Both the position numbers and the translations under genes were made by a program. The notes beneath the pieces are model-generated. The model was not told the DNA's origin. It worked only from the letters and a program-made list of their open reading frames with translations, and ran no database searches. Below, in pieces: positions 1 to 64,000 of a DNA stretch of 64,000 nt. How positions within the stretch are numbered: the first letter of the stretch is position 1; the number at the start of each line of letters is the position of its first letter. The stretch comes from Rahnella variigena (GTDB lineage: Bacteria > Pseudomonadota > Gammaproteobacteria > Enterobacterales > Enterobacteriaceae): NCBI RefSeq assembly GCF_003610915.1, contig NZ_NSDJ01000001.1, positions 1,674,001 to 1,738,000 on the forward strand, given 5' to 3'.

Positions 1-1410
1 ATTGCCCGTCAGGCTGCTCAAGATGCGAAAAGCCTGGAGTTTCTGAATCAGCAGTTACCGCTTGTACGAAGCGAACTGAACGATGCTGAGGATAAACTTA
101 ATGTGTACCGCCGTCAGAAGGATTCGGTTGATTTATCGCTAGAAGCAAAATCGGTACTTGAGCAAATCGTTAATGTAGACAGCCAGCTTAATGAACTGAC
201 GTTTCGCGAGGCCGAGATTTCGCAACTTTATACGAAAAGCCATCCGACGTATAAGGCCCTGCTGGAAAAACGTCAGACCTTGGTGCATGAGCGAGATAGC
301 CTAAATAAACGTGTGACGGCAATGCCGGCTACTCAACAAGAAGTAGAGCGTTTGAGTCGAGATGTTGACTCTGGCCGGGCTATTTATATGCAGTTGCTCA
401 ATCGTCAGCAAGAACTCAGTATCGCCAAATCCAGTGCAATCGGTAATGTGCGTATTATCGACAACGCAATAACACAACCTAAACCGGTGAAACCAAGAAA
501 AACCCTGGTTGTTTTGATCGGTATTGTTGCGGGGCTATTTGTTTCTTTTTCACTCGTTTTACTGAAAGTTTTTGTGCGTCGTGGAATTGAATCTCCGGAG
601 CAGCTGGAAGAAGTTGGCGTCAGCGTTTATGCCAGTGTCCCGCTTTCCGAGTGGTTAAATAAGAAAAATAAACCAGAGAGATCAAATAGAAGTGGGGGGA
701 GAAAAAGGCAATCTGAAATCAAATTCCTGGCAGTAGAAAACCCAGCAGACTTAGCCATTGAAGCCATCCGTAGTCTGCGAACGAGCTTGCATTTTGCCAT
801 GATGGAAGCAAGTAATAATATTCTGATGATCTCCGGTTCAACCCAAAACGCGGGTAAAACATTTATTGCCAGTAATCTGGCAGCGGTCATTGCCCAGTCA
901 GGTAAAAAAGTACTTTTTATTGATGCAGACATGCGAAAAGGGTATTCACATAAACTTTTCAGATTTACAGGAGAGCTAGGGTTGTCGGATATTCTTTCCG
1001 GAAAAATAAATATTAATGAAATAGAGAAACATGTACCGGAGATCGGCATTGATTTCATCCCAAGAGGAAAGTTACCGCCTAACCCTTCAGAATTACTGAT
1101 GCATAAACGCTTAAGTTCAATGCTTGACTGGGCTTCAGATAACTATGATTTGGTTATTATCGATACACCGCCTATTTTAGCCGTAACAGATGCAGCCATT
1201 ATTGGTCGTTGCGCTGGCACATCATTGCTGGTTGCTCGTTATGGAACAAACACAGTTAAAGAAGTAGAGGTCAGTATCAGGCGTTTTGAGCAAGTGGGTG
1301 TGCAAATAAAAGGTTGTATTCTCAATGGCGTGCTTAAAAAGGCGAGTAGCTACTACGGTTACGGTTATAGTCAATATGATTACTCTTACGCTGATAACAA
1401 AGAAAAATAG
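1..1410 (+). CDS. wzc: Wzc-type tyrosine autokinase / polysaccharide co-polymerase, 5' end cut off
   Basis: Inner-membrane bacterial tyrosine kinase that controls chain length and export of Wzy-dependent exopolysaccharide with Wza (exporter) and Wzb (phosphatase). The frame is open from base 1, so only the last 469 residues are here: a coiled-coil periplasmic part, a transmembrane helix at about nt 505-564, and a cytoplasmic kinase domain. The kinase domain shows Walker A (GSTQNAGKT), Walker A' (VLFIDADMR) and Walker B (VIIDTPP). The C-terminus carries a cluster of seven tyrosines (nt 1351-1389), the autophosphorylation tail of this family. wza and wzb are expected just upstream of the window. 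The downstream genes are all polymer-assembly genes, which supports the role. Whether it is closest to Wzc, AmsA or Etk cannot be decided from the fragment. Confidence 0.93.
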   Translation: MARQAAQDAKSLEFLNQQLPLVRSELNDAEDKLNVYRRQKDSVDLSLEAKSVLEQIVNVDSQLNELTFREAEISQLYTKSHPTYKALLEKRQTLVHERDSLNKRVTAMPATQQEVERLSRDVDSGRAIYMQLLNRQQELSIAKSSAIGNVRIIDNAITQPKPVKPRKTLVVLIGIVAGLFVSFSLVLLKVFVRRGIESPEQLEEVGVSVYASVPLSEWLNKKNKPERSNRSGGRKRQSEIKFLAVENPADLAIEAIRSLRTSLHFAMMEASNNILMISGSTQNAGKTFIASNLAAVIAQSGKKVLFIDADMRKGYSHKLFRFTGELGLSDILSGKININEIEKHVPEIGIDFIPRGKLPPNPSELLMHKRLSSMLDWASDNYDLVIIDTPPILAVTDAAIIGRCAGTSLLVARYGTNTVKEVEVSIRRFEQVGVQIKGCILNGVLKKASSYYGYGYSQYDYSYADNKEK

Positions 1411-1421
1411 ATTTTAGATCT

Positions 1422-1449
1422 CCGTCTGGGAGACAAGTTTCTCAGACGG
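1422..1449 (+). terminator. Hairpin after wzc, possible attenuator
   Basis: A 7-bp perfect inverted repeat CCGTCTG (1422-1428) / CAGACGG (1443-1449), twelve bases after the wzc stop, with extra inner pairing. No T-tract follows, so it is not a standard terminator. A stem-loop at the same place in E. coli group 1 capsule clusters attenuates expression of genes after wzc and is overcome by RfaH; the same role here is inference. Confidence 0.4.
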
Positions 1450-1517
1450 AATGCTCATCATTAAATAAGTGACCCTGTTAATAAATATGCAGCACCTTCG
1501 AAGAAATGGGAAATAAA

Positions 1518-2666
1518 ATGAAAATAATGATATTCAACACATTGTATTTCCCCTACAGAATTGGTGGCGCCGAGGTTTCGGTTCAGCTCCTTGCCGAAGA
1601 ACTCGCGCTGCAAGGACATACAGTGAGAGTGGTGAGTCTTACGGAAGGGGATGAAAGGGAAGTGACTACGCTTAATGGGGTAGAGCTTGTTAAGTTACCG
1701 TTATCCAATATCTATTGGCCATTTACGAATGAAAATAAAAGCTTTTTAAAAAAGGCTATCTGGCATTTGTTCGATTATTTGAATGTGAAAATGTATTTTA
1801 AGGCTTTGAAAGAAATCCAGATATTTGCTCCTGATATTGTCCATACAAATAATATATCAGGATTTTCAGTGCTTTTATGGAAGGCTGTAAAGAAATGCAA
1901 GGTCAGACTCATACATACTTCAAGAGACTATTATCTTTTTCATCCTAATAGCACATTATTTAGTCATGGTCAGAGGATGAGTTTAAAAGGTGAAAGTATT
2001 TTATTTTGGTCTGCAATAAAGAGAGTATATGACCGACATGTTGATGAGTATGTCGGCATTAGTCAATTTATCAAAAAGCAGCATTGCGATAACGCCTTTT
2101 TTAAAAGAGCGGGACACCATGTTATTTATAATGCTGTCTCAAAAATAGAAGCAGATAAAGTTAAGGATATTAAAAGAATAGGGTTCATCGGTAGGTTATC
2201 AACTGAAAAAGGATTTGATATCTTCTGTAATGTAGCGGGTCAGTATAAAAGAAAATATTCATTCATTGCTGCCGGTAACTTCGTCAATATTGAAGAGCAG
2301 CAATCACTAATGGAGTTGGCAAATAAATCTGATGTGACCCTGAAAGGTTTTATGAAACTGGACGATTTTCTGAATCAGGTTGATGCTGTCGTTCTTCCTG
2401 TCAGATGGGATGAACCCTTTGGGCGTACTGTGGTTGAATGTGTACTGGCTGATAAATTGGTTCTCACCAACCCGGTTGGGGCAATGACAGAGTTATCTAT
2501 GCTCCTGCCTAACATCATTATTACCGATAATATTGAACGTGACTTCGACGATAAAATAGCAACCGCTGAGATAAAATCCATCGACTCTTCGCTTATTGAG
2601 CGGTTTACACCCAGGGAAATAGCTAACCAATATCTCCGGGTTTATAACGGCAAATCGGGTGTATAA
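1518..2666 (+). CDS. GT4 family glycosyltransferase
   Basis: Predicted retaining GT-B glycosyltransferase, 382 residues, adding one sugar of the polysaccharide repeat unit on the cytoplasmic face of the inner membrane. The N-terminus (MKIMIFNTLYFPYRIGGAE) has the Gly-rich GGAE acceptor-side loop of GT4 enzymes. The C-terminal half has GRLSTEKGFD and the EX7E motif (EPFGRTVVE) that contacts the nucleotide sugar. The ATG at 1518 is chosen because GGGA precedes it by a good distance; an in-frame ATG at 1506 has only a badly spaced GAAG. The stop is one base from the next start. Sugar specificity cannot be read. The gene is AT-rich compared with manC. Confidence 0.85.
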   Translation: MKIMIFNTLYFPYRIGGAEVSVQLLAEELALQGHTVRVVSLTEGDEREVTTLNGVELVKLPLSNIYWPFTNENKSFLKKAIWHLFDYLNVKMYFKALKEIQIFAPDIVHTNNISGFSVLLWKAVKKCKVRLIHTSRDYYLFHPNSTLFSHGQRMSLKGESILFWSAIKRVYDRHVDEYVGISQFIKKQHCDNAFFKRAGHHVIYNAVSKIEADKVKDIKRIGFIGRLSTEKGFDIFCNVAGQYKRKYSFIAAGNFVNIEEQQSLMELANKSDVTLKGFMKLDDFLNQVDAVVLPVRWDEPFGRTVVECVLADKLVLTNPVGAMTELSMLLPNIIITDNIERDFDDKIATAEIKSIDSSLIERFTPREIANQYLRVYNGKSGV

Positions 2667-2667
2667 A

Positions 2668-3876
2668 ATGACAATGAAGGGGGTAGAGAAAAAGCTTATT
2701 GGACTAACGTTGTTACTTTTTATCATTTTTGAATGCTTGGCAGGACCACTTCGGATGGTCTTTCATATGGCTGGTGTCGAATTTTTATTTTCCATGCCAA
2801 AGCTCTTTATTTTACTGACTCAAGCCTTCTCGATAATATTGGTTTTGTATTATAGAAAAGTAACTGTAAATGGAATGATTGCTTCAGTAACTATATGCTA
2901 TTTGATTTTTATAAGCATGATGTCATCCCAACCGGCAGCAATATTTGTCGGTGTTTGGGCAATTCTTCCTCTGTTTCTGGGTTATCACGGGGCAAGAATA
3001 ATTATGTCAAATCTTAAGGAGAAAAAAACAAACCGTATTATAGTAATTATTTTTCTATTATCATGCTGTGGTGTTATTTGTAACGTGTTTTTCAACTACC
3101 CCTGGTATAACGTATCATATGAAATTGCCGGGATGGATGTTTCTTCCTCTCAGATAGGCAGCAGCGGTGGCTATACCCGATACGCTGGTTTTTTTAAGAG
3201 TTCTTTACAGGCATCCGCTAACGTATTAATTCTTCTTCTATATATTGTCTCAACCAGTAAAAGTAAAACCTTGATTGTTAGTTCATTTGTTTTTAGTGCA
3301 CTTGTAGCTTTATTAACCATATCTAAAACAATTTTTTTACTCCATATTATTCTCCTTCTCTACATTCTGGTGAAAGTTATTCCTGTCAAAGTTATATGGC
3401 GGATTACATTAGCCTGTGCTTTTATCTTTACAGTGTTTACGATAGGAAGTACCAACTATCATTTTAATGTAAGCAGGGATCCGATGCAGGTTATGTTATT
3501 AGCATCGCTGAATGATCGACTGACTAATACCTGGCCGGAAGGTGTTAATACTATCATCAGTAATGGAAACCTTTTCTTTGGTGGTGGAATGGGAACGATT
3601 GGAGTGGGATCAAAATTAGGGACAGGTGTCTATAATCCGGGTGATAGTATGTATCTTTATCTTATTGGTTCCGGTGGTTATCTGTTGGGATTCATTTTAT
3701 TATTTTGGGTTTTTTATCAATCAACAGTATTTAATAACGACAATGCGTGCAGGTATTTATCATTGCTGTTGATCGTTTTATGTTTGTTTGGGTTGTCAAT
3801 GACGGCTCCGGAGTATCCATTTATGGCGCTTTCCATGGGGTTTTTGATTAATTCAAGAATTTATAAGGCGTGTTAG
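2668..3876 (+). CDS. wzy: Wzy-like polysaccharide polymerase / O-antigen ligase family membrane protein
   Basis: A 402-residue protein made almost wholly of hydrophobic segments, about ten or more predicted transmembrane helices, with a larger hydrophilic loop near residues 115-170 as in Wzy/WaaL-type proteins. It is the only polytopic protein in the cluster besides the flippase, so by elimination it is the repeat-unit polymerase acting at the periplasmic face. Sequence identity among Wzy proteins is very low, so the call rests on topology and context. An in-frame GTG at 2659 overlaps the preceding gene; the ATG at 2668 has GGGTG upstream and is preferred. Strong A/T bias fits a horizontally exchanged polymer-specific gene. 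Confidence 0.75.
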   Translation: MTMKGVEKKLIGLTLLLFIIFECLAGPLRMVFHMAGVEFLFSMPKLFILLTQAFSIILVLYYRKVTVNGMIASVTICYLIFISMMSSQPAAIFVGVWAILPLFLGYHGARIIMSNLKEKKTNRIIVIIFLLSCCGVICNVFFNYPWYNVSYEIAGMDVSSSQIGSSGGYTRYAGFFKSSLQASANVLILLLYIVSTSKSKTLIVSSFVFSALVALLTISKTIFLLHIILLLYILVKVIPVKVIWRITLACAFIFTVFTIGSTNYHFNVSRDPMQVMLLASLNDRLTNTWPEGVNTIISNGNLFFGGGMGTIGVGSKLGTGVYNPGDSMYLYLIGSGGYLLGFILLFWVFYQSTVFNNDNACRYLSLLLIVLCLFGLSMTAPEYPFMALSMGFLINSRIYKAC

Positions 3877-3905
3877 AAATATTGAAGAAAAAGAGGAAGA
3901 TAAGG

Positions 3906-4898
3906 ATGGCAAGAATAATTTTTGATGCGCGTTGGATTGGTGAGCATGGGATCGGACGATTCGCAAATGAAGTGTCGAAACGCAATGAGGGATTTGTAAA
4001 AATAAAAAATGGTTTGAAACCAACAAGTCCTTTTGATGTTTTTTTTATCACTTTATATTTAGCATTCAAACGTGGGGTATACTTTTCACCGGGATATAAC
4101 TGTCCGTTATTCTTTTTAAACAGAAGTGTCATTACTATTCACGACTTGAATCATATAGATATAGAGCACAATAGTAGTTTTCTTAAGAAAATATATTATG
4201 AATTTGTGATGAAAAGAGCTTGTCAGAAATCGCTTAAAGTTCTGACAGTGTCGAATTTTTCAAAAAGAAGAATTTGTGAATGGGCAGGCATAAGTGATTC
4301 CAGGGTCCTGGTGGTTGGGAATGGTGTGTCGGAGGAATTTTTAAATACAGAGAGTAGGGTAACTAACTCTGAAGGTGAATACATTTTAGTTGTCAGTAAC
4401 AGAAAGAAACATAAAAATGAATTGAGAATATTGTCAGCTTTTCACATGGCTAACATTCCGCCATCAGTAAAATTAGTCTTCACAGGGGATCCGGATGAAA
4501 GCCTGCAGAACGAAATTAAACGTACAAACTTGCAGGATAGAGTTGTTTTTAAAGGGCGCGTAGAGAACAGCGAACTGGCATCTTTATACAAAGAATCACT
4601 TTTTTTATTATTTCCCTCACTTTACGAAGGTTTTGGTCTTCCCGTCATTGAAGCAATGTCCAGTGGTACCGCTGTGATAACGTCCACCACCACCTCTTTA
4701 CCAGAAGTCGCAGGTGATGCAGCAATCCTTGTGGATCCTGAAAACACTGAGGAGATTGCGCTGGCAATAGGCAACCTTTATTACAATCCAGATTTGAAAA
4801 AGGAACTAATAGCAAAAGGTTTAATTCAGGCAAAAAAATTCACCTGGGAGAAAACGGCCGATCTGATAACGAATTGTTTGAATAACTTAAAAAAGTAA
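3906..4898 (+). CDS. GT4 family glycosyltransferase
   Basis: Predicted 330-residue GT-B glycosyltransferase for the exopolysaccharide repeat unit. The start (MARIIFDARWIGEHGIGRFA) resembles mannosyl/rhamnosyl-type GT4 enzymes with the glycine-rich GIGRF loop. The donor site shows YEGFGLPVIEAMSSGTAV, including the EX7E pair, and NRKKHKN stands where GT4 enzymes have their Arg/Lys phosphate contacts. An upstream GTG (3870) overlaps the wzy stop, but the ATG at 3906 has AGGA eight bases upstream and gives the conserved N-terminus, so it is preferred. Donor and acceptor are unknown. Confidence 0.85.
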   Translation: MARIIFDARWIGEHGIGRFANEVSKRNEGFVKIKNGLKPTSPFDVFFITLYLAFKRGVYFSPGYNCPLFFLNRSVITIHDLNHIDIEHNSSFLKKIYYEFVMKRACQKSLKVLTVSNFSKRRICEWAGISDSRVLVVGNGVSEEFLNTESRVTNSEGEYILVVSNRKKHKNELRILSAFHMANIPPSVKLVFTGDPDESLQNEIKRTNLQDRVVFKGRVENSELASLYKESLFLLFPSLYEGFGLPVIEAMSSGTAVITSTTTSLPEVAGDAAILVDPENTEEIALAIGNLYYNPDLKKELIAKGLIQAKKFTWEKTADLITNCLNNLKK

Positions 4899-4933
4899 AC
4901 TGCACCTCATAGGCTATTTTAGTAAGGTAGATA

Positions 4934-5980
4934 ATGAACAGGATGATGCTTTATATAAAAATGTGTTGTGTGTTTATATTCATTCACTCGTCATACGGAA
5001 TGTGTACAATTATCGGAGCAGGAACGCACTTTCAAGGTTATCGTGGAGAAAGCAGTATATATTTAGAAAAAATCAAAGAAATGGGATTTACATCATTTCG
5101 TGAGGACTATTCCTGGTCAAACGTTGAAAGAACTAAAGGCGTTTTTTCAGTAAGTGATAATATAAAAAAAACTGACGCTGCATTTTTAAATGCCCAGAGT
5201 AAAGGTCTCAGTCCTATCTTGATCCTTGATTATGGAAATAAATTGTATAATAACGGTGATTATCCACGAAATCAGGAATCGATTGATGATTTCGTTAGAT
5301 ATGCAAGTTGGGTTGCGTCAAGATTTAAGGGGAAAGTGAAATATTACGAAATTTGGAATGAATGGACTATTGGTACTGGAATGACCCGCTATCGTGACAA
5401 TATACCTTCTGGTGAGGTCTATTTTAATCTCGTTAAGGCAACAAGCAAGGCAATAAAACGTATCGACCCCAATGCAATAATCTTAGCCGGCGGATTCAAT
5501 CCCCTGGAACAAAGAGCCAAATATCTGAATATTACGGATGTGGTTTGGTTTGAGCAGTTGCTAAAATTGGGGATTCTGGATTATGCCGATGGGATTTCAA
5601 TCCACACTTATTCGTATCTGAATGGTCGCCGGGACTTAAGAACGACAAAAGGTAATTTAGATTTTATTGATGAGTTTTACGCTGATAGCCAAAAAATAGC
5701 AGGGAGGGATTTCCCCTTATACATTACTGAAGTTGGAGTGACAAACTATACCGGACCTGGGGGAATGAGCCAGCAAGAATCGGCCGATTATATAAAAAAT
5801 TATATTGAGGATGCAAAGTCTCGTTCATACATAAAAGGTGTCTGGATTTATGACCTCATTGATGATGGCAAAGACAAGAGCAAGAGGGATTATAATTTTG
5901 GCCTCCTGAACAATGATCTCTCGCCCAAGTTAGTCGCTCCTGTCATTACTGAGTTACTTAATAGAAATAATCAAAAATGA
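4934..5980 (+). CDS. Secreted clan-A (GH39/GH5-like) glycoside hydrolase in the polysaccharide cluster
   Basis: Predicted 348-residue periplasmic or secreted (beta/alpha)8-barrel glycosidase. Residues 1-22 form a hydrophobic signal-like segment ending near SSYG. The acid/base glutamate sits in YYEIWNEW (E143) and the nucleophile in YITEVG (E266), about 120 residues apart as in clan GH-A; HTYSY (about 224-228) lies on the barrel rim. Similar enzymes inside exopolysaccharide operons (for example PslG of Pseudomonas) cut their own polymer to aid release or limit length. It lies between two glycosyltransferases with a good ribosome site (AAGG), so it is probably co-transcribed. Substrate unknown. 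Confidence 0.8.
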   Translation: MNRMMLYIKMCCVFIFIHSSYGMCTIIGAGTHFQGYRGESSIYLEKIKEMGFTSFREDYSWSNVERTKGVFSVSDNIKKTDAAFLNAQSKGLSPILILDYGNKLYNNGDYPRNQESIDDFVRYASWVASRFKGKVKYYEIWNEWTIGTGMTRYRDNIPSGEVYFNLVKATSKAIKRIDPNAIILAGGFNPLEQRAKYLNITDVVWFEQLLKLGILDYADGISIHTYSYLNGRRDLRTTKGNLDFIDEFYADSQKIAGRDFPLYITEVGVTNYTGPGGMSQQESADYIKNYIEDAKSRSYIKGVWIYDLIDDGKDKSKRDYNFGLLNNDLSPKLVAPVITELLNRNNQK

Positions 5981-6047
5981 TGGTGAAGGTTATAATGTAT
6001 TATTAATTAGTATTTATGTAATTAATTAATGAGAGTAAAGAGGTAAT

Positions 6048-7265
6048 ATGAGGATTTTGTTTTTTGTATATAAATTCCCTGTGCTTTCTGAAACGTTTAT
6101 CCTCAACCAAATAGCGTATTTCATTAACAAGGGTTGCGACGTAAGCATAGTTTCCGTTTTTCCCGGTGAGCTGGATGCTGAACACCAGGTTATCAAAAAA
6201 TTTGATTTGATAGATAAAACGCGATATTTACTTGAACGAGAACCAAAAGGTAAGATCTCCAGGGTTTTTGCGCGACTTAAAGGACTGCTCCCTTGTGTTC
6301 TTTCCTCTTGTGCCATTAAGAGAATGAATGTCTCTAAATATGGCTATTATGCGAAAACGTTGATGCTCCCGTATATATTGTCAAAAAATAAGCCTCCCAT
6401 AGAGGCTGATGTTATCGTCTCTCACTTTGGCACCACTGCAGTATTGGCAAATCAACTAAGGAAGCTTGATTTTCTTAAAGGTAAACTAGCTGCAGTGTTT
6501 CATGGTAATGACATTTCACAAACTCGTACTCTTGATGTTTTTAAGGATGATTATAAAAATCTTTTTGATAATGCGGAATTCATCCTGCCAGTAAGTCAGT
6601 TATGGGCTAATAAAATCAAAGCCGTTTCAGGTCATGAGAAAAATATTCATGTTGTCAGGATGGGGATCAGTGTTGACAAATTCTCGTTTCGACCTCGATC
6701 CGTTTTGGGTAATCCCATTCGCTTACTCTCTATCGCAAGGCTTACAGAGAAAAAAGGGATATCAGTTGCCATCACTGCATGTTCATTTTTGAAGAAAAGA
6801 AATATTCATTTTCGCTACACCATTATCGGTGATGGTCCGTTACGCAATGACCTTGAGTTGCAGGTTTCTGAACTTGAATTGAACGAGCAGGTGATCTTCT
6901 CAGGCGCGCAGACGCAGGAAACTGTTACTGACTACTTAAATATCTCGGATATTTTTTTATTACCTTCAGTGACAGCCGCGGATGGCGATATGGAAGGAAT
7001 ACCGGTGGCATTGATGGAGGCCATGGCTATGGGTATCCCGGTAATTTCAACTTTTCACAGCGGGATCCCTGAATTGATAGAAAATGGAATATCTGGATTT
7101 TTGGTCAAAGAACATGATGCCGAAGGTATTGCAAATATCGTCTCAGATATTATAAAAGATCCCAGTGTTTTATCTGATATTTGTCAGAATGCAAAAATGA
7201 AAATTGACAATGAATATGATCAGGATAAATCATATTCAAGAATGCTTACTATTCTATCGAATTAG
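6048..7265 (+). CDS. GT4 family glycosyltransferase, WcaL/AmsK-like
   Basis: Predicted 405-residue glycosyltransferase. The opening FPVLSETFILNQI is the signature of the WcaL (colanic acid) and AmsK (amylovoran) group, which act late in repeat-unit assembly. The donor domain contains RLTEKKG and EGIPVALMEAMAMG with the EX7E pair. AGAGGT precedes the ATG. It is directly followed by a pyruvyl transferase and a flippase, and the same trio amsJ-amsK-amsL occurs in Erwinia, which supports a role close to completion of the repeat unit. The exact linkage is not predictable. Confidence 0.85.
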   Translation: MRILFFVYKFPVLSETFILNQIAYFINKGCDVSIVSVFPGELDAEHQVIKKFDLIDKTRYLLEREPKGKISRVFARLKGLLPCVLSSCAIKRMNVSKYGYYAKTLMLPYILSKNKPPIEADVIVSHFGTTAVLANQLRKLDFLKGKLAAVFHGNDISQTRTLDVFKDDYKNLFDNAEFILPVSQLWANKIKAVSGHEKNIHVVRMGISVDKFSFRPRSVLGNPIRLLSIARLTEKKGISVAITACSFLKKRNIHFRYTIIGDGPLRNDLELQVSELELNEQVIFSGAQTQETVTDYLNISDIFLLPSVTAADGDMEGIPVALMEAMAMGIPVISTFHSGIPELIENGISGFLVKEHDAEGIANIVSDIIKDPSVLSDICQNAKMKIDNEYDQDKSYSRMLTILSN

Positions 7266-7290
7266 CCATTAAATATTAATCGGTGATAAA

Positions 7291-8307
7291 TTGAAAATTT
7301 ACTATTATAAATCTGCGCATGGGAATTTTGGGGACGACCTTAACGCATGGATCTGGGATGCATTGCTTCCCGGCTTTTTTGATGATAACGAAAATGTCAG
7401 GGTATCAGGGATTGGCACCATTATTACTTCTGCCATGCCTCCGGCTAAAAAATGGATAGTCTTCTCGAGTGGTGTCGGTTACGGCTATCCGCCAGTCAAC
7501 TTTGGCGACAGCTCCTGGGAAACACTCTGCGTTCGGGGTCCGCTCAGTGCTGAGATTTTAGGATTGCCGAAAGACAAATTTATTACTGATGGCGCTGCCC
7601 TTTTAAACACGCTCGCTGAGTTTCAACCACTCTCAGATGCTGAACGCAAAGGGGTAATTTTTGTTCCTCATCATCACGCGCTTGTCACCGGGCAATGGGA
7701 AAAGGTGTGCCAGCAGGCTGGGATTGAGTTCGTGAATCCTCAATCGGATGCAAAGACGGTTATCCAAAAAATCAGACATGCAAAACTGGTGCTGGCGGAT
7801 GCTATGCATGCGGCCATTATTGCTGACGCTCTGCGCGTACCCTGGATTCCCTTAATTACTTCCTCACAGATCAATACATTCAAATGGTTAGACTGGACTC
7901 AGACCATAAATACCCCCTACCGGCCAACTGTTCTGGGAAGCAGTTCCCTGCGTGAGTATTTACGCGATAAATCTCTGTGTACCTATGGAGAAAAGTATTT
8001 CTTACCTGATTCAGATGTAGAGTTCGCTGTTAAATATTTCAGAAAACAGCGAGAGCTAAAGAACAAAAAGTGGTGGGAGAAGTATCAGCAGTTAACTCAG
8101 TTAGCGTTGCATCGAATTCCAAACAAAGCTATCAGGACAGTTGAAGAGCGTTTTAATCTGAATTTGAATAACAGATTTATTGACCAGGCATCCAGCGTGC
8201 TTCTTGATGCGAAGTCCAGACCGGGTTTTCTAAGCGAAGATTTTAAATTTACCAATAATGTAGAGCGCTTATTAAACGGCATCGACAGGCTTTCAAAATG
8301 CAAATGA
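7291..8307 (+). CDS. Polysaccharide pyruvyl transferase
   Basis: Predicted enzyme (338 residues) that transfers a ketal pyruvate from phosphoenolpyruvate to a sugar of the lipid-linked repeat unit, giving the polymer negative charge; the family includes ExoV, GumL, AmsJ and WcaK. Seen here: the N-terminal HGNFGDDLN motif, CVRGPLSAE, DGAALL, and the C-terminal AKLVLADAMHAAIIADALRVP block, all in family order. The start codon is TTG at 7291 with a GGTGA-type ribosome site; no better in-frame start lies nearby. The last ~80 residues are charged and possibly helical. The acceptor sugar is unknown. Confidence 0.85.
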   Translation: MKIYYYKSAHGNFGDDLNAWIWDALLPGFFDDNENVRVSGIGTIITSAMPPAKKWIVFSSGVGYGYPPVNFGDSSWETLCVRGPLSAEILGLPKDKFITDGAALLNTLAEFQPLSDAERKGVIFVPHHHALVTGQWEKVCQQAGIEFVNPQSDAKTVIQKIRHAKLVLADAMHAAIIADALRVPWIPLITSSQINTFKWLDWTQTINTPYRPTVLGSSSLREYLRDKSLCTYGEKYFLPDSDVEFAVKYFRKQRELKNKKWWEKYQQLTQLALHRIPNKAIRTVEERFNLNLNNRFIDQASSVLLDAKSRPGFLSEDFKFTNNVERLLNGIDRLSKCK

Positions 8308-8325
8308 TATTCTAAGGACGCTAAA

Positions 8326-9789
8326 TTGAACGCTCAAGCGAGAAACCAGAAGCCGAGTATAATTTCAGGCGCTATCTGGTCTGTTCTGGATAATACAGTT
8401 TCACAAGTCATAACATTTATTATATTCATAATATTAGCGAAGTTGCTGACACCCAGTATATACGGCATGCTCAGTGTATCTTTGCTTGTTACGCAGTTTT
8501 TTCGCAATGTTATATTCGATAGTATTGCGACATCGATCGTGAGAATGAAATCACCGACACCTGTAGACTATAATTCTGCATTTTTTTTATGTTTCTCTTT
8601 ATCTGTACCCGCATTCTTGATTGTTTTCTTTTTCGCCCCGTTTATTGAGGCGTACATGAAAGTACCGGAGCTGGCCAATGTCATCCGGGGAACAGGCATT
8701 ATTATTGTCGTCAGCGGATTGAGCCGGACACACGAAGCCTGGTTAACGCATAATATGATGTTCCGCCCTTTAGCGATAAGGTCAATCTGCTCTATCTCTA
8801 TCGGGGGGGCTGTCGGAGTGGTGCTTGCCTGTAAAGGGTATGCTGTTACGAGTCTGGTGGTACAGCAAGTTGTCACTTCACTGATTTCTCTGGTCGTGCT
8901 GTGGGTGACGACACCCTGGAAGCCAAAAATGAAGATTTCGAAGGATTCCATTCGCGAGTCTGTAGGGTTTTCTAAGCATGTGGCTCTGAGCAATATTACT
9001 AACTTCGCCAATCAAAATAGTGATGTTTTCTTTATTACCTACTTTCTTGGAACTGCGGGTGCCGGTGTTTATTCGGCGGGTAAACGCATCGTAAACACCC
9101 TGAACACCGTTCTCTCATCCGCATTAATGCGGGTTTCATTACCCGCATTTACCCGATATAAAAACGATTTAAATGAATTTGGTAAAAAGTATCTGCAAGC
9201 AACCTATTTTACCGTTCTGGTAACAGCGCCTGCTTTTGTTGGTCTTAGTGCATTATCTCATGATATTACTTTTCTGCTGCTGGGACAGAAATGGATGCCA
9301 TCTGTACCCATAATGCAAATTGTCAGTGCTGTAGGGTTTGTTACGTCGATTGGATATTACAATCATTCCGTCATGTTTGCCCGTGATAAACCTGAATGGC
9401 AAGCCAGATTAACACTGCTTTATGCAATAAGTAATGTTTTGGTATTCTATATTTTTGTTCGATATGGTTTGATTGCTACTGCACTGGTATTTTCCATCCG
9501 TACAATACTTCTTTACCCTGTTTCCGCATGGTGTGCATTAACACTCTTAAATTTAACATTCAGACAATACATAAGAGAGATTATTGTTCCCATTATATGC
9601 GCCGGGGGTATGTGTATTATTCTGATGGGTATGCAGGAGTTTACATTATTAAATGAATCCTGGGCTGGAATAGCAGTAAAAATTACCGTTGGTGCGATAT
9701 CCTATTTTACTCTTATTTTTACTATCACTTCTAAGAGTAGAAAAGCAATGATACTTTCACTCGCGGGAAAGATATTTAAGAGGGGCTAG
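8326..9789 (+). CDS. wzx: Wzx-type lipid-linked repeat-unit flippase (WzxC/AmsL-like, MOP superfamily)
   Basis: A 487-residue polytopic inner-membrane protein with about 12-14 hydrophobic segments, close to the length of E. coli WzxC (492). The N-terminus, with SGAIWSVLDNTVSQVITF followed by LAKLLTPSIYGMLSV, is typical of the polysaccharide-transport branch of the MOP superfamily. Expected role: moving undecaprenyl-diphosphate-linked repeat units to the periplasm for polymerisation. The start codon is TTG (8326) with AAGGA nine bases upstream. It is spaced 18 bases from the pyruvyl transferase and 8 from the next GT2 gene, so it sits firmly inside the operon. Confidence 0.9.
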   Translation: MNAQARNQKPSIISGAIWSVLDNTVSQVITFIIFIILAKLLTPSIYGMLSVSLLVTQFFRNVIFDSIATSIVRMKSPTPVDYNSAFFLCFSLSVPAFLIVFFFAPFIEAYMKVPELANVIRGTGIIIVVSGLSRTHEAWLTHNMMFRPLAIRSICSISIGGAVGVVLACKGYAVTSLVVQQVVTSLISLVVLWVTTPWKPKMKISKDSIRESVGFSKHVALSNITNFANQNSDVFFITYFLGTAGAGVYSAGKRIVNTLNTVLSSALMRVSLPAFTRYKNDLNEFGKKYLQATYFTVLVTAPAFVGLSALSHDITFLLLGQKWMPSVPIMQIVSAVGFVTSIGYYNHSVMFARDKPEWQARLTLLYAISNVLVFYIFVRYGLIATALVFSIRTILLYPVSAWCALTLLNLTFRQYIREIIVPIICAGGMCIILMGMQEFTLLNESWAGIAVKITVGAISYFTLIFTITSKSRKAMILSLAGKIFKRG

Positions 9790-9797
9790 ATGATTTT

Positions 9798-10787
9798 ATG
9801 GAAACTCAATCAGCATTAGTTAGCATCCTTATTCCTCTTTTCAACTCTGAAAAGTATATCAGGAAGGCCCTGGAGTCTGTTGCCACTCAAACCTATTCTA
9901 ATATAGAAGTGGTTATTGTCGATGATTTTTCGAGCGATTCTTCAGTGGCAATTGTTGAGAGTTTTTTTATTGAGCACGATCATATCCGTCGTAGCATTTC
10001 TCATAATGTTAAAAATGAAGGGGTTTCTTTCACACGGAATAAGTTAGTGGAACATGCAAAAGGGGACTTTATTTGTTTTTTAGATTCTGATGACTACTTT
10101 GAGCATGATGCGATAAGTTATTTAATGAACATTGTAGTAAGTAATAATACGGATATAGGCCAGTGCTTATACTACTCTGAAACACCCGAGGGTGTCCAAC
10201 GCGGTACGGTAAATCAATTTTCTCCCAATAAGATTCTGAAGGGTAAAGATGCTGTTTTTTCTATGCTGGAAAATGAAATAACAGGTTTCCTTTGGCATAA
10301 GATATTTAAACGAGATCTTTTCCTGAATGTTCATTTTGACACTACGTTACCCGTTTTTGAAGACTATCTTGTCATTATGACGATGTTTCTCAATGGTGCT
10401 GACATCTCATTTGGCAGTGAACCCAAGTATCATTATGTACAGCATGTTTCCTCATTGACAAAAAAATCCTACCGAAAAGCACTAGACAGACTGCAATACC
10501 TGGAAATTACCAAGTCACTGATAAAGCCTTTAATTATCTCAGAATCAGACAAGCTGAGGATAATAAAGCATGAGTATATTGTGGCTTTGATGGTTTTTAT
10601 TAATGCAATTAAATTTGGTGCTCCGGTAAATGAAGTTGCAGAAATCCAGAAACGCATCAATGTTTCATGTTTATTCAGGTTAAAACCGCAACTTAATTAT
10701 AAAAAATTTTACTCCATACTCATGATTAGAATTTCTCCAGTATTGCTCTACTTTTCCCTTAAAACAGTTTTTAAAATTAAAGCATAA
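9798..10787 (+). CDS. GT2 family glycosyltransferase
   Basis: Predicted inverting GT-A glycosyltransferase, 329 residues. The N-terminal domain shows VSILIPLFNSEKYIRKALES, VVIVDDFSSDSS and the DXD-type FLDSDDYFEHD that binds metal and nucleotide sugar. GFLWHKIFKRDLF and the downstream FEDYLV match the second half of the GT2 catalytic domain. A weak AGGGG lies eleven bases before the ATG. It is the only GT2 enzyme in the cluster and the last gene of the AT-rich block; the following 113 bases contain a hairpin and T-run. Donor and linkage unknown. Confidence 0.85.
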   Translation: METQSALVSILIPLFNSEKYIRKALESVATQTYSNIEVVIVDDFSSDSSVAIVESFFIEHDHIRRSISHNVKNEGVSFTRNKLVEHAKGDFICFLDSDDYFEHDAISYLMNIVVSNNTDIGQCLYYSETPEGVQRGTVNQFSPNKILKGKDAVFSMLENEITGFLWHKIFKRDLFLNVHFDTTLPVFEDYLVIMTMFLNGADISFGSEPKYHYVQHVSSLTKKSYRKALDRLQYLEITKSLIKPLIISESDKLRIIKHEYIVALMVFINAIKFGAPVNEVAEIQKRINVSCLFRLKPQLNYKKFYSILMIRISPVLLYFSLKTVFKIKA

Positions 10788-10803
10788 ATCATTCACAATT
10801 TGT

Positions 10804-10859
10804 CAGTGCTCATTCTGAATGATAATTCAGTTATTCCTCTGAGCACTGAATTGTTTTTT
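10804..10859 (+). terminator. Nested inverted repeat with T-run before manC
   Basis: Outer 8-bp stem CAGTGCTC (10804-10811) / GAGCACTG (10841-10848), inner 6-bp stem CTGAAT (10815-10820) / ATTCAG (10825-10830), then a T-run at 10854-10859. It could be a weak terminator or attenuator dividing the glycosyltransferase block from manC-manB. Confidence 0.45.
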
Positions 10860-10900
10860 AATGATTGCATCTTATCTGACTTTTTCCTGAGACGAATATT

Positions 10901-12322
10901 ATGATCCTTCCAGTAATCATGGCTGGCGGTACCGGTAGCCGTTTGTGGCCGATGTCTCGTGAGCTTTATCCAAAACAATTTCTTCGTCTGCATGGCGATA
11001 ATTCAATGTTGCAGGAAACCGTCTGCCGTTTAAAAGGGCTGGATGTTTCTGTGCCGCTGGTTATTTGTAATGAAGAGCATCGTTTTCTCGTTGCCGAACA
11101 ACTGCGGCAAATAAATCAGCTCAAAGATAATATTATCCTCGAGCCTGTCGGGCGCAATACGGCGCCTGCGATTACGCTGGCTGCGCTCAGTGCTATCGAC
11201 AAAGGTTTAGACCCGCTTTTGCTGGTGCTTGCTGCCGACCATGTTATCGAGTCTCCTGCGGCCTTTCACCAGGCCGTACAGAATGCTATTCCGTTCGCGG
11301 AACAGGGGAAGCTGGTGACCTTCGGTATCGTGCCGACCGGTCCGGAAACCGGATACGGTTATATACAGAGGGGAACCAAATTGTGCACCGACGCAGATCC
11401 TGTTTTTCGGGTGCAGCGTTTTGTCGAGAAGCCGGATCTTGCTACCGCGATGCAATATCTGGAAAGCGGTGAGTATTACTGGAACAGCGGTATGTTTTTG
11501 TTCCGTGCGAAGCGTTTTCTGCAAGAGATGACGAAATTCAGGCCGGACATTGTTGATGCCTGTCTTAAAGCCATTGAAACCTCACAGGCCGATGAGCAGC
11601 AGGATTTTATTCGTGTTGATAAAGAATCATTTATTTCCTGTCCCGATGAGTCTGTTGATTATGCGGTGATGGAAAAAACCACTGATGCGATTGTCGTTCC
11701 GTTAGATGCGGGCTGGAATGATGTGGGTTCCTGGTCGGCTCTTTGGGAAGTGAATAATAAAAGCATCGAGGGTAATGCCCTCAGTGGCGATGTATTTACT
11801 CATAATGCGACGAATTGTTATATCAATACCGATGAAAAATTGGTGGCCGCTATTGGTGTAGATAATCTGGTGATTGTTAATACTAAAGATGCCGTTTTAG
11901 TGATTGATAAAAACCAGGTGCAGGACGTTAAAAAAGTCGTTGAATATTTAAAAAGTCATAAACGCCGGGAATATCGCGTGCATCGTGAATCTTATCGTCC
12001 ATGGGGGCGGAACGATAATGTTGTGACGGCGCCCCGTTATCATGTGAATAGAATAACGGTAAAACCGGGCGGACAGTTCTCATTACAAATGCATCATCAC
12101 CGGGCTGAACACTGGGTAATTCTTTCGGGTACGGCAAGAGTTATTCTGGAAGATAAAGATTATCTGCTGACTGAAAATGAATCCACATTTATACCCATTG
12201 GTGCTCATCACAGATTAGAGAATCCCGGGAAAATACCTCTTGAACTTCTGGAAATACAATCAGGCTCATATCTGGAAGATGACGATATTATTCGTATAAA
12301 AGATCACTATGGTCGCTGTTAA
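10901..12322 (+). CDS. manC: Mannose-1-phosphate guanylyltransferase / mannose-6-phosphate isomerase
   Basis: Bifunctional enzyme (473 residues; E. coli CpsB 478) making mannose-1-P into GDP-mannose, with a C-terminal cupin domain for mannose-6-P isomerisation. The N-terminal nucleotidyltransferase motif [19 protein letters not shown] (about residues 9-27) and FVEKPD are intact; the C-terminal [12 protein letters not shown] motif carries the metal-binding residues of the type II isomerase. manB follows after 14 bases. No gmd or fcl lies in the window, so GDP-mannose is probably used as such by a mannosyltransferase here. Its GC content is visibly higher than that of the preceding block, like the core genome. 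Confidence 0.95.
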
Positions 12323-12336
12323 TTTTGGGGTGAAAT

Positions 12337-13716
12337 ATGTCAGATACATTATCTTGCTTTAAAGCGTACGATATTCGCGGTGAATTAGGTGTTGAATTAA
12401 ACGAAGATATTGCTTATCGCATAGGACGAGCGTACGGCGAATATTTAAAGCCAAATAGAATGGTATTAGGCGGTGATGTTCGTTTAACCAGTGAAGCATT
12501 GAAACTTGCTCTGGCGAAGGGTTTACAGGATGCGGGGACTGATGTTGTTGATATTGGCGTGAGCGGCACGGAAGAAATCTATTTTGCGACTTCCTATCTC
12601 AGCCTTGATGGTGGTATTGAAGTCACCGCCAGCCATAATCCAATGAATTATAATGGTATGAAACTGGTTCGTGAGAACTCCCGTCCAATCAGTGGCGATA
12701 CCGGTTTACGCGAGATTCAGGCACTGGCCGAAGCTAATAATTTCGCACCAGCAGAAAAGGCTATACGTGGCACTTATGAAAAAGCCTCTGTGCTGGAAGC
12801 GTATGTTGATAAGTTGCTCAGCTATGTCAATTTAGAGAATTTCACCCGTCCCTTGAAACTGGTATTTAACTCCGGTAATGGCGCTGCCGGTCACGTTGTG
12901 GATGCTATCGAGCAGCGTTTTATTGCTGCCGGAGCACCGGTAGAATTTATCAAAATTCACCACGAGGCTGACGGAACATTCCCCAACGGCATCCCTAATC
13001 CGTTATTGCCTGAGTGCCGCCAGGACACCACCAATGCCATCATTAAACACCAGGCAGATATGGGGATCGCGTTTGATGGTGATTTTGACCGGTGTTTTCT
13101 GTTTGATGATGCCGGTAATTTCATCGAAGGGTATTACATCGTGGGTCTGCTGGCCGACGCGTTCCTCGAGAAATACCCCAGCTCGCGTATCATTCATGAC
13201 CCGCGTCTGAGCTGGAATACCATTGATATTGTCACCGGTGCGGGCGGAGTGCCTGTGATGTCTAAAACCGGTCATGCGTTTATTAAAGAGCGTATGCGCC
13301 AGGAAGATGCGGTCTATGGTGGCGAGATGAGCGCCCATCATTACTTCCGCGATTTCTATTATTGCGACAGTGGTATGATCCCCTGGTTGCTGGTCGCTGA
13401 ATTACTGCATGTTAAAGATAAGTCCCTGAGGCAACTGATTAATGACCGGATCACCGCTTACCCTGCTTCAGGTGAAATAAACAGTTACCTGCAAAAGCCG
13501 AAAGAGTCTATTGACCGTGTATTAGCGATGTATGAAGGAGAGGCGTTGAACATCGACCATACGGACGGAATAAGTCTGGAGTTTGATGAGTGGCGTTTCA
13601 ATCTCCGTAGTTCTAATACTGAACCGGTTGTTCGACTGAATGTGGAATCCCGTGCTAATACAAAATTAATGCAGGAACAAACCAGGAAGATTCTTTCCAT
13701 CCTTCGTAGCATGTAA
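12337..13716 (+). CDS. manB: Phosphomannomutase
   Basis: Converts mannose-6-P to mannose-1-P for ManC; 459 residues against 456 for E. coli CpsG. The catalytic serine lies in [12 protein letters not shown] (S99), the metal-binding loop is DGDFDRC (about 247-253), and the sugar-binding [10 protein letters not shown] and phosphate-binding RSSNTEP motifs are present, so the enzyme looks complete. The gene forms a pair with manC. A short hairpin ATGGG (13759) / CCCAT (13773) followed by a T-rich stretch lies between manB and the next glycosyltransferase and may weaken read-through. Confidence 0.95.
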
Positions 13717-13800
13717 TTATTGAAAATATCTTATTTAAGTGAGTGGTAATAACTCGCTATGGGTTTATTTTGCCCATTTTTATTTTATAAGGTTTAGATT

Positions 13801-14955
13801 ATGTCACATAATGTGAGTGTGGGGATTGTTGCTGACTGGCTGGTGACATTTGCCGGGGCCGAAAAAGTCATTGCGGAATTTATTAAATTATACCCGGACG
13901 CAGATATCTATTCTGTTGTTGATTTTCTTTCTGATGAGTCCCGCAAAAAATTCTACGGTAAAGAAGCGACGACCTCTTTTATTCAGCGCTTACCTTTTGC
14001 TAAAAAGAAATATCAGCAATATCTGCCTTTAATGCCGCTGGCTATCGAACAACTTGATGTGACCGGACATGACATAGTGCTTTCCAGCAGTCATGCGGTC
14101 GCCAAGGGCGTGCTGACCGGTCCTGACCAGTTGCACATCAGCTATGTGCATTCTCCGATCCGCTATGCCTGGGATTTTCAGCACCAGTATCTGCGTGAGG
14201 CAGGGCTGAATAAGGGGCTGAAAGGCAATCTTGCCCGCTGGTTCCTGCATAAAATCAGGATGTGGGATTACCGGACGGCTAATGGGGTGGATCACTTTAT
14301 TGCCAATTCCCAGTTTATTGCCCGCCGGATTAAGAAAGTCTATGGCCGCGACGCGGATGTTATTTATCCGCCTGTCGATGTAGAGCGTTTTACATTGCAG
14401 GAGAACAAAGAGGATTTCTATTTTACCGCTTCGCGCATGGTGCCCTATAAACGTATCGATCTGATTGTGGAAGCATTCAGTCAGATGCCGGATAAGAAGC
14501 TGGTGGTCATCGGAGACGGCTCTGAAATGGGCAAGATTAAGGCCAAAGCGGGCAGTAACATTGAAATACTGGGCTATCAGCCTGACGATGTGATGCAAGA
14601 CTATATGCGACGCGCAAAGGCTTTTGTTTTCGCTGCCGAAGAAGATTTTGGGATCACGCCTGTCGAAGCACAGGCCAGCGGAACGCCGGTTATTGCCTTT
14701 GGCAAAGGCGGCGTTCTGGAGACCATCAGACCTTACGGTGAAAAGCATGCAACAGGGGTCTTTTTCGCTGAGCAAACAGCGGCGTCTCTGATAAAGGCCG
14801 TGCGTCACTTCGATACCATTAAAGACTCAATTCTTCCTCTGGACTGTCGTGAAAATGCATTAAAGTTTTCCGGGGAAAGATTTCATAATGAACTGGACGA
14901 ATATATCAAAACAAAATGGCATGATTTTAATGAACGCAAACGCATCGTTTATTAA
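13801..14955 (+). CDS. GT4 family mannosyltransferase, WbaZ-like
   Basis: Predicted 384-residue glycosyltransferase of the WbaZ-like GT4 group, which uses mainly GDP-mannose. Supporting motifs: VADWLVTFAGAEKV at the N-terminus, SYVHSPIRYAWD, VIYPPVDVERF, SRMVPYKRID, and EEDFGITPVEAQASGTPVIAFGKGG with the EX7E pair. The position directly after manC-manB agrees with a mannose donor, but that is inference. It is the last gene of the cluster; a strong terminator follows at 15091. Its composition is like manB rather than the AT-rich block. Confidence 0.87.
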   Translation: MSHNVSVGIVADWLVTFAGAEKVIAEFIKLYPDADIYSVVDFLSDESRKKFYGKEATTSFIQRLPFAKKKYQQYLPLMPLAIEQLDVTGHDIVLSSSHAVAKGVLTGPDQLHISYVHSPIRYAWDFQHQYLREAGLNKGLKGNLARWFLHKIRMWDYRTANGVDHFIANSQFIARRIKKVYGRDADVIYPPVDVERFTLQENKEDFYFTASRMVPYKRIDLIVEAFSQMPDKKLVVIGDGSEMGKIKAKAGSNIEILGYQPDDVMQDYMRRAKAFVFAAEEDFGITPVEAQASGTPVIAFGKGGVLETIRPYGEKHATGVFFAEQTAASLIKAVRHFDTIKDSILPLDCRENALKFSGERFHNELDEYIKTKWHDFNERKRIVY

Positions 14956-15090
14956 CATTCCCAATACTGAATCTGCCATTGATGGTTTGCATACAAATGA
15001 TCCTCGCTTTTGCATTCATCATGAAAAGCAGTGTCAGCGGCTGAAATTGTACGGATAACGCCCGTCGCTGTTGCTTCATAAGTAAGAAAA

Positions 15091-15126
15091 AGCCGGAGAA
15101 TGCGCTGACATTCTCCGGCTTTTTTT
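15091..15126 (+). terminator. Rho-independent terminator of the polysaccharide cluster
   Basis: Perfect 12-bp stem AGCCGGAGAATG / CATTCTCCGGCT with a CGCTGA loop, followed by six T. About 135 bases after the last glycosyltransferase gene. Confidence 0.88.
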
Positions 15127-15158
15127 GCTTTCTAAACGGGCTTGAAGTTTCAGTAGAG

Positions 15159-15216
15159 CAGAAAGCAAAAAACCCGCCATAGGCGGGTTTCTTTAAATAG
15201 GGTGCCCGGACTCGGA
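15159..15216. repeat. 58-bp direct repeat, copy 1 (terminator plus tRNA-Phe 3' end remnant)
   Basis: Near-identical to 15330-15387 at an offset of 171 bp. Read on the minus strand it consists of the last 15 or so bases of tRNA-Phe (ending CCGAGTCCGGGCACC), a short spacer, and the tRNA terminator hairpin (AACCCGCC / GGCGGGTT at 15171-15189). The rest of a second tRNA is missing. It could be a decayed tandem tRNA-Phe copy or an attachment-site scar at the tRNA 3' end. Confidence 0.9.
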
Positions 15217-15310
15217 CTAATGCCGCAGGCATTTGAACAACGGCTTTGCCGTTGGCCCGCAGGGCGAGCCTGCTAAGGCGAGTCATCGAACGAAGTTCGA
15301 TGGAGAGTCC
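15208..15310. repeat. 103-bp string of mini-hairpins closed by GGACTC/GAGTCC
   Basis: The ends pair as GGACTC (15208-15213) / GAGTCC (15305-15310). Inside lie five hairpins in a row: AATGCC-GCA-GGCATT (15219-15233), CAACGGC-TTT-GCCGTTG (15238-15254), GCCC-GCA-GGGC (15255-15265), GCCT-GCTA-AGGC (15268-15279) and CATCGAAC-GAA-GTTCGATG (15284-15302). Three have C(GNA)G tips, the most stable DNA triloops known. The left arm of the closing stem is part of the tRNA 3' end copy. An open frame through it (14927-15286, minus) is probably accidental. Confidence 0.85.
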
Positions 15311-15329
15311 ATGATCTTTTATAAGAACT

Positions 15330-15387
15330 CAGAAAGCAAAAAACCCGCCATAGGCGGGTTCTTTTAAAGATGGTGCCCGGACTCGGA
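15330..15387. repeat. 58-bp direct repeat, copy 2 (within the intact tRNA-Phe locus)
   Basis: Partner of 15159-15216. This copy belongs to the complete tRNA: it covers the tRNA 3' end and the terminator hairpin. The copies diverge only in the spacer between hairpin and tRNA end (GGTTTCTTTAAATAG against GGTTCTTTTAAAGAT). Confidence 0.9.
15337..15360 (-). terminator. Rho-independent terminator of tRNA-Phe
   Basis: Read on the minus strand: 8-bp stem AACCCGCC / GGCGGGTT with a 3-base loop (15342-15360) and a T-run, ten bases after the tRNA CCA end. A second copy lies at 15166-15190. Confidence 0.85.
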
Positions 15388-15446
15388 ATCGAACCAAGGA
15401 CACAGGGATTTTCAATCCCTTGCTCTACCGACTGAGCTATCCGGGC
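15371..15446 (-). tRNA. pheV: tRNA-Phe (anticodon GAA)
   Basis: A 76-base tRNA on the minus strand, beginning GCCCGGATAGCTCAG and ending in an encoded CCA. The acceptor stem GCCCGGA/TCCGGGC, D-arm, anticodon arm with TTGAAAA and T-arm GGTTCGATTCC are all readable, and it matches E. coli tRNA-Phe nearly base for base. In E. coli pheV is also the neighbour of speC and is a frequent integration site of genomic islands, which makes the partial duplicate next to it relevant. Confidence 0.97.
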
Positions 15447-15485
15447 AACGGGGCGCATTAAACCGTATTGGGCATGTGTCGTCAA
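15447..15485 (-). promoter_or_regulatory. tRNA-Phe promoter with GC-rich discriminator
   Basis: Read on the minus strand: -35 TTGACG (15480-15485), 17-bp spacer, -10 TTTAAT (15457-15462), then a GCGCCCC discriminator just before the tRNA 5' end. GC-rich discriminators are the mark of promoters under stringent (ppGpp/DksA) control, as expected for a stable RNA. Confidence 0.75.
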
Positions 15486-16131
15486 CGGCTTTTTGTGACA
15501 ACGGTGGTGTTCGTCACCTGAATGATGCTTTTTACGACGATTTGTCGATTTAACTGCCGGAATCTGCGGTTTGCCTGAAATTCACAGGCAAAATCCCATG
15601 CCGGACGGTGTCGTATTTTGTAAGAAATTCGCGCAATTTACAGGGTTGAACGGGGGTCTAAAAGATGCCATTATTGCGCCGATTTATTAAACAACTCTGT
15701 TCCCGTTTTCACGCGACAGCTCAAGAGGGTTGCGGCATGGCTGGTTTATCACATCGCGCTTTTTATAAGTGCATAAAAAATCTGATGATGATCTCCGGGT
15801 GCTGTAAACACCACGATTTCAGCTTTTCTCCTTTTGCAGTCTCTTTCATGCGGTAAGGCTACCGTTTGTCCGCTGTTAGGCATTATTAAAAACAGAGCGT
15901 CATCCACAGGGCAATTCTCTGATTTTACTGTTGTCTATCAGACGTGGCCGGGTCTGAAACTCGATTTGTCACCACTTTGCCTCACCGGCATTGTCCTGTC
16001 GCACTCGATATCTTGCTTAGCCAACGTCATTTGCCGGGCCGGACTCTGCGCGCAATTGCTCTATGACGTAAGAACCTGCTCATTGCCGTGCCATCTGGCA
16101 CACCCTCTTACTTAACCGTTTGAGAGTCTGA
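15486..16131 (+). other. Long leader region upstream of ornithine decarboxylase
   Basis: About 650 bases without a recognisable gene. Contents: a possible 63-codon frame at 15665-15856 (MPLLRRFIKQLCSRFH...) preceded by GGGGG, a second frame at 15834-16115 with a TTG start, two minimal start-stop frames (ATG CGG TAA, ATG ACG TAA), a C-rich stretch, and a small hairpin GTGCC-ATCT-GGCAC (16088-16101) just before the speC ribosome site. I looked for a SpeFL-type ornithine-sensing leader peptide and did not find its conserved residues. None of these frames is supported enough to call as a gene. Confidence 0.5.
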
Positions 16132-18294
16132 ATGAAACACTTAAAACTTGCAGCAAGCGCTTCTGTCGCCCCTTATCTCCAGACTGCTCGTCTGGTCGTT
16201 GACCTGCGCCGCGCCGATTACGCGGACGTAGCGGCCATCATCATTTCTGTGGGTGACCTGAATCACGGCAGGCTGGCGGAGATTGAAACGCTGGGATTCG
16301 GTATTCCCGCGTTTGTGGCAGTGCAGGGAACGGAGCAGGTGTCGCCGGAATTTTTGCCTTTGCTGAAAGGCGTGATCACGCTGTCGGACGCCAACCAGGC
16401 GTTTTACGCGGCACAAATCGAATCTGCCGCACAGGCCTATGAAGAGGCGCTCTTCCCGCCGTTTTTCGACACGCTGAAAAAGTATGTCGAGATGGAGAAC
16501 GCCACGTTCGCTTGTCCGGGCCATCAGGGCGGTGAGTTTTTCCGTCGTCATCCGGCAGGGCGTCAGTTTTATGATTTCTACGGCCCGAATATTTTCCGCT
16601 CTGACATGTGTAATGCGGACGTCAAACTGGGCGATTTGCTGATCCACGAAGGCTCGGCGAAAGACGCTCAAAAGTATGCCGCTAAAGTCTTCAGCGCAGA
16701 TAAAACCTATTTCGTGCTTAACGGGACATCTGCCGCCAATAAAGTCGTGACTAACGCGCTGCTGACCCGCGACGACCTCGTGCTGTTCGACCGTAATAAT
16801 CACAAATCAAACCATCATGGCGCGCTGTTACAGGCAGGTGCAACGCCGGTGTATCTCGAAACAGCACGTAACCCGTTTGGTTTTATCGGCGGTATTGATG
16901 CGGCCTGTTTCGACGAAACTTATCTGCGTAAACAAATCAAAGAAGTGGCACCAGATCGTGCTAACGAGAAACGCCCGTTCCGCCTGGCCATCATCCAGCT
17001 CGGCACCTACGACGGCACGGTTTATAACGCGCGCCAGGTGGTCGATAAAATCGGTCATCTGTGCGATTACATTCTGTTTGATTCCGCATGGGTCGGTTAC
17101 GAGCAATTCATCCCGATGATGAAAGAATGTTCGCCGTTGCTGCTGGAGCTTAATGAAAACGATCCGGGGATTATCGTCACACAGTCGGTACATAAGCAGC
17201 AGGCCGGATTCTCGCAAACTTCGCAGATCCATAAAAAAGACAATCACATTAAGGGCCAGAAGCGCCATTGCAGCCATAAAAAGCTCAACAATGCCTTTAT
17301 GATGCACGCCTCAACCAGCCCGTTTTATCCGCTGTTTGCCGCACTGGACGTGAATGCGCGTATTCATGCCGGTGGCAGCGGAAAACACATGTGGATGGAG
17401 TGCGTGAAGCTGGGCATCGAAACCCGCAAAATGCTGCTGGATCAATGCTCGATGATTTTGCCGTTTGTGCCGCCAGTGGTCGGCGGAAAGCGCTGGCAGG
17501 ATCATGAAACCAATGAGATGGCTAACGACGTTCGCTTCTTTGATTTTGTGCCGGGTGAACGCTGGCATGCCTTCGACGGTTATGCCGAAAAGCAGTATTT
17601 CGTTGATCCGTGCAAGCTGCTGCTGACTACGCCGGGCATTGATGCGTCCAGCGGTAAATACACTGAGTTCGGCATTCCGGCGACCATTCTGGCCAACTAT
17701 TTGCGCGAGAACGGCATCGTGCCGGAGAAATGCGACCTGAACTCGATCCTGTTCCTGCTGACGCCTGCCGAAACGCCGGCCAAAATGCAGTTGCTGGTGG
17801 AAGAGCTGGTGCGTTTTGAGCAGTACATCGAAGAAGATGCGCCGCTCAGCGAAGTGCTGCCGACGGTGTATCGTAAAAACGAAGACCGTTACCGCAATTA
17901 CACCATCCGTCAGCTGTGTCAGGAAATGCATAACCTGTACGTCAGTTTTGATGTGAAAGAGCTGCAAAAAGAGATGTTCCGCGAGAAGAGCTTCCCGAAA
18001 GTGGTGATGAATCCACAGGACGCGCATAACGAGTTTATCCGCGATAACATTGAGCTGGTAGCGATTGGTGACGCTGAAGGGCGTATCGCCGCAGAAGGCG
18101 CGCTGCCGTATCCTCCGGGCGTGCTGTGCGTGGTGCCCGGCGAATTGTGGGGCGGGGCAGTTCAGCGTTACTTTATGGCGCTGGAAGAAGGGATCAACCT
18201 GTTACCGGGCTTCTCGCCGGAATTACAGGGTGTGTATATTGAGAAAAAGCCGGTCGGCTGGAAACGCGTGATGGGGTATGTTCTCGCACAATAG
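16132..18294 (+). CDS. speC: Ornithine decarboxylase (biosynthetic type)
   Basis: PLP enzyme decarboxylating ornithine to putrescine; 720 residues (E. coli SpeC 711, SpeF 732). A CheY-like wing domain fills about residues 1-105, followed by the fold-type I catalytic core. The PLP lysine is K355 in QSVHKQQAGFSQ. Other conserved blocks are FACPGHQGGEFF, VLNGTSAANK, FDRNNHKSNHH and the C-terminal GALPYPPGVLCVVPGE. Parts of the sequence (IPAFVAVQGTEQV, VYLETARNPFGF) look closer to the inducible SpeF; the position beside tRNA-Phe and mltC points to speC. No potE putrescine antiporter follows, which also favours a biosynthetic enzyme. GAGAG precedes the ATG. Confidence 0.95.
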   Translation: MKHLKLAASASVAPYLQTARLVVDLRRADYADVAAIIISVGDLNHGRLAEIETLGFGIPAFVAVQGTEQVSPEFLPLLKGVITLSDANQAFYAAQIESAAQAYEEALFPPFFDTLKKYVEMENATFACPGHQGGEFFRRHPAGRQFYDFYGPNIFRSDMCNADVKLGDLLIHEGSAKDAQKYAAKVFSADKTYFVLNGTSAANKVVTNALLTRDDLVLFDRNNHKSNHHGALLQAGATPVYLETARNPFGFIGGIDAACFDETYLRKQIKEVAPDRANEKRPFRLAIIQLGTYDGTVYNARQVVDKIGHLCDYILFDSAWVGYEQFIPMMKECSPLLLELNENDPGIIVTQSVHKQQAGFSQTSQIHKKDNHIKGQKRHCSHKKLNNAFMMHASTSPFYPLFAALDVNARIHAGGSGKHMWMECVKLGIETRKMLLDQCSMILPFVPPVVGGKRWQDHETNEMANDVRFFDFVPGERWHAFDGYAEKQYFVDPCKLLLTTPGIDASSGKYTEFGIPATILANYLRENGIVPEKCDLNSILFLLTPAETPAKMQLLVEELVRFEQYIEEDAPLSEVLPTVYRKNEDRYRNYTIRQLCQEMHNLYVSFDVKELQKEMFREKSFPKVVMNPQDAHNEFIRDNIELVAIGDAEGRIAAEGALPYPPGVLCVVPGELWGGAVQRYFMALEEGINLLPGFSPELQGVYIEKKPVGWKRVMGYVLAQ

Positions 18295-18303
18295 CCCGCA
18301 TAA

Positions 18304-18327
18304 AACCCATCTCCGGATGGGTTTTTT
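18304..18327 (+). terminator. Rho-independent terminator of speC
   Basis: Perfect 8-bp stem AACCCATC / GATGGGTT with a TCCG loop and a T-run, ten bases after the stop codon. Confidence 0.88.
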
Positions 18328-18538
18328 ATTGGATCGTTTTTTATTGATCAATCGCGACAATAACCCTGCATGGGGATATGTGATGCAGCTCGAAAATAAT
18401 CCTCTTATTCAGCCAGAGTATAGATACCTGCGTCACAGTTGATTAAAAGCATAAAACGTAAATGAGAAATCACAATACTCAGCGTGATTTTCTGGAATTA
18501 TAACTAATGCAGAATTCCATCTTAATAAAGGTGACTGC

Positions 18539-19933
18539 ATGTCAGCATTAACTGAAAGGATCAGTGCGAAAGAAAAGCTGGGTTTTGGATTAGGTGATGC
18601 GGCAAGCCACATTGTTTTTGATTCTTCTGTCGCTATTCTTGCCTATTTCTATACGAATATTTATGGTTTGCCGCCAGCGGTAATGGGAACCCTGTTCTTA
18701 GTGGTCAGGGTACTTGATGCGATCACTGATCCTATTATGGGCGCGATTGCCGATCAGACCAAAAGTCGCTGGGGAAGATTTCGGCCCTGGCTACTGATTA
18801 TTTGTGTGCCCTTTGCCGTCAGTTGTGTTCTGGTTTATTCCACGCCAGATTTTGAACAGACCGGTAAAATTGTTTATGCGGTTTTCGCTTATATATTTAT
18901 GACCTTAATGTACACGGCGATTAATATTCCTTACTGTTCTCTGGGGGCCGCAATTACTGCCGACCCGCAGGATAATCTTTCCCTGCAATCGTGGCGTTTC
19001 GCTATTGCGCCCGTCGGGGGTGCGATGGGGACGGCGCTCATCCTGCCGCTAGCTGATTTTATCTCACCGGGAGACCGCGCGACCGGTATGCAGTGGGCGA
19101 TGGGCATCTTTGGTGTCATTGGCTGCGTGATGTTCTTTGTCTGTTTCCTCACCACGCGGGAGCGTATTACACCGGTGAAAGAAGAGAACATGAATATCCT
19201 TCGTGATGTGCGTGTGCTTATGCAAAATGATCAGTGGCGGATCCTCTCAGTTTATAACCTTGCCATGTTATGCGGCGTGGTTGTTCGCGGCAGTTTGCTG
19301 GTGTATTTCGTGCAATATGTTCTGCATCAGGGAAGCGGCATTATTTCCATTTTCATGATGGCGACTACCGTTGCGGCGGTTATCGGCAGTTTATTTGCCA
19401 AAAAACTGGGCTCGTGGATGTGTAAAATCCGCGCGTCCATCTGGGTGAACATATTAAGTGCATTTGCAGGATTACTTTTCTTTGTGCTGCCAACCGATTA
19501 CTGGATCCCTGCCTTTATTGTTCATATTGCCCTTAACTTATTACAGGGGATAAATGCCCCGCTGCAATGGTCAATGATCACGGATGCCAATAATTATGGG
19601 GAGTGGAAAACCCAGCGCCGAATTACAGGGATGAACATCGCGGCGAATATCTTTGTGATTAAACTCGGCGTGGCGATTGGTGGGGCGCTGACAGGCTGGG
19701 GGCTGGCATGGTTTGGTTATCAGGCGGGCGTGGAACAACAATCGGCGGAAGCGGTACGCGGTGTCCTGATTTTATTCACCGTCTTACCGGCTATTTTCTA
19801 TCTGATTACGGCTTTCTCTATCCGTTACTACCAGCTGACGGAAGAGCGCATGAATCATATTGTCAGTGATCTGGGTGACGGAAAATTCCAGACACAAAGT
19901 CTGCCGACGGAGAGTTTACAGACTCACAGTTAA
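18539..19933 (+). CDS. GPH-family sugar:cation symporter (MFS)
   Basis: Inner-membrane transporter of the glycoside-pentoside-hexuronide family, 464 residues with about 12 predicted helices. Typical family features: EKLGFGLGDAASHIVFD at the N-terminus, the RVLDAITDPIMGAIADQTKSRWGRFRPW block (residues about 57-84) with the conserved Asp/Arg residues, and YGEWKTQRR in the second half. It resembles YicJ/YagG/XylP-type carriers of glycosides or oligosaccharides. It stands alone, with no glycosidase or regulator beside it, between terminators, at the position of E. coli nupG (a nucleoside transporter of a different family). AAAGGTGA precedes the ATG. Substrate unknown. Confidence 0.85.
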   Translation: MSALTERISAKEKLGFGLGDAASHIVFDSSVAILAYFYTNIYGLPPAVMGTLFLVVRVLDAITDPIMGAIADQTKSRWGRFRPWLLIICVPFAVSCVLVYSTPDFEQTGKIVYAVFAYIFMTLMYTAINIPYCSLGAAITADPQDNLSLQSWRFAIAPVGGAMGTALILPLADFISPGDRATGMQWAMGIFGVIGCVMFFVCFLTTRERITPVKEENMNILRDVRVLMQNDQWRILSVYNLAMLCGVVVRGSLLVYFVQYVLHQGSGIISIFMMATTVAAVIGSLFAKKLGSWMCKIRASIWVNILSAFAGLLFFVLPTDYWIPAFIVHIALNLLQGINAPLQWSMITDANNYGEWKTQRRITGMNIAANIFVIKLGVAIGGALTGWGLAWFGYQAGVEQQSAEAVRGVLILFTVLPAIFYLITAFSIRYYQLTEERMNHIVSDLGDGKFQTQSLPTESLQTHS

Positions 19934-19940
19934 GACATTC

Positions 19941-19972
19941 GTCCCGGCGCCTCACGCCTGAGAAGCCGGGAC
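19941..19972. terminator. Hairpin between convergent genes
   Basis: Perfect 8-bp inverted repeat GTCCCGGC (19941-19948) / GCCGGGAC (19965-19972), with an inner GGCG/CGCC stem, in the 47-bp space between the symporter gene and mltC. It probably stops transcription from both sides, though no long T-run is present. Confidence 0.5.
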
Positions 19973-19980
19973 AATAAACG

Positions 19981-21060
19981 TTAATCTACGCGGCGGTAGC
20001 TGCGCTGAGTATTGTTCACTTTGTACAGATAGCGGCGGGATTCTGCCGACGGATGTTTGGTCGTCAGAGTGGTGTACACATCGCCCGGCGCCATATTGTT
20101 AATGATGTTAAACGCCTGCGTTTTGTTCTGTGAGAACACGCGCAGAACACTGCCGGCACCGCCGTTATAAGCGGTAATCACAGCATAGCGACGTGATGTC
20201 GGGTTGTTGATGTTCCCCAGATACACGTTTTGCAGCATCGCAAGATAAGCCGTGCCGGTATTGATATTATTCTGCGGATCAAACAGATAGCTGCGGCTTG
20301 GCTTGCCCCATTTTCCTTCAGATTTAAACACATCAACACCCGCGGTATGTTGCACAACCTGCATCAGGCCCAGCGCATCGGCATTACTCACCGCATACGG
20401 GTTAAAGGCTGATTCGGTTTGCATGATCGCCAGGATCAGTGACTGATCGACGCCATACTTAGCTGATGCTTCACGGATCATCGGCAGATATTTATGCGCA
20501 CGTTTGTTCAGGTGGTTCGGCACCATCTGGATCGTCACGGAATAAATCACGTGCAGACCGGACTGACGGCGCATCAGTTTGTTCTGAATCAGATAATCAG
20601 CAAAACTTGCTGCGCGGCCTTCCCAGCGGATTGGCTGGCCGGTATTGTCGAGAACCTGACCGTACAACATCGGTTCACGGCTGATCTGGATATCATTGGC
20701 GTCGGAATAAAGGTCAACATTGCCCGGATCGTCGCCCACCAGCAAGGTGCTGATAATGGCCTGACGCAGGCTGGCCGCCGGATCCGTGCCAGAAATAGTC
20801 TCAAGGGTGATGGTACCCGCATCGAAGTTGATGTGGCTGCGGGTGTAATACTGATCGCTATATTTCACGTAGTCTTTCGGACCCGCGATCAGCACTTCGT
20901 TCATACCCCAGATATTTTCGATGTTATGGGCGAACTGCCCCATCAAAATATCGAATCCGTTGGTGTCTTTCACATAAGCTTCGTTGAACTGGTCTTTCTT
21001 GCTGCCGGAGCAGGAGATCAACATGGGCGCGATAACCAGCAAAGCTAAAATTTTCTTCAT
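19981..21060 (-). CDS. mltC: Membrane-bound lytic murein transglycosylase C
   Basis: Outer-membrane lipoprotein that cleaves peptidoglycan glycan strands, forming 1,6-anhydro-muropeptides; 359 residues, the same as E. coli MltC. The lipobox LISC gives the lipidated cysteine at residue 17. The C-terminal SLT domain contains the catalytic glutamate in [11 protein letters not shown], then [16 protein letters not shown] and TAYNGGAG. It is the last gene of a minus-strand group mutY-yggX-mltC, the same order as in E. coli. Confidence 0.97.
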
Positions 21061-21136
21061 CTTACAAACCGTTTCTGATGAAAGAAGCAGGCACCCGGAG
21101 TACCTGCCTTAATGTTTTAACCATTGTTATAAATGA

Positions 21137-21409
21137 TTATTTTGACGGCGGGGTATAGCCTTCGATATGCACGTCCTGACCTTCGAACAGGAAGTTGACC
21201 ATTTCCTGTTCCAGCAGTTTGCGGTCTTCCGGATTCATCATGCTGAGTTTCTTTTCGTTAATCAGCATGGTTTGTTTGGTCATCCACTGCGACCAGGCTT
21301 CTTTCGAAATCTCATTGAAGATACGTTTGCCAATCTCGCCAGGGTACAGCTGGAAGTCTTGTCCTTCAGCATCGCGCTTGAGAAAAGTACAAAAAATCGT
21401 TCTGCTCAT
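21137..21409 (-). CDS. yggX: Fe(2+)-trafficking / oxidative damage protection protein
   Basis: Small cytoplasmic protein of 90 residues linked to protection of Fe-S clusters and iron trafficking. The family hallmark [20 protein letters not shown] with its single conserved Cys7, the PGEIGKRIF block and the C-terminal [14 protein letters not shown] are intact. It starts ten bases after the mutY stop, so the two are translated from one mRNA; MutY itself carries a [4Fe-4S] cluster. Confidence 0.97.
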
Positions 21410-21418
21410 GCTAATTCC

Positions 21419-22486
21419 TTATCGATCGTTCTTTTGGGTCGGTTCTTTAGCCAGTTGCGTTAACAGACGCTCTACCGGCGCGGCCAGCCCGACGGATTGT
21501 GGTTGGGCTAAGTTATACCAGAGACCCGCACCTTCATCCATGCAACCCGCGGAAGAACGCAGATTTAACCACATCGGGACGATATCCAGATGGAAATGGC
21601 TGAAAGTGTGACGAAAAGCGGTCTGCTGCTGCAACTGATTTTGCGTAACACCGTATTTTTTCAGACCAATAGCCAGTTCATCTTCGGTGGTAAATTGCGG
21701 GAAGCAGAACAATCCGCCCCACAGGCCGACCGGCGGACGCTGTTCCAGCCAGACTTTATCTTCCTGCTGGATCATCAGCATAAACGCGGTCTTTTCCGGC
21801 AGGGTTTTCTTAGGTTTTTTACCGGGATAATTCGCCCAGCTGTGATGCGCATAAGCTTCACAGCCGGATTTCACCGGGCACAGCTCGCACTTGGGTTTGC
21901 TGCGGGTACAAACCATCGCGCCCAAATCCATCATTGCCTGATTAAACTGTGCAACACCTTCGGCGGGCGTGACGTCTTCGCTTATCGTCCACAGCTTATT
22001 TTCGGTTTTCTTCTCGCCCGGCCAGCCGTCAACAGCATAGCAGCGAGCCAGCACGCGCTTCACATTCCCGTCTAAAATAGGGTAGTGCTGATTCAGTGCC
22101 AGCGATAAAACCGCGCCGGCGGTGGAACGGCCAATGCCCGGCAACGCGAGAATCTCATCAAAAGTTGTCGGAAATACGCCGCCGTGCTGGCTGGCGATGG
22201 TCTGCGCCGCTTTATGCAGGTTACGCGCACGGGCGTAATAACCCAGCCCGGTCCACAGATGCAGAACTTCATCGAGGGGCGCTGCGGCGAGATCAGACAC
22301 CGTCGGAAAGCGTTGCATAAAACGTTCAAAATACGGAATAACAGTCGCTACCTGCGTTTGCTGCAACATCACTTCCGAAAGCCAGACTTTATAAGGTGTT
22401 TTTGCGATTTGCCACGGCAGCGTTTTGCGGCCATAGCGCTGATACCAGTCGAGCACCAGAGGTGAGAAACGTTGGGCTTCCATCAT
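21419..22486 (-). CDS. mutY: A/G-specific adenine DNA glycosylase
   Basis: Base-excision repair enzyme removing adenine opposite 8-oxoguanine; 355 residues (E. coli 350). Catalytic Glu38 in [12 protein letters not shown] and Asp139 in [12 protein letters not shown] flank the helix-hairpin-helix [10 protein letters not shown]. The [4Fe-4S] ligands are C193, C200, C203 and C209 (C-x6-C-x2-C-x5-C). The C-terminal Nudix-like 8-oxoG recognition domain ([17 protein letters not shown] onward) is present. Two ATG codons in tandem mark the start; either is possible. It is divergent from trmB with a 220-bp gap. Confidence 0.97.
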
Positions 22487-22709
22487 GGGTGAATTACTGT
22501 CCGGCAGGGTTAAAAGACGGGGCTGATCACATCACAGTTCCCGTCTGGCTGTAAACCGGAACTTTCCGCACTGTATTGACGGATTTCCTGCCCGCAAGCC
22601 TTGCTAATCGGGAGTAAGTTTGGATAATGCGCCTTTCCTTATATTTAGTGACCAAAGCACAGGCATCCGCGCGCGGGTACCGCGTCTTGCCAATCGGAGT
22701 GGAAACACC

Positions 22710-23429
22710 ATGAAAAACGACGTCATTTCACCGGAGTTCGACGAGAACGGTCGCGCGATGCGCCGTATCCGTAGTTTTGTCCGCCGTCAGGGCCGTCTGA
22801 CTAAAGGTCAGCAATTTGCGCTGGACAACTTCTGGCCGGTGATGGGCGTGGAGTTTCAGGCCGAATCCCTGGATATTGATGCCTTATTTGGTCGCTCTGC
22901 ACCTGTGGTACTGGAAATCGGTTTCGGCATGGGCACATCGCTCGTTACCATGGCGCAGCAGAATCCTGACCAGAACTTTATCGGGATTGAAGTACACTCA
23001 CCGGGTGTTGGCGCGTGTCTGGCAACGGCGCACGAAGAGGGCGTCAGCAACCTGCGCGTGATGTGTCACGATGCGGTTGAAGTGCTGGAAAAAATGATTC
23101 CGGATGGCTCGCTCGATATGGTGCAGCTATTCTTTCCTGACCCGTGGCACAAAGCGCGCCATAATAAGCGCCGTATCGTGCAGCCTGAGTTCGTCGAGAA
23201 GCTGCGCAAGAAACTAAAAGTGGGCGGTGTATTCCACATGGCAACCGACTGGGAGCCGTATGCGGAGCACATGCTCGAAGTCATGACCAGTTTAGAAAGC
23301 TGGGTGAATCTGTCGCAGGAAGGTAATTATGTCCCGCGTCCTGAATCGCGCCCGGTGACCAAGTTCGAAATGCGTGGCCAGCGTTTAGGCCACGGCGTGT
23401 GGGATCTGATGTTTGAGAGGAAGCAATAA
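22710..23429 (+). CDS. trmB: tRNA (guanine-N7-)-methyltransferase
   Basis: SAM-dependent enzyme making m7G46 in tRNA variable loops; 239 residues from the ATG at 22710, exactly the E. coli length. An upstream in-frame start (22620) would add 30 residues that do not look like the family; GGAG before 22710 supports the shorter form. Motifs: [13 protein letters not shown] for SAM, and the catalytic [14 protein letters not shown]. Its stop overlaps the yggL start by one base (TAATG), so the two are translationally coupled. Confidence 0.97.
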
Positions 23430-23755
23430 TGGCTACAAATCGCAGTCGTCGTTTACGTAAGAAGTTACACATTGCCGAGTTCCAGGAACTGGGCTTCTCT
23501 GTAAAATGGCGTTTCCCGGAAGGTACCGCGGTAGAAACCATTGATGAATCCCTGGATAAATTCATCGACGGTGTGATCGAGCCAAACAAACTGGCTTTCG
23601 ATGGCAGTGGCTATCTGCAATGGGAAGGTCTGGTTTGCCGTCAGGACATCGGTCACTGCACTGATGAACAGCGCGCGCAGGTCAAAAAATGGTTAGAAGA
23701 CCAGAAAATGGAAGACGTGGAAGTTTCCGAGTTATTCGATATCTGGTGGGACTGA
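23429..23755 (+). CDS. yggL: YggL family protein (DUF469)
   Basis: A 108-residue cytoplasmic protein of the YggL/DUF469 family; the E. coli protein has been found with ribosomes (50S). The basic start NRSRRLRKKLHIAEF and the acidic tail SELFDIWWD are both typical. It is coupled to trmB by a one-base overlap. A hairpin ends the pair at 23787-23808. Confidence 0.95.
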   Translation: MATNRSRRLRKKLHIAEFQELGFSVKWRFPEGTAVETIDESLDKFIDGVIEPNKLAFDGSGYLQWEGLVCRQDIGHCTDEQRAQVKKWLEDQKMEDVEVSELFDIWWD

Positions 23756-23786
23756 TTCCACCGGTCAGATAAATTCTGAATCTTTG

Positions 23787-23808
23787 AAAGGTGCCTTCCG
23801 GCACCTTT
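23787..23808 (+). terminator. Hairpin after yggL
   Basis: Perfect 9-bp stem AAAGGTGCC / GGCACCTTT with a TTCC loop, then GTTAC; the T-tract is short. It lies before the TTG start of glsB and may end trmB-yggL only partly. Confidence 0.6.
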
Positions 23809-23829
23809 GTTACATCTGGAGGCAGGACG

Positions 23830-24756
23830 TTGGGTACCGAACTCGATAACAGTTTGCTGGAAGATATTCTGGCGCAGGTCAGGCCGCTGATTGGCCGTGG
23901 CAATGTTGCCGATTATATTCCTGCGCTGGCGGAAGTCAGCCCCGATCATTTAGGGATTGCCGTGTGTACCACGAAAGGGGAGATCTTTCGTGCCGGTGAT
24001 GCCGACATGCGTTTCTCGATCCAGTCGATCTCAAAAGTGCTCAGCCTGACGCTGGCGCTGACCCGTTATCAGGAAAGCGAAATCTGGCAGCGCGTCGGCA
24101 AAGAGCCGTCCGGTCAGCCGTTCAATTCGCTGGTTCAGCTTGAGCTTGAACAGGGAAAACCGCGTAATCCGTTTATCAATCCGGGCGCGCTTGTGGTCTG
24201 CGATTTGCTGCAAACCCGGCTCTCCGCACCAAAGCAGAGAATGCTGGAAGTGGTGCGGCAACTGGCCGGATCGGCAGATCTCAACTACGATCGGCACGTT
24301 GCCCGTTCAGAGTTCGAGCATTCTGACCGCAACGCGGCGATTGCCTATCTGATGAAGTCTTTCGGTAATTTCGACAACGACGTCATCACCGTTTTGCATA
24401 CCTATTTCCACTACTGTGCATTACGTATGAGCTGTGAAGAACTGGCGCGGACGTTTGTATATCTTGCCAATAAAGGGCATCCGCTGGGGAGTGAAGAACC
24501 GCTCATTGATGCCCGTCAGGCGCGTCAGATTAATGCGATGATGGTCACCAGCGGCATGTACGACGGCGCGGGTGAATTCGCATACCGCGTCGGTATGCCG
24601 GGTAAATCTGGCGTCGGCGGCGGCATCATTGCCGTGGTGCCTGGCGAGATGTGCATTGCGGTTTGGTCACCGGAACTTGATGCGGCAGGGAACTCTTTGG
24701 CAGGTATTGCTGCCTTAGAATTACTGGCGCAACGTATTGGCCGTTCAATTTTTTGA
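23830..24756 (+). CDS. glsB: Glutaminase
   Basis: Hydrolyses glutamine to glutamate and ammonia; serine-dependent beta-lactamase-like fold. From the TTG at 23830, preceded by a strong GGAGG seven bases away, the product has 308 residues, exactly the length of E. coli GlsB; the earlier GTG (23791) lies inside the yggL terminator hairpin and is unlikely. The catalytic SxxK motif is in [12 protein letters not shown], and [28 protein letters not shown] and GKSGVGGGI are conserved. In E. coli glsB lies elsewhere; beside yggL-yggN is the arrangement I associate with Serratia/Yersinia relatives. Confidence 0.95.
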
Positions 24757-24780
24757 GTTTGCTGTCTTAAGGGAGAGTAC

Positions 24781-25515
24781 ATGTTAGTAAAAAGTGGAGT
24801 GGTAAAAACCGGACTTGCTGCGTTACTGGCGCTGAGCGCGTGGAGCGCACAGGCCGATTATCAGTGTGCCGTCCAGCCTAAGGATGACGTGATCATCAAG
24901 CCGCAGACCGTACAGGTTGTCGGTAACAGCGGTGATCTGCTGATCACACCAAACGGTAACGTAACCCTCAACGGAAAAGACATGACCCTGAGCGCCAGAC
25001 AGCGTCAGGAAGCCATCGACTATCAGGCCGGTTTACGCCGTGACCTGCCGTGGATTGACCAGGGCGCGACGGCGCATCTTGAAAAAGGCCGGGTTGCGGT
25101 TGACCGTGTGATCGTCGAAAAACTGGGCAGTGACAGCAACGTGCGTAACCGCCTGGTTAAGCTCGATAAGCAGCTGAAAGAGCAGATGAACCTGATTATC
25201 GAACACCGCACTGATGGCCTGACTTTCCACCATAAAGCAGTGGATCAGGTGAAGCAAAATGGCCAGAAGCTGATGGAACAAACCATGGGCGGCGTCATGC
25301 AGGACAGCATCAACGAGATGGGACTCAAACAGGCTGCGAGTGGCGGAAATCCACTGCAGGCGATGATGGGTAATCTCGGCGGTTTACAACAGGCCGTTCA
25401 GGAAGAGTGGAACAAGCAGGAAAAAGAGTTTAAAGCTTTTGGCGATGACGTCTGTAAGCGCGTTACCAATCTGGATACTCAGCACAAAACCTTGCTGGCA
25501 GATTTGAAACAGTAA
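24781..25515 (+). CDS. yggN: YggN family periplasmic protein (DUF2884)
   Basis: A 244-residue protein with a cleavable signal peptide ending WSAQA-DYQC (about residue 25). The mature part is mostly charged and helical with two cysteines (one at the mature N-terminus, one in DDVCKR near the C-terminus). Function is unknown; E. coli YggN (239 residues) is in the same neighbourhood. GGGAGAG precedes the ATG. A bidirectional terminator follows. Confidence 0.93.
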   Translation: MLVKSGVVKTGLAALLALSAWSAQADYQCAVQPKDDVIIKPQTVQVVGNSGDLLITPNGNVTLNGKDMTLSARQRQEAIDYQAGLRRDLPWIDQGATAHLEKGRVAVDRVIVEKLGSDSNVRNRLVKLDKQLKEQMNLIIEHRTDGLTFHHKAVDQVKQNGQKLMEQTMGGVMQDSINEMGLKQAASGGNPLQAMMGNLGGLQQAVQEEWNKQEKEFKAFGDDVCKRVTNLDTQHKTLLADLKQ

Positions 25516-25534
25516 GCTGCCAAATGACAGATAC

Positions 25535-25562
25535 AAAAAAACCGCGATTACGCGGTTTTTTT
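25535..25562. terminator. Bidirectional rho-independent terminator
   Basis: Stem ACCGCG-ATTA-CGCGGT flanked by six A on the left and seven T on the right, so it can act for yggN (plus) and, read the other way, for hemW (minus). A second longer hairpin GGAAGAGGTAG / CTACATCTTCC lies at 25566-25592. Confidence 0.85.
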
Positions 25563-25697
25563 GTTGGAAGAGGTAGTTGGAGCTACATCTTCCAGAGTTT
25601 CTACTTCCGTAAGTAGTACGAAAGCCAGCACCCCAACGTGGTGATAATATACCAAAAATGTGTTTCGGGCAGTGTTTACCCCTGTTATCACTTGATT

Positions 25698-26834
25698 CTA
25701 CTCCGCCAAAAACAGCTCCAGCAGCGAATTCAGGAACAGCTTTCCTTTGCTGGTGATCTGCCAGTGCGTATCGGTTTCGACCAGATATTCTTTGGCAATC
25801 GCTTCGTCTAACTGTGCGCGGATCACCGATTCATCCAGCCCGGTATACAGACCAAACTCTTCACGCGGCGCGGCTTCCAGCAGGCGGAAGCGGTTCATGA
25901 AGAATTCAAACGGCAAATCTTCGGTTTCCACCGGATGCTGTTTATCCATATAACGACCCTGCATGTAACCGCGAGGGTGTTTGGTTTTGACGGTACGCAG
26001 GATTTGCCCGTCTGGCTGAGTCAGTTTGCCATGCGCGCCACAACCGATGCCGAGATAATCCCCGAAGCGCCAGTAGTTCAGGTTGTGCTGACACTGATAG
26101 CCCGGTTTGGCGTACGCCGAGGTTTCATATTGCTGGTATCCGGCTGCGGTCAGCAACTGATCGCCTTGCTCGAAAATATCCCACAGCGCGTCATCATCCG
26201 GCAGTTTTGGCGGTCGCGAGGCATACATCGTATTTGGTTCGATAGTCAGCTGATACCAGGACAAATGCGGCGGATTGAGTGCGATTGCCTGACGCAAATC
26301 GTCAAGTGCTTCTTCCAGTGTCTGATCCGGTAAACCATGCATCAGATCCAGATTGAAGCTGCGCAGGTTCAGGTCAGTCGCCAGATGTGCCGCGCGTTTG
26401 GCTTCGTCAGGGCCGTGAATACGCCCCAGACGCTCCAATTTCTGTGCATCAAAACTTTGCACGCCGATGGAAATACGGTTTACACCCGCGCGCTGGTAGC
26501 CGCTGAAGCGATCTGCTTCGACGGTACCGGGATTGGCTTCCATGGTAATTTCAGCGTGAGCGTCGAGTGGCAACCGCGCACGCACGCCGTCGAGCAGATT
26601 TTGCATTGCTTCGCTGCTCAGCAGGCTTGGGGTTCCGCCGCCGATAAAAATGGTCCCTACGCTGCGTCCGCCCACCAGATGCAGATCCGCATCTAAATCT
26701 GCCAGCAGATGCGCGACATAATCGTCATGCGGCACTTCGCCCTTTAACGCGTGCGAGTTGAAATCGCAGTAAGGGCATTTTTGCACGCACCACGGAATAT
26801 GAATGTAGAGACTCAGCGGCGGTAACTTACGCAT
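25698..26834 (-). CDS. hemW: HemW heme chaperone (radical SAM)
   Basis: Radical-SAM-type protein, 378 residues (same as E. coli), that binds heme and transfers it to respiratory enzymes; earlier annotated as a coproporphyrinogen oxidase homologue. The cluster motif is CVQKCPYC (C16, C20, C23) after YIHIPW; the GGGTPS and MEANPGTVE motifs of the SAM domain follow, and the HemN C-terminal domain is complete. Its start overlaps the rdgB stop by 8 bases, indicating coupled translation. Confidence 0.96.
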
Positions 26835-27435
26835 TCTTCTGTACTGCCTCTTTCATCGCGGCAAACAACAGTTTCAATGCCTGTCCCCGGTGCGACACCG
26901 CACTTTTTTCTTCACGGCTCAGTTCTGCGGCGGTTTTACCCAGCTCAGGAACATAAAAGATCGGGTCATAACCAAAGCCGCCTTCACCTGCCTGGGCAAA
27001 GGTGATTTCACCTGCCCAGCTGCCGTGGCACACCAGCGGCGTCGGGTCTTCAGCATGGCGCATATACACCAGCACGCAGTGGAACTGTGCATTACGCTGG
27101 CCCTGTGGAACGTCTTTCAGCGCAACCAGCAGTTTATCGAGGTTTTGCTGATCGCTGGCATCAACGCCCGCGTAGCGCGCAGAGTAAATCCCCGGCGCAC
27201 CACCGAGAAAATCAACCGCCAGGCCGGAGTCATCTGCCACAGCAGGTAAACCGGTGACAGCCGCCGCGTGGCGGGCTTTCAGGATGGCATTCTCAATGAA
27301 CGTCAGACCGGTTTCTTCGGCGGATTCAACGCCGAGTTCGGTTTGTGCCACCACGTCCAGCCCGAAATCGGCCAGAAGATGTGCGAGTTCACGCACTTTA
27401 CCGGCGTTGCCGGTAGCTAATACGACTTTCTGCAT
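26827..27435 (-). CDS. rdgB: XTP/dITP diphosphatase (non-canonical purine NTP pyrophosphatase)
   Basis: House-cleaning enzyme that hydrolyses dITP/XTP to monophosphates; 202 residues (E. coli 197). Substrate-binding [14 protein letters not shown] at the N-terminus, the catalytic [20 protein letters not shown] block and [12 protein letters not shown] are intact, as is the C-terminal SHRGQALK. It is upstream of hemW and overlaps it; the preceding yggU stop is 20 bases away. The order yggS-proC-yggT-yggU-rdgB-hemW reads as one operon. Confidence 0.96.
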
Positions 27436-27455
27436 GGGAGAGTCCTGACTTAACG

Positions 27456-27761
27456 TTATTCTGCGAGCAGTACCGCGACCTCAGTCGGGATATTTTGCGG
27501 ATGGGTAATGCGGACTTGTTTATGGCGGCCCAGCTCGCCCTTTTCGATGCTTATCTGACTTTTGGCGACTTTAAACTGTTTTGAGAGAAATTTCACCAGA
27601 TGTGTGTTGGCCTGTCCGTCTACCGGCGGGGCGGTGATGGTGACTTTCAGCTCGTCGCCATGCAAACCCACCAGGCTGTCACGGCTGGCTTTGGGCTGGA
27701 TAACCAGCCGCAAAACCAGCACGTCAGATTGCCAGAACGCCGGGCTTAAAGCTGGAACCAC
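27456..27761 (-). CDS. yggU: YggU family protein (DUF167)
   Basis: A 101-residue cytoplasmic protein of unknown function; family core [29 protein letters not shown] and [12 protein letters not shown] are all present. A GTG start at 27761 makes a 16-base overlap with the yggT stop, which suggests coupled translation; the first dozen residues are not conserved, so the real start could lie a few codons downstream. Confidence 0.93.
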
Positions 27762-28300
27762 AGCGCACCCAACAGATCCATTCCGAGATAATTCAGCATA
27801 TACAGGATCAGGATCACCACCATTGCCGAGAAATCGATGCCGCCCATCGCAGGAAGAATACGACGGATGGGTGCCATCAGCGGCTCAGTCAGCTGCATCA
27901 GCAGATAATCCATTGGTCCGCGGCCCTGGCTCACCCAGCTCATCAATGAGCGGATAATGACCAGCCAGAACACCAGATAACCCGCGGCTTTGACCAGCCC
28001 TATCAGGCCAATCAGCAGACTGCTCAGACCAAAGAAGATAGCGCCGCTTTGGATTAGCAACAGCAGCGGGAATTTGATGGTGCAAAGAATGAAAGCCAGC
28101 AGCAGGCTTGCGCTGTCAATCGGGCCCAGCGGCGGAATAATCCGGCGAAGTGGTCCGATAATCGGCTGAGTAATCTTCACCACGAACTGTGAAAACGGGT
28201 TATAAAAATCTGTACGTGCCCATTGCATCCAGATGCGCAGCAGCAGAACCATCACGTAGAGATCAATCAGTGTTTTGACCAGAAAAGTCAGCGTTAACAT
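27746..28300 (-). CDS. yggT: YggT family integral membrane protein
   Basis: A 184-residue inner-membrane protein with two copies of the YggT repeat, each with a hydrophobic helix, a RIWMQW/SLMSW-type turn and a conserved I-x-P-[LI]-R-R-I-[IL]-P block ([11 protein letters not shown] and [11 protein letters not shown]). E. coli YggT (188) is linked to osmotic stress tolerance. The gene is between proC and yggU on the same strand, with small gaps, and is probably co-transcribed. Confidence 0.94.
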
Positions 28301-28385
28301 AATTCTCCTATGCCCTTCATCCTTCGCGTGTCGTCTTGACGCAACACGGATGATTTTGGGCAGTATTATTTTTTATTCGTTCTTA

Positions 28386-29207
28386 TCAGAACAGTTTTTC
28401 CATTTCCTGCGCGCGGGTAATGGCGGCCTGCATGGCCTCGGAAACGATCTCCGGTAATTGTCGGTCGGTAAACACTTTCAGAGCTTCAAAGGTGGTGCCG
28501 CCTTTGGACGTCACATTCTCACGAAGTTGTGACAATGGCGTGTCCGGGCTTGCCGCAACCAGTGCGCTGGCACCGCTGGCGGCTTGTTCAACCAGCATCC
28601 GCGCGGTTTCTGCACTGAAACCCAGACGCTGCGCTTCAGCCTGCATTGCTTCCATAAACAGGAAGAAATACGCCGGTGCGCTGCCTGCGGCGGCAATCAC
28701 GTGGTTGATACCTTCTTCGGTATCAACCCAGCAGATTTTGCCCACGGCAGTCATCAGTTCGCCGCTGTAATCACGATCTGCCTGCGAAACCTGAACAGGT
28801 GCATACAAGCCACTCATGCCCTGACCGACCAGCGACGGCGTGTTAGGCATGATGCGCACGATGTTGAGATTATCGCCCAGCAACTCGCAGAAGCGCGCCA
28901 CGCTGACGCCTGCGGCAATCGACAGTACCAGCTTATCGCTAAAATCCACGTCTTTTTGCAGTGCTTTACATACATCCGCCATCATCTGCGGTTTTACAGA
29001 CAATACAACGACATCTGCCGCTTGCGCACAGGCGTTGTTATCACTGCTGCTGTGTACGCCGTATTTTGCGGCCAGCGCATCGCGATGGGTGGTGGAAGGG
29101 GCACAAACGCTGATCATACTGGCCGGATAACCACTTTCAACCAGGCCTGAAATGATGGCGCCTGCCATGTTACCGGCACCGATAAAACATATTTTGCGAT
29201 GTTGCAT
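28386..29207 (-). CDS. proC: Pyrroline-5-carboxylate reductase
   Basis: Last step of proline synthesis: reduces P5C with NAD(P)H; 273 residues (E. coli 269). Rossmann motif IGAGNMAGAI, then LSVKPQ, RIMPNTPSLVGQGMSG, and the dimer/active-site helix GSAPAYFFLFMEAM and TSKGGTTFEALK are all intact. In E. coli proC lies far away; here it lies between yggS and yggT, which joins a PLP-homeostasis gene and a proline gene, a pairing common across many bacteria. Confidence 0.96.
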   Translation of the reverse strand: MQHRKICFIGAGNMAGAIISGLVESGYPASMISVCAPSTTHRDALAAKYGVHSSSDNNACAQAADVVVLSVKPQMMADVCKALQKDVDFSDKLVLSIAAGVSVARFCELLGDNLNIVRIMPNTPSLVGQGMSGLYAPVQVSQADRDYSGELMTAVGKICWVDTEEGINHVIAAAGSAPAYFFLFMEAMQAEAQRLGFSAETARMLVEQAASGASALVAASPDTPLSQLRENVTSKGGTTFEALKVFTDRQLPEIVSEAMQAAITRAQEMEKLF

Positions 29208-29279
29208 TCATGCTCCTTGCTTTTAATGGGGGCTGAATTGAGCCAATCAATAGTAAAGCAGTATACCGGCAGAGAGCGG

Positions 29280-29999
29280 TTACTGTTTTGCGCTGTAATC
29301 ACGGGCACCGAAAATAGCGGTACCGATACGAACCATGGTGCTTCCGGCGGCAATCGCAGCGGGCATATCATCGGTCATGCCCATTGATAAAGTATCGGCC
29401 TGCGGACAAATGCTCTGTAAAGCTTTCAGGGCTTCACGCATCTGACCGAAGACTTCAAGCTGGCGCGCATAGTCGGTTTCTGCGGCCGGAATGGCCATCA
29501 GACCGCGCAGCGTCAGATTGGACATCGCCATAATCTGCATCGCCAGTTCGTTAACTTCACCCACAGCAATGCCAGATTTACTGGCTTCGTCACTGATATT
29601 CACCTGAATCAGCACCTGTAATGGCGCTAAACCCGCCGGACGTTGCTCGTTCAGGCGCTGGGCGATTTTCAGGCGGTCAATGGTATGACACCAGTCGAAG
29701 TTCTCCGCGACCAGACGGCTTTTATTCGACTGCAACGGCCCGATGAAATGCCAGGTCAGCGCAGGCTGATGTCCGGCAAAGTGGGCAATTTTATCCACGC
29801 CTTCCTGCACGTAGTTTTCGCCAAATGCTAACTGCCCGGCGGCAATCGCTTCTTCGACAGCGCTCGCAGGTTTCGTTTTACTCACTGCAAGCAAGGTAAT
29901 TTCTTCCGGAGGCCTGCCGCAAAGGTGTGCAGCGGCTGCGATTTTCTCACGGACATTCTGTAAGTTCTGCTCAATAGCGTTTTGCTGACTAATGCTCAT
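29280..29999 (-). CDS. yggS: PLP homeostasis protein (PLPBP/COG0325)
   Basis: A 239-residue fold-type III PLP-binding protein without known enzyme activity that buffers pyridoxal phosphate. PLP lysine K41 in LLAVSKTKPA, then FGENYVQEG, WHFIGPLQSNK and the phosphate-binding SMGMTDDMPAAIAAGSTMVRIGTAIFG. It heads the minus-strand yggS-proC-yggT-yggU-rdgB-hemW group and is divergent from yggR with only 22 bases between start codons. Confidence 0.96.
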   Translation of the reverse strand: MSISQQNAIEQNLQNVREKIAAAAHLCGRPPEEITLLAVSKTKPASAVEEAIAAGQLAFGENYVQEGVDKIAHFAGHQPALTWHFIGPLQSNKSRLVAENFDWCHTIDRLKIAQRLNEQRPAGLAPLQVLIQVNISDEASKSGIAVGEVNELAMQIMAMSNLTLRGLMAIPAAETDYARQLEVFGQMREALKALQSICPQADTLSMGMTDDMPAAIAAGSTMVRIGTAIFGARDYSAKQ

Positions 30000-30021
30000 A
30001 GGGACTCAGGAGGATTTCAAC

Positions 30022-31059
30022 ATGGATATTGATGGATTAGTGGGGCGTAGTGTAAAGCAAAATGCCTCCGATCTGCACCTTTGTACCGGCAATCGGCCTG
30101 TGCTGCGTATCGGAGGGGAATTATGCCGCTGTGAGGACCTGCCGCTGATCGACGCATCGCAGATGCAAAGGCTCGTCAGCCAGTGGCTGAATGTCGCAGA
30201 ACAGACGAATTTGCAGCTGGCCGGGCAATTCGATAAAGCGTTGACGCTGGCGGAAGGCGTGCGGATGCGCCTTAACGTGTTTCAGCAACTGCATGGTTTG
30301 TCGGCGGCGCTGAGGCCGGTTCCCGCCCGTTGTCCTGAACTGGCAACGCTGCTGGCACCGGATATCTTGCAGCAAATTATTACACTTGAAGATGGTCTGA
30401 TCCTGGTTACCGGAGCAACGGGGAGCGGGAAGTCCACCACGCTGGCGGCAATGATTGATTACCTCAACCGCCATACGACGCGGCACATTATTACACTGGA
30501 AGATCCGATTGAGCTTATTCACATCAGCAGACATTGCCTTATCCAGCAGCGCGAACTGGGGCTGCATACCCGTTCATTCAGTGAAGCGGTACGCGGCGCT
30601 TTGCGTGAGGATCCTGACGTGTTACTGCTGGGAGAATTGCGCGACACCGATAGCATCAGGCTGGCGCTGACGGCGGCAGAAACCGGGCATCTGGTACTGG
30701 CGACGCTGCATACGCGCAATGCCACGCAGGCTATCGACCGGCTGATTGATGTCTTTCCGGCAGAAGAAAAAGCCTTTGTGCGGGCTCAGCTGGCGGGCAG
30801 TCTCAGGGCTGTCGTCGCGCAGAAACTGGTGACGCAAAAACCGAAAGAAGGGCAGGGAAAGGATGATGAAAAAGCGGTAAGAGTGGCGCTGTTCGAAGTG
30901 CTGACGTCAACACCGGCGGTGTGCAATATGATCCGCGAAGGAAAAACGCATCAGCTGGCGGATATCCTGCAAACCGGCGCACAGGCCGGAATGCAGACGT
31001 TTGCCCAAAGCCGCCAGCAGCGGGAAAGCGCAGGATTACTGGCGGCAGATCAGGACTGA
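30022..31059 (+). CDS. yggR: PilT-like secretion/retraction ATPase YggR
   Basis: Cytoplasmic hexameric ATPase of the type IV pilus retraction family; 345 residues from the ATG at 30022, which has AGGAGG upstream (an earlier in-frame start at 29992 overlaps yggS and is rejected). Walker [10 protein letters not shown], Asp box [10 protein letters not shown], Walker [11 protein letters not shown] and His box HLVLATLHT are intact, so it should be active. No pilin or secretion genes lie nearby; partners are unknown. Its 3' end overlaps ruvX, read in the opposite direction, by 10 bases. Confidence 0.93.
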
Positions 31060-31478
31060 CTCCACTGCTTTTCAAACCAGCTTTCCAGAATGATCACCGC
31101 AGAGGCGGCATCCACGCTGCCTTTGTCCAGCGCGCGGAAGCCGCCGCGATCGAACAAATCAGCGCGGGCTTCAACGGTGCTCAGACGTTCGTCGTGCAGT
31201 TCAACCTGAACGCCGAAACGGCCATGCAGACGGTTGGCAAATTTGCGCGCACGGGCGGTCAGCGGTTGCTCTGTGCCGTCCATGTTCAGCGGCAGACCTA
31301 CAACCACCAGATCCGGCAGCCATTCTTTCAACAGCTTTTCGATTTTTTGCCAGTCCGGCGTCCCGTCCTGTGCTTTAAACGATGTCAGCGGACGGGCGGT
31401 GCCGGTGACTTCCTGACCGATGGCCAGACCGATGCTTTTGGTACCGAAATCGAAAGCAAAAACCGTGCGGTTAGCCAT
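31050..31478 (-). CDS. ruvX: Holliday junction resolvase-like / pre-16S rRNA nuclease RuvX (YqgF)
   Basis: RNase H-fold nuclease of 142 residues (E. coli 138) acting in 16S rRNA 5'-end processing and proposed as a Holliday-junction resolvase. Catalytic acidic residues are in [24 protein letters not shown] and the C-terminal [10 protein letters not shown]. Its start overlaps the yqgE stop by one base, so it is coupled to yqgE; convergent with yggR. Confidence 0.95.
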
Positions 31479-32041
31479 TATGCGTGCCCTGCATGGGTGG
31501 CAAGCTGGCCGACGTCAACGCCGATCATTTTCGCGGCTTCACGCCAGCGGTCAGCAATCGGGGTGCGGAATAAAATGTCATTGCTGGCTTCAATGGTCAG
31601 CCAGGAATTTTCCAGCAGCTCTTTTTCCAGCTGGCCCTGTTCCCATGCGGCGTACCCGAGCGCTACCAGCACATCTTTCGGCTGGTCGGGGGTGCCCAGC
31701 GTTTCCAGCACGTCTTTAGACGTAGTGATCATGGTGCTGTCCGAAATACGGATACTGGAGCCAAACCCTTCGCGCGGCGTGTGCAGAATAAAACCACGGT
31801 CGTCTGCCAGCGGACCACCGGAAAACACCGGGCGGTCGAGGCGGATGTTCGGGTCGCGAGGCTCGGGTGTGATGTCCAGTTTGTCGAGGACGTTTTCAAC
31901 GGTGAAATCTTCGACCAGTTTGTTAATCACCAGACCCATAGCGCCGTCTTCATTGTGTTCGCAGATATAGACGACCGAACGTTTGAACTGGGGTTCATCC
32001 AGGCCAGGCATCGCAATTAGAAAGTGATGTTGTAGATTCAT
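31478..32041 (-). CDS. yqgE: YqgE/AlgH family protein (DUF179)
   Basis: A 187-residue cytoplasmic protein of the UPF0301 family, function unknown (AlgH in Pseudomonas). Family blocks are [31 protein letters not shown] and [20 protein letters not shown]. It is coupled to ruvX downstream; a terminator separates it from gshB upstream, so some of its transcription may start in the 130-bp gap. Confidence 0.95.
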
Positions 32042-32112
32042 GGTAAGCAGGATGTTTAACCTCAGAAAATTGAAATGCAGCTAAGAGGGCAGTGTAGTAC
32101 GTCATCCGCAGC

Positions 32113-32149
32113 AAAAAAAGTGGGTTATCCAGCATTGCTGAACAACCCA
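32113..32149 (-). terminator. Rho-independent terminator of gshB
   Basis: Read on the minus strand: stem TGGGTT (from 32149) / AACCCA (to 32121) with inner TTCAGC/GCTGGA pairing, followed by a 7-base T-run (32113-32119). Confidence 0.82.
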
Positions 32150-32171
32150 TCAGATTATGCGGTCAGGCAGT

Positions 32172-33122
32172 TTATCGGGCAGCCAGACGCTTTTCGATAG
32201 CGTCCATCAGCATACCAGTGACGGAAATCGGGAATGCCGCTTCGATTTCACGCGCACAGGTCGGGCTGGTGACGTTAATTTCAGTCAGGCGGTCGCCGAT
32301 AATATCCAGACCGACAAAAATCAGGCCTTTCTGCTTCAGGATTGGCGCGACAGTGCGGGCTATCGCCCAGTCACTTTCGCTCAGCGGACGGGCTTCGCCA
32401 CGGCCACCGGCGGCCAGATTACCACGGGTTTCGCCCTGCGCCGGAATACGCGCCAGGCAGTAAGGCACCGGCTCGCCGTCGACCACCAGAACGCGTTTGT
32501 CACCGTCTTTGATGGCGGGCAGATAATTTTGTGCCATACAGAAACGACTGCCGTGTTCGGTCAGCGTTTCAATCACCACAGAAACGTTCGCGTCTTCTGG
32601 TTTCAGACGGAAGATTGAAGCGCCACCCATGCCGTCGAGCGGCTTGAGGATCACGTCAGTGTGTTCTTTATGGAACGCTTTCAGCTGCGCCGCATTGCGG
32701 GTTACCAGCGTATCCGGCGTCAGTTCCGGGAACCACGCGGTGAACAGCTTTTCGTTACAGTCACGCAGGCTCTGCGGTTTGTTAACGATCAGCGTGCCTT
32801 TTTCTTCCGCGCGTTCAAGGATATAGGTGGCGTAAATGAATTCAGTATCGAACGGAGGATCCTTACGCATCAGGATGACATCCAGTTCCTGCAGGGCGAT
32901 ATCCTGCTCAGTGCCGAACTCATACCAGCCGTCGTAATCCTGCTTCACGCTGAGTTTTTTGGTGGTCGCACGGCCTTCGCCGCCGCGCAGATACAGGGAA
33001 TTCATTTCCATGTAGTGCAGCTCATAGCCACGACTCTGCGCTTCCAGCAACATAGCGAAACTGGTGTCTTTTTTGATGTTGATGGAAGAAATCGGGTCCA
33101 TCACGATGCCAAGCTTGATCAT
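32172..33122 (-). CDS. gshB: Glutathione synthetase
   Basis: ATP-grasp ligase joining gamma-glutamylcysteine and glycine; 316 residues (E. coli 315). N-terminal GIVMDPISSINIKKD, the flexible-loop/ATP segment ILKPLDGMGGASIFR, and C-terminal VGLDIIGDRLTEINVTSP with metal ligands are complete. It lies 11 bases after rsmE, in the order rsmE-gshB as in E. coli, and ends at its own terminator. Confidence 0.97.
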   Translation of the reverse strand: MIKLGIVMDPISSINIKKDTSFAMLLEAQSRGYELHYMEMNSLYLRGGEGRATTKKLSVKQDYDGWYEFGTEQDIALQELDVILMRKDPPFDTEFIYATYILERAEEKGTLIVNKPQSLRDCNEKLFTAWFPELTPDTLVTRNAAQLKAFHKEHTDVILKPLDGMGGASIFRLKPEDANVSVVIETLTEHGSRFCMAQNYLPAIKDGDKRVLVVDGEPVPYCLARIPAQGETRGNLAAGGRGEARPLSESDWAIARTVAPILKQKGLIFVGLDIIGDRLTEINVTSPTCAREIEAAFPISVTGMLMDAIEKRLAAR

Positions 33123-33133
33123 TTGGTCTCCTC

Positions 33134-33865
33134 TTAACCCAGATCGCCGAAACGAACCTGTAAGGCCGTTATCGCGGTGAGTGCTGTGGTTTCTGTACGC
33201 AGAACACGGGGTCCCAGCAGGATATCAGTAAATCCGTAGCCGGAGGTCATTGCAATTTCGTCAGCGGATAAACCGCCTTCCGGGCCGATCAGTAAGCGAA
33301 CGTGGCTCACCGGTAGCGGCAGGGTGTTAATACTGTGGCTGGCGCGCGGATGCAGGTTCAGCTTCAGGCTGTCATCCTGTTCGGCACACCAGGCTTCGAG
33401 CTGCATCACCGGGCGAATTTCAGGGATGCGGTTACGTCCGCATTGTTCGCAGGCTGCGATGGCAATTTTCTGCCATTGCTGCAATTTTTTCTCCAGGCGT
33501 TCGCCGTCAAGTTTGACGCCGCAGCGCTCAGAGAACAGCGGAGTAATGGTATTTACGCCAAGCTCGATAGATTTCTGGATGGTGAATTCCATCTTCTCGC
33601 CGCGTGAAATCACCTGGCCGAGATGCAGATCCAGCGGGGATTCGTTGTCTGACAGCACGCCTTCGCTCAGGCTGACACGCACACTTTTCTTATCAACCTG
33701 CGTGATGCTGGCGTCGAAAACCTGATTGCTGCCATCAAATAACTGGATCGCCTGACCGGGCTGCATCCGCAGAACGCGTCCGACATGGTTTGCGGCATCT
33801 TCGCTCAGCGCAATTTCGCTGTGAGCGGTCAGGGTTTCCGGATGATAAATGCGGGGTATGCGCAT
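33134..33865 (-). CDS. rsmE: 16S rRNA (uracil-1498-N3)-methyltransferase
   Basis: SPOUT-class methyltransferase that makes m3U1498 in 16S rRNA; 243 residues, same as E. coli. N-terminal PUA-like RNA-binding part (RIPRIYHPE onward) and the knotted C-terminal SAM site [13 protein letters not shown] and [17 protein letters not shown]. It starts the rsmE-gshB pair; 101 bases separate it from endA. Confidence 0.96.
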
Positions 33866-33966
33866 GTGTGGCTGCTGTCCTTAAAGTCTTTTCTGGAGGG
33901 CTATTTTGGCGTGATTAGCCCGCGTTGTCGCGAGCTAATGTGCTCTGATGACGTGATAATACTAAG

Positions 33967-34680
33967 TTAGCTTTTTCGTTGTGCGCAAGCTTGCTGAACG
34001 TAAGGGTTATGATTGCCCTGTACGCTGGCGATGCGATTATCGCGCTCACATTCCCATGAAGTGACCGGATACTGGCGATCCCAGGCGGTAAAGAGCTGGG
34101 TCTGCTGACGGGACAGATTCAGTTTGTACTGATCGCGCATGTAGAAATAGGTACGTGCGATGGCACCGCGGGCACGGGCTGGCGGCTCAGCGGCCTTGGC
34201 CTTGAAGTCGACTTTCATTTCGCAGCGGCCATACTGACCTTCACCACCATTCCATTGACTGTACATAAAATTATTACGGTCGCCATTCACTTCGCCGATC
34301 GCGGGTTGCAGGTTGTGCAGGTCGGTTTCAACCTGACGATAATCCGCGTTTTTCGCACAATTTTTACGTCCGCCATCCTGCCAGCACTGCATCTGATGCC
34401 CAAACTGCCACGCAGGAACCACATGTTCCCACTCAATCCGGCTGGCGCGTTGTTCACTTTTACGAACCTGATAGCCGCAGGATTGCAGATCCGGCGTGCC
34501 TTTTTTCCCCTGCCAGCTGATGTTACAGCCGCAATAGAAGGTCGGCGCACCCTGATTAATTTTTACCGCTGCGGCTTTGGCCTGAGAGAAATTATTGATG
34601 GCATGACCAGACTGGCTCAAGGCGCTCAGCGGTGCCAGCGCACCGATAAACAGAAAAGATAAGAACGTTTTACGAAACAT
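33967..34680 (-). CDS. endA: DNA-specific endonuclease I
   Basis: Periplasmic nuclease making double-strand breaks; 237 residues (E. coli 235). Signal peptide of about 27 residues ending LSQSGHA. The beta-beta-alpha metal motif is visible in [12 protein letters not shown] and [14 protein letters not shown]; multiple cysteines (for example FYCGCNISW and QCWQDG) suggest disulfide bonds in the periplasm. The same neighbours as in E. coli (sprT, rsmE). Confidence 0.96.
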
Positions 34681-34772
34681 GTTTCTGAAAGACCTGAGAC
34701 TAAAAGGCCGGAAGGGTAACGGATACCACGGGCTGTGACAATGAGACTTTGCCGTGATTACTGATTGAAAAA

Positions 34773-35294
34773 TCAGCAGTTAGTGGTGCCTTTAGCATTA
34801 AACCGTAACAGCTCGCCACAATGGCGGCAGCGGTATTCTGACTCTTTGCGCATCACTTTATTATGACGACGCACGGTCAGCTGATGGTCACGGCAGGCGC
34901 ATAAATACGGATAGGTTTTGCTTTGCACGGAGGCGACTTCAAACTTGTGCGTTCTGCTGGCTGAAACGCCCAGAACATGTTCCATCATCCAGCGCCACTC
35001 TTTGCCGTGCGGCGCAGGTGCCCGGCCAAACCGACGATATACCAGCAGGTGCGCCAGTTCGTGCGGTACCACTTCATCGATAAAAGGCTGCTGGTTTTCC
35101 ATCAGCAATACCGGATTGAGCCGGATTTGCCAGTGTTGCAGATACGCGCTGCCCGCGCTGGTGCCGCGTTGCTGATAAGTGATTTCCGGCTCCGTGTAAT
35201 CGGTGCCAAAAAACTGATTTGCCATCCGGAGTTTTTCCCGCAGACAGCGCATAACGGCCTGTTGCAGGGCGATGGGGAGACGTGAGGTTTTCAT
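34773..35294 (-). CDS. sprT: SprT family zinc metalloprotease
   Basis: A 173-residue protein of the SprT family (E. coli 165). The start at 35294 gives [15 protein letters not shown], which aligns with the E. coli start; an earlier in-frame start (35330) adds 12 unconserved residues. The metalloprotease motif is [11 protein letters not shown] (HExxH). The C-terminal zinc ribbon has CAC...YRCRHCG. Physiological substrate unknown. Confidence 0.95.
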
Positions 35295-35337
35295 CTGGCG
35301 AAGGATAAATCTGGCAGGGGAGAGATGCAATATGGAA

Positions 35338-35361
35338 TTCCTCCCCTTTGCAGGGGAGGAA
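35338..35361 (-). terminator. Hairpin after galP
   Basis: Perfect 9-bp inverted repeat TTCCTCCCC (35338-35346) / GGGGAGGAA (35353-35361) with a 6-base loop, between galP and sprT. No clear T-run on the minus strand, so termination may be partial. Confidence 0.45.
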
Positions 35362-35410
35362 AAGCTGGCTGATTTATAGCCGACCTATTTATTGCGGACT
35401 TATGGCGAAC

Positions 35411-36805
35411 TTACTTACCGATGTCGCGCAGGGCTTCGCCTTTCATCAGGTTGCGTTCGATGTGTTCCAGAGAGACGTTTTTAGTCTCAGGGATCAATGC
35501 AATGGTGATGAAGATGAAGACTACGTTCAGCGCAGCGTACACCCAGAAGGTGTTGGCGTTACCGAGGCTGTCGAGCATGGTCAGGAAGGTCGCACCGACG
35601 ATCATGTTGGCGATCCAGTTAGTCGCGGTGGACACAGTGATACCAAAATCACGGCCTTTCAGCGGCTGAATTTCAGAACACAATACCCAGATCAGCGGAC
35701 CGGCACTCATTGCAAAACCGACGATGAACATCAGCAGCATGGCGATGGAGAAGTATTTTGCCGCATCGGATTCAACACCGATATGCAGCATGGTACCCAG
35801 CACGCCCATACCGACGGCCATGACCAGGAAGCCCAGTTTCAGCGTTGGTTTACGGCCCCAGCGGTCAACCAGACCGATAGCAATGAAGGTCGCCAGAACG
35901 TTGACCAGACCGACAATAACCGTGCCCCACATCTGCTGTGACGTGCTGGCGAAACCGGCGATGCCGAAGATTTTTGGTGCGTAGTACATGATGACGTTCA
36001 TACCGGTGAACTGCTGCATCACCTGCAACAGAATGCCGAGGTAAACCGCACGACGGAAGTTTTTGTTGTTAACAAACAGTCCCCAGCCGCTTTGTTTTAC
36101 TTTCAGGCTTTCACGGATTTCATCCAGTTCGCGTTTAGCCTGCTCGCTGGAATCACGCAGTTTTTCCAGTACGCGACGCGCTTTACCGTCATCGCCACGT
36201 GCGGCCAGCCAGCGCGGGCTGTCCGGCAGGAAGAAGACACCAATCAGCAGCAGCAACGCAGGAATGGTGATGATACCCAGCATCCAGCGCCATGCGCCGG
36301 TATAGCTGAACGCGGTATCAGACAGATACGCCGCCAGGATACCGATAGTGATCATCAGCTGATACATGGAAATCATGCTGCCGCGGATTTTTTCCGGTGC
36401 GATTTCTGACAGGTAAATGGGTGCGGTGTAAGACGCGATACCGACTGCCAGACCCAGCAGAACGCGGGCAACAATCAGGATTTCTGCATTGGGTGCAAAG
36501 GCGGAACACAGGGAGCCGATAACGAACAGAACCGCGCCAATCATCAGGCTGTATTTACGTCCCAGGCGGAAGTTCAGCCAGCCGCTGCCGACAGCACCGA
36601 CGGCAGCACCAAACATCATGGAACTGACAACCCACTCCTGTTGGTGGTTTGTGATCTGGAAGTCATGGCTGATAAAGGGCAGGGCACCAGCGATGACGCC
36701 GATATCTAAGCCGAACAGCAGTCCGGCAAGTGCAGCGAGAAAACAGACAAAGAAAGTGACGCTTTTATTCGAGCGTTTTCCTTTGGTCGAAGTTGAGTTG
36801 TTCAT
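35411..36805 (-). CDS. galP: Galactose:H+ symporter
   Basis: MFS sugar porter of 464 residues, exactly the length of E. coli GalP, importing galactose and glucose with protons. Sugar-porter signatures are intact: [17 protein letters not shown], the R-x-G-R-[KR] loops (FRLGRKYS and VDRWGRKPT), PESPR-like [22 protein letters not shown], and C-terminal [12 protein letters not shown]. The start at 36805 is chosen over an in-frame one at 36826 because GGAG precedes it and the length matches. The promoter region carries CRP and Gal repressor-type sites (separate entries). Confidence 0.96.
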
Positions 36806-36820
36806 CCGGTCTCCAAAATA

Positions 36821-36836
36821 ATGCAATCGTTTTGAG
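36821..36836 (-). promoter_or_regulatory. GalR/GalS-type operator, proximal
   Basis: ATGCAATCGTTTTGAG; keeps the AA-N-CG-N-TT core of the gal operator (compare GTGTAAACGATTCCAC). It sits about 15 bases before the galP start, downstream of the inferred transcription start. Confidence 0.5.
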
Positions 36837-36859
36837 TTTGTAATAATGCTTAGGCTGTT

Positions 36860-36865
36860 ATGTTA
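36860..36865 (-). promoter_or_regulatory. galP -10 element (inferred)
   Basis: TAACAT on the minus strand. A transcription start near 36853 would place the centre of the CRP site at about -41.5, the classic class II position. Chosen from this geometry. Confidence 0.45.
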
Positions 36866-36883
36866 TTTACCCTGCGCACAGCT

Positions 36884-36905
36884 TAACGTGAACCCGCTCA
36901 CAGTG
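36884..36905 (-). promoter_or_regulatory. CRP binding site of galP
   Basis: Core CGTGA-N6-TCACA (36887-36902), matching the TGTGA-N6-TCACA consensus except the first base. Directly abuts the distal gal operator. E. coli galP is likewise CRP-activated. Confidence 0.72.
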
Positions 36906-36921
36906 TTGTAATCGTTTACAC
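36906..36921 (-). promoter_or_regulatory. GalR/GalS-type operator, distal
   Basis: TTGTAATCGTTTACAC (plus strand) is a near-palindrome matching the gal operator consensus (GTGTAANCGNTTNCAC) except for the outermost base. Its centre is 85 bp from that of the proximal site, so looping between the two is possible. Confidence 0.65.
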
Positions 36922-37113
36922 TTATAGGTGTGATTGGGTGTCTTGTTTTTGAAGGGTTTCAAACGGATAGCGTAACAGGAAGGGGATGTGCCGGAGAGTA
37001 ATAGCCCGAAAATTGATTTATATCAATCAATACAGTGTTTCAAACTTTTACATATACAAATAACCAATTAATTTATAACAAGTTATGTTCTGTAACCGTT
37101 TTCATTATGGCAA

Positions 37114-37863
37114 TTACTTAAACGGAAAATTCTCCACTTCCTGCTTTTGAGTGTAATCGTTGAAATAATCGATTCGAATTTTTTCAGACGATGCTGAAGC
37201 AGAAAATGTTAAGGCCGGAGGGTATGGCTTGCCCGGATAGACGTTTTTCTTCAGCGCTTTCCACTGGCAGCGGGCGTCTTTTTTATCGCTGTCACACAGG
37301 CCGATACGATTCACTAACAGATGAATGTTTCCCGTATTGGTGATTTGCTGACGAGAGGTGTCCCAACCCAGTCTGGCGACCGGTTTTGCAGGGGGCACCA
37401 TCACAACCACGCCCCAGACAATGGTCAGGCTCAGAGCGCTGGTGAAATTTTTATCGCTTGCTGTATTTTTAAATTCTTCCGGTGTCATCGACTGAAAATG
37501 GACACGATAGATTTTTTCTTCATTGCTTTCCCCCAGACCGACGATCCTCACCTGCTGACTGTTACCGGCAGGCAATCCAAATTTCAGCGGTGAAACCACC
37601 AGGCTATTTTGCGCGCCTTGCGGTGCCGGCGTTTCGTTTTCTTCTGCGGTGCCGGGATTGTGAACTTCGGTGATTTTTCCCTGAATATATTGCGTCGTTT
37701 CGCTTTTAGAACTGATGACCACCGTCGTTGCATGTTGCTCATTGAGCTTCACTTTCATCGGTGAAACGGTGATATTGGCGAAACACAAGGCAGGCATCGC
37801 CAGCATCAGGGGCGGGAATATTTTCAGACCGGAGACCAGCCATTGTGTCTGTGACCTGCGCAT
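37114..37863 (-). CDS. Fimbrial chaperone, class 5 (CS1/CFA-I) type, second copy
   Basis: Periplasmic chaperone, 249 residues from the ATG at 37863 (AAGGA upstream; an in-frame start at 37899 gives a poor signal peptide). Signal peptide ends near ALCFA-NITV. Two Ig-like domains: the first with VSPMKVKLNE and the G1 donor-strand region LSLTIVWGVVVMVPP, the second with NTGNIHLLVNRIGLC and a cysteine pair (LCDSDKKDARC). It has the same length and plan as the other chaperone at 43522, but is clearly diverged. Last gene of the operon, directly after the adhesins, an arrangement also seen with EcpE in E. coli; it may serve the adhesin subunits specifically (inference). Confidence 0.88.
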   Translation of the reverse strand: MRRSQTQWLVSGLKIFPPLMLAMPALCFANITVSPMKVKLNEQHATTVVISSKSETTQYIQGKITEVHNPGTAEENETPAPQGAQNSLVVSPLKFGLPAGNSQQVRIVGLGESNEEKIYRVHFQSMTPEEFKNTASDKNFTSALSLTIVWGVVVMVPPAKPVARLGWDTSRQQITNTGNIHLLVNRIGLCDSDKKDARCQWKALKKNVYPGKPYPPALTFSASASSEKIRIDYFNDYTQKQEVENFPFK

Positions 37864-37919
37864 AAAAATCCTTACGTTGAAGACGTTGATGAGGTGCAAT
37901 CCGTTGTCCTGAGAATCGT

Positions 37920-39017
37920 CTAAAGTTGCGGTGTAAAGTTCACGATCAAGTGTCCGGTATAATGCCCGGCTTGTTTGCTGTTGATATCAATGGTTTTGGT
38001 GCTGAGTTCCAGCGGGGCCGGAATACATAAAACCGCCTGCGGGATCCCGGGCAGATGCATCGGCCGGATGTGTGCAGTCTGAATATCCGGTATCACCAGA
38101 TCATTACCGCGTATCACACTAATGTATTTACCGTCGGGTGCCTGCATTCGCACATAATAATCAATCCTGCCTGAGTCCTGATTTACATCACCCTGGTCAG
38201 AATAAATGGAAAAATAGGCGTTATTGCGTTCCTTCGTACCCTGCTGCAGATCGTCAAATTTCAGGGTGAAACTGGTACTGTTCGAGCCATAACCGTCGTA
38301 CAAACACATATCTATCGTTGCCGCGCCATTCATTTGTGTCTGATTGCCACCGGTGCCGGGGAGCGGGCGCATGTTGAGATCAACGTGCGCTGCGGCTTCG
38401 CCAAATTCTGGTAAGTAGATTTGCTGGTTATTATTGTCGGTGACGTTGAGGGTAATATGGGCGTTCCAGTCTGCGAGTTTGACTGCAGGATCCCACTGCG
38501 TCAGCACCACTTTAAATTCCGCTTGCCAGATCCCACCTGTTGGAAATTTAGCTAATTCTGCGGCAGCAATTTTAAAATTCGCCGTTGTTTCATAGGTTGG
38601 CCCGCCGCTACAGCCTGAATCACTTTTGAATGTGCCCCATGCATCCACTTCGTGAGAACCACTGATATTGATTATCTGAGTAAGGTGACTGCGTTTTTCA
38701 CGAAATAGGAGAGGAATTGACTCGGTATAGTAACTGCACCAGGAAGGCTTGGTCTTACACTGCCCATTTTCAGGGTCTGAACTGGAAAGGCAAACCCATG
38801 AATTTCTTACCCATAATCCCGGATTATCTGTATCGTAGCCGCCACTCTCATTCTTCCAGATATCAATTTGTGAAGGAGGGCTGGATTTATCAAATGCGGC
38901 AGTCACGGGCGTGTCACGCCCGGTCGGTTCCACTCTTTCAGCTTTAACTGACGTGGCTGTCAGGGCGCTTAATATAGTTAACAGGCTAGCGAGAAAGTAC
39001 GTTTCTTTTCTATCCAT
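37920..39017 (-). CDS. CS1-type fimbrial tip adhesin 2 (CblD/CfaE/CooD-like)
   Basis: A 365-residue minor tip subunit/adhesin of alternate chaperone-usher fimbriae (CblD family). Signal peptide ends near TSVKA-ERVE. Residues to about 195 form the N-terminal putative adhesin domain with NESGGYDTDN; from NNQQIYLPEFGEAA onward the pilin domain is almost identical to that of the neighbouring gene at 39030, while the N-terminal parts are only distantly alike. The C-terminus ends GHYTGHLIVNFTPQL. It starts 12 bases after the first adhesin gene. Receptor unknown. Confidence 0.87.
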   Translation of the reverse strand: MDRKETYFLASLLTILSALTATSVKAERVEPTGRDTPVTAAFDKSSPPSQIDIWKNESGGYDTDNPGLWVRNSWVCLSSSDPENGQCKTKPSWCSYYTESIPLLFREKRSHLTQIINISGSHEVDAWGTFKSDSGCSGGPTYETTANFKIAAAELAKFPTGGIWQAEFKVVLTQWDPAVKLADWNAHITLNVTDNNNQQIYLPEFGEAAAHVDLNMRPLPGTGGNQTQMNGAATIDMCLYDGYGSNSTSFTLKFDDLQQGTKERNNAYFSIYSDQGDVNQDSGRIDYYVRMQAPDGKYISVIRGNDLVIPDIQTAHIRPMHLPGIPQAVLCIPAPLELSTKTIDINSKQAGHYTGHLIVNFTPQL

Positions 39018-39029
39018 TTAGAGAGCGCC

Positions 39030-40154
39030 CTAAAGCTGTGAGGTAAAGTTCACAATCAGGTGTCCGGTATAATGTCCGGCTTGTTTGCTGTTGATATCCA
39101 TAGTTTTAGTGCTTAATTGCAGCGGCGCCGGGACACACAATACCGCCTGTGGGATCCCTGGCAGATGTACCTGCCGGACTTTGGCGGTCTGAATATCTGA
39201 CACAACCAGATCATCACCGCGTATCACACTGACGTATTTGCCGTCAGGGCCCTGCATTTTCACGTAATAATCAATGCGCCCGGAATCCTGATTAATGTCA
39301 CCGTGATCAGAATAAATTGAGAAGTATCCGTTATTGCGCTGAATTGTTCCCTGCTGTTGATCGTCAAATTTCAGGATGAAACTGGAGCTGTTCGAGCCAT
39401 AACCATCGTATAAACACATATCTATAGTAGCAGCCCCATTCATTTGTGTCTGATTACCGCCAGTGCCTGGCAGCGGACGCATGTTAAGATCCACTCGCGG
39501 TGCGGCTTCGCCAAATTCAGGTAAATAGATTTGCTGGTTATTCGGGTCGTTGACGTCAACAGTAATATTTGAATCCCAGTGATAGACCTCGGTTCCGCCG
39601 CTGTTATGCAGGAGGATTTTGAGTTGGGCGGTCCATATTCCTCCCGTTGGTAACATATTGAGCTGAGCTGCCGGGATCTTAAGTGTCAGGTTAACGCCGT
39701 CCGTTAAGTCACTGCCACAGGAGTTTTGTGCACTTTGGTTCATCGGTTTAGGGTCGCCATACGTAGCGCAACCTCCGTTATACCAGTAGGCTTCGCGGGT
39801 ACCTTGCAACTCGAGAGTCTGGGTCGCTCCACTGCGTTTTTCAGTGAATTTCAGATAGACCGGCAGGTTGGCCGCGTATCCACCTTTGCCGGTTGGGCAT
39901 TTTCCATTTTCGTCGACGGTACTGGATGTACAGGCCCAGTAGTTAAGCCCCCATCGTCCGGAGTTGGTTGAATCATAGCCTCCGCTTTCTCTTGACCAAA
40001 TATTGACGGTCGATGCAGCGCCTTTGGTGATGCTCATATTGACATCAATGCTGTGATCAATAGGGGCGACGGTCTCTGCAAGGGCATCTGGCAGCACCAG
40101 AAACTGAGCGCTGAACAAAAAAAATAAAGAGGTCAGGAGACGAGTTATGTTCAT
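39030..40154 (-). CDS. CS1-type fimbrial tip adhesin 1 (CblD/CfaE/CooD-like)
   Basis: A 374-residue tip subunit with signal peptide (about 26 residues, ending DALA-ETVA), an N-terminal putative adhesin domain (RESGGYDSTN, several cysteines, residues about 27-204), and a C-terminal pilin domain starting at NNQQIYLPEFGEAA (about 205). In CFA/I-type pili this protein starts assembly at the usher and binds the host receptor. Its ATG overlaps the usher stop (ATGA), so both are translated together. It is paralogous to the next gene; see the finding on the domain-precise mosaic. Confidence 0.88.
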   Translation of the reverse strand: MNITRLLTSLFFLFSAQFLVLPDALAETVAPIDHSIDVNMSITKGAASTVNIWSRESGGYDSTNSGRWGLNYWACTSSTVDENGKCPTGKGGYAANLPVYLKFTEKRSGATQTLELQGTREAYWYNGGCATYGDPKPMNQSAQNSCGSDLTDGVNLTLKIPAAQLNMLPTGGIWTAQLKILLHNSGGTEVYHWDSNITVDVNDPNNQQIYLPEFGEAAPRVDLNMRPLPGTGGNQTQMNGAATIDMCLYDGYGSNSSSFILKFDDQQQGTIQRNNGYFSIYSDHGDINQDSGRIDYYVKMQGPDGKYVSVIRGDDLVVSDIQTAKVRQVHLPGIPQAVLCVPAPLQLSTKTMDINSKQAGHYTGHLIVNFTSQL

Positions 40155-42844
40155 TTTACTTTCCGAATATTTTCAGGTAAATCAGCAGGCTGCACCGGTT
40201 TACACAATGTTTTTCCGACATAGCGCACCACATCGCGGCTGGATTGTACGGTGACCGCACACTGGTAATTTTGCTCACCGTTTTTGACATACAGCGTTTT
40301 CGCTAATGAGGTCATTTCTGCAGTAAAGCCGCCATCTTCCGAACTGCTGAAGGCATTGGCATTGAGCATAGTGCCGGTATTCAATGGTTCACCTGTCGCC
40401 GTCACCAACTGCCCTACGTAGGTGTAATGCGATTCCATCGTCACTTCACGCAGTTTCATTTTCCCCGGCAGGAGGAATAAATTCTGACTCCCTGCGCCCT
40501 GAGTAATGCTGGCCTGGCTGCCGGTGCTGACATCACGGCTTTCATTGACCGAGACTTTGCCTTCTTCAAAACCGGTAACCGGGAACAGTGCTTTGCTGTT
40601 CTGTTTCATGTGGGCCGCACCGCCGCCCTGAACGGAAACGTCGATCAGCGCGTCATCCGCTGCATCCGGATCTTCTTCTTCGCTGCCTTTGACTTTTACT
40701 GCCACGGCTGCGCCCGGTGAACCTGTACCGCCCGGCCCCCAGAAGAAACCGGATTTGGAGACGGCAACGGAAGAGCTGTAGCTGCCAGTTACCGCACCCT
40801 GATGCGTTTTTTGCTCATTGTCATAGCTGTCGGAAACGGTGAGTTCGCCATTGCCATACTGGCCATTGAGACGGCCGTGAACCGACGCGTTAGCGTTATC
40901 AGTATCCGTGCCACCCACATCAATACCCAGTTCACGATCGTTATTGCTGCCCCAGTCCCAGTTCTGGCTGGCGTTGTACGTCATCTGTGCATCGCCATTC
41001 TGGCTGCCCTGATAATCCGTACTGAAGGAGGTATTGCTGCTGCGAAGCTGCGCATCTTTTGGCGTATTGCGTGACAGGGAGAAGCCCACGTAAACACCTT
41101 TGTCGTTATCGCTGTCGCTGCTGCTCTGACGACGGTAACCGCCGAATCGCGTGGTGATGGTCATTTGCTTCCAGTTGAAGCTTTTGTTCATGCTCAGCTG
41201 AACGGTGTTCGAGGTACTCTGCGATTCGGTGTTATTGATCATGTTGTCTTCAAAAGGCTTTGAAGGATCGTATGACGAGGAGTCCGGCGAGAGGCTGGTA
41301 TTTTTATTGTATGTGTAGCCGAGCGAGGCGGACCAGCCTTTGACCGGCACAGAAAGTGTGGCGTTAACGGATTCGTAGCAGCCAATATCAGCGTAATCAT
41401 TTTCCCCGACATCAGCACTGGTGCAGCTTTTACCGTAGGCGGCATTGCGATAGACGCTCATGGAAAAGCCGTCGTTGTAACTGATTTGCTCCACGTTACC
41501 TTTCGAACCGTCGGTGCCGCTGAAAACGTTGGCCTGCATATCCAGTACGCCGTCGATCAGTTTGCCGGTAAAACCGTGCGTCCATTGCAGACCCGCTTCA
41601 CCGTAATTTTCATTATCAGTATTCGCGACGCCCGCGGTGGCCATCAGTTCGGCAAATACCGGCAGGCGCGCCCCGGCCTGCATCACGGGTTTGCGTGACG
41701 TGCTGTCATTTTCTTCGTCATCAGTAGTGCTGACGACTTTATTATCTGCTGTTTCACCGGCCTGTATAAACCATTGCATATGCCCGTCATTGATCCCACC
41801 GGTTTTGGTAAACGGCTGAGTTTCAGTACGCACGAGCTGGTTATTCTCATAAATTCGCAGGGTGACGGCATAACTGCCGCTCGGGAAGTTGCCGGTATCC
41901 AGCGTATTTGAACCATTATTAAGATAAAACGTACCGAGCAACTGATTGCCACGATAAGCATCCACGCGGGATTTAGTGGAAAGCAGTACCACCAGCGGGG
42001 AACCCTTGCTGGCCTCATCAAGATTCAGGTAGCTCAGGGAACTCCCGGCACGCACACCATCGATCGCATTGAGCGGCAACAGCGAGAAACTGATATTGCC
42101 GCCGAGATTGCTTGAGAGATCGCGTGAATCCATGCGTCCGGCCTGCACATAATGGCGTTTGCCTAAACTCTGGCGGAAATAGAGGTCATCGACGGATACC
42201 GTCTGGCTGTCGCTGTCGTCACTTTTGTAGGAATCGAGTGACCAGTCAAAACCGACATAGCCATTCGTCAGGACGCCGAGTGCACCAGAGCCCTGTAATG
42301 ACAGGCTCTGGTATTCATCCTGCGCCGCGATGTTCAGGGTTTGCTGATGAATTAACGCATTTTCAGTTTGTGCGGTCGGAGTGTAATAAAGCGTTTTTCC
42401 GCCGGATTCCGGTACCAGTTTTTTACTGACGAAAACGTCGGCTGCGCTGTTATTCTCATCATAAATCAGGGCCAGAGAATCAGTTTCCAGATAGCCGCAT
42501 CCTTTGGCATTGGCATTACTGCCACACGCCAGGTTGCCGTGTCGTGGAAGAGGGGCGGATAAGGTCGCCAGCATCTGCTGATATTCCGGGGTACCGGCTT
42601 TCAGTGGCAGATTTAAGGCTTTAAGCACCGACTGCGGGTCTTTGAACTGGACGGTTTCCAGCGTGACGTTAGCTTCAAATAATCCGGCCGACTGGCCGAG
42701 CAGGTTGACGTTCAGCCAGACGTTCTGACCTGAGACCAGTTCTTCAAAGCCGGGGGGGACGTCGGAGTCTGCTAAAGCAAGATTGCTGAATAAAGCAAAA
42801 TGAATTGCCAGAAAGCAAAGGGACACTTTCAAATTGGGTTTCAT
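40151..42844 (-). CDS. Outer-membrane usher, class 5 (CfaC/CooC/CblC-like)
   Basis: Outer-membrane beta-barrel that secretes and polymerises the pilins; 897 residues from the ATG at 42844 (AAGGA upstream; a TTG at 42862 is rejected). Signal peptide ends NLALA-DSDV. The N-terminal domain begins PPGFEELVSGQNVWLNVNL; the barrel and plug follow, with GNISFSLLPLNAIDGVRAG and ASLTQ-like repeats; the tail has QNLFLLPGKMKLREVTMESHYTYVG and cysteine-containing NYQCAVTVQSS. It has no resemblance to classical FimD-type signatures. A hairpin separates it from the pilin gene, which should lower its level relative to pilin. Confidence 0.9.
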   Translation of the reverse strand: MKPNLKVSLCFLAIHFALFSNLALADSDVPPGFEELVSGQNVWLNVNLLGQSAGLFEANVTLETVQFKDPQSVLKALNLPLKAGTPEYQQMLATLSAPLPRHGNLACGSNANAKGCGYLETDSLALIYDENNSAADVFVSKKLVPESGGKTLYYTPTAQTENALIHQQTLNIAAQDEYQSLSLQGSGALGVLTNGYVGFDWSLDSYKSDDSDSQTVSVDDLYFRQSLGKRHYVQAGRMDSRDLSSNLGGNISFSLLPLNAIDGVRAGSSLSYLNLDEASKGSPLVVLLSTKSRVDAYRGNQLLGTFYLNNGSNTLDTGNFPSGSYAVTLRIYENNQLVRTETQPFTKTGGINDGHMQWFIQAGETADNKVVSTTDDEENDSTSRKPVMQAGARLPVFAELMATAGVANTDNENYGEAGLQWTHGFTGKLIDGVLDMQANVFSGTDGSKGNVEQISYNDGFSMSVYRNAAYGKSCTSADVGENDYADIGCYESVNATLSVPVKGWSASLGYTYNKNTSLSPDSSSYDPSKPFEDNMINNTESQSTSNTVQLSMNKSFNWKQMTITTRFGGYRRQSSSDSDNDKGVYVGFSLSRNTPKDAQLRSSNTSFSTDYQGSQNGDAQMTYNASQNWDWGSNNDRELGIDVGGTDTDNANASVHGRLNGQYGNGELTVSDSYDNEQKTHQGAVTGSYSSSVAVSKSGFFWGPGGTGSPGAAVAVKVKGSEEEDPDAADDALIDVSVQGGGAAHMKQNSKALFPVTGFEEGKVSVNESRDVSTGSQASITQGAGSQNLFLLPGKMKLREVTMESHYTYVGQLVTATGEPLNTGTMLNANAFSSSEDGGFTAEMTSLAKTLYVKNGEQNYQCAVTVQSSRDVVRYVGKTLCKPVQPADLPENIRKVK

Positions 42845-42883
42845 TATTTTTCCTTTATTCAAAAATCTGAGAGGGGGAAAAGA

Positions 42884-42906
42884 ATCGGCCTGATTTACAG
42901 GCCGAT
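42884..42906 (-). terminator. Intercistronic hairpin between major pilin and usher
   Basis: Perfect 9-bp stem ATCGGCCTG / CAGGCCGAT with a 5-base loop, followed on the minus strand by TTCTTTT. Likely a partial terminator or mRNA stabiliser that favours pilin over usher, as known in pap and other fimbrial operons. Confidence 0.65.
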
Positions 42907-42933
42907 GAGGAGTGACTTAGGTGGGGCGAACGC

Positions 42934-43437
42934 TTATGGCGTTTCAGTTGCCTGAGTCAGTACAACGCTGACAACACCGCTGTAGTTACCGGAAGCAACG
43001 GGTACCTGAGTAGCCTGGCTGATCATCAGTGGCTGGATGATGGAACCATTTGCAGTGTCACCTGTAGGGAACAAATGAGTTGCGGCCATCGTTTGTGGTG
43101 CCTGAGTCAGAATCAGGTCACCGTATTTTACGGTTAATGCGATACTTGAATTCACGCCGACGGTATCCATTAATTGCGGAGCACCCGCAAGGCTGATATT
43201 CACGTCTTTTTCCGCATCATTGGAATAGATTTTGGTGGACTGTGTAACGGGTTCCAGACCCACACCAGGCATATAACCCATTTCCATAGTTGATGGTAAT
43301 ACATCACCCGTGTCAGTGGTCATATCCAGAGTGGCATCCACGTTTGCAGTCACAGTAATATCTTTCTGTACAGCATAAGCGTTAATAGCCATGCCCATGA
43401 TTACTGTAGCCATCAATGGTTTAATAAATGATTTCAT
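42934..43437 (-). CDS. CS1/CFA-I-type major fimbrial subunit
   Basis: A 167-residue pilin of the Fimbrial_CS1 family. Signal peptide ends near NAYA-VQKD; the mature start VQKDITVTANVDATLDM is the donor strand typical of CfaB/CooA/CblA. There is no cysteine, unlike classical type 1/P pilins, which is a mark of class 5 subunits. The C-terminus is SGVVSVVLTQATETP. AAGGA lies before the ATG. The gene is second in the operon, followed by a hairpin that should protect or enrich its message. Confidence 0.92.
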   Translation of the reverse strand: MKSFIKPLMATVIMGMAINAYAVQKDITVTANVDATLDMTTDTGDVLPSTMEMGYMPGVGLEPVTQSTKIYSNDAEKDVNISLAGAPQLMDTVGVNSSIALTVKYGDLILTQAPQTMAATHLFPTGDTANGSIIQPLMISQATQVPVASGNYSGVVSVVLTQATETP

Positions 43438-43521
43438 TTTACTTCCTTAATAGAGAGGTGCATATCAATATGCAGGGTTTATAACAAGGGTTATTCTTAC
43501 TGCTTGTGAAAAATAGAATGT

Positions 43522-44271
43522 CTATTTTGCACTGAATTCTTTTACGCCAGCGGATTTATCTGTCCAGTTTGAATATTTCACCTTCACCACGCTATAATTA
43601 CTCCCCTTAAATAAAGCAGGATCTAATGTGGTGTGCTGATTAGGGTAAATGCTATTTTTAACCGGTTTGCTCCATTTACATCCATCATCAGTGAGTTGCT
43701 GAGGGCATAGACCGATACTGTTAATCTTCAGATGTATATTGCCGGTATTGTTGACCACGCGGCTCACCGGGTCCAGCGTGAAGTCCAGTCGCGGTACAGC
43801 AGGCGGGACGGTAACCAGTACGCCCCAGATCATGCTGATGCCGAGCTTAGCCGGTTGTTTCTGATCCTTTTTATCGCTGTTATTATTCAGCCCCGGCACA
43901 CCCTCAAAATAAACACGGTATGCCTCTTCTGTTTGCGGTGGCTGAATATTTATCATACGTATAATTCGGGTGGTGCCGGGAGCAAGTCCAAATTTCTCCG
44001 GAGTAACAACAATACCGTTTCCTGATGACTGACTGATTGTCGTTTCATTTTCCTGTGGTGTGGCCGGGTTATTAATTTTCTTCACGGTTGTTTTTACATA
44101 TTCCGTGGTGGCGGAATTTGTTGTTACGCTAATTTGTGCGCCACCACTTTTTTGCATAGGAACCGAAATCGGATAGACGCTTATTCCTGCAAATGATGAT
44201 GCTGATAAAATTAATGGGGAGGCCGCTAAAATCATTATTAATGATTTTAATTTATTTGATGGCATTGTCAT
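43522..44271 (-). CDS. Fimbrial chaperone, class 5 (CS1/CFA-I) type, first copy
   Basis: A 249-residue periplasmic chaperone (CfaA/CooB/CblB-like) and first gene of the operon. Signal peptide ends near ASSFA-GISV. The Ig-like domain 1 has YPISVPMQKSGGAQI and the G1 strand LGISMIWGVLVTVPP; domain 2 has NNTGNIHLKINSIGLC with a cysteine pair. An alternative ATG two codons downstream is possible. The operon order chaperone, pilin, usher, adhesin, adhesin, chaperone is read on the minus strand with short gaps. Confidence 0.9.
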   Translation of the reverse strand: MTMPSNKLKSLIMILAASPLILSASSFAGISVYPISVPMQKSGGAQISVTTNSATTEYVKTTVKKINNPATPQENETTISQSSGNGIVVTPEKFGLAPGTTRIIRMINIQPPQTEEAYRVYFEGVPGLNNNSDKKDQKQPAKLGISMIWGVLVTVPPAVPRLDFTLDPVSRVVNNTGNIHLKINSIGLCPQQLTDDGCKWSKPVKNSIYPNQHTTLDPALFKGSNYSVVKVKYSNWTDKSAGVKEFSAK

Positions 44272-44732
44272 TTTCTCAATGTTTAATAAGTCGCTATCCT
44301 GAAGAAGATTTCGTTAATTCCCTTTGAGTAAATATTAGTCTGAACGCTTTCGATGGGGTGAATAATAGATTCAATGAATGTTCAGGTCAATGGCACGCAA
44401 ATTAGCTATTTGTGTTATTTGTTTAAGTATAAATGTTCGACAACACAAATATAACATTTGAAAAAACGCTCACCATACTGATTATGAAGGGCTTTTAATC
44501 AGTATTTTATGTCAGTTATCGTTAATGTTAAAAAAAAGAGAGGGGATAATTTAAATATGACGCATATCTACATAATGTATTAAGTAAAATAAATAAGAAT
44601 GCATCTAAGAAAATAACCTTAAAAATCATTCAGATAAAACAACTGCGTTTATCTGTTGTTGTAAGCTGTTTAGGTATTAGAATGATGAAAAAGAAAGGAA
44701 AAAGAAAATAAAGGGAAACCAGAGAAATAAAA
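44272..44732 (-). promoter_or_regulatory. AT-rich regulatory region upstream of the CS1-type operon, with dyads
   Basis: About 460 bases without a gene. It contains four perfect inverted repeats: TTTGTGTT (44409) / AACACAAA (44442), AAATGTT (44431) / AACATTT (44453), ATACTGATTA (44475-44484) / TAATCAGTAT (44496-44505), and CAGATAAA (44631) / TTTATCTG (44648). The strong AT bias suits H-NS-type silencing (inference). No local regulator gene is present and I cannot place a promoter with confidence. Confidence 0.5.
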
Positions 44733-44753
44733 AACCCCGCTTGCGGCGGGGTT
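44733..44753 (-). terminator. Rho-independent terminator of metK
   Basis: Stem AACCCCGC / GCGGGGTT with a 5-base loop; on the minus strand followed by TTTTTTATTT. About 30 bases after the metK stop. Confidence 0.88.
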
Positions 44754-44780
44754 TGAGAGGTTTTATGTCGCGTGGGTTTC

Positions 44781-45932
44781 TTATAAACCTGCGGCTTCGC
44801 GCAACTGAGCGGCTCTGTCGGTTTTTTCCCAAGGGAAATGTTCGCGACCAAAGTGACCGTAGGCTGCGGTTTCTTTATAGATAGGGTGCAGTAAGTCCAT
44901 CATCTGGATCAAACCGTATGGACGCAGGTCGAAGAACTCGCGCACCAGCAAGGTCAGCTGTTCGTTGGAAACTTTACCGGTACCGAAGGTTTCCACCATG
45001 ATGGAAGTCGGTTCAGCCACGCCGATTGCGTAAGACACCTGGATTTCACAACGGTCAGCCAGACCGGCAGCCACGATGTTTTTCGCCACATAACGTGCCG
45101 CGTAGGCCGCTGAACGGTCAACTTTAGATGGATCTTTACCGGAGAACGCACCGCCACCGTGACGGGCCATACCGCCGTAGGTGTCTACGATGATTTTACG
45201 ACCGGTCAGACCGCAGTCACCCATCGGGCCACCGATAACGAAACGGCCAGTCGGGTTGATGTGGTATTTGGTACCGGCGTTCAGCCACTCAGCGGGCAAC
45301 ACAGGTTTGATGATTTCTTCCATCACCGCTTCCTGCAGATCTTTCAGCGAGATGTCTTCAGAATGCTGAGTAGATAAAACAACGGCATCAATGCCGACAA
45401 TTTTACCTTCGTCATACTGGAAAGTGACCTGGCTTTTTGCATCCGGGCGCAACCATGGCAGGGTACCTGATTTGCGTACTTCTGCCTGACGCTGCACCAG
45501 ACGGTGTGCGTAAGTTACCGGTGCTGGCATCAGCACGTCGGTTTCGTTGGTCGCATAACCAAACATCAGACCCTGGTCGCCTGCACCTTGTTCCAGCGGA
45601 TCAGTACGGTCAACGCCCTGATTGATATCCGGCGATTGCTTGCCGATAGCGCTCAGCACTGCGCAGGAATTGGCATCGAAACCCATGTCAGAATGGATAT
45701 AGCCAATTTCGCGAACAGTCTGACGCGTGATTTCTTCAACGTCGACCCATGCGCTGGTGGTGATTTCACCGCCAACCAGGACCATGCCGGTTTTGACATA
45801 AGTTTCACATGCAACACGTGCTTTTGGGTCTTGCTCTAAAATTGCGTCCAGGACAGCATCGGAAATCTGGTCAGCAATTTTGTCTGGATGTCCTTCCGAA
45901 ACGGATTCGGACGTGAAGAGGTGTTTAGCCAT
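44781..45932 (-). CDS. metK: S-adenosylmethionine synthetase
   Basis: Makes SAM from methionine and ATP; 383 residues (E. coli 384). Signature hexapeptide region [15 protein letters not shown] and the P-loop-like [16 protein letters not shown] are intact, as is the N-terminal [15 protein letters not shown] with its catalytic His. The C-terminus has the conserved FPWEKTD. Essential housekeeping gene, monocistronic between its terminator and a 160-base leader. MetJ boxes lie beside the inferred promoter. Confidence 0.98.
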
Positions 45933-46661
45933 TATGTTCTTTACCTTACATACGACGGGTTAGATATCACTGCATAGCACTGGGGTGACGGGCAGATGAG
46001 GAGCTGAGCTCAACATTGTCGCAATGCGTCCTGCATGTCCCCATTAGGCAAAGCCTTGAAGCAGTTTGCGCGTTAAACCACCCATGCGTGCGGACGGATT
46101 AACATCTGGACGGCTATTTTAGGATAGCAGACGTTCTGAATGCCAGTCATTTTTGTGACAGAGTGGGCGTTATTGTGCGGGTTTGCAGTGATATTCACGG
46201 TCTGAAACTAGTTACACCGCATTTTCATTTTGCAATTACAGCGGGTTGCCGGTATAAACGGCGCGCGCTATGCACATTTCTGCAGGCCCTGCAGAAGCAG
46301 CGTATTCCAGTAATTACTGTTTTCTCAGCTTGAATGCCCGCGGGTGATGCGTGGCACGTGTGGAGGTGGTTAGTTTAATGACCCACTTTTTACCGCTTGT
46401 AACATTTCAACAGCATCCCCTGCAGCCTTCATTGCGTTCTGCAGCACTTCTTTCAGACTTTCATTCAGAAAAGCGTCTGTCTTCTTTGCGATGTTTCAGA
46501 AAGCCCGACGACAGACAGGTCAGTCGCCGACATCGGTACGCTACTCAGTAACCTCAGGCCTGCGTGAACATCGCAATCCCGACACAATACTGATGTAGCC
46601 TGCAATCTCCCGGGGCATCCATCCCTGATTTCTCCCGACTCGTTACACGGAGTCTAAAAAC
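45933..46661. other. metK-speA intergenic region
   Basis: About 730 bases between divergent genes. It holds the metK leader, the MetJ/-10 region (separate entry) and the long upstream region of speA. An open frame at 46351-46551 (66 codons) has no recognisable features and I do not call it. E. coli has small unknown genes (yqgC, yqgD) in the same gap; I could not recognise them here. Confidence 0.5.
46092..46121 (-). promoter_or_regulatory. MetJ boxes and metK -10
   Basis: Three contiguous 8-mers on the plus strand, GGACGGAT, TAACATCT, GGACGGCT (46092-46115), match the met box AGACGTCT at 5, 5 and 6 positions. They directly abut TAAAAT (minus strand, 46116-46121), a plausible -10 for metK, so bound MetJ would cover the start site. 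E. coli metK is MetJ-repressed. Confidence 0.55.
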
Positions 46662-46820
46662 GTGTTTTACAATGATATGAGTGGAAAACAGTCTCGTGGC
46701 TGTGGCTCGCAGGGTTTTATCCTGTCTGAAAGCCAGCCTTGCGGGTTGTTCTCACCTGTTGTTACTGCGATAGTGGCTGGCCATGTTGTCAGTATAGAAA
46801 GAGGATTTACCTATGTCTGA
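46662..46820 (+). CDS. yqgB: Possible YqgB-like small protein overlapping the speA start
   Basis: A 52-codon frame from GTG at 46662 (GGAG nine bases upstream) or 47 codons from ATG at 46677, ending eight bases inside speA. The second half [20 protein letters not shown] resembles, from memory, the end of E. coli YqgB (PC..GLLS....AIV), which is encoded just upstream of speA and linked to acid stress. The position, length and partial resemblance agree, but I could not align it properly. The overlap with the speA start would allow translational coupling. Confidence 0.45.
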
Positions 46821-48795
46821 TGACATCCAGTCCCACCGTCCGTCACATGCGGGCGATACTGTTTCTTTGCGCTCCATGCAGGAGGTTGCCGTGAACGATC
46901 GTGATGCCAGCAAAATGCTGCGCACTTACAACGTTGCCTATTGGGGTAACAATTATTATGACGTCAACGAACTGGGCCACATCAGTGTCTGCCCTGATCC
47001 TGACGAGCCTTCTGCCCGTGTCGATCTGGCACAACTGGTAAAAGACATGCGTGAGCAGGACGGTCAGCGTCTGCCGGCACTGTTCTGTTTCCCACAAATT
47101 TTGCAGCACCGTCTGCGTTCGATTAACGCCGCGTTCAAACGTGCGCGTGAATCGTTCGGCTACGAGGGTGACTACTTCCTGGTTTACCCGATTAAGGTTA
47201 ACCAGCACCGCCGCGTGATTGAATCGCTGGTGGAATCCGGTGAACCACTGGGTCTGGAAGCGGGCTCAAAAGCTGAGCTGATGGCCGTTCTGGCGCATGC
47301 CGGGATGACCCGTTCCGTTATCGTCTGTAACGGTTACAAAGACCGTGAATACATTCGTCTGGCGCTGATCGGCGAAAAGCTCGGTCACAAGGTGTATCTG
47401 GTTATCGAGAAGATGACTGAGATTAAACTGGTGCTGGAAGAAGCTGAGCGTCTCAATGTGATCCCGCGTCTGGGCGTGCGTGCGCGTCTGTCTTCGCAGG
47501 GCTCCGGTAAATGGCAGTCCAGCGGCGGCGAGAAATCGAAATTCGGTCTGGCGGCGTCTCAGGTTCTGCAACTGGTCGAAATGCTGCGTGAAGCAGGGCG
47601 TCTGGAAAGTCTGCAATTGCTGCACTTCCACCTGGGTTCACAGCTGGCGAATATCCGCGATATTTCCACCGGTGTGCGTGAGTCCGCGCGTTTCTACGTT
47701 GAACTGCACAAGCTGGGCGTCAACATTCAGTGCTTCGATGTCGGCGGTGGTTTGGGTGTGGATTACGAAGGCACCCGTTCGCAGTCTGACTGCTCGGTGA
47801 ACTATGGCCTGAATGAATACGCTAACAACGTCATCTGGGGTATCGGCGACGCCTGTAATGAGCATGGCCTGCCGCATCCGACGGTGATCACCGAGTCTGG
47901 CCGCGCAGTGACCGCGCACCATACCGTGCTGGTGTCCAACGTGATTGGCGTTGAGCGCAACGAATTCAAAGAGCCGGTTGCCCCGGAAAATGATGCGCCG
48001 CGCGCACTGGGCAGCATGTGGGATACCTGGAACGAAATGCACGATCCTGAAAACCGTCGCTCATTGCGTGAATGGCTGCATGACAGTCAGATGGATTTGC
48101 ACGACGTTCATTCGCAATATGCGCACGGCATTTTGGATCTGACCCAGCGCGCCTGGGCGGAAGACATCTACCTGAATATCTGTAACAAAATTCAGGATCA
48201 GCTGGATCCGAGCAACCGTGCACACCGTCCGATCATCGACGAATTGCAGGAACGTATGGCGGACAAACTGTACGTCAACTTCTCGCTGTTCCAGTCTATG
48301 CCGGATGCGTGGGGTATCGATCAGTTGTTCCCGGTTCTGCCGCTGGAAGGTCTGGATAAGCCACCGGTAGGCCGTGCGGTACTGCTGGACATTACCTGTG
48401 ATTCCGACGGTACTATCGATCACTATATCGACGGTGACGGTGTTGCCACGACCATGCCAATGCCGCCGTACGATCCAGAGGATCCGCCGGTGCTGGGCTT
48501 CTTTATGGTCGGTGCCTATCAGGAGATTCTCGGCAACATGCACAACCTGTTCGGCGATACCGCAGCGGTAGATGTGTTTGTGTTCCCTGACGGCAGCATT
48601 GAAGTGCAGCAGTCCGACGAAGGCGATACCGTGGCGGACATGCTGGAGTACGTACAGCTGGATCCGAATGTGTTGCTGGCCCGTTTCCGCGATCAGGTAA
48701 AAGAAACCGATCTGGACGCTGAACTGCAGGCACAGTTTGTTGAAGAGTTTGAATCCGGTTTATACGGTTATACGTATCTGGAAGAAGATGAATAA
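46813..48795 (+). CDS. speA: Biosynthetic arginine decarboxylase
   Basis: PLP enzyme making agmatine from arginine for putrescine synthesis; 660 residues (E. coli 658). The start MSDDIQSH...[22 protein letters not shown] aligns with the E. coli protein. PLP lysine in [11 protein letters not shown]; glycine-rich phosphate site [14 protein letters not shown]-terminal catalytic cysteine region in [19 protein letters not shown] precedes the ATG. In E. coli speB (agmatinase) follows; here a terminator and unrelated accessory genes follow, so agmatine must be processed by an enzyme encoded elsewhere. Confidence 0.97.
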
Positions 48796-48825
48796 GCGTT
48801 TATAAATAGTAATAAACGAATCTGC

Positions 48826-48856
48826 AACGCCCGAGTTTTTTCGGGCGTTTATATTT
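48826..48856 (+). terminator. Rho-independent terminator of speA
   Basis: Perfect 9-bp stem AACGCCCGA / TCGGGCGTT with a GTTTTT loop and a T-rich tail, 30 bases after the stop. The following 200 bases up to 49055 are AT-rich without a recognisable gene. Confidence 0.88.
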
Positions 48857-49055
48857 TTTAAGTGAATGTTATTTATATAATCCATATTAAATGTGAATTA
48901 ATTCCTCACTAAATTCTCTGCACAACAATAATTTCCCTGCAAATATCCCCCATCAGCACGCTTTAACACTTTTCCCGCCTTTTTATCCCGTATCTTTCGC
49001 CGCATTATTTTTCTTTCCTTGTTTGTCTATTTTATTTGTTGAGTGAATAGTTAAA

Positions 49056-50525
49056 TTGAAATTAATTCATGGTTTTTATAATAATAAAATAATATCGGTG
49101 TTTATTTTATTGCCTCTCTTTCTGTCTGCGGGCGGATGCGCGCGGGTACATGACGAAAAAACGGCATTGCCAGTCACTGACATTGCAAAGCTCCGCACAC
49201 CGGAAATACCGGCGTCTGCCATGCATGAATGGCCGGGTTCAGACTGGTGGCGGGACTATCATAATCCGCAGTTAAATGCGCTGGTAGAACAGGCACTGAA
49301 AGACTCGCCCTCGATAGCGGTGGTGCAGCAACGTGTTGAACTGGCGAAAGCCAGGATCAAGATGCAGGAAGCCAGCGGCGGTCCGCAGCTGGATTTCGGT
49401 GCGGATGTTGAGCGTCAGAAAATGTCGGCAGAAGGGGTGATGGGGCCGTTTGCGCTGGATGACCCGGCAGCCGGAACGACCGGCCCTTGGTATACCAGCG
49501 GAACTTATGGTTTGCAGAGCAGTTATGAGCTTGATTTGTGGGGCAAAAACCGCGCTGTAATTCAGTCTGCTCTGGGGGCTTCACAGGCGAAACAAGCTGA
49601 ACTGGCCGAGGCGCGCCTGATGGTTTCATCTGCGGTCGTTGAGCTGTTCTGGGATATCCAGACTTACATGGCACTGCATCAGACCCTGCTGGATTTACGT
49701 GAGCAGGAAGCCATCATCGCAAAAACTGATCAGCAACTTTATGCACAGGGTGTTCGTTCTTCTGTCGATGACACCAGCACCAAAATCCGCATGGCGAAAA
49801 TTGACGAAAAAATCGATGTGTCAAAAGGGCGTCTGCAATTGCTGCAAACGTCGCTGCAGGCGATGCTGGGGCTGAAATCGCCAGCGGTTCATCTGAAACC
49901 TGTTGCCTTGCCGCCGGTCAGGGAAAGCTTGCCGCCGCGTCTCGGCTACGAGCTGCTGGCGCGCCGTCCGGACTTGCAGGCCGCGCACTGGGTGATTGAA
50001 TCCTCCCTGAGCGCAGTGGACGCGGCACACGCTGCATTTTATCCCAGCATCAACCTGATGGGATTCCTGCAATACGATGCATTGCATATGAGTGATTTGT
50101 TCCGCAGTTCTGCGCAGCAAATGGGCGTTATCGCCGGGCTTACGCTGCCGGTGTTTGACAGCGGCAGGCTGAACGCCAATCTGGATATCGTGCGCACCAG
50201 CAGCAATCTGAGCATTGCTTCGTATAATAAGGCGGTAGTTGATGCGGTAACCGACGTGGTGAAAAGTGCCAGTCAGGTACAGACGCTTTCCATCGAAAAT
50301 GCGCATCAGCAAGCGGTAGTTAAAGGAAGCCAGCATTTGTGGGAACTGACCAGGCAGCGATTTGCTGTGGGGATCCTAAGCGGTGCCGATGTTGCCAAAG
50401 CGAAGTTGCCATTATTGCAGGAACAGGCGACGAAAATTCAATTGCAGGGGCAATGGATCAGCGCGGATATTCGCCTGACCCGCGCACTGGGGGGCGGTTA
50501 CCGAAGCGCAGAAAAGCAAGGGTAA
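49056..50525 (+). CDS. NodT-type outer-membrane efflux lipoprotein (OprM/MdtP-like), orphan
   Basis: Outer-membrane channel of the TolC/NodT superfamily, 489 residues, the usual length. The lipobox SAGGC gives a lipidated cysteine at residue 28. Two repeated OEP domains: the first opens WWRDYHNPQLNALVEQAL and contains SSYELDLWGKNR; the second has ELLARRPDLQAAHWVIE and AFYPSINLMGF, all strongly typical. The start codon is TTG (49056); an ATG 13 bases on is out of frame. No membrane-fusion or RND/MFS pump gene lies beside it, so its partner is encoded elsewhere. It resembles MdtP of the MdtNOP system. Lies between speA and a fimbrial operon. Confidence 0.88.
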   Translation: MKLIHGFYNNKIISVFILLPLFLSAGGCARVHDEKTALPVTDIAKLRTPEIPASAMHEWPGSDWWRDYHNPQLNALVEQALKDSPSIAVVQQRVELAKARIKMQEASGGPQLDFGADVERQKMSAEGVMGPFALDDPAAGTTGPWYTSGTYGLQSSYELDLWGKNRAVIQSALGASQAKQAELAEARLMVSSAVVELFWDIQTYMALHQTLLDLREQEAIIAKTDQQLYAQGVRSSVDDTSTKIRMAKIDEKIDVSKGRLQLLQTSLQAMLGLKSPAVHLKPVALPPVRESLPPRLGYELLARRPDLQAAHWVIESSLSAVDAAHAAFYPSINLMGFLQYDALHMSDLFRSSAQQMGVIAGLTLPVFDSGRLNANLDIVRTSSNLSIASYNKAVVDAVTDVVKSASQVQTLSIENAHQQAVVKGSQHLWELTRQRFAVGILSGADVAKAKLPLLQEQATKIQLQGQWISADIRLTRALGGGYRSAEKQG

Positions 50526-50585
50526 ATAAATGGCGCAGCGTGGAGCGTAAACGCTGCGCCATAATTCATGATTCAGCTATTTTTA

Positions 50586-51707
50586 TTATTCATAATTAAC
50601 CACGAAAGTGCCGGTAGCTGAGAAACTTCCCACCGAAATACTTTTGGAATCGCCGACCAGTTGCGCGTTAAACTGTAATTGTTTAGATGAAGGCATATTC
50701 AAATCAGTCACTGAGTAAACAGAATTTGTGTCGTTAGGTTTTAACTGGCTGCCAGACCCTGTGGTGATTTTCACCCCCACACCGGTTGCCGCATTTGACG
50801 TCACGGAATTACCCAATAACATATTGTTCCCCGGTGCGACAATGTTCGTCGTTACCCGGGTCTTAAACATATTCACATTCGTACAGCCTGAAGCATTAAG
50901 GCTGAATTTCATCACGCTGGTAGCACCTGAATTAACTTTTGCTGCACTATAATCCCCCAGCGGGATGGTACCGCCGCCCACACTGCTGACCAGAGAAGTA
51001 CAGGTTGGCGTTTTCACCGGGAAAGAGAAAGTACTTATATTCAGGTCGATACGAGCGTGGTCACTAACATTCTCACCTATCCTGAATCCACCTATATAGC
51101 CTGGGGTAGCCGGCTGGATGGAGGTTACGCCAGCGGGAATACCGGTGAACTGAGGGGTCTGAAAAATCACTATATAGTAATCATACCACTCCCCTCCATC
51201 CATCGAGCTTTCCTCACCGTCGGTATTCTGTGCCATCTGCACGTTGGAACCTGAAAAATACGGCATAAAAGCTTGAATTGTGCTGCTGCTAGTACTTCTT
51301 ATTTGAACGGAGTAGAGGATCCCCGGGATATTGGTGGCATATAACCCCGCGTCTGGGGAAGCGTTAGCATAATTGCCAGCCTGTGGAACGCTACCGCCGA
51401 TCCCATATAAAATCTCTCCGTCATTACCTGTGCGGCAATCAGAACGGGCATTCTTGGTTGTGGATGCTTTTTGATTTAAGTCCGTAATCATTTGCGTACT
51501 GGTCACGTGTGGTAGCAGGGAAACCACAGAGCCGGAAAAGCTTAATGTTGCGGTATAGGGAGCATCCATAAAATAACATTCTCGTTCCGCATGAGCCGGT
51601 TTAACGGCTAAAGACCCCGTTAGCACTAATAAAGCAATAAAAGTGAATGTGCGGATGAAACGAGACGAACGCAAACTCACGGCATTCAAAGATAAATGAT
51701 TATTCAT
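50586..51707 (-). CDS. Two-domain fimbrial tip adhesin (classical chaperone-usher)
   Basis: A 373-residue protein and last gene of the second fimbrial operon. Long signal peptide ending near KPAHA-EREC. The N-terminal ~220 residues form a unique putative lectin domain with cysteines (REC and SDC); the C-terminal ~150 residues (from about TCTSLVSSV) form a pilin domain ending TGTFVVNYE, the donor-strand-accepting tail with penultimate tyrosine. This layout is that of FimH/PapG-like adhesins. Its start overlaps the preceding pilin gene by 8 bases, showing coupled translation. Receptor unknown. Confidence 0.85.
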   Translation of the reverse strand: MNNHLSLNAVSLRSSRFIRTFTFIALLVLTGSLAVKPAHAERECYFMDAPYTATLSFSGSVVSLLPHVTSTQMITDLNQKASTTKNARSDCRTGNDGEILYGIGGSVPQAGNYANASPDAGLYATNIPGILYSVQIRSTSSSTIQAFMPYFSGSNVQMAQNTDGEESSMDGGEWYDYYIVIFQTPQFTGIPAGVTSIQPATPGYIGGFRIGENVSDHARIDLNISTFSFPVKTPTCTSLVSSVGGGTIPLGDYSAAKVNSGATSVMKFSLNASGCTNVNMFKTRVTTNIVAPGNNMLLGNSVTSNAATGVGVKITTGSGSQLKPNDTNSVYSVTDLNMPSSKQLQFNAQLVGDSKSISVGSFSATGTFVVNYE

Positions 51708-52281
51708 AGCTCACGCTCACTAATACTTTTGAGGTTACCCGGCCGGCTGAAACAGCACCTGTATTTTGATAACGGGTATAGAAGTGATAGTCCGTTTTTT
51801 CTGCCACGGGCGTTGCGGCGTTTATCGGGAAATTCACATCGGAAGAACCGTCCGTTTCCAGCACATTGGTATTGTATTCCTGAGAAAATATCACCAGACC
51901 CACGTTATCTGCGCCATCCGCTGCACCGTCTGTTTCGCTGATAAATACCTGTTTAGAGCCTGGTGCGAAGTTGCCTGACTGCGGAGCGAAACTGAAGTGG
52001 ACATTCTCTATCACATCCGTGCATTCGCTCAGGGTAACACTGAACGGATAACCGCCCAGTTGATCGGTGGGTAATATTGGTGCAGGTGGGGAACCGCGAT
52101 CATCAAAATAATTGACGCTGACGGTGGGTAAATGAATCGCGCCGCCATTCTGTACGGTTAACTGACAGGTGGTCTCGAGAATATTAGCCTGTATATTCAT
52201 GTTGAGATCATTTTCCGCGCAGGTGACGAAAGGAAAACCCACGGCTAATACCGTTAACAAGCGTAATAATGTTTTATTCAT
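51700..52281 (-). CDS. Minor fimbrial subunit (FimF/FimG-like)
   Basis: A 193-residue pilin from the ATG at 52281 (an upstream in-frame ATG at 52302 adds seven residues; both have a possible ribosome site). Signal peptide ends near FVTCA-ENDL. The mature protein shows the cysteine pair of classical pilins (NILETTCQLTV and LSECTDV) and the C-terminal KVLVSVSYE with penultimate tyrosine. Third of three minor subunits between usher and adhesin, probably forming the tip fibrillum. Confidence 0.87.
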   Translation of the reverse strand: MNKTLLRLLTVLAVGFPFVTCAENDLNMNIQANILETTCQLTVQNGGAIHLPTVSVNYFDDRGSPPAPILPTDQLGGYPFSVTLSECTDVIENVHFSFAPQSGNFAPGSKQVFISETDGAADGADNVGLVIFSQEYNTNVLETDGSSDVNFPINAATPVAEKTDYHFYTRYQNTGAVSAGRVTSKVLVSVSYE

Positions 52282-52331
52282 ATTCACCGGGTGATTGATC
52301 ATATCCCTTCCATTGGCCTTTGCTCAGCCAT

Positions 52332-52916
52332 TTATTGATAGACGATCACAAACGTGATCGGGGCAATAAAGTTCCCTGAGGTGACATTTGATAGCGTACT
52401 GCCATCTGCAATCACCATCCGGGCATTCATATTCAGTGTTGTGCCTGCCGTGGTAAGCGCGACTGTTTGCGGTGTGGCTCTGTCGACACAACTGAACTGC
52501 GTCCCGCTGTCAGGGGCATTACGCCAGAGTTCTACCGCCGTGGCCGCCGCCGTGCCGCCGTTGTTGGCAAATGATTTTCCGCTGGCTCCGCTACCGGAAC
52601 AGGTTCCTGCGGTTGGGTTGGCGGTGATCTCAGCAGATTTCACGCCGGAGCACGCGCTGAACACCAGTTTAAAAGGCTGAATTTTACTTTTCTGTTTCAG
52701 TTCTGATTTATAGACATCATTAAAGTTAATGGCGGATGTCGGTGTCCCTGATGAATTCTGAATCTGGGCAGCACAAGTCCCGGCTTCAATGGTAGAAGTA
52801 AAGGTGGCGGTTAAATTTTCTGTCGGCGTGAGCTCAACCGCGTGCGCTGAAAATGTCATGAGGAATGCAGCCGGCAGCAGTAAAAGATTTTTAGGTTTCA
52901 CGTTACTTTTCTCCAT
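52332..52916 (-). CDS. Minor fimbrial subunit
   Basis: A 194-residue pilin with signal peptide ending near FSAHA-VELT. The cysteine pair is in IEAGTCAAQI and FSACSGV; two further cysteines (TAGTCSGSG and QFSCVD) suggest an additional disulfide. The C-terminus IAPITFVIVYQ ends in Tyr-Gln rather than the Tyr-Glu of its neighbours. It is separated from its neighbours by about 30-50 bases on the same strand. Order in the fibre cannot be told. Confidence 0.86.
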   Translation of the reverse strand: MEKSNVKPKNLLLLPAAFLMTFSAHAVELTPTENLTATFTSTIEAGTCAAQIQNSSGTPTSAINFNDVYKSELKQKSKIQPFKLVFSACSGVKSAEITANPTAGTCSGSGASGKSFANNGGTAAATAVELWRNAPDSGTQFSCVDRATPQTVALTTAGTTLNMNARMVIADGSTLSNVTSGNFIAPITFVIVYQ

Positions 52917-52947
52917 GCAGGTCTTCTATAACCTGTGTTTTTCTACG

Positions 52948-53526
52948 TTATTCATAGTTAAAGTTAAAAGTGGCAACAGCACTGAAATTACCAGTTGTCC
53001 CTTTATTAGCTTGTGTTTCTTGCAGCCTTGAAATCAGGGCGACCTCTTTTGCATTGATCTCTGCGTTGCTCCAGCTGAGCCGCTGGCTGTCATTTGTGGA
53101 GTTAATGACAAAAGGCTGCTCTGACGCTGAGACGCGGGCAATTGAAACACCCAAAAAGGAAGAGGCACCTTCACCTGAAGTCCCGTTGACGAGTAACGTA
53201 TTGGCATAACTGGATGGCGTACCCCTGATCGTCGTTTTAATCGAGGTTATCCCTGCCGGGCATTCCACAATTTTTATCTTGAAGGTCGCGGTAGCGGCAT
53301 TATCTCCGGCAATGATTTTATCTAAACTTACCTTTCCGCCGGAGCCAATAGGGATCGTGTTGTTGATGCCATTGCCTGAGCCGCCTTCCAGCTTCATTTC
53401 ACACGTTGTTTCAAGAATGTTGGCGCTAAAAGTCACATTGACATTTTGTGCGTGAACCGGTGTCATATTCATGCCGATAAATAAAATAGCGCATGGTGAT
53501 AATAATTTTCTGTATCCCTTTATCAT
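52948..53526 (-). CDS. Minor fimbrial subunit
   Basis: A 192-residue pilin with signal peptide ending near TPVHA-QNVN. The mature N-terminus NVTFSANILETTCEMKLEG holds the donor strand and first cysteine; the second is in IVECPAG. The end is SAVATFNFNYE with the standard penultimate tyrosine. First gene after the usher in the operon; FimI/FimF-like, exact role unclear. Confidence 0.87.
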   Translation of the reverse strand: MIKGYRKLLSPCAILFIGMNMTPVHAQNVNVTFSANILETTCEMKLEGGSGNGINNTIPIGSGGKVSLDKIIAGDNAATATFKIKIVECPAGITSIKTTIRGTPSSYANTLLVNGTSGEGASSFLGVSIARVSASEQPFVINSTNDSQRLSWSNAEINAKEVALISRLQETQANKGTTGNFSAVATFNFNYE

Positions 53527-53558
53527 TTTTCCTCCTGTTTATTCTGTTTTTCCAGAAA

Positions 53559-56177
53559 TCAATGTGTCATTTTACACGCGATATTTTTTAACATGACCGT
53601 CAGGTTCACTTTTTCCGGGTTTTCTGAAATAGAGTAATTAATCTGACAGGATTGGTCAGACTCACTTCCCCAAACAACATGCAGTATTCCTTTATCGTCG
53701 ATACCGCGAATGAAAGCCCTTCCTCCTTGCCCCATATTTCCGACGAGGATGTTTTTATCATTAAAGACATCAGCGCCTAAAGGAATAAAACCGTTATCGG
53801 AACGCTGTAATTCCATAATAACCGAGCGACCTTCATCAGTTTCGAAATTAACTAATACCACTGAACCACTGCGTGGATAGGTAATAGTGCTGGTGTTAAC
53901 AATATTAACGTCAGTCTCCAGTGTGCTGATGTCCAGACCGACCGTGTTTTCCTGATAAGGCGAAAGATAAGGGGTGACCGCATACCCGTTACTGTCAATA
54001 CGACCTTCACCCACACTCATTTTTGTGCCTTTTGCCCCTTTGGCTTTAACCAGCGCGAGTGTGTCAGTGTCGTTGATATTTCCGGGTGCAAAAGTAATAC
54101 CGCCAGCATGAACCACCATGCCTCCGCTGGAACCAAAGGAAGCCTGCCGTCCTCCGTCATCGGTTAAAGAGGCTGAAAGACTCACAGGACCATACGCGCT
54201 GTTATAACTTCCGTATCCACCAATCTGATTCAAATTTTGGGAATCAGCCATTGAAGACGACGTGTTAACACTGTAGTTATAACGGTTATCTTCGCTGTAA
54301 CCGCCCGCGCTCATGTCCAGTTGCGATGTACCTTTAAAGTCAGTGCTTAAGCCGGTATTCAGATTGGTAAATCCACCAGGACGTTTACCCTGCGCAAACA
54401 GGTTTTCTAAAGGAACGCTCAGGCTAATATAAAGGCGGTTATCCTGATCACCATTTTCGTTATATTCACGCTGTAACGAAATGCTGTAATTTGCCCAACG
54501 GTAACTATTATTATATCCGACGGAGAACTGAGACGTTTTTTTACTCTGATTCCAGTAAGATTCCCAACTGCCCGTCATATAAAGAGAACCGTAGTTCTGT
54601 TCACCATATTCCAGCGGCTGATTGATATTAATTTGTATCTGGTTTTTCATTCTGTCGTAATTTTTGAAAGTTTCTTCTTTATTTACCGGATCCTGACTGA
54701 GTTCATCCTGAAGTGAAGCTGCATCGCGCAAGCTCAGATAGTCCTGGGTTGAAAACCGGTAAGCGGCAACATTCAGTGACGTATTGGTTTCGGTCAACAG
54801 CTTGTTGTAAGAAATCCGGTAGCTCTGCCCGTCAAGGGACTCATTGTTTTCGATATCTGCACGGGAATGCGTAATATCGAAGGCAAATGCGCCGACCGGT
54901 GTGTTCATCGCAACCCCCGTCAGCAGGGCAAGGTAGTCTGATGACATAGCCTCAACACCCGCATAGCCGGTGAAGGTATTATTGATGCCGTAATAGCCTG
55001 TCAGCACCGCCACTTCGGGGGAATCGCTGAACGAACTCTCGTTAAGTTTGCCGAAGCCTATGTCCCAGCGGGCATTACCGGGGCGCAGCATTTGCGTGAC
55101 CGAAGAGAAAGGCATAGAGAAAGTGCGTTTACTGCCATCAGACTCTTCTATGGTCACGTCGAGACTGTTGCCATAGCCAGTAGGATTAATGTCATCAAGC
55201 GCAAAAGGTCCTGGGGGAACCGTCACTTCATAAATTACCGCGCCGCTCTGACGGACAGTCACTTTCGCATTACTGTTTGCGGTGCCGCGTATCACTGGCG
55301 CATAGCTGTTATCTGAACCCGGCTGCATGCGGGTGTCACTGAATATCCTTAATCCTCTCAGATTGATTGAATCAAAAGCATCACCCTGCGTATACGTATC
55401 ACCCAAAACGAATTGGGCTTTTAATGCGGTGATATCGTGCTGAATATAAGCATCCTGGCTGGAATAGGACAGGCCATTATCCTGATCCCAGTTAGACGAG
55501 CCTCTGGCACGAAAGCGCCAGCCAGCGAGGTTGGCGCCATAATTCAACCCAGCGTAGGCGCTGTCACGGGATTCCCCGTCAGCGGTTGAACGGTAGGCAT
55601 TCATGTCATAAGATAGCATGAACGCTGGAATGCCTTCTTCCCATAGAGCAGGATTTACATATCCAGAAGGATGTTTGGCAAGATAAATCTGCGGAATGAT
55701 AATATCCAGCCGTTGTTCCGATGAACTGAATCTGACCTTTGAATCAGGGAGTTTTTCTGTCAAATTTATGCACGTTGTTTCCGCGTCTTCCGGCGAGATA
55801 TCTGCAGCATCATCTTTATCGATGAGGATATCTAACTGCTCAAGCAATTTTGAGGTGAGACATGGGCTTGCAGTATTCGTCCCGTTATCAACGAAATTAA
55901 CTTTAGAATTGAGTTTTAACGAACCGTTAATAAAAATACCGACGCTGTAAACGCCCGGCATAACAGGGTTTCCCTTGCTGAAACGGCGGGTGTCGATTTT
56001 GTCACTGTTTGAGGTGTTGTAGAGAAACTGACTATCAAACTCAACATTTTCATCATCATGCCCACTGTTAACATTGGTAACCGCCGTTTCCGCCACGGAC
56101 GAAGTTGACCACATAGCGCTCATGCCTATAGTCAAGGGAAGCAGTAATAACCCCGTTGTGATTTTATTTTTTTTCAT
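53559..56177 (-). CDS. Outer-membrane usher (FimD/PapC family)
   Basis: An 872-residue outer-membrane usher of the classical family (FimD 878). Signal peptide ends near SSVAE. The N-terminal chaperone-binding domain begins VEFDSQFLYN; family landmarks include PGVYSVGIFINGS, AFMLSYDMNAYRS, RTFSMPFSSVTQMLRPG (barrel) and GPFALDDINPTGYGNSLDVTI (plug). The C-terminal domains have GSVVLVNFETDEGRSVIMEL and a cysteine pair (SCQINYS and IACKMTH). Lies 33 bases before the first minor pilin and 39 bases after the chaperone gene. Confidence 0.95.
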   Translation of the reverse strand: MKKNKITTGLLLLPLTIGMSAMWSTSSVAETAVTNVNSGHDDENVEFDSQFLYNTSNSDKIDTRRFSKGNPVMPGVYSVGIFINGSLKLNSKVNFVDNGTNTASPCLTSKLLEQLDILIDKDDAADISPEDAETTCINLTEKLPDSKVRFSSSEQRLDIIIPQIYLAKHPSGYVNPALWEEGIPAFMLSYDMNAYRSTADGESRDSAYAGLNYGANLAGWRFRARGSSNWDQDNGLSYSSQDAYIQHDITALKAQFVLGDTYTQGDAFDSINLRGLRIFSDTRMQPGSDNSYAPVIRGTANSNAKVTVRQSGAVIYEVTVPPGPFALDDINPTGYGNSLDVTIEESDGSKRTFSMPFSSVTQMLRPGNARWDIGFGKLNESSFSDSPEVAVLTGYYGINNTFTGYAGVEAMSSDYLALLTGVAMNTPVGAFAFDITHSRADIENNESLDGQSYRISYNKLLTETNTSLNVAAYRFSTQDYLSLRDAASLQDELSQDPVNKEETFKNYDRMKNQIQININQPLEYGEQNYGSLYMTGSWESYWNQSKKTSQFSVGYNNSYRWANYSISLQREYNENGDQDNRLYISLSVPLENLFAQGKRPGGFTNLNTGLSTDFKGTSQLDMSAGGYSEDNRYNYSVNTSSSMADSQNLNQIGGYGSYNSAYGPVSLSASLTDDGGRQASFGSSGGMVVHAGGITFAPGNINDTDTLALVKAKGAKGTKMSVGEGRIDSNGYAVTPYLSPYQENTVGLDISTLETDVNIVNTSTITYPRSGSVVLVNFETDEGRSVIMELQRSDNGFIPLGADVFNDKNILVGNMGQGGRAFIRGIDDKGILHVVWGSESDQSCQINYSISENPEKVNLTVMLKNIACKMTH

Positions 56178-56216
56178 AATATTACTGTTTTTAATCAGAT
56201 GGCGAAAAGGTTTTAT

Positions 56217-56951
56217 TTAAAGGGATGCTTCATGTTTTATATTTCCGCCGTAATCATTAATTGCGGTATAATTTATCTTCCCTGTGCTTACCGGCGTCGT
56301 CAGCCCATCGACTTTCATCAACTGGGTGGAATCGGGGGCGATCATTTTTTTCTCAATTTCGTACTTGCGGCCATTCGCGTTAAGAAAACCTTCATTTACA
56401 GTGACGAAATAAGGGGAAGCATTTTTCACCTCCGCAAAAGCTTGCGGACCATTTTTCACTATTTTCCATGACAAGGCGGTCGCTGCTTCAGCAGATGAAC
56501 CCTTCAGCCCCTCAGGACGATAAAACAATTTTATGCGGGTACGAAAAGCCAGCTGAAGCAAATTTTCATCGGTGTTGTTTTTCGCTTTAGGGGGAACTTC
56601 AAGCACGTTAAACCAAAATACAGTTTCTTTATCCTTGGGTAATTCACCGCCAAGGCTGGCAATTTTCACTGTCTGGCCTTGCTTAGCGTTCATACGTGAA
56701 ATAGGGGGAGTAACCAGGAAAGGAATTTTCATCTCCTGCGGATTTACATCTTCGCGACCATCGTCCAGCCACGATTGAACCAGCAACGCTTTTTCTCCGC
56801 GATTATCCAGTTTTACTGTGATCTCTTTCGCTTGCGCCGGATAAATAATTCGGGTGCCAGAGATGACAACATCTGCACTGACATCGCAAGCAATAAGCCC
56901 CAGAACGGCAAGGCTAAATGAAATTATTTTTCGTGTAGGTATAAAATTCAT
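56217..56951 (-). CDS. Periplasmic pilus chaperone (PapD/FimC family, FGS)
   Basis: A 244-residue two-Ig-domain chaperone that completes pilin folds by donor-strand complementation. Signal peptide ends near DVSA-DVVI. The conserved Arg of the cleft is in GTRIIYPA; the F1-G1 region FWFNVLEVPPKAK and RTRIKLFYRPEGL includes the conserved Lys and the G1 strand; the short F1-G1 loop marks the FGS group. Second gene of the operon after the major subunit. Confidence 0.94.
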   Translation of the reverse strand: MNFIPTRKIISFSLAVLGLIACDVSADVVISGTRIIYPAQAKEITVKLDNRGEKALLVQSWLDDGREDVNPQEMKIPFLVTPPISRMNAKQGQTVKIASLGGELPKDKETVFWFNVLEVPPKAKNNTDENLLQLAFRTRIKLFYRPEGLKGSSAEAATALSWKIVKNGPQAFAEVKNASPYFVTVNEGFLNANGRKYEIEKKMIAPDSTQLMKVDGLTTPVSTGKINYTAINDYGGNIKHEASL

Positions 56952-57031
56952 ATTTCCCTCTATTAAATTTTATAATGAAAGCGTACCCATTGATTTGTCG
57001 GGCACGCTGAATCATTAATAAACGCTAATTG

Positions 57032-57619
57032 TTATTCGTAATTCATCGTAAAGGTAACGTTAGTATTCACTTTACCCGCCTGAACACTATTCGTTGCAGA
57101 CCAGTCAGCGCTTGGAACGTAGGCTGCTTTGTAGGCAAATACACCACGGCCCTCGACGAGGGTCACGCTTTGTGCCACATCGGTCGGATCACCGATCAGA
57201 ACCTGGCTCACGTCGGTCGTTGTGTTGTTGTAAAGAGCAACACTGACGTTTTGCGCGCTGCCAGATACCGTGGTGTCTGGTTTCAGCGTACCGCTCGACA
57301 ATTCTGCAAATTGCTGTGAAGAGAAGCTGACGGAGGCTTTGGTCACGGATTCTGCGCAGTCATTCAGCATTAACTCGAACTCTTTGGCGCCGACACCGCC
57401 CGCTGCGCGGGTTGTTGCATCTACTGCCGCTTTCGTCACAACAGGCATGGAGATAGTGACATTATTCGCTGCAATACCGTTGTTAGTGGTGATTTCACAG
57501 GTCGTGTCAGACACCGCACCATCAAAGGTAATTAACCCAACATCCGCTGCCTGTGCAGATAAGCTACCGAATGCCAGACAAAATACAGATAAAGGGAAGA
57601 GAGTCTTAATGTTTTTCAT
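57032..57619 (-). CDS. Major fimbrial subunit (type 1/FimA-like)
   Basis: A 195-residue pilin and first gene of the second fimbrial operon. Signal peptide ends near LSAQA-ADVG. Mature protein: ADVGLITFDGAVSDTTCEI with the first cysteine, the second in LNDCAES, and the C-terminal NTNVTFTMNYE. Composition rich in Ala/Thr/Val as in FimA. A gap of 80 bases to the chaperone gene is the longest inside the operon. AAAGGACA precedes the ATG. Confidence 0.92.
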   Translation of the reverse strand: MKNIKTLFPLSVFCLAFGSLSAQAADVGLITFDGAVSDTTCEITTNNGIAANNVTISMPVVTKAAVDATTRAAGGVGAKEFELMLNDCAESVTKASVSFSSQQFAELSSGTLKPDTTVSGSAQNVSVALYNNTTTDVSQVLIGDPTDVAQSVTLVEGRGVFAYKAAYVPSADWSATNSVQAGKVNTNVTFTMNYE

Positions 57620-58165
57620 GAAATGTCCTTTTCATTATTAAAACAACAGAAATATTAAAATAAAGGATTAGTGATTTGAATAAGCTTTTTCATAGGCTTA
57701 CCTGAGCGGAGTATAAATATCGATGTTGCAGAGATCAAATTAGGGAAATTGCAAAGTGGATGTAACGAAATAATTCTATAGGGGTGTGCAAATAAGTAAA
57801 CCATATTTAATGTTTAAGTTTGCACATGTTGTATTTTTTCCTAAGGATTGATATTCGTCATAAAATACAAAGATCGTCAGGATCATTTTTATTAATTAAA
57901 AAGCTAAGCTTTGAAAAATAAACATAATAATTGGTGATGTGTATTTATTTATGATCACTTAAAATGATAAACAAATTGTGCTATTGAGGAAGAATAGACA
58001 TGATTGTGCTATTTTCTGGGTAAAGAGAAGGCGGAGTTATGAAAGAAAACAGAATATCAAGGCTCCTGCGGGTGCCTGAATACTCAGTGATAATGTGCAG
58101 GAAGAATAACGGCGCGGGGGATATCAGAGATGTACCTCACGATACATCTCTCATCAATTGACGGA
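57620..58165 (-). promoter_or_regulatory. AT-rich regulatory region upstream of the type 1-like fimbrial operon
   Basis: About 545 bases. An imperfect dyad at 57785-57826: TGTGCAAA (57785) and TAAAC (57797) pair with GTTTA (57812) and TTTGCACA (57819). A 40-codon frame at 58039-58161 (GGCGGAG before its ATG) and a 9-bp hairpin at 58126-58151 lie at the loiP end. I saw no fimB/fimE gene and no paired inverted repeats of a FimS-type switch. Confidence 0.5.
58126..58151 (-). terminator. Hairpin just after loiP
   Basis: Perfect 9-bp stem AGAGATGTA / TACATCTCT with an 8-base loop, 15 bases after the loiP stop. No T-run follows on the minus strand, so it may stabilise the message rather than terminate. 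Confidence 0.45.
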
Positions 58166-58918
58166 TTATTTCCCGGCAGCAATACGTTCGCGGATATGTT
58201 TCGCGCGTGCTTCTGAAGAAGGGTGATCGTCAAACCAGCCGATGCTGCTTCCCTGATCCAGTTTTGCCAGCTTCTCAAAACTGGTCGCCAGGCCTGTCGG
58301 GTCGATACCACGTTTTTTCAGCAAATCGAAAGAGTAATCATCCGCTTCGGATTCCTGTTTCTGCGAGAACTGCGCATTCACGTATTTCTCGCCTAAATCA
58401 GCCAGCTGAGATTGTGACAGGGTGGCGCTGACACCGCCGAGTGACGAAATCGCAGAGCGCGCCGCGGTAGCGCTGTAAGCCACCTGCATGGCTTTGCGGG
58501 TATGGCCGAGTGCCACGTGTCCCATTTCATGGCCGAGCACGCCTTCTACTTCATTGTCGTTCATCATATCCATCAGGCCGCTGTAAACGCGGATACAGCC
58601 GTTGGCCATCGCCCAGGCGTTGACGTCTTTGGTCAGATACACCTTGTAGTTGGCGGGCGTGCCGTTGATGTTATCGCCCAACGCTGCCGAGATTTTTTTC
58701 AGGCGCTGTGCATATTCACTGTCGTCGGGAGCAATCTGTGCTTTTTTATCCATTTCCTCACAAGACTGCACGCTCAGCGTTTTGACGTCGGCATCGCTCA
58801 GCGTATACGCCTGATACGCCTGCGCGCCGGACTGCATTAAGGTATCGGTATTGACGGTTGCGCAGCCACTGACCAGCGACGCGGCAAAAAGACTCAACAT
58901 AACAGGACGAAATTTCAT
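58166..58918 (-). CDS. loiP: Lipoprotein metalloprotease LoiP (M48 family)
   Basis: Outer-membrane-associated lipoprotein protease of 250 residues (E. coli LoiP/YggG 252). The lipobox VSGC gives the lipidated cysteine at 19. The zinc site is GVLGHEMGHVALGH (HExxH) and the third ligand is expected in ESEADDYSFDLL. In E. coli it works with BepA in outer-membrane quality control and responds to low osmolarity. The neighbour of tktA, as in E. coli, with a divergent 248-base gap. Confidence 0.95.
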   Translation of the reverse strand: MKFRPVMLSLFAASLVSGCATVNTDTLMQSGAQAYQAYTLSDADVKTLSVQSCEEMDKKAQIAPDDSEYAQRLKKISAALGDNINGTPANYKVYLTKDVNAWAMANGCIRVYSGLMDMMNDNEVEGVLGHEMGHVALGHTRKAMQVAYSATAARSAISSLGGVSATLSQSQLADLGEKYVNAQFSQKQESEADDYSFDLLKKRGIDPTGLATSFEKLAKLDQGSSIGWFDDHPSSEARAKHIRERIAAGK

Positions 58919-59073
58919 CAGTTCAGATTCCCAGAGAAGATAAGCAAAGGTTGAAAAGCAGTCACGAAAAGACCCTGACTGTAAGGATAGCGTTAAGGTA
59001 GGTTTTTAGCAGCACCCGATCTATAGTGTAAGTCCGAAAAAACGCACTGATTTAAAAGCGGATTTTGTGAACT

Positions 59074-59091
59074 TAATCACGAGAGTGATTA
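59074..59091 (+). other. Hairpin in the tktA upstream region
   Basis: Perfect 7-bp stem TAATCAC / GTGATTA with a GAGA tetraloop, about 75 bases before the tktA start. It could lie in the 5' leader or be an operator; function unknown. Confidence 0.4.
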
Positions 59092-59166
59092 GAGATTGCC
59101 GTTTTAATGCCGAGTCTGAGAAAATGACTTTCTTGACTGCTTTTTTAATCCGACCTGGAGTAGAAC

Positions 59167-61161
59167 ATGTCCTCTCGTAAAGAGCTTGCGAACGCTATTC
59201 GCGCACTTAGTATGGATGCCGTGCAGAAAGCGAATTCCGGCCACCCTGGCGCCCCTATGGGCATGGCAGATATTGCCGAAGTGCTGTGGCGCGATTACCT
59301 GAACCATAACCCGACAAACCCGCACTGGGCTGACCGCGACCGCTTCGTGCTGTCCAATGGTCATGGTTCTATGCTGATTTACAGCCTGCTGCATCTCACA
59401 GGTTATGACCTGCCGATGAGCGAACTGGCAAACTTCCGTCAGCTGCACTCTAAAACCCCGGGCCACCCGGAATACGGTTATACCGCTGGCGTTGAAACTA
59501 CCACTGGTCCGCTGGGTCAGGGCATTGCTAACGCCGTCGGTTTTGCTATTGCAGAACGCACGCTGGCAGCACAGTTCAACAAACCAGGCCATGACATCGT
59601 CGATCACCAGACTTATGCATTCCTTGGCGACGGCTGCATGATGGAAGGCATTTCTCACGAAGTGTGTTCTCTGGCCGGTACCATGAAACTCGGAAAACTG
59701 ACCGCGTTTTATGATGACAACGGTATCTCCATCGACGGCCACGTAGAAGGCTGGTTCACCGATGATACGGCTAAGCGTTTCGAAGCTTACGGCTGGCACG
59801 TAGTACGCGGTGTTGATGGTCACAATCCTGACGCCATCAAAGCGGCTATCGAAGAAGCACATAAAGTGACTGATAAGCCATCCCTGCTGATGTGCAAAAC
59901 CGTGATCGGTTTCGGTTCACCGAACAAAGCCGGTACTCACGATGTTCACGGCGCTGCATTGGGTGCTGCTGAAGTCGCTGCAACCCGCGAAGCGCTGGGC
60001 TGGAAATACGCTGCATTTGAAATCCCGCAAGACATCTATGCACAGTGGGATGCGAAAGAAGCCGGTAAAGCGAAAGAAGCCGCGTGGAACGACAAGTTTG
60101 ATGCTTACGCTAAAGCGCATCCGGAACTGGCCAAAGAGTTCAAACGTCGTGTGAACGGCGAGCTGCCAGCGAACTGGGAAACCGAAGCGCAGAAATTCAT
60201 CGAACAGCTGCAGGCGAACCCTGCAAACATCGCCAGCCGTAAAGCATCCCAGAATGCGCTGGAAGCTTTCGGTAAAGTGTTGCCAGAATTCCTGGGCGGC
60301 TCTGCTGACCTGGCACCAAGCAACCTGACTATGTGGTCCGGTTCTAAGTCTATCGGCGACGATCAGGCGGGTAACTACATCCATTACGGCGTGCGTGAAT
60401 TCGGTATGACCGCCATTACTAATGGTATCGCGCTGCACGGTGGTTTCCTGCCGTACTCTGCGACCTTCCTGATGTTCGTGGAATATGCGCGCAACGCCGT
60501 GCGTATGGCTGCACTGATGAAAATCCGCAACGTGTTCGTGTACACCCATGACTCCATCGGTCTGGGCGAAGATGGCCCGACGCACCAGCCGGTTGAGCAA
60601 ATCGCCAGCCTGCGCGTTACGCCAAACATGAGCACCTGGCGTCCTGCGGATCAGGTTGAATCTGCTGTGGCATGGAAATACGCGATTGAGCGTAACGACG
60701 GCCCGGTGACCCTGATCTTCTCCCGTCAGAACCTGACCCAGCAACCACGTACTGCTGAGCAATTAGCCAACGTGGCGCGCGGCGGTTATGTGCTGAAAGA
60801 TTGCGACGGCACCCCAGAAGTGATCCTGATCGCGACCGGTTCTGAAGTCGGTATCACCGTGGAAGCGGCTGATAAACTGGCGGCTGCGGGCACCAAAGTG
60901 CGTGTGGTTTCCATGCCTTCAACTGACGCCTTCGACAAACAAGACGCGGCTTACCGTGAATCTGTGTTGCCGAAAGCCGTGACAGCCCGTGTTGCTGTTG
61001 AAGCGGGTATCGCGGATTACTGGTTCAAATATGTTGGCCTGAACGGCGCTATCGTCGGTATGCATAGCTTCGGCGAATCTGCTCCGGCAGACCTGCTGTT
61101 CAAAGAGTTCGGTTTCACTGTTGATAACGTTGTTGCTCAGGCACAGGCGTTACTGAAGTAA
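59167..61161 (+). CDS. tktA: Transketolase
   Basis: Thiamine-diphosphate enzyme of the pentose phosphate pathway; 664 residues (E. coli TktA 663). N-terminal [22 protein letters not shown]/Mg site [13 protein letters not shown] with ...DDNGISIDG, the middle-domain catalytic Glu in VREFGMTAI, and [19 protein letters not shown] are all intact. GGAG precedes the ATG. Position between loiP and epd is as for tktA in E. coli, not tktB. Confidence 0.97.
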
Positions 61162-61184
61162 TTCCGCTTTCTTAAAGTTTCTTA

Positions 61185-61208
61185 AAAGCACCTTCGGGTG
61201 CTTTTTTT
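61185..61208 (+). terminator. Rho-independent terminator of tktA
   Basis: Perfect 8-bp stem AAAGCACC-TTCG-GGTGCTTT running into seven T, 23 bases after the stop. Confidence 0.9.
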
Positions 61209-61660
61209 CGCCTGCAATTTCATGCGCAGGTTCTCAGTTTCGCGCGAAATGATGCAGGTCAAACCCTTCTCCTGCGGACTCAGCTACACTCCCTGCATTC
61301 TGACGCTGTTTCAATCCGTCGGTTTTTGAGAATAATCGCTGTCGAAAAAGTGATGAAAAAGTAAAATCACTGTGAATACACGGAATTGGCTGATGTTTTT
61401 TTAAGCGTTCGGCGTGATTAATGCCTCTGCGGCTGACGAATTATTCCTTTTATTCATGGTTTGGTTTATTCTCAGCTGAACCGTTTCAGTCAGGCTATTT
61501 GAGCTTAACATCGTCACCAGGTTGTTATCGTGACGGAAACTGAAATTTTTCTGCTGCACGCATCGTGCTGACAGATGACGATGGTGATTCACCGTAAACG
61601 CACGCTGCATTACTATAGGTGTTACTGAAATTGAGTAACAACCGTGTAACAGGGAGATGT
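61209..61660 (+). other. Upstream region of epd-pgk
   Basis: About 450 bases with no recognisable gene. It holds a 12-bp perfect palindrome TTTCGCGCGAAA (61238-61249), a GTGAT/ATCAC dyad near 61350-61370, and a Cra operator (separate entry). Both open frames visible on the minus strand lack any family feature. Confidence 0.5.
61475..61489 (+). promoter_or_regulatory. Cra (FruR) operator of epd-pgk
   Basis: GCTGAACCGTTTCAG differs by one base from the Cra consensus core GCTGAA(A/T)CGTTTCA. It lies about 170 bases before epd. Cra represses glycolytic genes including epd-pgk in E. coli when fructose-1-P is absent, so the location fits. Confidence 0.75.
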
Positions 61661-62677
61661 ATGCCAATACGTATTGCAATTAATGGCTTTGGTCGCATTG
61701 GCCGTAGCGTATTGCGCGCGTTATACGAATCCGGGCGTCGGGCGGAAATCTCCGTCATTGCCATCAATGAAATCGCCAGCCCTGAAGGCATGGCGCATCT
61801 GCTCAAATACGACTCCAGCCACGGGCGCTTCGCCTGGGATGTCCGCCAGGAAGGTGAAAACCTTTACGTCGGCGATGACTCCATCCGTTTACTTCACCAG
61901 CCTGATGCCAGCCAGTTGCCTTGGGGCGAACTGAGTATTGACGTGGTGCTCGATTGCACCGGCGTTTACGGCAGTCGCGAAGACGGTGAAGCCCAGCTTG
62001 CGGCTGGCGCCAAAAAAATTCTGTTCGCGCATCCCGGTGGTCATGATCTTGACGCCACGGTGGTTTACGGTGTGAACCACGATTTGCTCGAACGCCAGCA
62101 CCGCATTGTGTCCAATGCGTCCTGCACCACCAACTGTATTATCCCTGTGATCAAGCTGCTCGACGATGCATTCGGCATTGAGTCGGGCACGGTAACGACC
62201 ATCCATTCTTCGATGAATGACCAGCCGGTCATTGACGCGTACCACGCGGATTTACGCCGTACGCGCGCTGCCAGTCAGTCCATCATTCCGGTCGATACCA
62301 AACTGGCCGCAGGGATCACGCGCATCATGCCTAAATTCTGCGATCGCTTTGAGGCGATCTCGGTGCGCGTGCCGACAATCAATGTCACAGCCATTGATCT
62401 GAGCGTATTTGTCGAGGGTTCTGTGACGGTAGACGAGGTGAACCAGCTGCTGCAAAAGGCCGCAACAGGTGCTTTTCGTGGTATAGTTGACTATACCGAA
62501 CTACCATTAGTCTCGACAGATTTTAACCACGATCCCCACAGCGCCATCGTAGATGGAACGCAGACGCGGGTAAGTGGACAGCACCTGATTAAGACACTTG
62601 TCTGGTGCGATAACGAGTGGGGTTTTGCCAACCGAATGTTGGATACAACATTGGCAATGTCCGCTAGCGGTTTCTAG
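61661..62677 (+). CDS. epd: D-erythrose-4-phosphate dehydrogenase
   Basis: NAD-dependent dehydrogenase making 4-phosphoerythronate for pyridoxal phosphate synthesis; GAPDH-like, 338 residues from the ATG at 61661 (AGGGAG upstream), matching E. coli Epd (339). An earlier frame start at 61619 would add 14 unconserved residues. Motifs: [18 protein letters not shown] for NAD, catalytic cysteine in [14 protein letters not shown], and [19 protein letters not shown]. pgk follows after 72 bases, the same operon order as E. coli; the enzyme uses a tktA-pathway metabolite (erythrose-4-P). Confidence 0.97.
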
Positions 62678-62749
62678 TACGGCTGTTCCGGCCTTCTGGC
62701 CGAAATTGCCTTCAAGCAACTTTAAAGAGAATCAACGAGAGGATTCACC

Positions 62750-63913
62750 ATGTCTGTTATTAAGATGAGCGATCTGGATTTAGCGGGTAAACGCGTACTG
62801 ATCCGTGCCGATCTGAACGTGCCAGTTAAAGATGGCAAAGTAACGTCAGATGCACGTATCCGCGCTTCTTTACCAACCATCGAAATTGCCCTGAAACAAG
62901 GCGCACGCGTGATGGTTACCTCGCATCTGGGTCGTCCGACTGAAGGCGAATATAACGAAGAGTTTTCTCTGCTGCCGGTTGTTAACTACCTGAAAGACAA
63001 ACTGTCTTCTCCTGTACGTCTGGCTAAAGACTATCTGGATGGCGTTGAAGTTGCCGAAGGCGAGCTGGTTGTTCTGGAAAACGTTCGCTTCAACAAAGGC
63101 GAAAAGAAAGACGACGAAGCACTGTCCAAAAAATATGCTGCCCTGTGTGACATCTATGTGATGGACGCATTCGGTACTGCGCACCGTGCGCAAGCCTCTA
63201 CTCACGGCGTGGGCAAATTTGCGCCTATCGCGTGTGCCGGTCCGCTGCTGTCTGCAGAACTGGAAGCACTGGGTAAAGCGCTGGGTAACCCGGCTCGTCC
63301 GATGGTGGCTATCGTTGGCGGTTCTAAAGTTTCTACCAAACTGACCGTTCTGGATTCCCTGTCCAAAATCGCTGACCAGCTGATCGTTGGCGGTGGTATC
63401 GCGAACACCTTCGTGGCTGCTCAAGGCAACAACGTCGGTAAATCCCTGTACGAAGCAGACTTGGTCGGTACCGCAAGCAAATTGCTGGAAACCTGCGACA
63501 TTCCTGTTCCTACAGATGTTCGCGTGGCGACTGAGTTCTCTGAAACAGCCGTTGCAACTGTGAAGTCTGTTAAAGACATCAAAGATGACGAACAAATTCT
63601 CGACATGGGCGACGAGTCAGCAAACCGCCTGGCTGAGATCATTAAAAACGCTAAAACCATTCTGTGGAATGGTCCTGTAGGCGTGTTCGAGTTCCCTAAC
63701 TTCCGTAAAGGGACCGAGATTGTGGCGCAGGCCATTGCTGACAGCGAAGCATTCTCTATCGCAGGCGGCGGCGACACTCTGGCGGCTATCGACCTGTTCG
63801 GTATCGCTGACAAAATTTCCTATATCTCCACTGGCGGTGGCGCATTCCTGGAATTCGTTGAAGGGAAAGCACTGCCAGCGGTTGTGATGCTGGAAGAGCG
63901 TGCTAAGAAGTAA
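62750..63913 (+). CDS. pgk: Phosphoglycerate kinase
   Basis: Glycolytic enzyme transferring phosphate from 1,3-bisphosphoglycerate to ADP; 387 residues, the E. coli length. Substrate-binding [21 protein letters not shown] and [12 protein letters not shown], hinge region [13 protein letters not shown], and nucleotide-binding [13 protein letters not shown] are intact. GAGAGGA precedes the ATG. fbaA is expected just beyond the window. Confidence 0.98.
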
Positions 63914-63926
63914 TGAACCCTGAGCG

Positions 63927-63950
63927 GGAAGCTTACGGCTTCCTGTTCTT
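63927..63950 (+). terminator. Hairpin after pgk
   Basis: 6-bp stem GGAAGC / GCTTCC with a TTACG loop (63927-63943) followed by TGTTCTTCTTTG. Weak; possibly a partial terminator before the expected fbaA gene. Confidence 0.4.
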
Positions 63951-64000
63951 CTTTGCCGCGCGAGGGGCTGCACAGTGGAACTCGCGCGACATAGCAAACC

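Follow-up and report, generated by a model that had tools for sequence, protein, structure and literature searches.

A tRNA-linked repeat with an inverted core behind a Rahnella tRNA-Phe gene, probably a trailer RNA with a rebuilt tRNA-like stem

tRNA-linked repeats and the element behind tRNA-Phe

The tRNA-linked repeats (TLRs; rtT or RttR of E. coli) were described in 1978, and the consulted sections of a 2021 paper state that they have no known function (PMC8144298). The same sections give 22 TLRs at ten loci for E. coli K-12, and describe a TLR as ending in the same 18-19 bp with which the upstream tRNA or 5S gene ends (PMC8144298). The published role of the tyrT TLR as an RNA in starvation is reported there as withdrawn (PMC8144298). 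TLRs linked to 5S genes lie between dual terminators and are transcribed and processed, and for them the repeated end has been proposed to be a processing signal (PMC8144298, consulted sections). Binding of CsrA or Hfq by tRNA-linked TLRs was not predicted by the algorithm of those authors, with CsrA probability scores below 0.01 for the other 19 TLRs (PMC8144298, same sections). CsrA-type GGA motifs were noticed by us in the arms.

In eleven stretches of K-12, picked by position, 15 units were found at 29 tRNAs (Tyr 4, Lys 5, Ser 2, Arg 3, Pro 1), while the pheV and pheU stretches gave none. The tyrT unit, annotated as RttR in NC_000913.3, has the layout described below; it starts 8 nt after tyrV and stops at the end of the tail. 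The lysT operon has five units and the argQ operon three, placed after tRNA genes or between them; the RefSeq annotation displayed for these regions (780000-783000 and 2815500-2820000) does not list them as features. Since lysT and argQ units sit between tRNA genes, they must be transcribed.

Does the element behind tRNA-Phe belong to this class? The window (the whole stretch of 64,000 nucleotides of Rahnella variigena DNA that was analysed) has, in the 5' to 3' order of its minus strand, a tRNA-Phe gene, a terminator, a spacer, a copy of the tRNA 3' end and a second terminator. The features are as follows.

15371..15446, minus strand: tRNA-Phe(gaa) (ARAGORN; Rfam RF00005, 69.6 bits)
15200..15370, minus strand: whole TLR unit, 171 bp, from the tRNA end to the end of the tail copy
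15338..15364, minus strand: terminator 1 (first hairpin copy), a 27-nt copy of the terminator 2 hairpin
15305..15310, minus strand: 5' arm of the TLR, complementary to the tail of tRNA-Phe; minus-strand sequence GGACTC
15285..15301, unstranded: core hairpin, loop TTC on the tRNA-sense strand, which is GAA on the plus strand
15268..15279, unstranded: core hairpin with a 4-base loop (helix 3), compensatory changes in the helix among relatives
15255..15265, unstranded: core hairpin C(GCA)G on the plus strand
15238..15254, unstranded: core hairpin CAACGGC-TTT-GCCGTTG on the plus strand (helix 5), compensatory changes in the helix
15219..15233, unstranded: core hairpin C(GCA)G on the plus strand (helix 6), compensatory changes, yet 82% of cells paired
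15201..15216, minus strand: tail, a copy of the tRNA-Phe 3' end without the final A of CCA (16 nt, the same as 15372-15387)
15167..15193, minus strand: terminator 2 (second copy)

The original prediction described a 58-bp repeat at a 171-bp offset around a folding spacer, and this is real. The repeat search gives 15159-15216 and 15330-15387 as two 58-nt copies of the tRNA-Phe 3' end with its terminator, which share 93% identity and are offset by 171, and the folds beat shuffled sequences both as RNA (15159-15370, z = -7.7) and as DNA (15202-15315, z = -4.5), with 0 of 200 shuffles equally stable in either case. The 103-bp unit closed by GGACTC and GAGTCC (plus strand, 15208-15213 and 15305-15310), the string of five hairpins and the C(GNA)G tips were also borne out. 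The tips C(GCA)G and C(GAA)G are on the plus strand, antisense to tRNA-Phe, and one closing arm is supplied by the tRNA remnant, as had been said. The GGACTC/GAGTCC closure is present in the DNA centroid, and the tail is paired otherwise in the DNA minimum-energy fold; in the RNA minimum-energy fold of 15159-15370 the closure is absent and the two terminators pair mutually. Terminator 1 forms its hairpin when the unit is folded alone, and a consensus scan for terminators lists terminator 2 and leaves terminator 1 unlisted. A simple consensus scan of 15000-15700 gave no antisense promoter.

By its architecture the element is nearly certainly a TLR. Its tail repeats 17 nt of the tRNA 3' end with one mismatch, slightly under the 18-19 of the consulted text (PMC8144298), it lies directly downstream of the tRNA in the same orientation, and its core is related to other TLR cores, six of nine Phe cores being recognised by profile on the opposite strand. 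The element is of the TLR or rtT type and hence not new in kind. The sole tail mismatch is at the last base (CACCC against CACCA in the tRNA). The match is 17/17 in Klebsiella and other copies; other Rahnella copies end in CACCC like the window, so CCA is not required. As for the neighbourhood, genes of glycosyltransferase or sugar-nucleotide type (by eye) reach up to the TLR, and G+C is 0.36-0.48 in positions 1-15000 of the window and about 0.47-0.54 past 16000. Positions 1-15000 are possibly a polysaccharide region beside tRNA-Phe.

Distribution and constraint on the hairpins

The original prediction took the hairpin string for a possible element that uses tRNA ends, and the string does recur across genera at tRNA-Phe. 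A 26-base pattern, with the arm, the first stem and base 3 of the first loop set in advance, matched 96 stretches of the genome collection. Among the 80 of these listed by name are at least 22 named Enterobacterales genera and one uncultured Enterobacterales record, and the sequence is therefore not unique to this locus; uniqueness would have spoken against the proposal. Two stretches labelled Chryseobacterium are also among those listed, which we take for contamination. The 96 stretches contain 135 matches, with up to four in one Serratia stretch, so that the unit number varies. Of the 135, 99 have a called tRNA no more than 700 nt upstream, and this tRNA is always Phe; among the remaining 36, a tRNA-Phe tail is found 46-50 nt upstream in 30. 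That places 129 of 135 matches behind a tRNA-Phe 3' end or its copy, in agreement with the original prediction, and five of the last six are at the start of a stored stretch. At the settings used, no similar DNA was found in E. coli genomes and phages. The plasmid collection gave five Klebsiella records, one of which is 5.4 Mb and thus of chromosome size.

Within the same genome, 73 distinct contexts of tRNA plus downstream sequence were scanned, and three more TLR places were found, namely two tRNA-Pro genes with two tandem units each and one tRNA-Lys. The Rfam model RF00391 marks these three places and misses the window element. The second tRNA-Phe locus of this genome was observed to have a truncated TLR, with about 36 nt of the 5' part of the spacer left. 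For a wider view, 28 tRNA-Phe loci were read in 14 Rahnella genomes (own included, two loci each). A complete TLR is present in 9, an internally deleted one in 1, only the 5' part in 3 and a remnant of the 3' part in 1, while in 14 loci, read by eye, the tRNA is not directly followed by a TLR. The presence of the TLR at tRNA-Phe varies between Rahnella species.

Are the hairpins maintained? For the covariation analysis, 51 of 76 distinct tRNA-Phe units were chosen by hand, mostly one per stretch. Pairing holds in 95.9% of cells, and both-sided changes occur in 12 of 35 pairs, amounting to 76 such cells versus 16.0 in shuffles; none of 500 shuffles attains the observed pairing and both-sided-change values. 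These compensatory changes contradict the view of hairpins free of constraint, which had been named as fatal to the element idea. Sliding the partners drops the pairing to 21-39%, a control that was favoured since the structure was drawn from one aligned sequence. The number of further pair types in the 51 units was not above shuffles (279/500). The closing stem is invariant in 5 of 6 pairs and the first hairpin in 7 of 7, and these two are little informative, partly because the search pattern fixed them. With RNAalifold on 13 sequences the covariation term is small (-0.23; 2 of 21 pairs). Judging from the aligned sequences, the hairpin pairing of tRNA-Phe TLRs is constrained.

The arm, the tail and the inverted core

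Tail copies of 17-19 nt are found behind Tyr, Lys, Pro, Arg, Ser, Glu and Phe tRNAs. Why should a tRNA tail be repeated? An answer may lie in the 5' arm. The comparison covered 86 units, sorted into 13 groups according to tRNA and tail; the tRNAs upstream were those for Tyr, Lys, Pro (two types), Arg, Ser, Glu and Phe. The arm scores 22.05 on average against the tail of its own tRNA and 14.18 against swapped tails, and 0 of 20,000 permutations equal this. The own tail ranks first among the 13 groups in 7, second in 5 and third in 1. Moreover, arm and tail change together between genera. For example behind Arg(acg) the arm and tail are GGGAGGAT/ATCCTCCC versus AGGAAGAT/ATCTTCCT, and behind Ser(gga) GGGGGG versus GGCGGGG. 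By sequence comparison, the 5' arm in tRNA-linked TLRs thus pairs with the adjacent tRNA 3' end, rebuilding a tRNA-like stem. The arm pairs with T-stem and acceptor bases as one strand, a strand that is contiguous nowhere in the tRNA gene, so the unit appears to mimic the upper half of the tRNA. From known tRNA anatomy, we infer that the unit may be modelled as this upper half with the hairpin string replacing the T loop. The tRNA-specific arm would give a concrete and testable reason for the repeated tail, as one strand of the rebuilt stem.

Several limits of the arm comparison should be noticed. Pro arms are short, the window arm has 6 bp, Lys and Arg arms have mismatches, and a long Lys subtype pairs differently. 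The anchored version was designed after a looser one, in which about 100 nt were searched and the separation was weaker (swapped tails reached the own score in 5-84% by tRNA type, and in 0% for the single Glu unit), and its core-start motifs were chosen by hand. Some of the groups are closely related to each other in both versions. The non-Phe units came mostly from matches to RF00391, a model that may favour paired arms, and the Phe units from BLAST and the DNA pattern. The tRNA-Ala matches (4) and tail matches above 22 nt (one Gln, one Leu) were left out before the counts.

Another feature is the direction of the core. With a profile built from 74 other TLR cores, the six Phe cores recognised on the opposite strand, and on that strand only, score 12.6-14.1 bits in five cases and 0.5 in one, compared with 4.6 for the best of 900 shuffles; the other three of the nine had no match to this profile. 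The triloops show the same direction. On the tRNA-sense strand, 74 non-Phe units have 103 GNA, 1 TNC and 51 other triloops, and 9 Phe units have 0 GNA, 25 TNC and 9 other. All 76 Phe units have 7 GNA, 176 TNC and 33 other, or 7 GNA, 106 TNC and 27 other when the first hairpin, whose third loop base was fixed by the pattern, is left aside. Since a TNC loop reads as GNA on the complementary strand, the GNA loops keep to the strand of the core, which is now antisense to the tRNA. Behind 40 tRNA-Phe genes (40 of 72 matches), simple motifs of the forward core were absent apart from one lone 8-base match. The tRNA-Phe core is, as read from these alignments and counts, inverted relative to TLRs of other tRNAs. 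A role through the sense RNA alone would not predict this polarity of the GNA loops. The tRNA-Phe family, inverted wherever it was found and with GNA on the antisense strand, makes a natural experiment on an RNA versus a DNA role. In the literature searched, outside the subscription journals, no report was found of the arm-tail rule, of the inverted core or of the island joint described below.

Possible roles and relation to known families

What might such a unit do? We consider it fairly probable that this tRNA-Phe TLR of the rtT type, with its inverted core, gives a trailer RNA with a rebuilt tRNA-like stem whose tail is trimmed like that of a tRNA. Polymerase reading past terminator 1 would make the trailer and be stopped at terminator 2. 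In the trailer the arm and tail would form a stem that resembles the adjacent tRNA's T/acceptor stem and may be recognised by the enzymes that process tRNA 3' ends, so that the trailer is trimmed at the tail as a tRNA would be. Such trimming would extend the processing-signal proposal contained in the consulted part of PMC8144298. The hairpin string may stabilise the trailer or bind a protein, tandem duplication would multiply the units, and the core could flip through exchange between the short inverted repeats formed by arm and tail. The trailer RNA is supported by the tail copies at several tRNAs, the arm-tail match and its co-change, the compensatory changes in the hairpins, the extent of RttR, the transcription of the lysT and argQ units and the processing of the 5S-linked TLRs (PMC8144298, consulted sections). 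Against it are the antisense GNA loops, the CACCC tail, the irregular Lys, Arg and Pro arms and the half of the Rahnella loci that are free of TLRs, and also the arm not seen by eye in rrnB, the missing RtT listing and the withdrawal of the tyrT RNA role (PMC8144298, consulted sections).

The loop polarity makes a reading at the DNA level the main, if unlikely, rival. Here the core would act as a folded module of single-stranded DNA, the siting at tRNA tails would reflect insertion or copying, and the strand with the GNA loops would matter whichever way the module points. The polarity does follow the core instead of the tRNA, unit number varies as in the Serratia stretch, and presence varies between Rahnella species. 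RtT-like cores also occur with no tRNA nearby. They were noticed (model positions about 29-112) in 13 stretches of four relatives (G001, G002, G007, G011), all lacking a tRNA and with the cores enclosed by larger inverted repeats, the arms of which vary from one subfamily to another; by sequence these tRNA-free cores are a dispersed repeat sharing the TLR core. However, neither a transposase or recombinase nor a target-site rule was identified, the arm is specific to its tRNA, the constraint on the hairpins is like that on a functional RNA, and the units keep to the same tRNA over many genera. The attC-like or HUH-nuclease substrate put forward in the original prediction gained no support, and the element may or may not be a small non-autonomous mobile one. 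That TLRs are mainly DNA hairpin modules in a tailor-made copy of the tRNA upper half, and not small RNAs, is in our judgement unlikely, though worth keeping in view. If it were true, the conserved property would be the GNA triloops of one strand, kept in either direction of the module, the arm-tail stem would permit the flip of the core and the multiplication of units, and the tail copy would be an incidental spare landing site for islands that target tRNAs.

Could the arm-tail match be a mutational by-product? Quasipalindrome correction is an established route by which template switching could produce it, leaving a neutral repeat without selection, and the arms match the tails even where the tails have changed. 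But internal arm mismatches are kept in several genera (Lys CGTGAAGG; Arg GCACCAGGGAGG), and copying should erase them, which leaves this origin rather improbable.

The tail copy might also be kept as a decoy that diverts integrative islands from the tRNA and its terminator. Two relatives (G011 and G016) share one type of DNA end behind the tRNA-Phe gene, beside a tyrosine integrase gene (called by Pfam for the G016 protein), and in G011 an att-like tail with a TLR behind it comes about 44 kb later. In two others, of two genera (G006 and G014), that same island end adjoins the TLR tail copy and not the tRNA; a stretch similar by eye lies beyond it, and no integrase was found there. The tail copy can therefore probably serve as an attachment site, to judge from these joints, and we read this use as a consequence of TLRs and not their purpose. 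There are only two cases, and the other island end was not found within the 11.5 and 10.4 kb searched. Besides, nine stretches with an att-like tail preceded by foreign DNA (our own reading) indicate that islands join the tRNA as well, with the TLR left behind. As the arm and hairpins would be unexplained as well, a decoy function is very improbable. A decayed tandem tRNA or the scar of an excised island is hardly credible, although the repeat includes the tRNA end and terminator and the DNA beyond is lower in G+C, since the spacer, which in a scar should be unrelated between genera, is conserved across them in sequence and pairing, the same layout is found at several other tRNAs, and one tRNA only was detected, 15000-15600 giving no second tRNA match when E was allowed up to 5; neither accounts for the hairpin string, as the original prediction had argued.

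How does the element, taken as a source of trailer RNA, compare with known families? The small RNAs RrA, RrB and RrF of rrn operons are linked to 5S rRNA (PMC8144298, consulted sections), unlike the window element, and no tail-matching arm was seen by eye in the 5S-linked TLR of K-12 rrnB. RtT (RF00391) is alike in position and layout, its model spanning spacer and tail of the units that this genome has behind tRNA-Pro and tRNA-Lys; the window element was not listed at E up to 5 and does not reach the gathering cut-off of 45 bits. On the plus strand, 15208-15294 matches Aggregatibacter sRNA 22 (RF02902; E 4.6e-5 for 601 bases searched) with a similar hairpin order, but its 36.2 bits are below the cut-off of 39.8. 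This suggests, at the level of sequence, that a family of another order may have the same kind of core. The closest relatives are the TLRs of K-12 as the consulted sections present them (PMC8144298), which share the tail copied from the upstream tRNA 3' end, the place directly behind it, the tandem units and the hairpin core; as in rrn TLRs, terminators flank the unit. The window element differs from them in its place at tRNA-Phe, its inverted core and its imperfect tail of 16-17 nt.
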